DNA from: Desulfuromonas sp.
GTDB lineage: Bacteria > Desulfobacterota > Desulfuromonadia > Desulfuromonadales > Geopsychrobacteraceae
Length of the DNA: 36,668 nucleotides
Direction of reading: 5' to 3'
Assembly: GCA_002869665.1 (NCBI GenBank)
Contig: PKUG01000099.1
Coordinates: forward strand, 1-36,668
How positions within the stretch are numbered: position 1 is the stretch's first letter; each line of letters starts with the position of its first letter. The translations under genes were made by a program, and so were the position numbers. The notes under the pieces are model-generated. The model did no database searches, was not told the origin of the DNA, and was given only the letters and a program-made list of their open reading frames with translations. This document shows positions 1 through 36,668 of this stretch, in pieces.

Positions 1-78
1 AATCGGAATCGGAATCGGAATCGGAATCGGAATCGGAATCGGAATCGGAATCGGAATCGGAATCGGAATCGGAATCGG
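1..78. repeat. AATCGG hexanucleotide array, at least 13 copies
   Basis: Thirteen perfect tandem copies of AATCGG are visible, and the array probably continues left of the window. It ends at AATTCAG. It lies outside any gene, about 200 bp upstream of the LysR regulator. A related array with unit ATCGGT lies at 6278-6325. A six-base unit changes length without shifting a reading frame, so any effect would be on spacing rather than translation. Confidence 0.95.
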
Positions 79-84
79 AATTCA

Positions 85-195
85 GTTCTCGCGCAGGGGC
101 GCTGAGAAAACCCTTTAGGACTAAGACATCACATCAGGCTGAACACCCCTTTTCTTTCAGCCCTTCTCTGCGCCTCCGCGCCTCTGCGCGAGAAC
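85..195. repeat. Inverted repeat with 18-bp arms, 75-bp centre
   Basis: The arm at 85-102 (GTTCTCGCGCAGGGGCGC) is complementary to 178-195 with a single G-T wobble. The centre is AT-richer and has no open frame that looks real. The arms resemble the CTCTGCGCGAGAAC-type intergenic repeats found scattered in many bacterial genomes. This could be a dispersed repeat unit or a remnant of a small mobile element. The remainder of 1-292 shows nothing else recognisable apart from the ribosome binding site of the LysR gene. Confidence 0.6.
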
Positions 196-292
196 GAAAA
201 TAGATATCAACGTTTTCAAACCGATAGGGATTTCGATACCGAATGGTGGCGGGTGGATCTTTATTGAATCGATAGATTTCCGGGAGAAACTT

Positions 293-1183
293 ATGACGCT
301 GGAACAGTTACGGACACTGGTGATGATTGCCGACAGTGGTGGAGTGCTGGCGGCGGCGGCGGGGATGAACAAGACCCAGCCGACGGTCAGTGTTGCCATC
401 CGCAAGCTGGAAGAGGAGCTGGGGGTGTCGATCCTGAGCCGCGACCGCTACCGGGCGGAGTTAACCCCGGCGGGGGAAGCGCTCTGCCGCCAGGCGCGGA
501 TCATCCTCAAGCAGAGCCGTCAGCTCAGCGAGCTGGCGGGACACCTGGCACGCGGGAACGAGCCGGAGCTGCGTATCGCCATTGAGGCGAGCTGCCCGCT
601 GGCACCGGCGCTGAGAATTCTCGGTACATTGGAGAAGCGTTTTCCCGGCACCCAGTTCAACATCATGGGGGAGACCCTGTGGGGAGCGTTGGAGCGTTTG
701 CATGACGGGGAGGTTGACCTTGCGATCAGCCCGCGCTTTGAGGAACGCCTGGAGTTCGAGGACGCGCATTTCACCAATGCGACCATGATCTCCGTCGCCG
801 CACCGGAACTGATTGCCGAGCTTGGCGCGCAGCCATATGTCCTCAGAGATCTGCAGGATGCCGTGCAGGTTGTCGTTCGTGACAGCAGTCGTAACCCCTC
901 ACCGCTCAGCTTCGGTTTTCTTCCCGAGGGGCGCCACTGGTACGTGACCGACCATCTGACCAAGAAGGAGATCATCCTCGCCGGGATGGGCTGGGGGCGG
1001 CTGCATCTGCACCTGATCGAAGCGGAGCTGGTCTCCGGCAGGCTGATCCCGTTGCAGATCAACGACTACCAGACGCGGATGGAGATCGAGATCTGCATCT
1101 TCCGTCGGCGTGACCAGGTTGCCGGTCCGGTTTCGCACGCACTGTGGCAGGCCTTTTCCGCTGGTATTGAGAGTCCCGCCTGA
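293..1183 (+). CDS. LysR-family transcriptional regulator
   Basis: A 296-residue protein with the usual LysR length and layout. An N-terminal winged helix-turn-helix spans about residues 1-60, with the typical segment TQPTVSVAIRKLEEELG followed by LTPAGEAL. A linker helix follows, then a periplasmic-binding-protein-like effector domain from about residue 90 to the end. The ATG is preceded by GGGAGAA at good spacing. The gene stands alone, converging on the tautomerase gene at 1211, and no divergent target gene is visible because the left neighbour lies outside the window. The effector cannot be deduced. Confidence in the family is high; target and ligand are unknown. Confidence 0.93.
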   Translation: MTLEQLRTLVMIADSGGVLAAAAGMNKTQPTVSVAIRKLEEELGVSILSRDRYRAELTPAGEALCRQARIILKQSRQLSELAGHLARGNEPELRIAIEASCPLAPALRILGTLEKRFPGTQFNIMGETLWGALERLHDGEVDLAISPRFEERLEFEDAHFTNATMISVAAPELIAELGAQPYVLRDLQDAVQVVVRDSSRNPSPLSFGFLPEGRHWYVTDHLTKKEIILAGMGWGRLHLHLIEAELVSGRLIPLQINDYQTRMEIEICIFRRRDQVAGPVSHALWQAFSAGIESPA

Positions 1184-1210
1184 CCGCTCCTCATTTTATC
1201 TAAGCTTTAC

Positions 1211-1396
1211 TCAACGGTCGATGATCAGGGTCCCGCCGACGGAGACGTCTTCCGGCGTGTTTTCCTTGAAGAGGATGATGATGGTTTCCGGCGGCAGGTC
1301 GAACATCGTGCTCGCGGCCGCGGTCATCTGCTGCACGAAGGTTCTTTTACTGTCGAGGTCGGCGACCTTCGGGCCGTCCACGGTGATAATCGGCAT
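1211..1396 (-). CDS. 4-oxalocrotonate tautomerase family protein
   Basis: A 61-residue protein of the length typical for 4-oxalocrotonate tautomerase (4-OT) enzymes. After removal of Met it would expose the catalytic N-terminal Pro (MPIITVDGPKV). These proteins form hexamers and use Pro1 as general base in keto-enol tautomerisation. The conserved Arg near residue 11 of classical 4-OT is not clearly present, as this stretch reads VADLDSKRTF, so the substrate may differ from 2-hydroxymuconate. It has a strong ribosome binding site (AAGGAG). It starts 12 bp downstream of the cardiolipin synthase stop and is probably its co-transcribed partner. No aromatic degradation genes are nearby, so the physiological role is open. 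Confidence 0.85.
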   Translation of the reverse strand: MPIITVDGPKVADLDSKRTFVQQMTAAASTMFDLPPETIIILFKENTPEDVSVGGTLIIDR

Positions 1397-1408
1397 ACAG
1401 TCTCCTTG

Positions 1409-2824
1409 TTACAGGTAGGGAGAGAACAGCTTGCAGAATGAATCGCGCAGACGCAGCGGCAGGGGGCGGGAATCCATCTCCTCCAGGGTGACTTCGCGCG
1501 AAGCGTCGCGGCAGCTGTCGAAGTGGCGGACCAGGGCCTCCTGAGTTGCATCATCGAAGATCTCGACGTTGAACTCGAAATTCAGGCGCAGGCTGCGTGG
1601 GTCGAGATTGGCCGAGCCGACCAGGGCGTATTCGTCGTCAATCAGCAGCAGCTTGCTGTGGACGAAGGGGGGGGGCTGGTAATAGATGTGGGTGTCGTGC
1701 TCCAGCAGCTCGAACAGGTGGGCGTTGGCCGCCCAGGCGACATACGGCAGGTTGTTCTTTTCGGGGATCAGGATATCGACCCGCACCCCGCGCAGGGCCG
1801 CGGTATTGAGGGCAGCGATCTGGGCCCGGTTGGGGATGAAATAGGGGGTCATGATGCGGATATTCTTGTGGGCGCAGGAGACTGCGCCGTTGAAGATCCA
1901 GTTCAGTGGTTCGTGCTCCTCGTTCGGGCCGGCGCTGATGCCGCGACAGCAGGCGCTGCCGGTGGCCGGGGCGATGGGCCATTCGCGATTGCGGCGCTTT
2001 TCGCCGGTGGCGAAGTGCCAGTCTTCCATGAAGGCGTCGCGTAGCTGGTCACTGATCGGTCCTTCGAAGCTGAAGTGAAGATAGATGATCCGGTTCGGGT
2101 TGGCGCTCGCGGCATAATGCTTGTCGCAGATGTTCATCCCGCCGGTGAAGCCGACGCAGTTGTCGACGATCAGCAGCTTGCGGTGGTTACGCAGGTTGAA
2201 ATAGAAGCTGCGGGTCAGGGTCAGCGGCAGAAAGGTCGCTATTTTGACTTTTGTATTCTGAAAGCAGCGCCGCAGACGGGTGAAAGAATAGAGTTCGCCG
2301 ACGGCGTCGAGCAGGATCCTGACATCGAGGCCGCGTTCGGCGGCAGCGATCAGGGCCTCAGCGAACTGGTTGCCGATACGGTCGGGCTTGAAAATATAGC
2401 TGGAGAGGAAGACGGTTTCCTTCGCTTCGCGGATGGCGTCGAGCATGGCCGGGTAGGCCTGTTCGCCGTTATGCAGGATGGCGACGTGGTTACCGCTGGC
2501 CAGGTGGCGGCGGCAGATGGCATCCGACAGGCGGATCAGCGCCTGGCTGGTGTCGCTGCGGGGGAAATGGGAGCGTTCGCAACGGTTCGGCGGGTCGTCG
2601 ACATGCAGCCAGTGCATTCCATGCCCCTGCTCCTGGAGCTCCCGCGCCCGGGTGCGGATGCGGTTGACGCCGAGCAGCCAGTAGAAGATTGCGCCGATCC
2701 CCGGCAGAGCGATGCAGGTGATGATCCAGCCGACTGCCGCGCGCGGATCTCTCTTGGTCAGCAGCGCGTGGCCGGCTGACAACAGGGAGAAGATCCAGAG
2801 GCAGGTCAGAAGAAATGGCAGCAT
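1409..2824 (-). CDS. cls: Cardiolipin synthase (phospholipase D superfamily)
   Basis: The enzyme condenses two phosphatidylglycerols to cardiolipin at the inner membrane. The protein is 471 residues from the ATG at 2824, chosen because GGGAG lies just upstream; a TTG ten codons earlier would be in frame but has no such site. Two hydrophobic segments (about residues 2-22 and 31-53) form the usual N-terminal anchor. Two HxKxxxxD catalytic motifs are complete: H214/K216/D221, followed by GFTGGMN, and H389/K391/D396, followed by LVGSANLDPRS. Length and layout match bacterial ClsA/B-type synthases. It lies directly upstream of the tautomerase gene. A second, exported PLD-family protein is encoded at 17316-18782. 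Confidence 0.93.
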   Translation of the reverse strand: MLPFLLTCLWIFSLLSAGHALLTKRDPRAAVGWIITCIALPGIGAIFYWLLGVNRIRTRARELQEQGHGMHWLHVDDPPNRCERSHFPRSDTSQALIRLSDAICRRHLASGNHVAILHNGEQAYPAMLDAIREAKETVFLSSYIFKPDRIGNQFAEALIAAAERGLDVRILLDAVGELYSFTRLRRCFQNTKVKIATFLPLTLTRSFYFNLRNHRKLLIVDNCVGFTGGMNICDKHYAASANPNRIIYLHFSFEGPISDQLRDAFMEDWHFATGEKRRNREWPIAPATGSACCRGISAGPNEEHEPLNWIFNGAVSCAHKNIRIMTPYFIPNRAQIAALNTAALRGVRVDILIPEKNNLPYVAWAANAHLFELLEHDTHIYYQPPPFVHSKLLLIDDEYALVGSANLDPRSLRLNFEFNVEIFDDATQEALVRHFDSCRDASREVTLEEMDSRPLPLRLRDSFCKLFSPYL

Positions 2825-2942
2825 GGCACTCCCGGCGACGGCGGAGCCTGGCAAGGCGATCCGCTACCCGTCTGAAGTTTGTGCGTTGATGTCTGTGTGG
2901 ATCTTGAAAACGGTGCGGCAACGTGAGGTTGCCGCCCGGCAA

Positions 2943-3275
2943 TCAGCGTAACGAGGTCCCGCAGCGGGGACAGGTCAGGACGGTATTGGTGGCGACTTTT
3001 TCGCCGCAGGTCGGACAGTTGAACCAGTGCTTGCAGTAACGGCATTGATGTTCGGACAGCCCCTGTTTCTTTTTGCACTTGGGGCAGCGCCGATACATCT
3101 TGCGGTTCTTGAGGTAGTCCTCGAAAAAGAGCCCACAGCGAGGACATTCGCTGGCACCCGGTTTGACCGTTGCTTCGCAGCCGGGGATCGGGCACTTGAT
3201 CACCGTCTTACAGGCGTTGCACCAGTAATCCCCCTTCAGCAGTTCACCACATTTCGGGCATTTTTTCTGAGCCAT
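2943..3275 (-). CDS. Small protein with four predicted zinc ribbons
   Basis: A 110-residue protein dominated by paired cysteines. CPKC and CNAC, CPIPGC and CPRC, CPKC and CRYC, then CPTC and CPRC give eight half-sites, enough for four zinc-ribbon or rubredoxin-like knuckles. There is no membrane segment or signal peptide, so it is cytoplasmic. The ATG follows GGAGTAACG. It sits about 105 bp downstream of uvrA on the same strand and 118 bp upstream of cls. Nothing identifies a specific function; a nucleic-acid or protein-binding adaptor is an inference from the family. Real coding status is supported by the regular CxxC spacing across the whole length. Confidence 0.82.
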   Translation of the reverse strand: MAQKKCPKCGELLKGDYWCNACKTVIKCPIPGCEATVKPGASECPRCGLFFEDYLKNRKMYRRCPKCKKKQGLSEHQCRYCKHWFNCPTCGEKVATNTVLTCPRCGTSLR

Positions 3276-3380
3276 CCGTTACTCCGTTTATCGACAGTGG
3301 GAAAGACGAAGAATATCGATAGACAGATATCATAATCGACAAACCCCGGATTGCCAAGTGATTAGCTGAGCGTGCGCTGC

Positions 3381-6200
<2,820 letters not shown>

Positions 6201-6277
6201 AAATTCAGGTTCTAGGCAAAAGGTTCGAGGAAAAAGGCGAATCAGTTGTCACCACAAAAGCTGAGTATAAAATCACC

Positions 6278-6337
6278 ATCGGTATCGGTATCGGTATCGG
6301 TATCGGTATCGGTATCGGTATCGGTATCGAAATCGAA
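6278..6337. repeat. ATCGGT hexanucleotide array, 8 copies plus decayed edge
   Basis: Eight perfect copies of ATCGGT occupy 6278-6325 and are followed by two ATCGAA variants. The array lies in the gap between the pdxA stop and the uvrA start, inside the presumed uvrA leader or promoter region. Its unit differs by one base from the AATCGG array at 1-78. Repeat-length change could alter promoter spacing or leader length for uvrA; this is an inference. Confidence 0.95.
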
Positions 6338-6377
6338 TACACCTTTTAAAAAGGCCGATTCCGATAAGAAAAACAGG

Positions 6378-7379
6378 CTATGCATCCACATTCCCCGCCA
6401 TGCGGTCGGCCATGGTCAGGGCGGCGGCGAGGCTGGCGATGTTGGCCTTGCCCGTGCCGGCGAGGTCATAGGCGGTGCCGTGGTCGACGCTGGTACGGAC
6501 GATCGGCAGTCCCAGAGTGACATTGACGGCGTCGTCGAAGTGGAGCAGCTTGAGCGGGATCAGCCCCTGGTCGTGGTACATGCAGACCACCGCATCGTAA
6601 GCGCCACGCACGGCGAAGTGGAACAGGGTGTCGGCGCTGTGCGGACCGTCGGCGGCAATCCCTTCCTCCTGTGCCCGGCGGATCGCCGGCAGGATCAGGC
6701 GCTCTTCCTCGTCGCCGAACAGCCTGTTTTCACCGGCATGGGGGTTGAGCGCCAGCACCGCAAGGCGCGGCTTTTTCAGGCCGAACTGCTGCTGCAAGGT
6801 TGTCGCCGAAATCTTGATCGTCCGGTAGATCTCAGCGCTGGTCAGGCGGCTGGCAATATCGCGGTGAGCGAGGTGGGTGGTGACCAGGCAGACCTTCAGT
6901 GTTTCCCCGGCGAGCATCATCACCACCTTGTCGACGCCGCAACGTTCGGCGAGCAGCTCGGTATGACCGGGGAAATGGTAGCCCGAGGCGTTGATCGCCG
7001 CCTTGTTGATCGGGCAGGTGACGATTCCGGCCGCCGTTCCCGTCAGGCAGCGCTCGATGGCGTATTCGACATATTCGGCCATTGCCCGGCCGCAGGTGGC
7101 ATCGGGGCTGCCGTAATTCAAACGGGTGACATCCAGCGCCGAGCGCTGGGCGATCTGCAGCCGACGTTCGCCGATAACGAGGTGCTGGTGGCCCCCTTCC
7201 GCGGTTTCGAGCCGGGTGTCGTCCGTGAATATCCGTGCCGCGCGCAGCAGGCAGCCGCTGTCACCGACAACTTCCAGCGGGTGGTCGAGGCGGTCGCCGA
7301 TGCCGGCAAGCAAGGCCTTGATAATCAGTTCCGGGCCGACCCCGGTCGGGTCGCCCATGGTCAGCAGCAAGGGGCGCAT
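6378..7379 (-). CDS. pdxA: 4-hydroxythreonine-4-phosphate dehydrogenase
   Basis: PdxA oxidises 4-phosphohydroxy-L-threonine in the DXP-independent-start branch of pyridoxal phosphate synthesis. The protein is 333 residues from the ATG at 7379, close to the usual 330. An upstream in-frame TTG at 7403 would add eight residues but lacks a ribosome binding site. Diagnostic segments are the N-terminal LLLTMGDPTGVGPE, the metal-site histidines in GHTELLAERCGVDKVV, the central NPHAGENRLFG, and the C-terminal YHDQGLIPLK with GTAYDLAGTGKA. It is read toward uvrA and is separated from the upstream foldase genes by a terminator at 7600-7641, so it probably has its own promoter in 7404-7600. Confidence 0.95.
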   Translation of the reverse strand: MRPLLLTMGDPTGVGPELIIKALLAGIGDRLDHPLEVVGDSGCLLRAARIFTDDTRLETAEGGHQHLVIGERRLQIAQRSALDVTRLNYGSPDATCGRAMAEYVEYAIERCLTGTAAGIVTCPINKAAINASGYHFPGHTELLAERCGVDKVVMMLAGETLKVCLVTTHLAHRDIASRLTSAEIYRTIKISATTLQQQFGLKKPRLAVLALNPHAGENRLFGDEEERLILPAIRRAQEEGIAADGPHSADTLFHFAVRGAYDAVVCMYHDQGLIPLKLLHFDDAVNVTLGLPIVRTSVDHGTAYDLAGTGKANIASLAAALTMADRMAGNVDA

Positions 7380-7510
7380 TGGTTTCCATTTCTTCGTAAG
7401 CAAAAAATCAAACCCCGAGTATAGCCGATTGCCGTTTGGATAAACAAGGAGGGGGGCGGATTCGCTGGTGAGCTATTCTTTAGAAAGGGTGGACAATATT
7501 GAAAAGTCCA

Positions 7511-7548
7511 CTTACCCGGCCTGCGGCCACCTTCTCCCCTGGGGAGAA
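7511..7548 (-). repeat. Dispersed intergenic repeat, copy 1 (partial)
   Basis: Read on the minus strand this is TTCTCCCCAGGGGAGAAGG followed by TGGCCGCAGGCCGGGTAAG. It shares its self-complementary core and the GGCCGCAGG continuation with copies at 26447-26492 and 33312-33356. It lies in the gap between pdxA and the surA terminator. On the plus strand the palindrome is followed by eight T, so it also resembles a terminator in that direction. Confidence 0.7.
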
Positions 7549-7599
7549 TTTTTTTTGCGGCTCTGTTTGATTTCTACTGGAGAGTAGGTTGCGTTGTAC

Positions 7600-7641
7600 A
7601 AAAAAAACCGGGAAGTGCGATTTTTATCGCACCTCCCGGTT
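7600..7641 (-). terminator. Rho-independent terminator after the foldase genes
   Basis: A 16-bp stem with one mismatch pairs AACCGGGAGGTGCGAT with ATCGCACTTCCCGGTT around a four-base loop. On the minus strand it is followed by eight T. It lies 28 bp beyond the stop of the SurA-like gene and would end transcripts from mfd and the two foldase genes before pdxA. Confidence 0.9.
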
Positions 7642-7668
7642 CGGGTGTTCAACAGATGTAAGCTGAGA

Positions 7669-8604
7669 TCAGATCTTGATGTCGATGAAAGCGTTTTTGC
7701 GCATGTCGCGCGCCCACTCCTTGAAGAGCTGATCGCTTTTCTGTTCTTCAAGTTTCATCTCAATCTGGTCCCTGACCTCGTCGAACTGAGCGTCCTTGTT
7801 GTCCGAGGTAGCGGTCACCAAGAACAGGTGCAACTGACCGTTCATATCGACGATATCGCTGACCTGGCCGGCCTGCAGCCCTTTGATGGCCTGCTGCAGG
7901 GGGGCCGCCATGTCGGTGAGGACCAACTCGCCCATATCGCCGCCGCTGGCCATATCGCCCTGATCTGCTAGGACCGTGGCAAAGTCTTCGCCTTTGGTCA
8001 ACCGCTTACGTGATTTTTCCGCCTGGGCCCGCAGCTCGTTGCGTTGTTCGCTGGTTGCGTCTTCCGGCAACGTGAAGCTGAGGTTGCTGACGCTGACCTT
8101 GTTCTCGGCAGCAAATTCTTCCGGGTGGGTATCGAAGTACTCGCGCACCTCGCGACTGGTGACCAGGACCTTCTGGTTGACCTCTCGCCCGAGCAGGCGG
8201 TAGTGGAGGATCTCCTTGCGGATCTGCTCACGGTAGGTCTCCTTCGTCAGGCCGCGATCGGCCAGGGCGGCAACCAACTGCTCCTCGGTCAGGTTGTTAC
8301 GCTCCTGAACGCTGAGGATGGTGTCATCCAGTTCCGCATCGGAGACGGTCAGCCCCAGTTCCTTGATCCGTTGCTCGATCAGGCGGTCGGTGATCAGCTG
8401 CTCAAGGGCCGCAGCGCGCAGGGACATCAGCTGCTCGTCGCTGATACCGGGAGTGGCCATGGGGGCAACGGCAGCGGCGAGTTCGTTGGTGGTGATAATG
8501 TCGTTATTGACGATTGCGGCGATCCTGTTGACGGTATCGGCGGCGGTCGCCGGCAGCGCCCAGGACAGCACGAAAAGAAGCAAAAGAATCCGTTTCATAA
8601 GCAT
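7669..8604 (-). CDS. surA: SurA-like periplasmic peptidyl-prolyl isomerase/chaperone
   Basis: A 311-residue exported protein with a signal peptide (LLLLFVLSWALPATAA, about residues 5-22). A SurA N-terminal domain opens with VNRIAAIVNNDIITTNEL, and one parvulin/PpiC rotamase domain spans about residues 170-275, with GEDFATVLADQGDMASGGDMGE. Classical SurA has two parvulin domains and about 430 residues; this shorter single-domain form is common in deltaproteobacteria. It should help outer-membrane proteins fold in the periplasm. Its ATG overlaps the stop of the preceding lipoprotein foldase (TAATG), which implies translational coupling. An in-frame ATG two codons later is an alternative start. 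A strong terminator follows. Confidence 0.88.
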   Translation of the reverse strand: MLMKRILLLLFVLSWALPATAADTVNRIAAIVNNDIITTNELAAAVAPMATPGISDEQLMSLRAAALEQLITDRLIEQRIKELGLTVSDAELDDTILSVQERNNLTEEQLVAALADRGLTKETYREQIRKEILHYRLLGREVNQKVLVTSREVREYFDTHPEEFAAENKVSVSNLSFTLPEDATSEQRNELRAQAEKSRKRLTKGEDFATVLADQGDMASGGDMGELVLTDMAAPLQQAIKGLQAGQVSDIVDMNGQLHLFLVTATSDNKDAQFDEVRDQIEMKLEEQKSDQLFKEWARDMRKNAFIDIKI

Positions 8605-9563
8605 TAATCCCCTATTGATTGAATGGTTGATTGAGTCAGTAGTTCCCGGCGTACGACCGTGGTCGTCGCCTCGCGGAGTTGTTCGAGCCAGACCTGGAAG
8701 GCCTCTTCCATGCGTTCCTGCTTCAGTTTAACAGCGATCTCCTCTTTTACCTCACTGAAGGAGCGCAACCCCGCCTTGTAACGTTTTTCGACGAGGAACA
8801 GGTGGAAGCCGTAGGGACTTTCTACCGGTTCGCTGATCTGTCGGACCGGCAGAGTGAACAATACCCGGTCGAATTCGGCCGGCAGCTGCCCCCTGGCAAA
8901 GCGTCCGAGATCCCCCCCTTTTTCGCTGTCGGGCGAGTGAGAGTACTTCTGGGCCAGGGCGGCGAAGTCGCCGCCGTCCTTGACCTGCTGCTGTACGCCC
9001 AGCGCCTCCTCCCGGGTCGGGAACAGCATCTGGCGGGCGAGGATTTCGGTCGGATGACGAAAGTCCTCCTTGTGTTCCCGGTAGTACTCTTCCAGTTCCG
9101 TGTCGCTGACCGTGATTTGCGGTGTCAGGACCGCGTCGCTGACTTTGGCCGTCAGCAGTTGCAGCTTGAGGCCGGCAACCCAGGCTTCGGGTGTCTTCCC
9201 CGCCTGTCTGAGCATGCTGTCGAACTCGGCGACCGAATAGCTGCCGCGGATTTCGGCCAGGGCCGTATCCAGTTCATCGGGGCTGAGCTGAACGTCGAGG
9301 CGCGCCGCTTCACCGAGAATCAGTTCACGCTCGGTCAACTGGCGCAGCATCTGTTCCTTGACCTGCAACTGCTTGGCGGCCGGCAGGCCGGAGATGTCCG
9401 GGTAATTGAGCTGCAGTTCCCGTTCGAACTGTTCAAGGCTCAAGTGGCGCTGCCCGACTTCCAGCAGCGGCGGCAACGGTTCCTGCTGGTGCTGCTGGCG
9501 ACAGGCCGGCAGACAGAGCAGCAGAAGCAGCAGGAGGATCCTGAAGGAAGAAAAAGACGTCAC
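8604..9563 (-). CDS. PpiC-type peptidyl-prolyl isomerase lipoprotein
   Basis: A 319-residue protein with a lipoprotein signal: a hydrophobic run to residue 20 and a lipobox LPAC with the modified Cys at 21. A SurA-N-like helical region (about residues 35-150) precedes a parvulin domain (about residues 170-265) with the segment DFAALAQKYSHSPDSEKGGDLG and the PYGFHLFLVE end strand. It is anchored on the periplasmic face of a membrane and should work with the SurA-like protein encoded immediately downstream, with which it shares a TAATG junction. It follows mfd by 91 bp, so all three may form one transcription unit. The tandem pair is probably a duplication with divergence in anchoring. Confidence 0.88.
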   Translation of the reverse strand: MTSFSSFRILLLLLLLCLPACRQQHQQEPLPPLLEVGQRHLSLEQFERELQLNYPDISGLPAAKQLQVKEQMLRQLTERELILGEAARLDVQLSPDELDTALAEIRGSYSVAEFDSMLRQAGKTPEAWVAGLKLQLLTAKVSDAVLTPQITVSDTELEEYYREHKEDFRHPTEILARQMLFPTREEALGVQQQVKDGGDFAALAQKYSHSPDSEKGGDLGRFARGQLPAEFDRVLFTLPVRQISEPVESPYGFHLFLVEKRYKAGLRSFSEVKEEIAVKLKQERMEEAFQVWLEQLREATTTVVRRELLTQSTIQSIGD

Positions 9564-9654
9564 AGGGTGTCCCTGGTCACAGCTGTCATGGTGCCGGACA
9601 TCGCTCTGGATTCATTGCAGGTCGAAAAACAACAGAATGAACTCAATAACATAG

Positions 9655-13143
<3,489 letters not shown>

Positions 13144-13408
13144 TTTTTCGCCGAAAATCTGTGCAGATTCACTCCGAAGTCACGGAATCTGATCACCCAG
13201 CGGAGGATACCCTTCGGGAAAATAGCGGGCAAGTTTTTTCCCCATTAACTTTTCGTCATCTCCTAGCATTGGAACCACCTGCGGGCGTTATCATGAAATT
13301 GTGAGGTTGGTGCAACAGGCCTCATGTGGACGGTGAGCCGTTGTGTGTTCGTTTGTCAGTCATGACAAGTCCTCGGCGGCCATCATTGGAAAAGGAAGGA
13401 GGCCGATC

Positions 13409-13810
13409 ATGGCCTATTGTCTCAATACGAATGTGACGGGTGATTTCAACTCAGCCATGGTCAGCGTCAGGGAGAAACTGGCGGCGGCCGGCTTCGGCGT
13501 CCTCTCCGAAATCGACATCAGCGCGAAGATGAAGGAGAAACTGGGGGTCGACTTTCGCCCCTATATCATTCTTGGAGCCTGCAATCCTCCCTATGCGCAC
13601 AAGGCGCTGACTGCCGAACCCTATATCGGAACCATGCTCCCCTGTAACGTTATCGTTCAGGAATGGGAAGACGGTCGGGTGGAGGTCAGCGCCATCAACC
13701 CGGTTGCCTCGATGCAGGCGGTCGAGAATCCGGCCCTGATCGAGATCGCCGTGGTGATCCGTGACAAACTCCAGGGGGTGATCAAAGCGCTGCAGGTCGA
13801 GACGTCATGA
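13409..13810 (+). CDS. DUF302 family protein
   Basis: A 133-residue protein from the ATG at 13409, preceded by an excellent ribosome binding site (AAGGAAGGAGG); an upstream frame extension lacks one. The layout MAYCLNTNVTGDFNSAM, then LAAAGFGVLSEIDI and KEKLGVDFRPYIILGACNPP, is characteristic of DUF302, a small alpha/beta domain whose biochemical role is unsettled. There is no signal peptide, so it is cytoplasmic. It is divergent from mfd and converges on the Dcu transporter, with a shared terminator between them. The conserved GACNP segment carries a Cys. Function is not inferable beyond the family. Confidence 0.88.
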   Translation: MAYCLNTNVTGDFNSAMVSVREKLAAAGFGVLSEIDISAKMKEKLGVDFRPYIILGACNPPYAHKALTAEPYIGTMLPCNVIVQEWEDGRVEVSAINPVASMQAVENPALIEIAVVIRDKLQGVIKALQVETS

Positions 13811-13843
13811 GGAGAACAAGGTGACAAGGAATGACAAAGAGAT

Positions 13844-13886
13844 AAAGGAAAGGGGGCCGTCTGTTCAGAACGGCCCCCTTTCCTTT
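13844..13886. terminator. Bidirectional rho-independent terminator
   Basis: A perfect 17-bp stem pairs AAAGGAAAGGGGGCCGT at 13844-13860 with 13870-13886 around a nine-base loop. The A-rich left flank and T-rich right flank make it usable from both sides. It separates the converging DUF302 and Dcu transporter genes. Confidence 0.9.
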
Positions 13887-13906
13887 TCAGCTTACGGTCC
13901 GGTCGG

Positions 13907-15235
13907 TCAGCCGAGGATTACCATGGCGATGGCATAGCCGACCAGTGTGGCGACGAGGACTCCGACGAGGCCCGGCAGCATGAAGCTGTGGTTGAAGTAC
14001 CACTTGCCGATCTTGGTCGTTCCGGTCGTGTCGAAGGTGACCGTGGCAATATCGGACGGGTAGTTGGGGATGAAGAAATAGCCGTAGCATGAGGGCATGA
14101 TCCCGATCAGCAGCGCCGGGGAGAGGCCCAGCCCCAGGCCGACCGGCAGCATCATCCGGCAGGTTGCGGCCTGGCTGTTGATGACGATCGAGACGACGAA
14201 CATGGCCAGGGCGAAGGTCCAGGGGTAAGCGGTGACCATCTCGGTGATCGCGCCTTTGAAGCTGGGCATGGCGAACTTGAAGTAGGTGTCACTCATCCAG
14301 GCGATACCGAAGATTGCGATCGCCGCGACCATCCCCGACTTGAAGACGACCCCTTCCGGAACCTTGGAGGCCTTGGTCTTGGTCACCAGCAGGATCACGC
14401 CGCCGAAGGCCAGCATCATCATCTGGATGATGACCGACATGGCGATCGGTTTCTCCCCTTCGACCAGGGTCCGGATGCTCGGGACCATGGCGATAATGAC
14501 GATCACTACCAGGGCGAGGATGAACAGCAGCACCGAGTTACGTGCTGCGGCAGGGAGCTGTTCGCCAAGCGTGGTCGCCGTGGTCTCTTCGATCCGTTTT
14601 TTCCAGACCGGATCTTCGAGGCGCTTCTGGTATTCCGGGTCGTCTTCCAGTTCCTTGCCGCGGCGCAGGCTGTAGAGCGACATGGCGAACACGCCGATCA
14701 GGGTTGCCGGAATGGTGACCGAGAGGATCGACACCAGGGTGATGTTGCTGGCGATCCCGGAGAGTTGCGACAGGTAATAGACGACCGCCGCCGAGATCGG
14801 GCTGGCCGTGATCCCCATTTGCGACGCGACCGAAGAGGCTGCCATCGGGCGTTCCGGACGGATCCCGTTTTTCAGGGCGACGTCGCCGATGATCGGCATG
14901 ATCGAGTAGACGGCATGGCCGGTTCCGAGCATGAAGGTCATGGTGTAGGTACAGAGCGGACCGAGGATGGTGACCATTTTCGGTTTCGAGCGCAGCAGGC
15001 GCTCGGCGACCTGGAGCATGTACTTGAGACCGCCCGCCGCTTCGAGGATCGCGGCGCAGGTGACGACGGCGAGGATGATCAGCATGACGGTGATCGGCGG
15101 ACTGGTCGGCGGCATCTTGAAAACGAAGACTTCAATGACCAGGCCGATCCCGGAGACGACCCCGAGGCCGATCCCGCCGTAACGACTTCCCAGATAAAGC
15201 ATCAGCAGCAGAAACAGAAACTGGATGTACAACAT
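13907..15235 (-). CDS. Anaerobic C4-dicarboxylate carrier, Dcu family
   Basis: A 442-residue polytopic membrane protein with about ten to twelve hydrophobic segments. It opens MLYIQFLFLLLMLYLGSRYG, followed by FKMPPTSPPITVMLIILAVV and the conserved GTGHAVYSIMPIIGDVALK and SVASQMGITASPIS segments of DcuA/DcuB antiporters. Such carriers exchange fumarate, malate or aspartate for succinate during anaerobic growth, which would suit fumarate respiration. The DcuA/DcuB subtype cannot be decided by eye. AAAGGAG precedes the ATG. It is monocistronic, bounded downstream by the 13844-13886 terminator. The DcuSR-like pair at 24030-26334 is a plausible regulator, although nine kilobases away. Confidence 0.93.
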   Translation of the reverse strand: MLYIQFLFLLLMLYLGSRYGGIGLGVVSGIGLVIEVFVFKMPPTSPPITVMLIILAVVTCAAILEAAGGLKYMLQVAERLLRSKPKMVTILGPLCTYTMTFMLGTGHAVYSIMPIIGDVALKNGIRPERPMAASSVASQMGITASPISAAVVYYLSQLSGIASNITLVSILSVTIPATLIGVFAMSLYSLRRGKELEDDPEYQKRLEDPVWKKRIEETTATTLGEQLPAAARNSVLLFILALVVIVIIAMVPSIRTLVEGEKPIAMSVIIQMMMLAFGGVILLVTKTKASKVPEGVVFKSGMVAAIAIFGIAWMSDTYFKFAMPSFKGAITEMVTAYPWTFALAMFVVSIVINSQAATCRMMLPVGLGLGLSPALLIGIMPSCYGYFFIPNYPSDIATVTFDTTGTTKIGKWYFNHSFMLPGLVGVLVATLVGYAIAMVILG

Positions 15236-15473
15236 AGCGCGGCTCCTTTCGCGTTGCGGAACGTCACGGGGACGTTTGATTATCGTTAAGGAGACTCTAT
15301 CGCCGCGCTAACGCCTTGTATATAAAACGGATTTAAAGAGGATATTGTCTTTTGTGCCGATTGTGGTGATTGTGCTCACGGAGGGTGGACGAGAAGAAAA
15401 TGGCGGCAAAATGCCATGGATCACTTTACCGGTAATGATTTGCGATGTTATCGTCATACCTAGTAAGTCAGTT

Positions 15474-15563
15474 CTCGAAACGCCAAACCTGCCGAGAGAC
15501 AGGGACGGAAAGCGACGGGTCTTTCCAGGTTCAAACCACAAGACAGCCGGGCTGCCGAAGGAT
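15474..15563 (+). promoter_or_regulatory. GEMM-I-like (cyclic dinucleotide) riboswitch aptamer, variant
   Basis: The layout is that of the GEMM-I aptamer. A CAAACC start is followed by a P2 hairpin capped by a GAGA tetraloop (CCTGCC-GAGA-GACAGG, one mismatch). The GGGACG-AAAGC joining strand comes next, then a P3 stem (GTCTT at 15519-15523 with AAGAC at 15540-15544) topped by a GGTT/AACC hairpin, and finally AGCCGGGCTGCCGAAGG. Two bases differ from the usual core as I remember it: GCCAAACC instead of GGCAAACC, and GACGGAAAGC instead of GACGCAAAGC. The first change lies at the position expected to contact the ligand. It may therefore be a variant-specificity or damaged switch. It lies 90 bp ahead of the cupin gene. 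Confidence 0.8.
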
Positions 15564-15591
15564 AAAAACTTTCGGGCAGTCCGGCTTTTTT
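15545..15591 (+). terminator. Terminator expression platform of the GEMM-I-like riboswitch
   Basis: The 3' strand of the aptamer (15545-15561) pairs with 15569-15586 (CTTTCGGGCAGTCCGGCT) over about 17 bp with one G-T pair and one bulge, followed by six T. Aptamer P1 and this hairpin are mutually exclusive, so ligand binding should prevent termination and switch the cupin gene on. That direction is inferred from geometry. Confidence 0.8.
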
Positions 15592-15653
15592 CTTGGCTGC
15601 GAGACGGGCGGACTCCCGCAAGCAAACGCTTTCAGCACGTGGAGGATAAAACG

Positions 15654-16037
15654 ATGAGAATTGCAAAAGAGGATATTCCGGTCAGAATCGATGTGCCGGG
15701 GGCCACGGCCCGCCAGGTTAAAGAGTTCGGCGATGCAACGGGCTACGGGAAGATCGGCGGTGAATATTTTTCGTTCGCTGCCGGAACCGACATTGCCGGT
15801 CTGCTTGAGGGGTTGCAAGGGGATCTGTGCCAGTGCCCACACTGGGGCTACCTGATCGAAGGAAAGCTGACCGTCAGCTTTGCCGACGGTCAGGACGAAG
15901 TCGTTTCAACAAACGATATCTTCTATTGGCCTCCCGGACATACGGTCCAGGCCGAGGAAGATACGGAAATGGTTCTATTCAGCCCGCAGCATGAACATGG
16001 CCAGGTGATGGAGCATATTCTGGGCAAGCTTGGCTAA
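15654..16037 (+). CDS. Cupin-domain protein under riboswitch control
   Basis: A 127-residue protein from the ATG at 15654, which follows GGAGG at 15641-15645; the longer upstream frame runs through the riboswitch and is not coding. A single small cupin barrel is suggested by CPHWGYLIEGKLTVSFADG, with one metal-ligand-like His and the G-x-L-x-V strand, and later by TNDIFYWPPGHTVQAEEDTEMVLFSP. The second cupin motif retains PPGH. There is no signal peptide. Catalytic or signalling function is unknown. It is apparently monocistronic and converges on the stress-protein gene at 16068. Control by a cyclic-dinucleotide-type leader makes it a candidate effector of that signalling network. Confidence 0.85.
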   Translation: MRIAKEDIPVRIDVPGATARQVKEFGDATGYGKIGGEYFSFAAGTDIAGLLEGLQGDLCQCPHWGYLIEGKLTVSFADGQDEVVSTNDIFYWPPGHTVQAEEDTEMVLFSPQHEHGQVMEHILGKLG

Positions 16038-16067
16038 ATGGGGACTGTTTGATTGCCGTGGCCTCCG

Positions 16068-16895
16068 TCAACTGGCCGCTGTTTTGATCCAGTCGCATTT
16101 CGGTCCGACGACAAGCATGCTGTTCGGCAGATTGCTCTGGACCTTCTCCATCGTGCTGCCGAACAGGGTGTCGCGGATCAGTCCTTTGCCGTAGGCACCG
16201 AGCAGCACCAGGCTGTCGTGAGGAATGGAGTACAACTGTTCGACAAGATCCCCTGCCGACCAGAAGGTCCAGTCAAGGGAGGCGACCAACTCCCCGGAAA
16301 AGCCCTGGTCGAGCATCTGGACTTCGAACTCACGTCGACTCCCCTGGCTGAAGATACGTAGCGGAGTGTTGCTGCGCCTGCGGATTTCCAGGGCCAGGCG
16401 CAGTGCTGCGGCAGCATTGTCGGAGCCGCCGTAGAGGACGGCGAGGCTGTTCCAGGGTTTGAAAACCGGTGCCGGGAGGAAAATCGGAAAGTGGGCGCTC
16501 TGGACGATCCTGCGCACTTTCGAGCCGATCATCCCCAGGGCGATCTTGCGGGTATCGTCACTCATCGAGCGCGGACAGGTCATCAACGAAAAGTGAACCG
16601 GCAGGTCGGGCAGGGTGCTGGCGCTTTTGCTGACCGGTTGGACCAAGGAGTGCTTGATCCGGTAAGGGGCAAGAACCTCACGAATGTGCTCTTCTGCCGA
16701 GGCCGGGTCTGTCAGGTAGCTGCCATCCAGGTCGACCTGAACGACATCCCTATCGAAATAAAGGAGAAAACTTTTGCTTTCCGGCTGGTAGATCGCCAGC
16801 GGCATATTCAGCCGGGAGCAGAAATAGGCCGATTGCAATAGCGTTTCGCGGCCGAAGGGGGTATTGCGGAAGACGTGGAACAGCGGCTTGTTCAT
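16068..16895 (-). CDS. Universal stress protein-like protein
   Basis: A 275-residue cytoplasmic protein. The C-terminal half has the Usp ending LGAYGKGLIRDTLFGSTMEKV then NSMLVVGP, which resembles the ATP-binding G-x2-G-x(9)-G-S/T pattern of UspA-like domains. The N-terminal half is an alpha/beta domain that could be a second, divergent Usp module (GRETLLQSAYFCSRLNMPLAIY), giving the tandem layout of UspE-type proteins. It starts MNKPLFHVFRNTPFG. It is monocistronic and convergent with the cupin gene. Family placement is fairly secure from the C-terminal motif; the physiological trigger is not visible. Confidence 0.8.
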   Translation of the reverse strand: MNKPLFHVFRNTPFGRETLLQSAYFCSRLNMPLAIYQPESKSFLLYFDRDVVQVDLDGSYLTDPASAEEHIREVLAPYRIKHSLVQPVSKSASTLPDLPVHFSLMTCPRSMSDDTRKIALGMIGSKVRRIVQSAHFPIFLPAPVFKPWNSLAVLYGGSDNAAAALRLALEIRRRSNTPLRIFSQGSRREFEVQMLDQGFSGELVASLDWTFWSAGDLVEQLYSIPHDSLVLLGAYGKGLIRDTLFGSTMEKVQSNLPNSMLVVGPKCDWIKTAAS

Positions 16896-16979
16896 GGCAA
16901 CTCCGATCCTTTGGAAAGCCGCATCATAACGCCGCAGGGGATCGTATGCAAATCAGAGGGGCTTTGCCCGAAAATGGAG

Positions 16980-17180
16980 TCAGTGCTCATGTTCCCGCAG
17001 ATAGGCGTCGACGCAGGCCCGGCAGATACAGGCTTTGCGCTGCAGTTCCGGCGGGACCCGGTCGATCAGCCCCTGGGGAAAGGTCACGTCATTGCACCAG
17101 CAGGATTCTTCCGTGTGCATCTTGCAGCCGTTGTCGTTACCGCAAAGCGGGCAGGCTTTTTCATCGATGGGGGTGGTCAT
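16980..17180 (-). CDS. Cysteine-rich CWC-type small protein
   Basis: A 66-residue protein with the pattern CPLCGNDNGCKMH, then CWCNDVTFPQGLIDRVPPELQRK, then CICRACV. This matches the cysteine-rich CWC family, in which seven or eight Cys probably bind metal. The ATG at 17180 is preceded by GGAGGAACAGTC; an in-frame ATG six codons upstream has no comparable site. There is no signal peptide. It is placed alone between the stress protein and the exported PLD protein, divergent from the latter. The molecular role of the family is not established, to my knowledge. Confidence 0.82.
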   Translation of the reverse strand: MTTPIDEKACPLCGNDNGCKMHTEESCWCNDVTFPQGLIDRVPPELQRKACICRACVDAYLREHEH

Positions 17181-17315
17181 GACTGTTCCTCCGGGCATTG
17201 TATGTCTCTGGTAATTTCAGATTCATCGTTTGGAAATGTGAGACATTAATTCTAATATAGATCTGGTCCATTTGCTGCCGCATATACTGCTTTATCACTG
17301 TCGGAGTCGAATGTC

Positions 17316-18782
17316 TTGAACAGGTTCTGCCTCTTTCTATTTTTCCTTCTGTTATCTTCCTCCGTTGCTGCAGCTGGCCAGCTGCAGGATTTAGTGACAC
17401 CGCTGCTTATAGCCCACCCCGATCGGAGTGGCGCCTATGTGCTCGACAAGGGGGAGGAGGCGCTGCTGGCCCGGGCCTGGCTGGTCGATCATGCCGTTCA
17501 ATCGATCGACGTCCAGTATTTCATCTGGAGCGATGACAATATCGGGACACTGGCCACGGAGAGCCTGCTGCGGGCGGCTGAGCGCGGCGTGCAGGTGCGG
17601 GTGATCGTCGATGATCTGCTGGTGCAGGCGCCGGACGACTTCCTTCTCGCCCTGGCGGCGCACCCCGCAATCGAGATCCGTATTTACAACCCGCAGCACA
17701 AGACCGGCGTTTCGACCGGGGAGCGGCTGTGGAACATTTTCAGCAACTTTCGCGCCGCCAATCAGCGCATGCACGACAAGACCTTCATCGTCGACCGGCA
17801 GGTGGCGATCACCGGCGGCCGCAACATGGCCGACGAGTATTACGACTACGACCACGAATACAATTTCCGCGACCGCGATGTTCTCCTGCTCGGCCCGGTT
17901 GCCGAAAGCATGACCGCCAGCTTCGAGACTTTCTGGAACAGTTCTCTGGCCGTTCCCATCGAACAACTGCTCGACCCGAAAAAGTCTCCGGATGCGCAGC
18001 AGCGGTTAGAGATTTATGCCGAGCTGCACGCCTACGCGCAGAATCCGGAGAATTTCGCCCCGGCGGTGAAGCTGGCGCTGGAAAACCTGCCGCAGAAGTT
18101 CCAGGGGTTGATCGACGGGCTGGTGTGGGACGAGGTGCGTTTCATCAGCGATGAGCCGGGAAAGAACTCCGGGGCAGATGGCCTGGGCGGCGGCGGACGC
18201 AGCACCGCCCTGCTGGTCGACGCTCTGCTCCAGGCGCGGGAGAGCGTGACCATCCAGTCCCCCTACCTGGTGCTGCCAGACGGCGGGTTGGAGCTGTTCG
18301 CCGGGCTGATCGCCAGAGGGGTCAAGGTGCGGATCAGCACCAACTCGCTGCTGTCCACCGATAATCTGCAGGCATTCAGCGGCTACAGTAAACAGCGTGA
18401 CGAACTGCTGGAGGCGGGGATCGAGGTCTTCGAGTTTCAGCCCCAGCCGCAGATTCAGGAACGGTTTCTGGAACGCTATCCCGCCTTGAAGGACAATGCG
18501 CCGGTATTCGCCATCCACGCCAAGACCCTGGTGATCGACGGCCGGACGCTCTTTATCGGCACCTTCAACCTCGACCCGCGTTCGGCGAATCTCAACACCG
18601 AGGTCGGTGTCATCATCGACAACCCGCAACTGGGGCAGGTGGTGGAACAGCAGATCGAACGCGACATGGCCCCCGGCAACAGCTGGAACAGCGCCACGGA
18701 TAACCCGGACCGCTTTGCCCCCTGGGGGAAACGTTTCAAGCTCGGTTTCTGGAAGTTGATGCCGCTGAAGGACATCCTTTGA
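17316..18782 (+). CDS. Exported phospholipase D-family protein (ClsC-like)
   Basis: A 488-residue protein with a cleavable-looking signal peptide (FCLFLFFLLLSSSVAAAG, residues 4-21), so it acts in the periplasm. Two PLD motifs are complete: H153/K155/D160 followed by ITGGRNMADEYYDYD, and H401/K403/D408 followed by FIGTFNLDPRSANLNTE. The pattern resembles the ClsC-like PLD group rather than the membrane-anchored synthase at 1409. The start is a TTG with GGAG nine bases upstream; an overlapping ATG at 17311 leads straight to a stop (ATG TCT TGA), which may dampen initiation. Substrate is uncertain: phospholipid transfer or hydrolysis. No partner gene is adjacent. Confidence 0.88.
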   Translation: MNRFCLFLFFLLLSSSVAAAGQLQDLVTPLLIAHPDRSGAYVLDKGEEALLARAWLVDHAVQSIDVQYFIWSDDNIGTLATESLLRAAERGVQVRVIVDDLLVQAPDDFLLALAAHPAIEIRIYNPQHKTGVSTGERLWNIFSNFRAANQRMHDKTFIVDRQVAITGGRNMADEYYDYDHEYNFRDRDVLLLGPVAESMTASFETFWNSSLAVPIEQLLDPKKSPDAQQRLEIYAELHAYAQNPENFAPAVKLALENLPQKFQGLIDGLVWDEVRFISDEPGKNSGADGLGGGGRSTALLVDALLQARESVTIQSPYLVLPDGGLELFAGLIARGVKVRISTNSLLSTDNLQAFSGYSKQRDELLEAGIEVFEFQPQPQIQERFLERYPALKDNAPVFAIHAKTLVIDGRTLFIGTFNLDPRSANLNTEVGVIIDNPQLGQVVEQQIERDMAPGNSWNSATDNPDRFAPWGKRFKLGFWKLMPLKDIL

Positions 18783-18885
18783 TTTAACCCAGTCTTTGAA
18801 GTTTCAGGCCCCGGTCAATAGAAATACTGTACACTCAACCGAATTCAACAGCGTCCAGAAACCATCAAGTCATCCGGAGCGAACC

Positions 18886-19470
18886 ATGAAAATGAAAGAC
18901 CTGAAGCCCGTCATCGAAAAGAACCGTTCTTACCGCCGCTTTGATTTCGCGCGGAAAATTCCCGCAGATTTTCTGGTTGACCTGGTCGATGCGGCGCGCA
19001 TGAGCCAGAGCGCCGCCAACCTGCAGCCCCTCAGTTACATGACCGTCGCAGAAGAGGAGATGGTCGCGAAAGTGCATAAACATATGCGCTGGGCCGGTTA
19101 TCTGGCCGACTGGAGTGGCCCGGTCGACGCAGAACGGCCGGTTGCCTACATCGTTGTTTTAGGCAATACCCAGGTCAAACAGACCTATCGGGATGTGGAC
19201 GCCGGGCTGGCCATGCAGAATATGTGCATCTGTGCGGCGGCTGAAGGGTTGGGCTCCTGCATCATCGCGAACATCGACAGGGCAGCACTGGTTGAACTGC
19301 TTGAGATCCCGGAGCAGTTTGAAGTCCTTTACGCGCTGGCGTTCGGCTATCCTGTGGAAAAGGTGCGGCTGGTGCCATTTGCCGGGGATGTGAAATATTA
19401 TCGGGACAGCGAGCAAAATCACTTTGTGCCGAAACGCTTGCTGAAGGACGTTTTGATAAAGCAGGTTTAG
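18886..19470 (+). CDS. Nitroreductase family flavoprotein
   Basis: A 194-residue protein from the ATG at 18886 (GGAG seven bases before); the frame extends 30 codons upstream without a ribosome binding site. The N-terminal RSYRRFDFARKIP segment provides FMN-phosphate-binding arginines, followed by ARMSQSAANLQPLSYM. The middle AGLAMQNMCICAAAEGLGSCII and the end AFGYPVEKVRLVPF complete the nitroreductase fold. These enzymes are FMN-dependent, usually dimeric, and use NAD(P)H. The substrate cannot be read from sequence. Cys residues in the CICAAAEGLGSC stretch are notable but within family variation. It is apparently monocistronic and follows the exported PLD gene by about 100 bp. Confidence 0.9.
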   Translation: MKMKDLKPVIEKNRSYRRFDFARKIPADFLVDLVDAARMSQSAANLQPLSYMTVAEEEMVAKVHKHMRWAGYLADWSGPVDAERPVAYIVVLGNTQVKQTYRDVDAGLAMQNMCICAAAEGLGSCIIANIDRAALVELLEIPEQFEVLYALAFGYPVEKVRLVPFAGDVKYYRDSEQNHFVPKRLLKDVLIKQV

Positions 19471-19499
19471 CTTGAAATGGAGACGGATTTATCTGGTTG

Positions 19500-19740
19500 A
19501 AAACAGATCGCTTTTTATCTCCCTCCCTCCCTTCCTCCTTGTGACCTGAAGCCCACCTGAGTTGGCGCAAGCCACTCAGGCGGGCGCAGCCAATGCCCGT
19601 TATCCGGGCGTCAAATAATAGACCGTAGCACCTGACATCCGTAACGGCTGTCCCCACGTACCGGGAAACCGGCAATCGGACCCGAATACGTCCCATGCCA
19701 GAGCCATGTGACGGCGCTTGTCGCGTTTTCGATACTCTCC
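19500..19740 (-). pseudogene. Decayed SnoaL-like ester cyclase gene
   Basis: Three reading frames of the minus strand each carry part of one SnoaL-like protein. VTWLWHGTYSGPIAGFPV is in one frame, RMSGATVYYL in a second, and FDARITG, then ARLSGLRQLRWASG, in a third. Homologues read roughly as aromatic-Arg-Gly-Thr-His, Phe-x-Gly-x-Pro, then a Val-Tyr-Tyr strand and a Leu-rich end helix. At least two frameshifts separate these pieces, and no start is found. A second remnant at 22064-22243 has the same C-terminal part. The region also holds a CCTGAG...CTCAGG hairpin, which is better explained by the coding remnant. The rest of 19471-19889 holds the amidase promoter and operator. Confidence 0.75.
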
Positions 19741-19816
19741 TGCCGGTTGAAACACTGATCCGGAACGGGACAAGATGGGAGCGCCCCCTCCCTGAGGTCG
19801 CCCGAGGCCTGGATGT

Positions 19817-19845
19817 TTGACACAGACTGCATTCTGAACTATAAA
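19817..19845 (+). promoter_or_regulatory. Near-consensus sigma-70 promoter of amidase-tetR operon
   Basis: TTGACA at 19817-19822 and TATAAA at 19840-19845 are separated by exactly 17 bp. Transcription should start near 19852, inside the adjoining palindrome, 40 bp before the amidase ATG. Confidence 0.85.
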
Positions 19846-19846
19846 G

Positions 19847-19871
19847 AATAGCGAATCCGCAATTCGCTATT
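19847..19871. promoter_or_regulatory. 25-bp palindromic operator, probable TetR site
   Basis: Perfect 10-bp arms AATAGCGAAT and ATTCGCTATT flank a five-base centre CCGCA. The palindrome abuts the -10 element and covers the expected start site. That position suits a repressor that blocks polymerase, most likely the TetR protein encoded as second gene of the same operon. Confidence 0.8.
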
Positions 19872-19889
19872 TAAGAGAGGACCATACCT

Positions 19890-21338
19890 ATGGCTATCCG
19901 CACCGCTCAGATCGCACCCTGTCTGCAGGAAAATTTTATCGCCCTCGATGCCATGGCCCAGGCCGACCTTGTCCGCCGTGGGGAGGTTTCTCCCCTGGAA
20001 TTGGTGGATGCCGCCATTGCCAGGATCGAGTCTCTGAATCCGCAGATCAATGCCCTGGCGTCGTCTGATTTTGCTCTGGCGCGGGGCAAGGCACTGGCTG
20101 CTAGTTCACACGGAGTGCTGGCCGCCGTACCGACCCTGATAAAAGACCTGCTGGCCTATCCCGGCTTGAGACTGGAAAGGGGTTCGCGCCTGTTCAAGGG
20201 GCATATGGCGGAGGTTATCAGCCCTTATGCTGAAGCCCTGGGGCGCGCAGGTCTTATTGCCCTCGGCAAAACCACCACCTCGGAGTTGGGCCTGCTGGGG
20301 ACGACCGAAACCCTGGCCTGCGGAGCAACGCGGAATCCCTGGGACCTTTCCCGCTCCAGCGGCGGTTCCTCCGGGGGGGCAGCCGCTGCTGTGGCAAGCG
20401 GTATGGTGCCGGTGGCGCATGCCTCGGATGGTGGCGGATCGATCCGCGGTCCCGGCTCCTTCTGCGGGCTGTTCGGCTTCAAGCCGAGCCGGGGGCGGAC
20501 CTTGGCCGCTGATGTCCCGCCAACACTGCCAACAGCCGGACTGCTCAGCGAGCACTGTCTCAGCCGTTCCGTCAGGGACAGTGCCGCCTGGCTCGCGATA
20601 ACGGAACGTAACGATCCGGAAGCGCCCTTTGCTCCTCTGGGGATGCTGACGGAACCGCCGCGTAATCGGTTGCGTATCGGGGTCTACCGGCAGGATGTGT
20701 TCGGCCGCGATCCCGAACCTGCGGCCTTGGCAGCCCTCGAACATGCCTGTCGGCTGTGCCGGGAGATCGGGCACGAAATCGTGGAAGTTGCCGCGCCGCG
20801 CTATGCCCCGGATGCACCGAAAAACGCCTTTTTCCTGCTCACCGGAGCGGTTCTGGCCGGAACCTTTGATTTCCTGCAGCAAGCCATGGGGCCGGCATTT
20901 CGGCCGGAACTGGCAGAGCCCTACACTCTGGAACTGATCCGGCGCGCCGCCCAGTCCTCGCCCGCTCAGCTGGTGCAGGCGCAGAAGGCCTTGGCGAGCG
21001 GACAGCTGATCGCCGAGCAGAGCATGGCCTCTTTTGATCTGCTGCTGTGCCCGACCGTAGCGGATGTCGCCTTTCCTCTGCAGCGTTATCGTCCTACGGA
21101 TGCGGCGGATAAACTGATCGCTTTTACCGAATCCGTGGCCGGGTATACGGTTATTGCTTCTGTCGCCGGCTGGCCGGCAATGTCCATCCCCCTTTACCGT
21201 AACGCTGACGGCCTGCCGCTCGGCAGCCATTTTGCCGCGCCCTGCGGTCGCGAAGATCTGCTGTTCGGGCTGGCATATCAGCTGGAACAGGCTGCCGATT
21301 GGGGCAACGACTGGCCGGATCTGCTGGCGGAGGTATGA
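19890..21338 (+). CDS. Amidase-signature family hydrolase
   Basis: A 482-residue amidase-signature enzyme. The Ser-cisSer-Lys triad is visible as K85 in TLIKDLL, S160/S161 in GGSSGG and the nucleophile S184 in SDGGGSIRGP, followed by CGLFGFKPSRGR. The N-terminal LVRRGEVSPLELVDAAIARI helix is typical. These enzymes cleave linear amides; the specific substrate is unknown, and no GatB/GatC partner is present, so it is not the tRNA amidotransferase subunit. GAGAGGA precedes the ATG. The gene is driven by the 19817 promoter and followed, two bases before its stop, by the ribosome binding site of the tetR gene. Its flanks carry ester-cyclase remnants. Confidence 0.93.
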   Translation: MAIRTAQIAPCLQENFIALDAMAQADLVRRGEVSPLELVDAAIARIESLNPQINALASSDFALARGKALAASSHGVLAAVPTLIKDLLAYPGLRLERGSRLFKGHMAEVISPYAEALGRAGLIALGKTTTSELGLLGTTETLACGATRNPWDLSRSSGGSSGGAAAAVASGMVPVAHASDGGGSIRGPGSFCGLFGFKPSRGRTLAADVPPTLPTAGLLSEHCLSRSVRDSAAWLAITERNDPEAPFAPLGMLTEPPRNRLRIGVYRQDVFGRDPEPAALAALEHACRLCREIGHEIVEVAAPRYAPDAPKNAFFLLTGAVLAGTFDFLQQAMGPAFRPELAEPYTLELIRRAAQSSPAQLVQAQKALASGQLIAEQSMASFDLLLCPTVADVAFPLQRYRPTDAADKLIAFTESVAGYTVIASVAGWPAMSIPLYRNADGLPLGSHFAAPCGREDLLFGLAYQLEQAADWGNDWPDLLAEV

Positions 21339-21342
21339 AGCT

Positions 21343-21984
21343 ATGGCACAGAGACTGAAGCAGGAGGTGCGGGAGCGGATCCTTGCCGCAGCCGTGCAGG
21401 TGTACGCGGAACAGGGGTATGGCGCGGCCCGGCTTGTTGATATCGCGGACCGGGCGCAGGTGGGAACGGGCAACCTGTACCGTTATTTCAAGGGGAAAGA
21501 AGCGCTGTTCAATGAACTCGTCACCCCTGCCCTGGCTGCCGAGCTGTTGCGGCGGTTGCGCAGAAGAATGCGTGAACTGGCGGATATGAAGGATTGGGGG
21601 CGGGCCACTGTCGCCGGTGCTGACGGGGCGGATGCGTTGCTGGAATTCTGGGTGGAGCAGCGTGAAGTGGTTATCATCCTGCTGTCCGGGGCGGAGGGAA
21701 CCCGACTGGCCCATGTACGCTCCCTGGTCCATAGTGAATTATCCCGCCAGGCCGGACGGTACATCCGCATGCAGGAAGAACGGGTGGGAAAAGAGGGCAC
21801 GGCAGCGCTTGCGCCGGTTCCCCGTTTTGTGCTGACGCAGATTTTTGCCGGGACCATCGAGATGATCATTGCCATTTTGCGGCAGTACCGGGAGCCGAAA
21901 GACATTCGTGAGGCCTTTGCCAACTTCTGGCGTTACCAGTTGCACGGTCTGCAGGCGCTGTTGACGGTGAGCGGTGAAGAATGA
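21343..21984 (+). CDS. TetR-family transcriptional regulator
   Basis: A 213-residue repressor-like protein. The N-terminal helix-turn-helix spans about residues 8-55 (RILAAAVQVYAEQGYGAARL, then VGTGNLYRYFKGKEALF). The divergent ligand domain is helical and contains WVEQREVVIILLSGAEGTR. The ATG at 21343 is 5 bp after the amidase stop with GGAGG overlapping the end of the amidase gene, so the two are translationally linked. The longer upstream frame overlaps the amidase and is rejected. It probably binds the palindrome at 19847-19871 and autoregulates the operon; the inducer may be the amidase substrate or product. That is an inference from arrangement. Confidence 0.93.
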   Translation: MAQRLKQEVRERILAAAVQVYAEQGYGAARLVDIADRAQVGTGNLYRYFKGKEALFNELVTPALAAELLRRLRRRMRELADMKDWGRATVAGADGADALLEFWVEQREVVIILLSGAEGTRLAHVRSLVHSELSRQAGRYIRMQEERVGKEGTAALAPVPRFVLTQIFAGTIEMIIAILRQYREPKDIREAFANFWRYQLHGLQALLTVSGEE

Positions 21985-22063
21985 GGGGAAATTTTTTAGC
22001 GAGAAGAAAGCAAGGCTTCATAGCGGAAAGATAGCAGGGAGTTGTTTTCAGGAGCAGACAGTC

Positions 22064-22243
22064 TTATTTGTCCTTATTTCTCCCCGCTGAAGCCTGCCTG
22101 AGTTGTTGAAAGATACTCAGGCGGTCGGCAATCTGCCAATGTCCGGTAATCCGGTCACCAGCAAAATAATAGACCGTAGCGCCTTCGACATCCCCTGCGT
22201 TCCAGATTCTGCGAATAAATTCTTTCAATAGCTCTATTTTCAT
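22064..22243 (-). pseudogene. Internally deleted SnoaL-like ester cyclase remnant (59 codons open)
   Basis: An intact 59-codon frame starts at the ATG 22243 (MKIELLKEFIRRIWNAGDVE) and ends at 22064. Its first twenty residues look like the N-terminal helix of SnoaL-like ester cyclases (an Ile-Trp-Asn-x-Gly-Asp motif). The rest, GATVYYFAGDRITGHWQIAD then RLSIFQQLRQ, is the C-terminal strand and helix. The central half of a normal 130-150 residue protein is missing through an in-frame deletion. The C-terminal part matches the shattered copy at 19500-19740. It could still be translated as a short peptide but cannot form the cone-shaped fold. The rest of 21985-22338 shows nothing recognisable. Confidence 0.75.
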
Positions 22244-22338
22244 AACTCATCGTTTGCAAAAAGGTCGTATTGATATGCCGTCAGTCAGGGCGGAGTGCGT
22301 TTTGTTCTTCCGCGGGAACGAAACGGGCCTTTGGCGTG

Positions 22339-23208
22339 TCATTGGCTGCCTCGCTGTTCCAACTTCGTGACCCAGACCCCCACATCGAGATTTGCCCCCG
22401 GTGGCCCGATGAACGATCCGGCAATCGGCGGCACCGATTCGGGCCACCTTGCCACCGCGACCGCAATATGATCGGTTCCGACGATTTTACCGAGGGTCGG
22501 ATCGAAACCCTTCCACCCCGCACCGGGCAGGTAGACTTCGGCCCAGGCATGGGTTGCGCCGAAATTGGCCGCTGACGGCGGGGCATGCAGATAGCCGCTG
22601 ACAAAGCGCGCGGCGAGGCCCAGGTGGCGAGCGGCCTCCAGGAACAGATTGGCAAAATCGCGACAGGAGCCGCTCTGCAGAGAAAGGGTTTCCATGGCCG
22701 TCCGGACCCCCGGTTCTTCGCGGATCTGGTAGGTCATCTGCTGCTGAATCTGAGCGCAAAGACGCTGTAACAGGGTGTAAGTCTGGATCTGTTCGCCGGC
22801 CGGGCAGAGCCTAGCGACCCATGCGCTCAGCGGATTGCCGATGTTGCCGGGCAGCGTCCCCAGATAGGGGGACAGGAGCACACTGTCCTCGGGGGTATAG
22901 GCAAACGGGAAGTTCGTTGCGTATCCGGCCAGGAGAAAATCGAGCGGCTCCTGGTTATATTGCTGGATGATGACATTGCTTTCGACTGCGAGCTGTTTGG
23001 CCGGGGTCGTGAAGGTCGCTATGGCGATGGAATTGTCCTCCGCATCCCGTTGCCAACGCAGGGTCGCCGGCGGGGAGATTTCCAGAGAAGAGGATTCGAT
23101 ACGCAGCTCATGCCCTTCCCGTGGCCGCAGCCGCAAGGCATGCGGTTCGAGCTGGACCGTGGAAGAAAAATTATAATAGGTACGATGAATAATTCTGTAG
23201 CGTTGCAT
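22339..23208 (-). CDS. Transglutaminase-like cysteine protease family protein
   Basis: A 289-residue cytoplasmic protein. A bacterial transglutaminase N-terminal region (MQRYRIIHRTYYNFSSTV, residues 1-75) precedes a papain-fold transglutaminase-like core. The catalytic triad is complete: C182 in SGSCRDFANLF, H220 in GATHAWAEVYLPGAGW and D236 in KGFDPTLG. Members are thought to be proteases or peptide-bond-modifying enzymes; the substrate is unknown. In many genomes relatives neighbour alpha-E and circularly permuted ATP-grasp genes, but here those partners are absent. It is monocistronic, with the hemolysin III gene 120 bp upstream on the same strand. Confidence 0.92.
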   Translation of the reverse strand: MQRYRIIHRTYYNFSSTVQLEPHALRLRPREGHELRIESSSLEISPPATLRWQRDAEDNSIAIATFTTPAKQLAVESNVIIQQYNQEPLDFLLAGYATNFPFAYTPEDSVLLSPYLGTLPGNIGNPLSAWVARLCPAGEQIQTYTLLQRLCAQIQQQMTYQIREEPGVRTAMETLSLQSGSCRDFANLFLEAARHLGLAARFVSGYLHAPPSAANFGATHAWAEVYLPGAGWKGFDPTLGKIVGTDHIAVAVARWPESVPPIAGSFIGPPGANLDVGVWVTKLEQRGSQ

Positions 23209-23329
23209 AGGTGATCCAGGGCGTCAAAGCGCGCGGGCGCAAAATCTTGCGGGACGATGCGTTCTCGTTTTCATTTGTATCCCCCTTCGTCAGTATAGGA
23301 GGGATGAGGCAAGACCACAAATGCCATTG

Positions 23330-23968
23330 TCAGGAAATGGCATGATAATAGATCGCTACATAGTGACAGGCGCTCCCTGCCAGAACGAAGAGATGCCAGA
23401 TCGCGTGATGGAAGCGCAACCGCCTCCAGGCGTAAAAAATCAGCCCCGAACTGTAAAAAAGTCCGCCCGCCAGCAACAGCAGCAATCCTGCCGTGGGGAT
23501 CAATCTGATCGCAGGTTTGCCGACAAGGACAAGCATCCAGCCCATCGCCAGGTAGGTCAGCGGCCCCAGTAGCTGGAACCGGTCAATAAAAAAAACCTTA
23601 AAAACAATTCCCAGAAGCGCCACCGCCCACACGGCGATAAATATGGTCCACCCCCAGTTGCCGCGCAGGAAGACAAGTGTAAAGGGGGTATAGGTTCCGG
23701 CGATGAGAAGATAAATTGTCGCGTGATCGAGGATTTTGAACAGCCGTCCCCAGCGCGTATTGAATTTAAAGATGTGATACAGCGTAAACAGCGCGTAAGA
23801 GACGACCAAGCTTGTTCCATAGAGGATAAAGGTCAGCAGATGTACGCCGGTCCCGTTGCGGAGCGCATGCAGGATCAGGGCGATCAGCCCGGGAATGCTC
23901 AGAATAAAGCCTAGCGCCGGGGACGCAATGTTGGCGATGCGGGTTGGTCGATAGTCGCGCTGATCCAT
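23330..23968 (-). CDS. Hemolysin III / PAQR family membrane protein
   Basis: A 212-residue integral membrane protein with about seven hydrophobic segments. The PAQR/hemolysin III metal-site pattern is visible as LYHIFKF in segment two, KILDHATIYLLIAGTYTPF, and the C-terminal FHHAIWHLFVLAGSACHYVAIYYH. The Ser usually preceding the YH motif reads LYH here, a modest change. Bacterial members are linked to membrane lipid or fluidity homeostasis and may have hydrolase-like activity; the name hemolysin is historical. It is placed between the transglutaminase-like gene and the DcuSR-like pair, all on the minus strand, with a 61-bp gap to the response regulator. Confidence 0.92.
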   Translation of the reverse strand: MDQRDYRPTRIANIASPALGFILSIPGLIALILHALRNGTGVHLLTFILYGTSLVVSYALFTLYHIFKFNTRWGRLFKILDHATIYLLIAGTYTPFTLVFLRGNWGWTIFIAVWAVALLGIVFKVFFIDRFQLLGPLTYLAMGWMLVLVGKPAIRLIPTAGLLLLLAGGLFYSSGLIFYAWRRLRFHHAIWHLFVLAGSACHYVAIYYHAIS

Positions 23969-24029
23969 GGTCGTGAACTATTCGCGGCAAGGTGTCCAGC
24001 CGGTTCCGGGGCCTTTCATGCGCCCGGCT

Positions 24030-24722
24030 TCAGCCGATTCGTACATAGCGCCGCTCCGGCCTGCCAACAACACCGTAAATCAAGTCCGCTTTGAGGAAGC
24101 CTTCGGTCGCCAGGAATTCGAGGTAGCGGCGGGCGGTGGAGCGGCTGATGCCGACGGCTTTGCCGACTTCTTCGGCGTTGAGGTCGGTGACGGTAGGGTC
24201 GTCGAAAACCTTGCGCACCTTGGTCAGGGTCAGGGCGTCGATCCCCTTGGGGATGGCGCCGCTGGCGCTTTCGATGGTGCGCTGGGCATGGAGCAGGCGG
24301 TCGACGTCCTGTTGCTCGAGTGCGCCGCCGTGCTGCATGTGACGGTAATAGTCGTGGAACTTCATCAGTGCTTCGGAGAAGCGCGGAAAATGGACCGGCT
24401 TGATGATGTAGTCGAACACCCCGCCGCGCACGGCTTCCTGCAGGGTGGCCATCTCGCGGGCGGCGGTGATGAGGATGACATCGCACGGCTGGTCACCGCT
24501 GCGGAGCTTTTTCAGCAGCTCCATGCCGTTCCCCTCGGGAAAGAAGAGATCGAGAAGCACCAGATCTGGCTGGAGGATCTCAACCATCTCCTCGGCGTCG
24601 GCAATGCTGTTGGCGACGCCGATCACTTCGAAGCCGGGGAGTTTCTGGACAAAGCGGCGATGCAGCTCCGCGATGCGCGGATCGTCATCGACCACCAGGA
24701 CGCTGGCCGTTACTTCACTCAT
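24030..24722 (-). CDS. Response regulator, DcuR/CitB-like
   Basis: A 230-residue regulator from the ATG at 24722, which overlaps the kinase stop by eight bases (ATGAGTGA). A longer frame lies inside the kinase gene and is rejected. The receiver domain occupies residues 7-125, with acidic residues VVDDD, phospho-acceptor D58 in PDLVLLDLFFPEG, and the conserved Lys in IIKPVHF. A linker and C-terminal DNA-binding helix-turn-helix (EEVGKAVGISRSTARRYLEFL) match the CitB/DcuR group. It is cytoplasmic and phosphorylated by the kinase encoded just upstream. The Dcu carrier at 13907 is the likeliest target within the window, by family analogy. Confidence 0.93.
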   Translation of the reverse strand: MSEVTASVLVVDDDPRIAELHRRFVQKLPGFEVIGVANSIADAEEMVEILQPDLVLLDLFFPEGNGMELLKKLRSGDQPCDVILITAAREMATLQEAVRGGVFDYIIKPVHFPRFSEALMKFHDYYRHMQHGGALEQQDVDRLLHAQRTIESASGAIPKGIDALTLTKVRKVFDDPTVTDLNAEEVGKAVGISRSTARRYLEFLATEGFLKADLIYGVVGRPERRYVRIG

Positions 24723-26334
24723 GGTGCGCCTCCCGTGTTTTCGGGATGATGACGGTGAACAGGGCGCCGCCAAGCTCGCCGTCGCTGTAGGTGATTTCGC
24801 CGCCGAGGCCGGTGACTGCGCGTTTGACCAGCGCCAGCCCCGTCCCCCGCCCCTTGCCGGACTTGGTCGTCACGCCGGTTTCGAACAAGCGGTCAGCAAC
24901 TTCCGCTGCCACGCCCGGTCCCGAATCTTCGACTTCAATGATCAGGTCCGGCCCGAGGTCGGTGAGGTAGAGTTTGACCAGCGGGTGGTTGCCCGTGTCG
25001 CGCACCGCGTCGAAAGCGTTGTCGAGCAGGTTGCCGATGATCGTCACCAGGGGGTCGCGGTTGAGCTGCGGCGGCACATCGGTGAAGGAGTTCTCGCTGT
25101 CGAATTCGAGTTCGATCTTCAGCTCGCAGGCGCGGTTGTACTTGCCGAGGATGACCCCGGCGATGACCGGGTCGGGGACGCTCTCGTTGAGGGTGTGAAT
25201 CAATTTTTGATAACCACTGGCCTCGTTGATGACCAGGTCGAGGGCTTCCGGGTAGGCTTCCAACTGCAGCAGTCCGGCGATGGTGTGCATCTTGTTGGAA
25301 TACTCGTGGGTCTGGGCGCGCAGCAGCTCGGAGTATTCCTGGGCGTGGGACAGCTCGCGGGTGACGCGATCGAGCTCGTCCTTGGGGCGGAAACTGGCGA
25401 CCAGGCCGCCGCGCTCCATCTCCAACGGCAGGATGTTGACGATCATCGGCCGGCCGCGCAGCAGCAGTTCCTGATCGAGCTGCTTGGTACCGACGTCCAG
25501 CGCCTGAACCAGGTCGGGGCAGGCACAGACCTCGCGCAGGGTGCGGCCGCGCAGGACGCTGTCGTAGGCTTCACCGAGGTAGCGGCGGGCGGCCGGGTTG
25601 ACGAAGGTCAGCCGCCCCTGGCCGTCGACGGCGATAATCCCTTCGCGGATGGCGCCGATGATGGCGTTGCGCTCGTGAAAGAGGGCAGCGATCTCATGGA
25701 CTTCAAGCCCCATGATCGCGGCTTTGAGGCCGCGGGCGATGAGGCTGGCGCCGAAGATGCCGAAGATGATGACGATGGCGACATAGCTGAGAATTTCCAG
25801 CTGCTTGTCGTGAATCATCGTGTTGATGTTGCTGAGCAGGTAACCGACGGCGACGAAACCGATGATTTCGCCGTTTGCGTCCTGTATGGGAACAATGCCA
25901 CGTAGCGAGGGGCCGAGGGTACCGACGGCTTCGGAGGCGTAGGCCTTCCCCTCCTTCAGGGCCGGATCGAGATCGCCGCCGACGAAATGCCGACCGATGC
26001 GTTCCGGTTCCGGGTGGGAATAACGGATGCCGTCACTGTCGCCGACGACGACATATTCGGCCTGCGTCGCCAGGCGGATTCTTTCCGCGACCTGCTGGAT
26101 GACGGCGGCGTTCTTCAGTACCAGATTGTCGATGATCTGCTGGTTGAGGGCGACCGACTGGGCAACCTCGATCGCCTTGCGGCCGATCTGTTCGCGCAGC
26201 AGCTTCTCGGCGGAGTCGGAAAAGAGCGCCCCGACCAGGCTGACCAAAAGGATCAGCAGCGCCGTGACCAGCAGGCTCAGCTTGGCCTGCAGCCGGCGGG
26301 GGAGGAATCTGTCGAGGGACTGGTAGAAGGACAT
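24715..26334 (-). CDS. Sensor histidine kinase, DcuS/CitA-like
   Basis: A 539-residue inner-membrane kinase starting at the ATG 26334 (GGGAG seven bases before). TM1 is at about residues 19-38. The periplasmic sCache sensor spans about 40-175 and has the DcuS/CitA signature RYSHPEPERIGRHFVGGD then GTLGPSLRGIVPI. TM2 is at about 183-200. A cytoplasmic PAS domain (GAIREGIIAVDGQGRLTFVN) follows, then a Spo0B-type dimerisation region with H343 in THEYSNKMHTIAGLLQL, and an HATPase domain with NLLDNAFDAV, EDSGPGV and GRGTGLALVKR. The ligand is probably a C4-dicarboxylate or citrate-like acid. It forms an overlapping gene pair with the response regulator. Confidence 0.94.
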   Translation of the reverse strand: MSFYQSLDRFLPRRLQAKLSLLVTALLILLVSLVGALFSDSAEKLLREQIGRKAIEVAQSVALNQQIIDNLVLKNAAVIQQVAERIRLATQAEYVVVGDSDGIRYSHPEPERIGRHFVGGDLDPALKEGKAYASEAVGTLGPSLRGIVPIQDANGEIIGFVAVGYLLSNINTMIHDKQLEILSYVAIVIIFGIFGASLIARGLKAAIMGLEVHEIAALFHERNAIIGAIREGIIAVDGQGRLTFVNPAARRYLGEAYDSVLRGRTLREVCACPDLVQALDVGTKQLDQELLLRGRPMIVNILPLEMERGGLVASFRPKDELDRVTRELSHAQEYSELLRAQTHEYSNKMHTIAGLLQLEAYPEALDLVINEASGYQKLIHTLNESVPDPVIAGVILGKYNRACELKIELEFDSENSFTDVPPQLNRDPLVTIIGNLLDNAFDAVRDTGNHPLVKLYLTDLGPDLIIEVEDSGPGVAAEVADRLFETGVTTKSGKGRGTGLALVKRAVTGLGGEITYSDGELGGALFTVIIPKTREAHHE

Positions 26335-26446
26335 TGTGGCTCCCGGGGCAAGAAAATCCCGTTTCAATTCATAATCTTACCCGAATTGGAGAGTACGTGC
26401 TGAAATAAATATGTCGGTCGAGGACGGCTATATTGCTTTTAGAAGT

Positions 26447-26492
26447 CCCTTCTCCCCAGGGGAGAAGGTGCCCGCAGGGCGGATGAGGGGGC
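26447..26492 (+). repeat. Dispersed intergenic repeat, copy 2
   Basis: The element opens CCCTTCTCCCCAGGGGAGAA and continues GGTGCCCGCAGGGCGGATGAGGGGGC. It is followed by a second hairpin, CTTCCCCCATCAAGGGGGAAG, around 26521-26541. It is nearly identical to the copy at 33312-33356 and shares its core with 7511-7548. It lies between the kinase gene and the ABC transporter remnant. Confidence 0.8.
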
Positions 26493-26572
26493 TTGATCGG
26501 GCATTCACCCCCATCCCAGCCTTCCCCCATCAAGGGGGAAGGGATTTAACGAGGATGGAATGGAAGTGCCCG

Positions 26573-27090
26573 TCAGGCCGTTCCCTCCAGGTACTCGCTG
26601 ACGGGCAGCATGCGCCACTGGCTGCGCCCTTTCAGCTCCAGCACGTTGTCGTGGAAATTGATGATCGTCGGGCGATGGCCGACGCTGATGTAGTGGATGC
26701 CCAGCTGTTGCAGCTGGTGATAGAGGTTGGCTTCATTCGTCACGTCGAGGGCGCTGGTCGCCTCATCGAGCACGGCATAGGCCGGGCGGTTGACGAGCAG
26801 GCGGGCGAAGGCCAGGCGTTGCTGCTCGCCGAGGGAGAGGACATCGGCCCAGTCGAGTTCGACGTTGTAGCCGCCGACCCGTTCGGGCAGATCAGCCCGG
26901 CGACGATCAGGAAGAGCACGCCGAAGAGCAGGACCAGCAGCATGCAGAGCAGCAGCAGGGTTGTCCAGGCGCCGCCACGAATCCGCGGGAAAAAATAGGG
27001 TTGGGCAATGGCAACGAAACTTTTCCAGAGGGCGGGTTGCTGCTGCGGGGTGTGCTCGGGGGGCTGATTCTGTCTCCGACTTTTTCAAAA
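26573..27090 (-). pseudogene. Gutted SbmA/YddA-type ABC transporter gene
   Basis: The C-terminal half of an ABC ATPase is clear: signature LSLGEQQRLAFARLLV, Walker B AYAVLDEATSALD, switch His in SVGHRPTI. This matches the SbmA/BacA/YddA type that joins membrane and nucleotide-binding domains in one chain. The upstream part, in another frame, encodes the usual start of such a protein (SFVAIAQPYFFP, then one transmembrane segment LLVLLFGVLFLIVAGLI). The remaining membrane region and Walker A, several hundred residues in all, are missing. The two parts are joined near 26893. A further frame change falls at a six-C run near 27055-27060. It cannot make a working transporter. Confidence 0.8.
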
Positions 27091-27223
27091 ATACCGAATC
27101 ACCATCCCCGCAGGCAACAGAATCACGGTGGCCCGGCGTATTTGTAATGAAGATGTCATCTTCCGGACAGGGGTATTTTCGAAGAGTTACCAGCTACGGT
27201 GAGAAAAGTCGGTATCACTGACG

Positions 27224-27251
27224 TTGTTCTCTGCCAGAAATTTTGTATAAT
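27224..27251 (+). promoter_or_regulatory. Predicted promoter of coiled-coil gene
   Basis: TTGTTC at 27224-27229 and a perfect TATAAT at 27246-27251 are spaced by 16 bp. Transcription would start near 27258, leaving a leader of about 125 bases. The leader contains a small terminator-like hairpin at 27281-27317. Confidence 0.6.
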
Positions 27252-27280
27252 AAGAATTCTTCTGAGGGGGCAGAAGTTGT

Positions 27281-27317
27281 GCCGCTGTCGTGTCTTCATG
27301 TCGCTCAGCGGTTTTTT
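27281..27317 (+). terminator. Terminator-like hairpin in leader
   Basis: GCCGCTG pairs with CAGCGG at 27306-27311 across an 18-base loop and is followed by six T. The short stem and large loop make it weak. It could attenuate the downstream coiled-coil gene or end a roughly 60-base RNA from the 27224 promoter. Confidence 0.35.
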
Positions 27318-27382
27318 CTGCAGTGGTCCCGGCTCGGGAGATTCCATCACTGCCTGTCATCACAACCGAGGGGAATCTACAC

Positions 27383-27931
27383 ATGCACTATCTGAAAAAC
27401 ATTTTTATCCTGCTGATTATTCTGTTGTTGTCTGTGCCGTTTGTGGCCGCGGCTTCTGATTATGATGAGACCACATCCGGGGATGAGATCCGACAACTGA
27501 CCGCCGCCGTCAATGAGCTGGTCCGTGAATTGAAGGAACAACAGGGGAATAATCGTTCTGTCGAACTGCAGAAGCTGGAGATCGCCATCAACTACCTGAG
27601 TTTCCGTTCGCGACGGATCGAGGCGCGGGAGGAAGAGCTGCGCGACAAGAGACGTGTGGTTGAGAGCCTGGAAGATCTTCTTGCCAAGGTGGAGGATGAT
27701 GAGGAAGCCTGGGAGGCGCGCTTCTCCCGGCAAGGCTCCGATTCGGGTTCTTTTTCCAGCTCGGATGAAGAGAAAGAGGACAAGCTCAACTTTGCTGTAA
27801 AACAGTGGAAAGATCGGCTCGACAGCCTGAACAGTGAAATTCTTCAGCTCGAAATCGAAATTGCCGAAATGACCGACGAACTGGAAGATTTTGAAAGCTA
27901 TGTTCAGGACCGGCTCGGCATCTTGCGCTGA
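27383..27931 (+). CDS. Exported coiled-coil protein of unknown function
   Basis: A 182-residue protein from the ATG at 27383 (GAGGGGAA upstream); the frame continues upstream without a start signal. Residues 1-23 form a signal peptide (IFILLIILLLSVPFVAAA), so it is periplasmic. The rest is highly charged and helical with heptad-like leucines (ELVRELKEQQGNNRSVELQKLEIAINYL, shown here as positions 48-75). A Ser/Asp-rich break, QGSDSGSFSSSDEEKED, lies near residue 117-133, and a second helix ends at residue 182. It resembles structural or tethering periplasmic coiled coils, but I do not recognise the family. It is monocistronic, closed by the terminator at 27967-27997. Confidence 0.8.
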   Translation: MHYLKNIFILLIILLLSVPFVAAASDYDETTSGDEIRQLTAAVNELVRELKEQQGNNRSVELQKLEIAINYLSFRSRRIEAREEELRDKRRVVESLEDLLAKVEDDEEAWEARFSRQGSDSGSFSSSDEEKEDKLNFAVKQWKDRLDSLNSEILQLEIEIAEMTDELEDFESYVQDRLGILR

Positions 27932-27966
27932 AAGCGACCCCCCTGTTTACCCAATCCAGTTAAGCT

Positions 27967-27997
27967 GAAAAGCCCCCGCTCAATGCGGGGCTTTTTT
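27967..27997. terminator. Rho-independent terminator
   Basis: AAAAGCCCCCGC pairs with GCGGGGCTTTT around a TCAAT loop, with one extra C and six T at the end. It ends the coiled-coil transcript and, being A-rich on the left, could also stop the minus-strand transcript from 28045-28416. Confidence 0.9.
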
Positions 27998-28044
27998 ATC
28001 AATATCCTCAGAATCGTCTTGCTCTGTGACTTGTGGTGAGATTT

Positions 28045-28416
28045 TTAATTTTCTATCTGTCGGTCGTCCTCCCCCATCTCCTCCAGCAGTATCCGCACCT
28101 CTGCCACCAGTGACAGCACCCCGTCGGCGCTGGCCTGCCAGTCGGCTCCGCTGAGTATGGGGGAACTTTTGATCGCCCGGTTTTTCCGCTCCAGTTCGTT
28201 CAGCACCTGTTCCAGCCGTTCTTTCCCGGTTGCACTGCGGGCCGCTTTCAGCAGGCGCCGGGCGGCATAGTCGCGCCCTTCGCAGTATTTCAAGCGGTTG
28301 GTTGTCGCACCGCGTTTGTGCAGGGCGCAGACCGAGCGTCCAGCGGCGCTGGCGTCGAAGGCCTGCTCGGCCTCGGCAGCGAGGCGGGTCAGGCGATCAA
28401 GCAGCTCATCCATCAT
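28045..28416 (-). CDS. Small helical protein of unknown function
   Basis: A 123-residue soluble protein, predicted helical throughout, with no signal peptide or membrane segment. Two adjacent ATGs follow GTGGAGG; the second (28413) has better spacing. Features are a Cys-His pair (SVCALHKRGATTNRLKYCEG) in the middle and an acidic C-terminus (EEMGEDDRQIEN). No known family is recognised. It begins about 60 bp beyond the stop of the PSD-DUF2062 gene on the same strand and is likely the third gene of that unit. Coding status rests on codon use and the good ribosome binding site. Confidence 0.7.
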   Translation of the reverse strand: MMDELLDRLTRLAAEAEQAFDASAAGRSVCALHKRGATTNRLKYCEGRDYAARRLLKAARSATGKERLEQVLNELERKNRAIKSSPILSGADWQASADGVLSLVAEVRILLEEMGEDDRQIEN

Positions 28417-28478
28417 CTAGCCTCCACGTATCCTGTTGTCATGGCGACCTTAGCAGATCATCAGTGGACGTACCAGCT

Positions 28479-29855
28479 TCAGGCTGTGGACTGTCCGCTT
28501 TCCGGTGTGGGGCGCAGGCGTTTGAGACAGAGGCCGGAGAGGAGGAAGGTCGCGGAGAAGAGCAGCGGGGTGGTAATCCCCCAGACGACCAGGGCCTGCA
28601 GGTTGGCCTGCCAGAACTGCTGGAGAAAGAGGCCGGGGGAGTGGCTTAGCAGTTCCGTCAGCCGCTCCGTATCGTTCGGCAGTAGATGGGTGGCAAAGAA
28701 TCGTTCGCCACCAATGAAAAACGGGACGAAGAGACTGATATGCAGCGGCAGGGTGAGGCAATTGGCGAGCTGGACGACCGCCTGGTTCCAGCGCAGCAGC
28801 GCGGCCAGGAGAATGCAGAGCAGGCTGGTCCCCCAGATCACGGGCATGACGCCGACGGTCGCGCCGAGGAACGAGCGGACCTTGATATCTGTTTCCACCA
28901 GCGGGGTGTGAAACCCGGCAGTAAACCGGCTGAGCACATCCCGGCGCTGACGATTCTGCAGCAGATCGGCGGCGAAGTTGATGCGCCCCTTTTCGAACAG
29001 CAGCAGGTCGGTGCTGCTCCCCTGGCGGTAGAGGCTCTTGGGGCACCCCTTGTCGAGGAACATGCCGACGCGGATCGGTTGCGGATCATCGTAATTCCGG
29101 GCGCTGTAGCACTGGACGATCTCACCGATCATCAGGGCGACGATCTCGACCATCGCCACGATCCCGACCCCGGTGCCGCCGGCGACATCGGTGTCGATGA
29201 TGGTGACGACGCGGCGGTTCTTGGAGCAGGGGGTGGCTTCGCGGATGATCGCCTGCGGATTACAGGAGTGGAAACGGCCATCAATCACGTAATAATCGAT
29301 CACCTCCCCGGCGACTGGGGTGTGGTTGTAGTGGTACTTGTCCGGGGTCAGGCGGAAGAGGGCGAAGTCGCCGTTGCGAAACACGTCCAGCCAGTCTGTT
29401 TGCTCCTCGCCGAGCAGGTTGGGATAGGAGAAAAACTTGTCCTTGATGTTGAGGCCGGTGATTTCGCCCAGTGAACCGACGATCACCCGGGCGTCGGCCG
29501 GGTAGACGACGGATTGGTTACCGGTGGCCAGCGGGCGGCACTCCCAGTAGCGGATCTTGCGCTCGAAGACCTTGCGCGCCGTGTCCAGCGCTTCCGGCGG
29601 GTCAAGGCATTCGCGCAGATCGACCCCCGCTTCGCGCAGGAAGCGATCGTTCCCCAGCACCCTGGTCGACAGCGCCAGGTCGTAATTGAAGAACCCGAGC
29701 GCCCGGGTCGCCCCGGCGCCGGTCAGCAGGCGGAACAACTGGGGGGCGTTCTCGCGCACCGGGTGATAAAGCCAGCGGACGATGCGGTCGCTGAACAGCG
29801 GTTCGTTACAGACTCGACCGGTATGTCGGCTGATGTATTGATGTGTTCCGTCCAT
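28479..29855 (-). CDS. Phosphatidylserine decarboxylase fused to DUF2062 membrane domain
   Basis: A 458-residue fusion from the ATG at 29855 (GAGGA six bases before). Residues 1-300 match phosphatidylserine decarboxylase: the YISRHTGRV opening, D121 in PADARVIV, the RLTPDKYHYNHTPVAGEV histidine box (H178) and the self-cleavage region QGSSTDLLLF (GSS 279-281) that would create the pyruvoyl group. Residues about 322-450 have the DUF2062 pattern FLGATVGVMPVIWGTSLLCI with about three membrane segments, which would tether the enzyme. The usual LGST reads QGSS, as in some VGSS-type enzymes. The first 50 bp overlap the upstream 823-residue gene. No phosphatidylserine synthase gene is in the window. 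Confidence 0.85.
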   Translation of the reverse strand: MDGTHQYISRHTGRVCNEPLFSDRIVRWLYHPVRENAPQLFRLLTGAGATRALGFFNYDLALSTRVLGNDRFLREAGVDLRECLDPPEALDTARKVFERKIRYWECRPLATGNQSVVYPADARVIVGSLGEITGLNIKDKFFSYPNLLGEEQTDWLDVFRNGDFALFRLTPDKYHYNHTPVAGEVIDYYVIDGRFHSCNPQAIIREATPCSKNRRVVTIIDTDVAGGTGVGIVAMVEIVALMIGEIVQCYSARNYDDPQPIRVGMFLDKGCPKSLYRQGSSTDLLLFEKGRINFAADLLQNRQRRDVLSRFTAGFHTPLVETDIKVRSFLGATVGVMPVIWGTSLLCILLAALLRWNQAVVQLANCLTLPLHISLFVPFFIGGERFFATHLLPNDTERLTELLSHSPGLFLQQFWQANLQALVVWGITTPLLFSATFLLSGLCLKRLRPTPESGQSTA

Positions 29856-32277
29856 GATTGTCCTCGGGTAAAGAGAGTTCCGGCGGGATGTTCCGGCGTT
29901 CATACTTTTCGATCAGCAGCATCAGGTTGAGCAGCCGCTTGAGCGGCTGGATGCCGAGCTCATCGTTCATCAGGTCGCTTTCGATCAGGCGGCAGAAATC
30001 GGCCGCGCTCTTTCCCGCCATCAGTTGGTCCAGCAGCTGGCGCAGTTCGGCGGCGACCGGGCCCGGATCGTTTTCGAGGGTCCGCAGATCGGTGCGCAAC
30101 AGGGTCAAGCCCTGGCGCATGTGTTCGCGGCGCAGGGTCTCCCGGTAGTAGGTTTCGGCCTGGCGGTTGAAAGCGTCGGCGTCCACGCGTAATGGGCGCC
30201 CTTCAGCGTGACCGACGATGCCGCGCACCAGGCGTCCGGCGGCGGCCCGGCTCTCCGGATAGTCGAGGCGCGCTTCGAGGTCGCCGAGCAGCTCGCCGAA
30301 GCCGAACATCTCGATCAGTTCGGCGCCGTCTTCGCGCAGCAGCGCGAGCAGCGCACGGCAGTAGTCTTCGCGGTAGATGCGCAGGTAGCCGGGGTAGCGC
30401 CGGCTGGCACGTATCCGCGCGGTGCGCCTGAGAATCTTCAGCAGAAAGCGGTTACGGGTGTTTTTCTGAACGTAGAAGGTCGGCACCCCCGCCGCTGAGG
30501 CGAAGAAAATCTGCCGCCGTTCGCTCTCGATCACCGGTGAATCGGGGATGTGGCGGTGGCGTACCTGCCCCGCGGCGATGTACTTGAAGGCGAGGGCGGT
30601 GATCAGGGCCTGGAGATTGGTGGCTGCGCCGAGATCCTCGGCCAGCTCGGGGAAGAGGCTGTAATGGCGTCCCTCGAAGCCGCTGAACCCCATCCCGGCG
30701 AAATCGCGCAGCTTGATGAACTGGTAGAGCGACATCTGGCGGTCGAATACCCCCATATCGGCGAGGTCTTCCTTGAGCTGCTCCTGGTTGCCGGGCAGGC
30801 CGTTATAGGCCGGGCTTTCATCGGTGCTGAGGAAACAGACCGGGTAATCGAGCAGGCGGAAATCGGGCACCAGGTCACCGCGCAGGCGGAAAGTGCGGCT
30901 CAGCAGGTGATCGAGCCCGGCCGGGCCGAAGGGGGTCAGGGCATGACCGAAGACTTTAAGGTCGGCCTTCTTCTTCCAGCGTCGCCAGAGCATGCGCAGG
31001 TGGGTGAAGTCGAGCTGGTGCGGCAGGAAACCGAGGGCTTTCTCCGGATGGAACTCCTCGAACCCCAGGCGGTAGGGGGCGGCGCTGTAGCTGTTGACGA
31101 ACAGCGGCAGAAAATGCTCCATGATCTTGGTCGCCAGATCGCCGAGATACTTTTCGCAGATTTCCGCCTGCCTGCCGCCACCGGCACAGGCGGCGCTCAG
31201 GCGCTTGCTGCCGAGGCTGATGTGAACGCCGTTGTTGGCCAGGCTGGTGTTGGAGAAGTTGGGGAGCACGACCAGGTTGTTGACGATGATCCCCGCTTCG
31301 CGCAGCTTGCCGACGGCGTTCATCTGGCTGCGGCTGAGAACCTGATGGCAGAGGTGCATGTAGGCGTGCTTCTTCTCCCCCTCGTCCCAGCCGGAGAGAC
31401 AGGGGCTCATGAACAGCTGGCGGTAGAAGGCGTCGGGGATCAGGTTGTTCAGGCGTTTTTGTTGCTGCGGTGAATGGGGGGCGAAATAGACGCGCGCCTC
31501 CTGGCCGTTTTCGAGCAGGCCGAAATTGAGGTTGGCGTAACGTACCAGCAGCTGGGTGAAGAGAAAACGGCGCGCCGTTTCCCCGCCCAGTTGCCGCCCC
31601 ATGCCACGGCGCGGCGCCAGGTGCGAGACATGAAAGGAGAAGGTTTCAGGCGAGCTGTTATCGTTGAGAAAGTGGCCGAGCAGCGATTCGGCGACCGGGT
31701 TGAGGTTGTCGCGCTGCTCCGGTTGGTTGCCGATCAGGTCGGCCAGGGCGAGCTTGATCAGGTAGCTGACCGGCAGGCGCAACCAGGGTTCCCCCCTGCT
31801 GCCGGTGAACTGAAAGCGGTCGACGTCGCTACGCAGACCACCCTCGGGGAGACGCTTGTCGGCCAGCAGGTCGCGCAGGAAGACCTGGGCGGCATAACGC
31901 GAGAGACGCCGATCCTCAAAGCGCACCCAGCTGTTTTCCCAGACCTGCTGGGCTTCGTCGTGGATCAGTTCATGGAGTTCGGCGAACAGCCGTTCCGGCG
32001 CCTCGCCGTTGAGGGTGCGGCGCTGCAGGTTGCCGAAGGCGCGCGATTCACGGATCGCCAGCGGCAGGTCGACGCGGTCGCAGCGGCCGATGACCACGGC
32101 CTGGAGCTCGGTTTCCGAGCCGGCGGTAATATCCTCTGCGCCGAAGGGGCGCAGCGCGTCGTTGTTGCCGTTCGCCGCGCCGAAGCCAAAAAATTCAGCG
32201 CAGCGTTCGGGGTCGATCAGCGGGTCGCGTTGCCTGTGTTCCGCAGCGATTAGATTAAGAAATGTTTTTCCGTTCAA
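29806..32277 (-). CDS. Large protein of unknown function (823 residues)
   Basis: I do not recognise a family. The chain has no signal peptide and no clear membrane span, so it is probably cytoplasmic. It contains conserved-looking blocks: FFGFGAANGNND near residue 30, ELHELIHDEAQQVW near 105, NNGVHISLGSKRLSAACAGGG near 350-370, and YRLGFEEFHPEKALGFLPHQLDF near 405-425. The final 150 residues are charged and helical. The frame is open for 2.5 kb with a codon pattern like its neighbours, so it is clearly coding. The stop lies 50 bp inside the PSD-DUF2062 gene, so the two must be coupled; this suggests a role with that lipid enzyme. It is divergent from the FRG gene. Confidence 0.85.
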   Translation of the reverse strand: MNGKTFLNLIAAEHRQRDPLIDPERCAEFFGFGAANGNNDALRPFGAEDITAGSETELQAVVIGRCDRVDLPLAIRESRAFGNLQRRTLNGEAPERLFAELHELIHDEAQQVWENSWVRFEDRRLSRYAAQVFLRDLLADKRLPEGGLRSDVDRFQFTGSRGEPWLRLPVSYLIKLALADLIGNQPEQRDNLNPVAESLLGHFLNDNSSPETFSFHVSHLAPRRGMGRQLGGETARRFLFTQLLVRYANLNFGLLENGQEARVYFAPHSPQQQKRLNNLIPDAFYRQLFMSPCLSGWDEGEKKHAYMHLCHQVLSRSQMNAVGKLREAGIIVNNLVVLPNFSNTSLANNGVHISLGSKRLSAACAGGGRQAEICEKYLGDLATKIMEHFLPLFVNSYSAAPYRLGFEEFHPEKALGFLPHQLDFTHLRMLWRRWKKKADLKVFGHALTPFGPAGLDHLLSRTFRLRGDLVPDFRLLDYPVCFLSTDESPAYNGLPGNQEQLKEDLADMGVFDRQMSLYQFIKLRDFAGMGFSGFEGRHYSLFPELAEDLGAATNLQALITALAFKYIAAGQVRHRHIPDSPVIESERRQIFFASAAGVPTFYVQKNTRNRFLLKILRRTARIRASRRYPGYLRIYREDYCRALLALLREDGAELIEMFGFGELLGDLEARLDYPESRAAAGRLVRGIVGHAEGRPLRVDADAFNRQAETYYRETLRREHMRQGLTLLRTDLRTLENDPGPVAAELRQLLDQLMAGKSAADFCRLIESDLMNDELGIQPLKRLLNLMLLIEKYERRNIPPELSLPEDNHGRNTSIHQPTYRSSL

Positions 32278-32447
32278 ACAGTCCCTCCGGGCTTCTTTTC
32301 GCAGGCATCCTGGCAGGGCACTGTTGGCGCTGAATGACCGTTCTGTCAGAAACAGATGTTCCCCTGTTTGCGGCGACTGACCGAATCCTCACATTTCCCA
32401 CATCGCCGGCAAACCTTGCTCCGGCTTGATGTTGGACCGAGGTGGCT

Positions 32448-33269
32448 ATGAATCAGGTCAGGGTGACAAGCTGGGGTCAATTGCAGGAGGAGTTGTTTGC
32501 CGACTCCTGGAGCGCCGATATCGGCCGCTTCCGTTCCCGTTATGCCTTTCGCGGCCTCTCCGACGCCGACTACCGGCTGGAAACCACCCTGATGCGTCTC
32601 GGCGGCGACTTCGCGCCCCTTGAACGCCACCTGCTGCGCAATTTCAAGAAATACGCCCGCCGCAACGTGGTCGAGCAGGATTCGCTCTGGCACTGGCTGT
32701 CGGTGGCGCAGCATTACGGCCTGCCGACCCGGCTGCTTGACTGGACCTATTCCCCTTACGTCGCCCTCCACTTCGCCACTGCCAACCTCGAACGCTTCGC
32801 CCTCGACGGGGCGATCTGGGCGGTCAACTATCTCAAGGCCCACCAGTTGCTGCCGGAGCTGCTGCGCGCCAAGCTCGACGAGGAAGGGGCCAACGTCTTC
32901 ACCGTCGAAATGCTCGCCGAGACCATCACCAGCCAGACCGAGTTCGAGCACCTTGAAGAGAACGACTACACACTCTTCTTCGAGCCCCCCTCAATCGACG
33001 ACCGGATCATCAACCAGTTCGGTTTCTTCTCGGTCATGCCGCGTGCGCAGAGCATTCTCGATGTCTGGCTGGAGCGCCACCCCGAACTCTGGCGCCGGAT
33101 CATCATCCCCGCCGAACTCAAATGGGAAATCCGCGACAAACTCGACCAGGCCAATATCACCGAGCGCGTGCTCTTCCCCGGCCTCGACGGTCTGAGCCAC
33201 TGGCTGAAGCGGCACTACAGTCCGAAGAGCGACGCCCTGCCGGTGCGCCTGGTGGCGAATCGGCCGTAG
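32448..33269 (+). CDS. FRG-domain protein
   Basis: A 273-residue soluble protein from the ATG at 32448 (GAGG five bases before; a GTG two codons earlier is in frame). The FRG domain is clear: YAFRGLSDADYRLETTLMR, then LWHWLSVAQHYGLPTRLLDW and SPYVALHFATANL. FRG domains are named for their Phe-Arg-Gly motif and occur in phage, toxin-antitoxin and defence-island proteins, but their biochemistry is not well defined. Here it stands alone, divergent from the 823-residue gene with a 170-bp shared promoter region. There is no toxin, methylase or nuclease partner, and no sign of a defence island. Confidence 0.88.
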   Translation: MNQVRVTSWGQLQEELFADSWSADIGRFRSRYAFRGLSDADYRLETTLMRLGGDFAPLERHLLRNFKKYARRNVVEQDSLWHWLSVAQHYGLPTRLLDWTYSPYVALHFATANLERFALDGAIWAVNYLKAHQLLPELLRAKLDEEGANVFTVEMLAETITSQTEFEHLEENDYTLFFEPPSIDDRIINQFGFFSVMPRAQSILDVWLERHPELWRRIIIPAELKWEIRDKLDQANITERVLFPGLDGLSHWLKRHYSPKSDALPVRLVANRP

Positions 33270-33311
33270 TTTTGTTGTTCCGGCAAAATTTTTCAGTGGT
33301 GACCCATGTCT

Positions 33312-33356
33312 CCCTTCTCCCTGGGGAGAAGGTGGCCGCAGGGCGGTTGAGGGGGC
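33312..33356 (+). repeat. Dispersed intergenic repeat, copy 3
   Basis: The element opens CCCTTCTCCCTGGGGAGAA and continues GGTGGCCGCAGGGCGGTTGAGGGGGC. It differs from copy 2 (26447-26492) at a few positions. The same kind of trailing sequence, CATTC then ACCCC, follows both. The remainder of 33270-33506 shows nothing else recognisable. Confidence 0.8.
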
Positions 33357-33506
33357 TTTTTCGACGCATTCTCCCTCACCCCGACCCTCTCTCAGGATTT
33401 TCAATCCTGGATTAAGCCTGGGTGCGGCGGTTCAGTGTCGGGAGTTCTCTTGGAATTCAGGCAGGAACAGTGGCGCCGGGCCCCTGTCCTGCCCGCGTGA
33501 GCGGAA

Positions 33507-33755
33507 CTACTTGTCGTTGACGAGGAGGTTTTCGCGATCGAGGCCGCAGGGGCGGCTGGATCTGAGGGCGTTGCAGAGGTAGATGGGGCAGTTGTCGTAA
33601 TCGTCACCGCTGCAGTAGGTCTGGCGGTGGGCAGCCGAAGGGTTCTCCTGCGAGATTGCAACCCGGCAGCTCTGTTTGGCGGCATCGTAATCGGGACAGC
33701 TGTGATGAATTTTCAGTTGGCCGCCGAAGCGCGGCAGCGTCGTTTTCAACATCAT
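33507..33755 (-). CDS. Small cysteine-rich protein of unknown function
   Basis: An 82-residue soluble protein with six Cys arranged as HHSCPDYDAAKQSC, then YCSGDDYDNCPIYLC, then a last Cys near RPCGLD. Such spacing could bind a metal or an iron-sulphur cluster; I do not recognise the family. The ATG (doubled, 33755 and 33752) follows AAGGAAACGGA. It stands alone between the FRG gene and the glycosyltransferase, both on the other strand. Its coding status is moderately supported by the regular Cys spacing and the ribosome binding site. Confidence 0.6.
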   Translation of the reverse strand: MMLKTTLPRFGGQLKIHHSCPDYDAAKQSCRVAISQENPSAAHRQTYCSGDDYDNCPIYLCNALRSSRPCGLDRENLLVNDK

Positions 33756-33980
33756 TGTTTTCCGTTTCCTTCAGTCTTCATGGTTATTTTGTTGCCGCCA
33801 TATAACTGTAGCGATGCGAGGAGGGAATAAGAGAAATATTAGCTTTGCGTGAGGTTGACGAGTAAAAATGTCAAGAAATTGAAAGGTTGGCATATCGGCA
33901 AACATGAAATCCTGATCAGCCGCTCACCGGAACTTAACCGCACAAGGTTAAACCGTGCGCAAAAAAGAACGGAGAGCGAT

Positions 33981-36410
33981 ATGGCCAAAGTTGACCTGCA
34001 CGTCCACTCGAAATATTCTAACCACCCCTCCGAATGGTTTCTTCAGCGTCTCGGCGCTTCGGAATCCTACACCGAGCCGGAGGTCGTCTATCAGACCGCC
34101 CGCCAGCGGGGGATGGATTTTGTCACCATCACCGATCACAACTGCATGCGCGCCTCGCTGGAACTGGTCGAGAGCCACCCGGAGCACTGCTTCACCGGGG
34201 TCGAGGCGACCGCCTACTTCCCCGAGGACGGCTGCAAGATTCATATTCTGATTTATGGTCTGACCCGCGAGCAGTTTGCCGTGATCCAGAAGCTGCGCCG
34301 TAATATCTACCAGCTGCGCGCCTATCTTCTTGAACAGGACCTGGCCTGCGTGGTTGCCCATGCCACCTACTCGATCAACGGCCGCCTGACCCTGGCGCAC
34401 CTGGAAAAGCTGATCCTGCTGTTCAACAACTTCGAGGGGCGCAACGGCAGCCGCAGCACTCTGCACAACGATGTCCTGGCCCGCGTTCTGAAGGGGCTGA
34501 CCCCGGCCGATATCCATCGCCTGCAGGAGCGTCACGGCATTGAGCCCTGGGGCCCCAACCCCTGGGAAAAAGGGTTGACCGGTGGCTCGGATGATCACGC
34601 CGGGATCTTCATCGGTAAAACCTGCACCGCAGCCATTGCCGCCAACCCGCAGGAGTTTCTCTGTCGCCTGAAGGGGCGGCGGATGGAACCGCAGGGGCGT
34701 CAGAACGACTTCCAGGGGCTGACCTTCGCCATCTACAAGATCGCCTACGATTTCTCCCGTCAGCACAGCACCCCCTTTGCCCAGTCGGCGATCAGCGACC
34801 TGACCCGCCAGCTGTTCAGCGGGGACCAGAAGCTCAGCTTTCGCGAGCGGCTGAAGCTGAACAAGATGAAGCGCCAGAAAGAGAACCCGATCTACCAGAG
34901 CATCGCCCGCCTGATCGAAGCCAGCCGCGATCTCGACCAGGACGACATCGACAGCCGTCTCGACCTGCTCTACGAGTGCATCAGCGATGTTTCCGACCAG
35001 TATTTCCGCAGCCTGCTTGCGCCGCTGAACGCCGATATCGAGGAGATGGATATCCTGCGCATCATCCAGGGGCTGTCGTCGACGATCCCCGGGATCTTCC
35101 TCTCGGTCCCCTTCTTCACCTCGTTCCGCCACATGTTCGGCGATCGTGAGCTGATCGCCAGCCTCGAGCAGAGCCTCGGCAAGCAGGAGTCTAGCCGCAG
35201 CAAACGGATTCTCTGGCTCACCGACACCCTGACCGATCTCAACGGCGTCTCGATGACGCTGCAGACGATCGGCCGCCTGGCCGATGAGAAGGGGTACGAC
35301 ATCCGCATTCTCGCCAGCCTTGATGAGGTCGGCGACGAACTGCCGCGGGCGACCCTGGCGGTGCCGCCGATTCATGAATTCCGCCTGCCGCACTACGAGC
35401 AGCTGCACATCAAGGTCCCCTCGGTGCTGCGCATGCTCAAGGCGGTTTACAGCTACCAGCCGGACGAGGTCTACATTTCCACCCCCGGCCCCGTCGGTCT
35501 GCTCGGTCTGATGATGGGGAAGATGCTCGGGGTGAAGGTGAGCGGCATCTACCACACCGACTTCACCCTCGAAGCCGAGGCGATCATCGACGAACCGGCA
35601 ATCGGGCACATGATCGAGAGCTACAACAAGTGGTTCTTCAACCAGTTCGACACCCTGCTGGTGCCGACCGCCGAGTACATGCAGTTGCTCAAAGAGCGTG
35701 GCTACCGCTACCGCCACATGCAGCGCTTCCGCCGTGGGCTGCGCACCGAGCACTTCTTCCCGGCGGCGGTGCGCCGGCAGCCCGACGGCAAGCGGCCGCG
35801 GCTGCTTTATGTCGGCCGCGTCTCCAAGGACAAAAACCTCGACTTCCTCCAGAGCGTCTACCGCGGCCTGCTGGAAAAGTATCCCGAAGCGGCGCTGACC
35901 CTGGTTGGAGACGGCCCCTATCTGGATGAGCTGAAACGCCAGTGCCGCGACCTGCCGCGCGTCGAGTTCCTCGGCCGCGTCGCCTACAGCGACCTGCCGC
36001 AGGTCTACAACGAGCACGACATCTTCCTCTTCCCGAGCACGACCGACACCTTCGGCATGGCGGTTCTCGAAGCCCAGGCCTGCGCCCTGCCGGCACTGGT
36101 GTCCGATGTCGGCGGCCCCAAGGAGATCGTCGCCGCCGGTGAGACCGGCCATGTCCTGCCGGTGAATGATCCCGAGCGTTGGGTTGCAGTCCTCGACGGC
36201 CTGCTCAGCGACCTGGGCAACGGCGGCGCGGAATACACCCGGATCGGTCGGGCCGCGCGGAGCAGGGTCGAAGAACTCTACAGCTGGGACAGCATCCTCC
36301 ACAACATGGTCGATGCGAACGGCGATGAACTGCTCAGCCCCAGTCGGGGGCGCCACCAGTCCTCCATCAAGCGCCTGCTGCGTCTGGCGTCGGGGATGAT
36401 GGTCTACTGA
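33981..36410 (+). CDS. PHP-domain/GT4 glycosyltransferase fusion
   Basis: An 809-residue two-domain protein from the ATG at 33981 (GGAGAG upstream); the frame opens 44 codons earlier without a start signal. A PHP phosphoesterase domain fills about residues 1-280: metal-binding DLHVHSKYSNHPSE (H7, H9), TDHN near 52, and a later TGGSDDHAG motif. A helical spacer follows. A GT-B, GT4-type glycosyltransferase occupies about 410-800, with YHTDFTLEAE, RPRLLYVGRVSKDKNLDFL, LVGDGPYLDELKR and the retaining-GT motif PSTTDTFGMAVLEAQACALP. Membrane glycolipid or polysaccharide synthesis is likely. The next gene makes nucleotide-sugar acids, consistent with that role. Confidence 0.93.
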   Translation: MAKVDLHVHSKYSNHPSEWFLQRLGASESYTEPEVVYQTARQRGMDFVTITDHNCMRASLELVESHPEHCFTGVEATAYFPEDGCKIHILIYGLTREQFAVIQKLRRNIYQLRAYLLEQDLACVVAHATYSINGRLTLAHLEKLILLFNNFEGRNGSRSTLHNDVLARVLKGLTPADIHRLQERHGIEPWGPNPWEKGLTGGSDDHAGIFIGKTCTAAIAANPQEFLCRLKGRRMEPQGRQNDFQGLTFAIYKIAYDFSRQHSTPFAQSAISDLTRQLFSGDQKLSFRERLKLNKMKRQKENPIYQSIARLIEASRDLDQDDIDSRLDLLYECISDVSDQYFRSLLAPLNADIEEMDILRIIQGLSSTIPGIFLSVPFFTSFRHMFGDRELIASLEQSLGKQESSRSKRILWLTDTLTDLNGVSMTLQTIGRLADEKGYDIRILASLDEVGDELPRATLAVPPIHEFRLPHYEQLHIKVPSVLRMLKAVYSYQPDEVYISTPGPVGLLGLMMGKMLGVKVSGIYHTDFTLEAEAIIDEPAIGHMIESYNKWFFNQFDTLLVPTAEYMQLLKERGYRYRHMQRFRRGLRTEHFFPAAVRRQPDGKRPRLLYVGRVSKDKNLDFLQSVYRGLLEKYPEAALTLVGDGPYLDELKRQCRDLPRVEFLGRVAYSDLPQVYNEHDIFLFPSTTDTFGMAVLEAQACALPALVSDVGGPKEIVAAGETGHVLPVNDPERWVAVLDGLLSDLGNGGAEYTRIGRAARSRVEELYSWDSILHNMVDANGDELLSPSRGRHQSSIKRLLRLASGMMVY

Positions 36411-36435
36411 TTGCTGCCGCAGAAAAGGTTCAGAT

Positions 36436-36668
36436 ATGAAAATCGCTATTGCCGGGACCGGGTATGTTGGCCTGTCCAACGCCGTCCTGCTGGCCCAGCA
36501 CAACCCGGTCGTCGCGCTCGATATCGTTCCCGAGCGGGTCACCCGGCTCAATAATCGCCAGTCGCCGATCGAGGATCGTGAAATTGAAGAGTACCTCGCC
36601 GACAGTACTCTCGATTTCAGCGCCACCCTCGACCCACGCGAGGCCTACACCGGTGCCGAACTGGTGAT
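36436..36668 (+). CDS. Nucleotide-sugar dehydrogenase, UDP-glucose dehydrogenase-like (partial)
   Basis: The first 77 codons of a protein cut by the window edge. It starts MKIAIAGTGYVGLSNAVLL, the Rossmann-fold NAD-binding motif of UDP-glucose/UDP-N-acetylmannosamine dehydrogenases, followed by ALDIVPERVTRLNNRQSPIED. The ATG at 36436 lies 25 bp after the PHP-GT4 stop, so the two are probably co-transcribed. The product would be a UDP-sugar acid used by a polysaccharide or glycolipid pathway. The catalytic Cys is beyond the window, so the exact substrate cannot be determined. Confidence 0.9.
   Translation, partial: MKIAIAGTGYVGLSNAVLLAQHNPVVALDIVPERVTRLNNRQSPIEDREIEEYLADSTLDFSATLDPREAYTGAELV

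Follow-up and report, generated by a model that had tools for sequence, protein, structure and literature searches.

A c-di-GMP-I riboswitch with a reversed inner P2 base pair, predicted to control a cupin gene in Desulfuromonas sp.

The window analysed here is a stretch of 36,668 nucleotides from Desulfuromonas sp. (contig PKUG01000099.1), in which an earlier note had described a GEMM-I-like riboswitch in front of a cupin gene. Two bases of its core departed from the usual pattern, and one of these was taken for the position that sets the choice between c-di-GMP and cGAMP. The locus therefore raises the question whether this element reads another ligand, has decayed, or is a c-di-GMP riboswitch in which a base pair has been turned round.

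Identity and extent of the aptamer

Positions 15472-15562 of the window contained a complete GEMM-I (c-di-GMP-I) aptamer, overlapping a strong intrinsic terminator at 15545-15591. The features of the locus, with the evidence for each, are:

15472..15562, + strand: c-di-GMP-I (GEMM-I) aptamer, P1-P2-P3 (Rfam matches to RF03167 and RF01051)
15482, + strand: G20, the base telling c-di-GMP from cGAMP, unchanged G (Rfam consensus alignment; role from PMC3764141, PMC7288161)
15483, + strand: position 21, C replacing G (Rfam alignment; pairs with 15508)
15508, + strand: position 46, G replacing C (Rfam alignment; covaries with 15483)
15509, + strand: A47, unchanged A, stacked between the ligand's two guanines (Rfam alignment; role from PMC3764141)
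15555, + strand: C92, which pairs with the ligand, unchanged C (Rfam alignment, model position 75, immediately 5' of the strand that closes P1; role from PMC3764141)
15545..15591, + strand: intrinsic terminator hairpin and U-run (the 3' strand of P3 and P1 serves as its 5' arm)
15654..16037, + strand: cupin-domain protein, 127 aa (Pfam Cupin_2; orthologues in 9 other genomes)

A search of the whole window against Rfam returned a single riboswitch. The best model was RF03167 (c-di-GMP-I-GGC; 67 bits, gathering cut-off 59, E = 6.6e-14), which matched 15473-15560 on the + strand, and RF01051 (c-di-GMP-I) scored 63.4 bits against a gathering cut-off of 35. These scores bear out the assignment to the GEMM-I type; the poor score against RF01051 that the earlier note had named as grounds for giving it up did not occur. 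The E-values, together with the conserved leader of related species, exclude a chance resemblance. The ends of P1 were set by hand, the stem being extended to U15472-A15562 with A15558 bulged. The GGGACGGAAAGC strand, the GNRA (GAGA) loop of P2 and the 3' strand of P3 were all in place, and the letters GCCAAACC (15482-15489) and GACGGAAAGC (15504-15513) had been read correctly.

Although RF03167 gave the highest score, membership of the GGC variant was rejected: at model position 37, which corresponds to position 47, the model consensus has G, our criterion for the variant, and the window has A15509. The match marks no variant, because a standard copy in the same genome (L002, with G21, C46 and A47) also exceeded the RF03167 cut-off, with 66.5 bits. 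The GGC name probably goes back to a 2017 paper on variant riboswitches.

The window copy resembled Vc2 of Vibrio cholerae (c-di-GMP-I, RF01051) in its fold, its three-stem layout and the GNRA loop of P2, and it had G20, C22-G45, C44, A47-A49 and C92 in common with it. Its inner P2 pair, however, was C21-G46, where Vc2 has G21-C46. The J1/2 of the window copy is presumably one base shorter than that of Vc2.

The reversed pair and the ligand-reading bases

The standard numbering was anchored on the C22-G45 pair, which is conserved, and on the run A47-A49 (PMC3764141), so that GGC(AAAC) begins with position 20 and the first A after GACGC is position 47; positions 22 and 45 in the window were C and G, respectively. 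Taking the changed C for the specificity position proved wrong by one base: position 20 was still G (15482) and the change was at position 21 (15483). Changed specificity by way of position 20 was rejected on this ground. According to a survey covering both structures and sequences of c-di-GMP-I, the ligand is recognised by G20, A47, A48 and C92; positions 21 and 46 are absent from the survey's highly conserved positions (PMC3764141). The ligand contacts G20, A47 and C92 were all present in the window (15482 G, 15509 A, 15555 C).

Positions 21 and 46 are paired with each other in the Rfam model and formed a C-G pair in the window. The suggestion that the G-to-C and C-to-G changes compensate each other was confirmed in the related copies. 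In 98 related genomes, with the rest of the motif at consensus, C21/G46 occurred 38 times and G21/C46 26 times, and the mixed combinations C/C and G/G occurred 0 and 0 times. The two positions thus covaried strictly (Fisher's exact test, p = 1.7e-18, a value made optimistic by shared ancestry), and because of these counts C21/G46 is to be regarded as an alternative, common Watson-Crick pair. Both bases do differ from the usual pattern, but the swap is not the rarity it had seemed, being the commoner form in the relatives. The two forms also co-occurred within single genomes, this one included.

When 84,980 species genomes were scanned for the C21/G46 form, at least 115 stretches of DNA carried it, the matches listed coming from Desulfobacterota, Gammaproteobacteria, Campylobacterota, Acidobacteriota, Nitrospirota and others. 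Several of these listed copies lay upstream of genes for surface or secreted proteins, which are typical GEMM targets; the copy in Vibrio jasicida preceded a gene for a large adhesin-like protein (named by reading its sequence).

An aptamer with an altered ligand, either cGAMP or another dinucleotide recognised through the changed core base, would suit a genome that has A20 switches of the cGAMP type and likely cGAMP-making enzymes (see below), and would suit the slightly higher score of the variant model. We nevertheless consider it very unlikely, with the specificity base G20 unchanged and A47 and C92 likewise, the changed pair a simple and very common reversal, and the standard copy L002 passing RF03167 as well. 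The GEMM-Ib cGAMP riboswitches of Geobacter (e.g. pilM) have the same scaffold and the strand-sharing terminator of an ON switch, but they carry A at position 20 where the window has G, which places the window copy outside the cGAMP class. As judged from the alignment, the two odd bases are a common swapped pair, with no change in the bases that read the ligand. This removes a false lead, the swap being a natural pair reversal and not a ligand-switching mutation. In molecular dynamics G21 and C46 were among the residues contributing to binding energy, and the swap could on that account tune affinity (PMC9049102).

Terminator, cupin gene and direction of control

The earlier note had the 3' strand of the aptamer shared with a terminator, and the fold agreed with this: 15540-15600 folded at -29.6 kcal/mol. 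The terminator pairs were kept in 8 other leaders, the pair 15550-15581 being A-U in those 8 aligned leaders and G-C in the window. Aptamer and terminator are mutually exclusive because of their common strand, which includes C92. In the mechanism we propose, the ligand-free RNA would form the terminator by pairing of AGCCGGGCUGCCGAAGG, the 3' strands of P3 and P1, with CUUUCGGGCAGUCCGGCU further downstream. With c-di-GMP bound, the aptamer would be held by G20, A47 and C92, these strands would remain in P1 and P3, and transcription would proceed into the cupin gene. C21-G46 would take the place of G21-C46 in the inner P2 helix, in the same role.

The cupin gene is presumably switched on by c-di-GMP, the layout being that of the pilM switch, an experimentally studied ON switch in which the ligand prevents termination (PMC9262584). 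The element is very probably a c-di-GMP-I riboswitch acting at transcription as an ON switch of this gene, with both ligand and direction predicted from sequence. The same c-di-GMP aptamer might instead act as an OFF switch or chiefly on translation, as the direction of control is itself deduced and other GEMM-I switches, Cd1 among them, are OFF switches (PMC9262584). This is most improbable, given that the 5' arm of the terminator is the 3' strand of the aptamer, so that the ligand should oppose termination, and that the terminator stops 62 bases short of the start codon. A promoter scan found no sigma-70-like site.

The downstream gene is indeed a cupin gene, with a Pfam match to Cupin_2 (E = 4.7e-6) whose 26.7 bits lie slightly below the cut-off of 27.2, and it is preceded by a GGAGG ribosome-binding site at 15641-15645. 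Searches of NCBIfam and of PDB sequences for clues to the biochemical role of the protein yielded nothing beyond weak matches. Orthologues were present in 10 of 195 genomes, this one included, the other nine having 54-80% identity. In five of the ten the aptamer lay directly upstream, always with C21/G46 and with the terminator at the same place, that is, in four genomes besides this one; upstream of the other five no aptamer was detectable. A copy that has simply decayed and lost ligand binding, to which a single C-A mismatch at 15492-15499 in P2 and the weakness of P1, which includes a G-U pair, might point, is close to negligible as an explanation and was rejected, since model scores are high, the ligand-contact bases are all intact, and the same leader is kept before the cupin gene in the four other species. 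The swap would then mark neither a variant with a new ligand nor decay, and we read the element as an ordinary, well-conserved c-di-GMP-I riboswitch in which one base pair is naturally reversed.

We found no report of a cupin target for a GEMM riboswitch in the literature searched. Because the genes under GEMM control form a large and disparate set (PMC7266159), a cupin target adds a member and not a new kind. In this bacterial family the small cupin protein probably belongs to the c-di-GMP regulon, a modest gain in annotation for a cell with six cGAMP-type switches. Leaders closely like that of the window, with a C21/G46 aptamer and a terminator, were found in relatives (L176, L177 and L179) before DUF1326-like, DsrE-like and AhpD-like genes (families named by reading the sequences). 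Together with the cupin gene these may form a regulon of small proteins. That this C21-G46 subgroup differs measurably from G21-C46 copies in affinity or ligand preference and forms a separate regulon is highly unlikely.

Neighbouring genes in the window encode a DUF302 protein (13343-13810, + strand), a DcuA/DcuB-type C4-dicarboxylate transporter (13907-15235, - strand) and a universal-stress-protein-like product (16068-16895, - strand).

Other switches and cGAMP signalling in the same genome

The genome contained nine GEMM-I copies, three with G20 (the window copy, L002 and L007) and six with A20, the cGAMP-type base. Two of its 16 GGDEF-family matches (L197 and L198) had Ser in the GHxxGS motif, at a position aligned by motif and not by structure, where canonical enzymes have Asp. 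Asp at that position separates canonical enzymes from the Hypr, cGAMP-making ones (PMC6456294), and L197 and L198 are likely to be Hypr enzymes. The cell probably uses both c-di-GMP and cGAMP as signals, and the bases of the window copy assign it to the c-di-GMP side. Given the six A20 switches and the two Ser-containing GGDEF proteins, cross-talk of the window switch with cGAMP is possible. Three of the A20 switches (L003, L004 and L006) lay within 3.4 kb on one contig (G000:C61:3637-7006), and two of these three preceded response-regulator-like genes, as read from the sequences.

Follow-up and report, generated by a model that had tools for sequence, protein, structure and literature searches.

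The window, the whole 36,668-nucleotide (nt) stretch of Desulfuromonas sp. DNA analyzed here, encodes on its minus strand a 458-amino-acid protein in which a complete phosphatidylserine decarboxylase (PSD) paralogue is fused in frame to a truncated DUF2062-like membrane domain (28479..29855). This lineage-specific fusion probably arose when part of a conserved operon was deleted in frame, a single event of ~1.1 kb being its simplest origin. An earlier sequence-only reading had delimited the open reading frame (ORF) and the in-frame fusion exactly, leaving the strand unstated. The gene starts with an ATG at 29855, with GAGG upstream, and overlaps the upstream ORF (29806-32277, 823 codons) by 50 nt. 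Its PSD half (28872..29855, minus strand, residues 1-328) ends at the conserved tail VETDIKVRS, and its membrane half (28482..28865, minus strand, residues 331-458) lacks the N-terminal ~25 residues of standalone relatives; at the junction (28851..28874, minus strand, residues 328-335, SFLGATVG), the PSD tail directly joins the truncated domain. The GC3 values of the two halves are 0.83 and 0.82.

A domain search of the 458-residue protein recovers both parts named by the sequence-only reading. Pfam PS_Dcarbxylase (PF02666) occupies residues 95-304 with E 6.5e-33 and 114.5 bits, against a curated cut-off of 22. Within this half, D121, H175, H178, G279, and S280 are invariant in 81/81 PSD sequences, in agreement with the claim that the Asp, His, and Ser-cleavage region are kept. 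The predicted self-cleavage site, Q278-G279/S280-S281-T282 (29010..29024, minus strand), carries a glutamine found in the window alone, P278 being present in all 80 other PSD sequences. The bacterial-PSD signature LGST, as worded in PMC7952604, is replaced by QGSS in the window and by PGS in 80/80 relatives. The motif QGSS had thus been read correctly from sequence, but its contrast with LGST was overstated, because the clade norm is PGSS and the unusual residue is a single Q for P. None of the curated PSD equivalogs of NCBIfam reaches its cut-off, the best score being 110.5 bits versus 371, and with so large a shortfall the substrate may not be phosphatidylserine. As judged from its invariant residues, the PSD half is most likely still self-cleaving and pyruvoyl-forming: it would fold, cleave itself between G279 and S280, and form the pyruvoyl group. 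If cleaved, the pyruvoyl-bearing alpha subunit would end in the DUF2062-like domain, which would hold it in the membrane, and would measure about 179 residues in the fusion versus about 60.

The second half matches Pfam DUF2062 (PF09835) over residues 329-431 with E 0.0014 and 19.1 bits, under the cut-off of 27.4 bits, and the fragment scanned alone, at 22.3 bits, still falls short. The match spans profile positions 26-125 of 147, that is, most of the domain, which indicates homology. The weak score is not due to chance, because the same residues strongly match the separate DUF2062-like proteins of relatives, with up to 54% identity and E down to 1.6e-34; the appended domain is therefore DUF2062-like as proposed, even though it stays below the Pfam cut-off. 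Intact standalone relatives exceed this cut-off in 3/3 cases scanned, and PF09835 is matched at E <= 0.01 in 30/30 members of the DUF2062-like alignment. Hydropathy delineates three hydrophobic regions, at residues 328-357, 359-384, and 419-445. That the C-terminal part might be ordinary PSD sequence is ruled out, since the PSD ends at VRS and the remainder aligns with DUF2062-like proteins. Indeed, the conserved region ends at VRS in all 10 PSD proteins of the clade (10/10), and the window PSD tracks the clade up to this point (residue 328) before resuming inside the DUF2062-like domain. In the structural model of the fusion, residues 321-335 are predicted to cross the junction as one helix, with pLDDT of 73-94 per ten-residue block over residues 331-440 and lower values past 440. 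The PSD part is poorly modeled (mean pLDDT 54.1), because the underlying alignment held just four PSD rows besides the fused protein, P0001; in fold comparisons, matches to the model do not exceed Z 4.3, lie largely in its helical part, and are uninformative.

In relatives, the two parts are separate genes. A search of 41 related genomes with the fused protein matched 11, 10 of them other than the source genome. In nine of these 10, the PSD part forms its own ORF (up to residue ~345), and six of the nine also match a DUF2062-sized ORF (from residue ~324-329); in five it is at a distance of 1.1-1.2 kb, and G022 has it on another contig. The remaining genome, G030, matches the DUF2062 part only. 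The gene lying between the two ORFs is Lgt-like (prolipoprotein diacylglyceryl transferase family, PF01790, E 1e-9, one member scanned). Among 80 named loci, the best 80 of 328 candidate relatives, a gene of ~820 codons for the upstream protein sits within 400 nt upstream of the PSD in 78, the Lgt-like gene lies downstream within 400 nt in 74, farther in five, and is not found in one, and no PSD-DUF2062 fusion occurs (0/80). At the order level, 36/136 genomes match P0001, with a whole-length match in the source genome alone; no further fusion was found among the 32 order genomes with a PSD, a count that leaves out G030, G042, G063, and G067 (DUF2062 only, split, weak, and 30%-identity match). 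Across 395 phylum genomes, the PSD is present in 44 (leaving out G384, at 30% identity), the 820-aa protein in 44, and the Lgt-like protein in 43, and the source genome is again the only one of the 44 PSD-bearing genomes with a fusion. The PSD and Lgt-like sets differ by a single genome, the source genome, which is without the Lgt-like gene. All three proteins occur together in 42/45 phylum genomes holding any of them. The other three are the source genome, which lacks the Lgt-like gene, G253, in which the 820-aa protein finds no match, and G461, where the 820-aa protein alone is present, at a contig end. The locus and genome sets overlap, G010 and L033, for instance, being apparently the same record, so that these counts are not independent. 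Three frames of ~458-460 aa were considered as further fusions and rejected: in G114 (L115) the extra length precedes the PSD start, and the DUF2062-like match of G119 and G120 sits at a separate place. The order, phylum, and 80-locus surveys together rule out a general PSD-DUF2062 architecture, and the notion that the fusion links DUF2062 directly to head-group chemistry is not supported in that form, the fusion being a single instance that looks like a deletion scar at the former place of an Lgt-like gene. What does tie the DUF2062-like family to lipid chemistry is its operon neighborhood: in 23/80 loci, the 2 kb downstream of the PSD include a DUF2062-like gene in the same orientation, with L079 and L106 just beyond this filter.

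From the gene arrangement of the relatives, the ancestral order would have been the ligase-like 820-aa gene, PSD, Lgt-like, and DUF2062-like, and a deletion of ~1.1 kb would have removed the Lgt-like gene entirely, along with a few codons from the end of the PSD gene and ~25 from the beginning of the DUF2062-like gene. This origin is favored because relatives keep separate PSD and DUF2062-like genes with the Lgt-like gene in between, and because, in the window, the sequence runs to the conserved end of the PSD and picks up again within DUF2062. Counting against a demonstrated deletion mechanism, the two break regions share an exact repeat of at most 10 nt in 25 loci of relatives. It is conceivable, though unlikely, that the pathway died upon loss of the Lgt-like gene and that both the fused gene and the partner gene upstream of it are turning into pseudogenes, as the Lgt-like gene otherwise always accompanies the PSD (43/44 phylum genomes) and the P278Q change adjoins the cleavage site. 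Both frames, however, are open. The window PSD departs from the consensus at 2/84 near-invariant columns, and at least two departures are seen in 24/81 sequences including itself (a leave-one-out count); the 820-aa protein departs at 4/188, and at least four departures occur in 16/69 sequences. Since near-invariant sites are not changed unusually often, all catalytic residues are kept, and third codon positions look normal in both halves, there is no sign of decay, a weak indication drawn from one genome. An assembly artefact, or a strain variant in which some cells carry the deletion, with the ordinary four-gene arrangement as the true order, would account for a fusion that comes from a single draft genome (203 contigs, 88.65% complete) and recurs in none of the 80 named loci or the order and phylum samples; one draft genome offers no second copy as confirmation. 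Such an error appears improbable, as the <=10 nt shared by the break regions in those 25 loci is too short for the usual assembly collapse, the join preserves order, strand, and frame, and no Lgt-like gene occurs elsewhere in the assembly. Least credible is an adaptive fusion fixing a partnership between DUF2062 and a PSD that normally form a complex, the DUF2062 part handling or presenting lipid: the same-strand DUF2062-like gene of the operon (within 2 kb in 23/80 loci) and the surviving hydrophobic regions would suit it, but this gene is evidently not needed, because 55/80 loci have none downstream on the same strand within the stretch examined (L079 and L106 counted as having one), the fused copy is without the N-terminal stretch of standalone ones, and one fusion was found in total.

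Under the preferred deletion origin, the lost component is the Lgt-like gene. No such gene was found in the source assembly by the same phylum search that matched 43/395 genomes, and it might sit in the missing part of this incomplete genome. The source genome has one canonical Lgt. More broadly, all 32 order genomes with the PSD of this gene cassette carry a canonical Lgt, and 30/32 possess the Lgt-like protein as a second copy; it is missing from the source genome and from G072, whose PSD is at a contig end. The Lgt-like neighbors match PF01790 at E <= 0.01 in 42/43 and exceed the cut-off in 28/30 of another scan; a direct profile comparison with canonical Lgt is weak (Prob 1.4), though Pfam matches most members. 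As a separate observation, L056 (Geomesophilobacter sediminis) is the only one of the 80 loci without an Lgt-like gene within the 7 kb flank examined, and has a DUF2062-like match upstream of the cassette; it is possibly a second, independent loss.

The upstream partner (29806..32277, minus strand) is a protein of ~820 aa with a predicted gamma-glutamylcysteine-ligase-type fold; its start is uncertain, as homology begins at 32217. The protein itself matches no Pfam or NCBIfam family, no consistent one emerges among 62 members scanned, and its profile finds no meaningful match among PDB sequences. Its predicted structure (pLDDT 88.2, pTM 0.91) nevertheless ranks GshA first in a Foldseek search (E 0.016), and a second aligner superimposes the model on GshAB 3ln7 (Z 16.8, rmsd 4.3, 413 residues aligned), GshA 1v4g (Z 16.6, rmsd 4.1, 411), YbdK 1r8g (Z 14.9, rmsd 3.9, 332), and PafA 4bjr (Z 14.1, rmsd 3.8, 364). 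Members of this ligase superfamily score Z 16.8 to 9.8 against the model, type III glutamine synthetases 6.9 and 5.6, and the remaining folds <=4.7, a separation by which the 820-aa protein is predicted to share the glutamate-cysteine ligase fold. The source genome also holds three GCS2-family (gamma-glutamylcysteine ligase type) genes besides this one, on contigs C149, C27, and C47.

With its ligase-like partner, the cassette PSD most likely serves a dedicated step in a lipid pathway and not bulk PE synthesis, since nearly every genome that has it (31/32 in the order) has another PSD elsewhere. The PSD half would decarboxylate a lipid that is membrane-bound and probably serine-headed, and in the source genome the pathway would lack a dedicated Lgt-like step. 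A second housekeeping, PE-forming PSD would be compatible with the PF02666 match, the intact catalytic residues, and the E. coli PSD as nearest solved structure (E 1e-14); this role is nonetheless doubtful in view of those other PSDs, of a gene that travels with two non-housekeeping partners, and of scores under all listed curated PSD equivalog cut-offs. A gene similar to the Zn-dependent phospholipase C homologue of L074 occurs in 12/80 loci (the Pfam scan being that of the L074 copy alone), and a small methyltransferase gene is added to the cassette in one, L103. Together, the cassette proteins and these added genes indicate a lipid pathway. Speculatively, the PSD paralogue, the Lgt-like protein, and the ligase-fold protein may constitute an undescribed pathway to an unusual lipid; taken furthest, this lipid would be a thioether analogue of aminoacylated PE. 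The Lgt-like protein would transfer a phospholipid-derived diacylglycerol to the thiol group of a cysteine-type acceptor, the PSD would strip the carboxylate, and the ligase would join an amino acid via an amide bond; all three chemistries would suit such a thioether-lipid route. The window, if this pathway is true, would represent a natural deletion variant without the first step, its decarboxylase anchored by DUF2062. A literature search on PSD or Lgt in connection with ligases, operons, paralogues, or a diacylglyceryl-cysteine found no paper.

In this light the operon outweighs the fusion in interest, the latter alone being a curiosity and a natural experiment on Lgt-like loss. Three proteins of lipid or ligase chemistry stay together across much of the Desulfobacterota-type bacteria and a few others, in genomes that have further PSD and Lgt genes elsewhere; retention of the cassette beside them suggests a lipid of the membrane, or a lipid-linked modification, absent from the searched literature. 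The cassette presents a concrete, deletable three-gene target, and DUF2062-like proteins gain a lipid-metabolic context.

Several further features surround these genes. Adjoining the cassette in the window, in divergent orientation, is an FRG-domain protein (32442-33269, plus strand; PF08867, E 6.3e-31), homologues of which are near the cassette in only 2/80 loci. Beyond it, a group 1 glycosyltransferase (33849-36410, plus strand) has a long N-terminal part with a PHP-domain-like opening by eye, PHP being weakly matched in the L103 homologue; its homologues occur in the cassette flanks examined of 14/80 loci, once between the PSD and Lgt-like genes (L079). On the other side, a short ORF (26573-27088, minus strand) matches the C-terminal part only of an ABC transporter ATPase (PF00005 positions 101-137) and is possibly a gene remnant. 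A ~470-aa HAD-hydrolase-like protein sits between the PSD and Lgt-like genes in L048, L051, L065, and L102, with HAD matches in L048 and L065 and assignment by similarity to L048 in the other two. Elsewhere, the source genome encodes a separate, normal DUF2062 protein and, on another contig, a second, short PSD whose neighbor looks phosphatidylserine synthase-like by eye.

Each component can be set against a known system. For the PSD half, the nearest solved structure is E. coli PSD (PDB 7cnw / 6l06, E 1e-14), with a homologous core. The equivalents of D90, H144, H147, and the scissile Gly-Ser, whose roles follow PMC7952604, are retained; D121, H175, and H178 were mapped to the first three by alignment, and the Ser region, lying outside the alignment, was placed by motif. 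Cleavage of the E. coli enzyme is driven by D90/D142-H144-S254 (PMC7952604). In the window PSD the D142 equivalent is a lysine, K173, so that the D90 equivalent would have to serve, and PGSS (clade) or QGSS (window) stands in place of LGST. The E. coli enzyme attaches to the membrane through N-terminal helices, as described in PMC7952604, whereas a C-terminal membrane domain belongs to the window protein only. Relative to the standalone DUF2062 (PF09835) proteins of the same operon, the C-terminal half of the fusion aligns, but is without the N-terminal ~25 residues and scores under the Pfam cut-off.

Compared with Lgt (PF01790), the Lgt-like proteins keep the equivalents of Y26, R143, R239, and E243 in 76/76, as mapped by profile comparison, with Y26 placed by motif. 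They differ at N146 and E151, both invariant cysteines (76/76), and at H103, where His is found in 0/76; the signature motif GRLGNFINGELWG that accompanies this catalytic histidine is likewise absent, with a GRLACISFGCCYG-type motif instead. In E. coli Lgt, E151A/Q and H103 mutants are inactive, according to PMC4728403, and with E151 and H103 replaced, ordinary prolipoprotein transfer by the Lgt-like proteins appears doubtful. Finally, the 820-aa family has no Pfam family in common with glutamate-cysteine ligase, PafA, or YbdK, and the window member is ~300 residues longer than GshA; yet GxExE, which with further residues is invariant in 70/70 family members, is present in 6/6 GCS2 proteins as well.

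Follow-up and report, generated by a model that had tools for sequence, protein, structure and literature searches.

A Predicted Amide Ligase Encoded with PSD and Lgt Paralogues in Desulfobacterota: A Candidate Accessory Lipid Pathway

The window analysed in the present study, a stretch of 36,668 nucleotides from Desulfuromonas sp., encodes an 823-residue protein that belongs to a conserved gene trio. The trio comprises a predicted GCS-superfamily ligase, a PSD paralogue and an Lgt-like protein. With a probability of roughly one half, it constitutes an accessory three-enzyme pathway building an amide-bearing lipid or lipid conjugate. The computed support for this reading consists of the fold class, the coupling of the genes, their co-occurrence, paralogy and the retained active-site residues. 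The enzyme classes of the trio are well supported; the activities, the order of the steps, the substrates and the product are what we infer.

The ligase gene and its predicted fold

Two features of the window concern the ligase itself:
29806–32277, minus strand: predicted GCS-superfamily ATP-dependent amide ligase, 823 residues (two AlphaFold models, homologue conservation)
32101–32133, minus strand: putative first-strand motif DITAGSETELQ, residues 49–59 (conservation, and a fold alignment beginning at this strand)

The minus-strand ORF starts with TTG and fills positions 29806–32277 exactly, while the plus strand contains several stops in the same register. Homologues that align over nearly the full length at 45–67% identity occur on eight contigs of GTDB and in dozens of further genomes, so the ORF is coding. 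The large coding protein that a sequence-only reading of the window had placed here is thus real. Pfam gave no match for the 823-residue protein at E values up to 1, and NCBIfam and the PDB sequences gave none either; the phmmer and hmmsearch comparisons with PDB sequences produced chance-level matches only. None of the nine members of the ligase profile matched the PF04107 GCS2, GshA or PafA/Dop profiles. Since there is no match above the cut-off to the named GCS families, the ligase is classed as a new family, and the earlier statement that the protein belongs to no recognised family holds for all three databases.

The N-terminal pattern D-x-T-x-G-x-E-x-E-L-Q presumably resembles the first strand of GCS-superfamily carboxylate-amine ligases. 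Residues D49, G53, E55, E57 and Q59 are conserved in at least 95% of 54 ligase members. The motif appears to occupy the position that the metal-binding GxExE holds in the GCS superfamily; its acidic residues may be the metal ligands. This motif was spotted before any fold search and agrees with the result of that search.

The fold was assessed with AlphaFold models of two different members, which rest mostly on a common alignment, followed by VIA realignment to solved structures. The first model (pLDDT 62.5, pTM 0.69) matched GshA with Z 9.8 over 328 residues, Dop with 9.6, PafA with 9.3, YbdK with 8.4 and GshF with 7.7, and the next entry after these five members of the GCS superfamily had Z 4.5. 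For the second model (pLDDT 65.0, pTM 0.71), the top 12 entries were all Dop, GshA, GshF or YbdK (Z 8.1–10.4), the 13th was glutamine synthetase (Z 4.2) and the remainder did not exceed 2.6. In the structure search that had been suggested with the sequence-only reading, Foldseek returned nothing significant for either model (best E 0.6 and 1.4), and VIA revealed a distant match to the GCS-superfamily fold only. An hhalign comparison of the ligase profile with a handful of GCS2 sequences, made on small alignments with some mistranslated rows, gave no match.

The 823-residue protein probably represents a new ATP-dependent amide ligase family within the GCS superfamily, and looks distantly related to the enzymes that form the first bond of glutathione. 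The models are of moderate confidence and share an alignment, residues ~290–540 are poorly modelled, and no Foldseek E-value is significant, so the GCS fold is a strong prediction rather than a determined fact, and no named GCS family is claimed. The same moderate pLDDT, Foldseek result and poorly modelled centre would be expected if the fold match were a false lead and the protein some other enzyme. That is the least probable of the readings weighed here, because in both models, built from different queries, no entries but those of the GCS superfamily rise above the rest, and the GxExE motif was noted ahead of the fold search. The distant match fits a cytoplasmic enzyme acting on amines or carboxylates. 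A fold in common does not by itself reveal the substrate of the putative ligase: Dop shares this fold, yet works as a hydrolase.

Coupling to PSD and Lgt paralogues

The gene that follows the ligase gene in the window has these parts:
28869–29855, minus strand: PSD paralogue, part of a fused ORF at 28479–29903 and the second PSD of the genome (PF02666, E=6.9e-33)
29806–29855, minus strand: overlap of the 3′ end of the ligase gene with the PSD frame (PSD ATG at 29855)
29013–29021, minus strand: Gly-Ser-Ser self-cleavage site, the expected source of the pyruvoyl cofactor (processing inferred)

The PSD part scores 114.4 bits against PF02666 (cut-off 22). In the operon PSDs, G279-S280-S281 is conserved in at least 95% of members, and D121 and H175/H178 are also conserved. 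The scores against NCBIfam equivalogs are far lower than those families demand, with 110–138 bits against a cut-off of 371 for NF001941 and lower values for the others, all below their cut-offs.

In every one of the 56 loci (54 once two duplicates are removed), the ligase gene is followed on its own strand by a PSD gene, and the PSD start overlaps the end of the ligase gene or adjoins it in 40 of the 47 loci where this could be measured. The homologues are nowhere scattered without a PSD neighbour, an outcome that would have counted against the coupling of a soluble enzyme of unrecognised family to the PSD gene; this coupling, proposed from the window alone, is found in every locus. The overlap of about 50 bp described earlier is also correct if the PSD begins at the ATG at 29855. 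A PSD is encoded in each of the 30 genomes tested; a second or third copy is present in 25 of 25 genomes with the ligase, and a single copy in five of five without it. In the window genome, the housekeeping PSD lies on another contig (C110).

The clustering of neighbouring ORFs placed an Lgt-like gene in 55 of 55 loci other than the window. Its product is a membrane protein of ~350 residues. Two Lgt-like genes score 38.4 and 31.4 bits against PF01790 (cut-off 24.9), and 24.8 bits were obtained against the NCBIfam Lgt equivalog, whose cut-off is 334. According to PMC13251419, R143 and R239 of E. coli Lgt hold the phosphatidylglycerol phosphate in place, and H103 may have to do with the protein substrate; the residue numbering and the essentiality of Y26, N146, R143, R239 and H103 used here are taken from the same paper (PMC13251419). 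Equivalents of Y26, R143, R239, E243 and R246 are retained in 52 of 53 members of the Lgt-like family, while N146 is replaced by Cys in 53 of 53 and H103 is lost, its position being mostly occupied by V, I or A. With R143 and R239 kept and H103 lost, the donor side of the chemistry looks retained and the acceptor side changed. Since N146 and H103 are not kept, Lgt-like chemistry is plausible, but the protein is not classed as an Lgt. A three-gene system had indeed been anticipated from the window, and the conserved trio consists of the ligase, the PSD paralogue and the Lgt-like protein; the gene after the PSD that had been taken for the third partner is another one, the true partner having been lost in the window.

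When 84,980 GTDB species were scanned with a single query, homologous loci turned up in eight cases, with best segments 49–66% identical and on contigs named mostly as Desulfuromonadales, Desulfobacteraceae and related groups. These named carriers identify the phylum as Desulfobacterota. The nine-member ligase profile was then searched in 41 close genomes and in 395 genomes across the phylum Desulfobacterota. The ligase was detected in 10 of the 41 and in 46 of the 395 (about one in nine); two of these hits are short fragments, one cut by a contig end (G042) and one that may be a 24-residue remnant (G407). In the family to which the window belongs, even single genera are mixed in carrying the ligase, as would be expected of an accessory trait. 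The Lgt-like family is present in 44 of the same 395 genomes, 43 of which share the ligase. In the sole genome with the Lgt-like gene only (G158), the PSD and Lgt-like genes reach the contig end and the ligase gene would lie off the contig. A full ligase with no Lgt-like gene occurs in a single genome, that of the window (G000). The co-occurrence of the two families gives a Fisher p of ~3e-55, a statistic that ignores shared ancestry. The three families have correlated distance matrices (Spearman 0.40–0.54); this agrees with joint inheritance without distinguishing it from common descent.

The trio was found in Dethiosulfatarculus sandiegensis and Desulfogranum mediterraneum, and a frame-split copy in Desulfamplus magnetovallimortis. 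The protein search of plasmid and phage collections gave no match, viral contigs contained no relative, and none of the three proteins matched a defence family in PADLOC.

The operon PSD and the Lgt-like protein both fall in the Pfam families of housekeeping enzymes. They could accordingly be supposed to be extra copies serving phosphatidylethanolamine and lipoprotein synthesis, next to a ligase that is an unrelated hitchhiker. This explanation is improbable, given the near-perfect co-occurrence and order over many families of the phylum, scores far below the NCBIfam equivalog cut-offs (138 vs 371 bits for the PSD, 24.8 vs 334 for the Lgt-like protein) and the housekeeping PSD in every genome tested.

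The window as an exception

The remaining features of the window concern the missing third gene and the other neighbours:
28482–28868, minus strand: DUF2062 part of the fused ORF, with the N-terminus missing (PF09835, weak in the window)
28850–28870, minus strand: junction without an Lgt-like gene, where the PSD ending ...KVRSFL runs in frame into GATVGVMPVIWGTS of DUF2062
28045–28416, minus strand: 123-residue ORF, the third gene of the sequence-only reading, outside the conserved module
33849–36410, plus strand: fusion of a PHP phosphoesterase and a GT4 glycosyltransferase, an occasional neighbour whose link is uncertain

The gene order in relatives such as L002, L050 and L051 is ligase, PSD, Lgt-like, DUF2062. 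In the window, the Lgt-like gene and the start of the DUF2062 gene are missing between the PSD and DUF2062 parts. No Lgt-like gene was found elsewhere in the window genome, where a canonical Lgt is present as a separate gene. The fusion is best read as a deletion scar, or as an assembly artefact in what is a draft genome (203 contigs, estimated completeness 88.65%). Because the Lgt-like gene is gone, the pathway looks broken in the window.

The neighbour expected for every homologue, a PSD fused to DUF2062, was confirmed in its PSD half in all 56 loci, and the fused DUF2062 is present in the window only, so that the fusion is a peculiarity of this DNA and no general partner. DUF2062 as a separate gene scores 44.5 bits against PF09835 in locus L004. 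It was considered as a core partner and rejected, as no more than eight distinct loci besides the window carry it directly behind the Lgt-like gene, one of these loci being present twice. The 123-residue ORF had likewise been counted as a part of the system; it has no relative in any other trio locus and no Pfam match. The PHP-GT4 fusion gene lies near the trio in 7 of 56 loci and inside the operon in L056.

Decay of the trio was seen elsewhere, too. Locus L092 contains a transposase-like ORF between the PSD gene and a shortened Lgt-like gene, and in L008 the ligase and Lgt-like genes are both frame-split.

The proposed pathway and known systems

Enzymes with the GCS ligase fold join a carboxylate to an amine via an acyl phosphate, PSD-type enzymes use a pyruvoyl group to remove the alpha-carboxylate of an amino acid, and Lgt-type enzymes transfer the diacylglyceryl group of phosphatidylglycerol to a thiol. 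Given the predicted GCS fold, the most likely reaction of the ligase is the ATP-dependent activation of a carboxylate to an acyl phosphate, followed by its coupling to an amine. The second PSD would form its own pyruvoyl group and decarboxylate an amino-acid moiety other than ordinary phosphatidylserine, because the genome already possesses a housekeeping PSD. The Lgt paralogue keeps the phosphatidylglycerol-binding arginines and not the residues tied to lipoprotein substrates, and may move the diacylglyceryl group of phosphatidylglycerol to an acceptor other than a lipoprotein, at a thiol or hydroxyl. Such a pathway would supply the cell envelope with an amino-lipid or lipid conjugate that bears an amide. 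In one candidate order, compatible with the chemistry of all three enzymes, the diacylglyceryl group would be attached to a cysteine-type thiol, decarboxylation would then yield an amine, and the amide would finally be formed at that amine. None of the trio genes names a headgroup. A bolder proposal, which we put forward tentatively, is an undescribed class of lipid or lipid conjugate in which diacylglyceryl from phosphatidylglycerol is thioether- or ether-linked to a decarboxylated amino acid carrying an amide-linked acid supplied by the GCS-fold ligase.

Alternatively, the trio might act on proteins or peptides in the manner of PafA and Lgt, furnishing them with an aminophospholipid or a lipidated amine. 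The matched PafA and Dop act on proteins or Pup, and the known acceptors of Lgt are proteins; but the His associated with the positioning of the preprolipoprotein is missing from the Lgt paralogue, and a search for small conserved ORFs near the trio as a peptide substrate met shadow frames only, with no conserved small ORF or precursor there, although the substrate could be encoded elsewhere. Protein modification of this kind is rather unlikely. It is less probable still that the putative ligase is a Dop-like hydrolase or deamidase removing an amide headgroup, with the trio recycling or remodelling lipids. Dop is among the top fold matches of both models, but most GCS-superfamily members are ligases, and the strict operon arrangement with two enzymes that build lipids points to synthesis. 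The likelihood thus falls from protein modification through the hydrolase to redundancy with housekeeping enzymes.

The trio shows paralogues of two well-known lipid enzymes drawn jointly into a single putative accessory pathway, and a housekeeping role should not be the default annotation for the PSD and Lgt copies of these bacteria. A large, strongly conserved protein family absent from Pfam and NCBIfam also receives a provisional enzyme class. The trio occurs in genome-sequenced named organisms, so its product can be sought by lipid comparison. Each enzyme comes from a known superfamily, but the family of the ligase is a new one, and no description of the three genes as a unit appears to exist. 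In the literature searched, largely without subscription journals, PSD, glutamate-cysteine ligase, Lgt and operon are not named together, which is weak evidence; PSD, Lgt and Desulfo are not named together there either, and the literature on amide ligases and lipids contained nothing relevant to the trio.

Among known systems, GshA, GshF and YbdK share with the ligase the predicted fold over ~300–370 residues, GxExE on the first core strand and conserved acidic and basic residues. Unlike them, the ligase has no sequence-profile match to their Pfam families, is ~800 residues long with a large conserved central region that is not clearly modelled, and is found in the context of lipid enzymes. 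PafA and Dop, the Pup ligase and depupylase, have the same predicted fold (Z 8.1–10.4). Their gene context is the proteasome, whereas no Pup-like gene was found near the trio. The operon PSD resembles PSD (PF02666; nearest NCBIfam family NF001941) in scoring above the family cut-off and in its conserved Gly-Ser-Ser, Asp and His, and differs from the short housekeeping enzyme already in the genome in being a second copy far under the NCBIfam equivalog cut-offs. The Lgt-like protein is similar to Lgt (PF01790) in exceeding the Pfam cut-off and in its equivalents of Y26, R143, R239, E243 and R246. In contrast to Lgt, it has Cys in place of N146, lacks H103 and carries GRLACxSFGCCYG instead of the signature.

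Other genes of the window

Apart from the trio (the predicted ligase, the PSD paralogue and the Lgt-like gene, the last of which is missing here), the window contains the following features:

26573-27088, minus strand: short ORF in which the ABC-transporter ATPase domain is represented by its C-terminal end alone
32442-33269, plus strand: FRG-domain gene
33849-36410, plus strand: fused gene for a PHP-phosphoesterase and a GT4 glycosyltransferase

Relatives of the PHP-phosphoesterase/GT4 fusion were found in the vicinity of the trio in 7 of the 56 loci compared, and at locus L056 the relative is located within the trio operon. With an E-value of 2.2e-50, the FRG-domain gene matches PDC-S15, which PADLOC lists as a candidate defence family; as far as seen, it adjoins the trio in the window only. 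The short ORF may be either part of a gene or a gene interrupted by a frameshift.

Signs of decay of the trio at other loci

At locus L092, the Lgt-like gene is shortened and separated from the PSD gene by a transposase-like ORF, and in Desulfamplus magnetovallimortis (L008) frame changes split both the ligase and the Lgt-like genes. These arrangements are signs of trio decay. Another Desulfobacterota genome (G407) carries, at locus L111, a stretch that is possibly the remnant of a lost ligase copy:

2073-2144, minus strand: 24 ligase-like residues (58% identity to the ligase, E 2e-4)

GCS2-family proteins of the same genome

Outside the window, the genome encodes three ordinary GCS2-family proteins (contigs C149, C27 and C47), and therefore the new ligase is not by default the glutathione-type enzyme of this genome.
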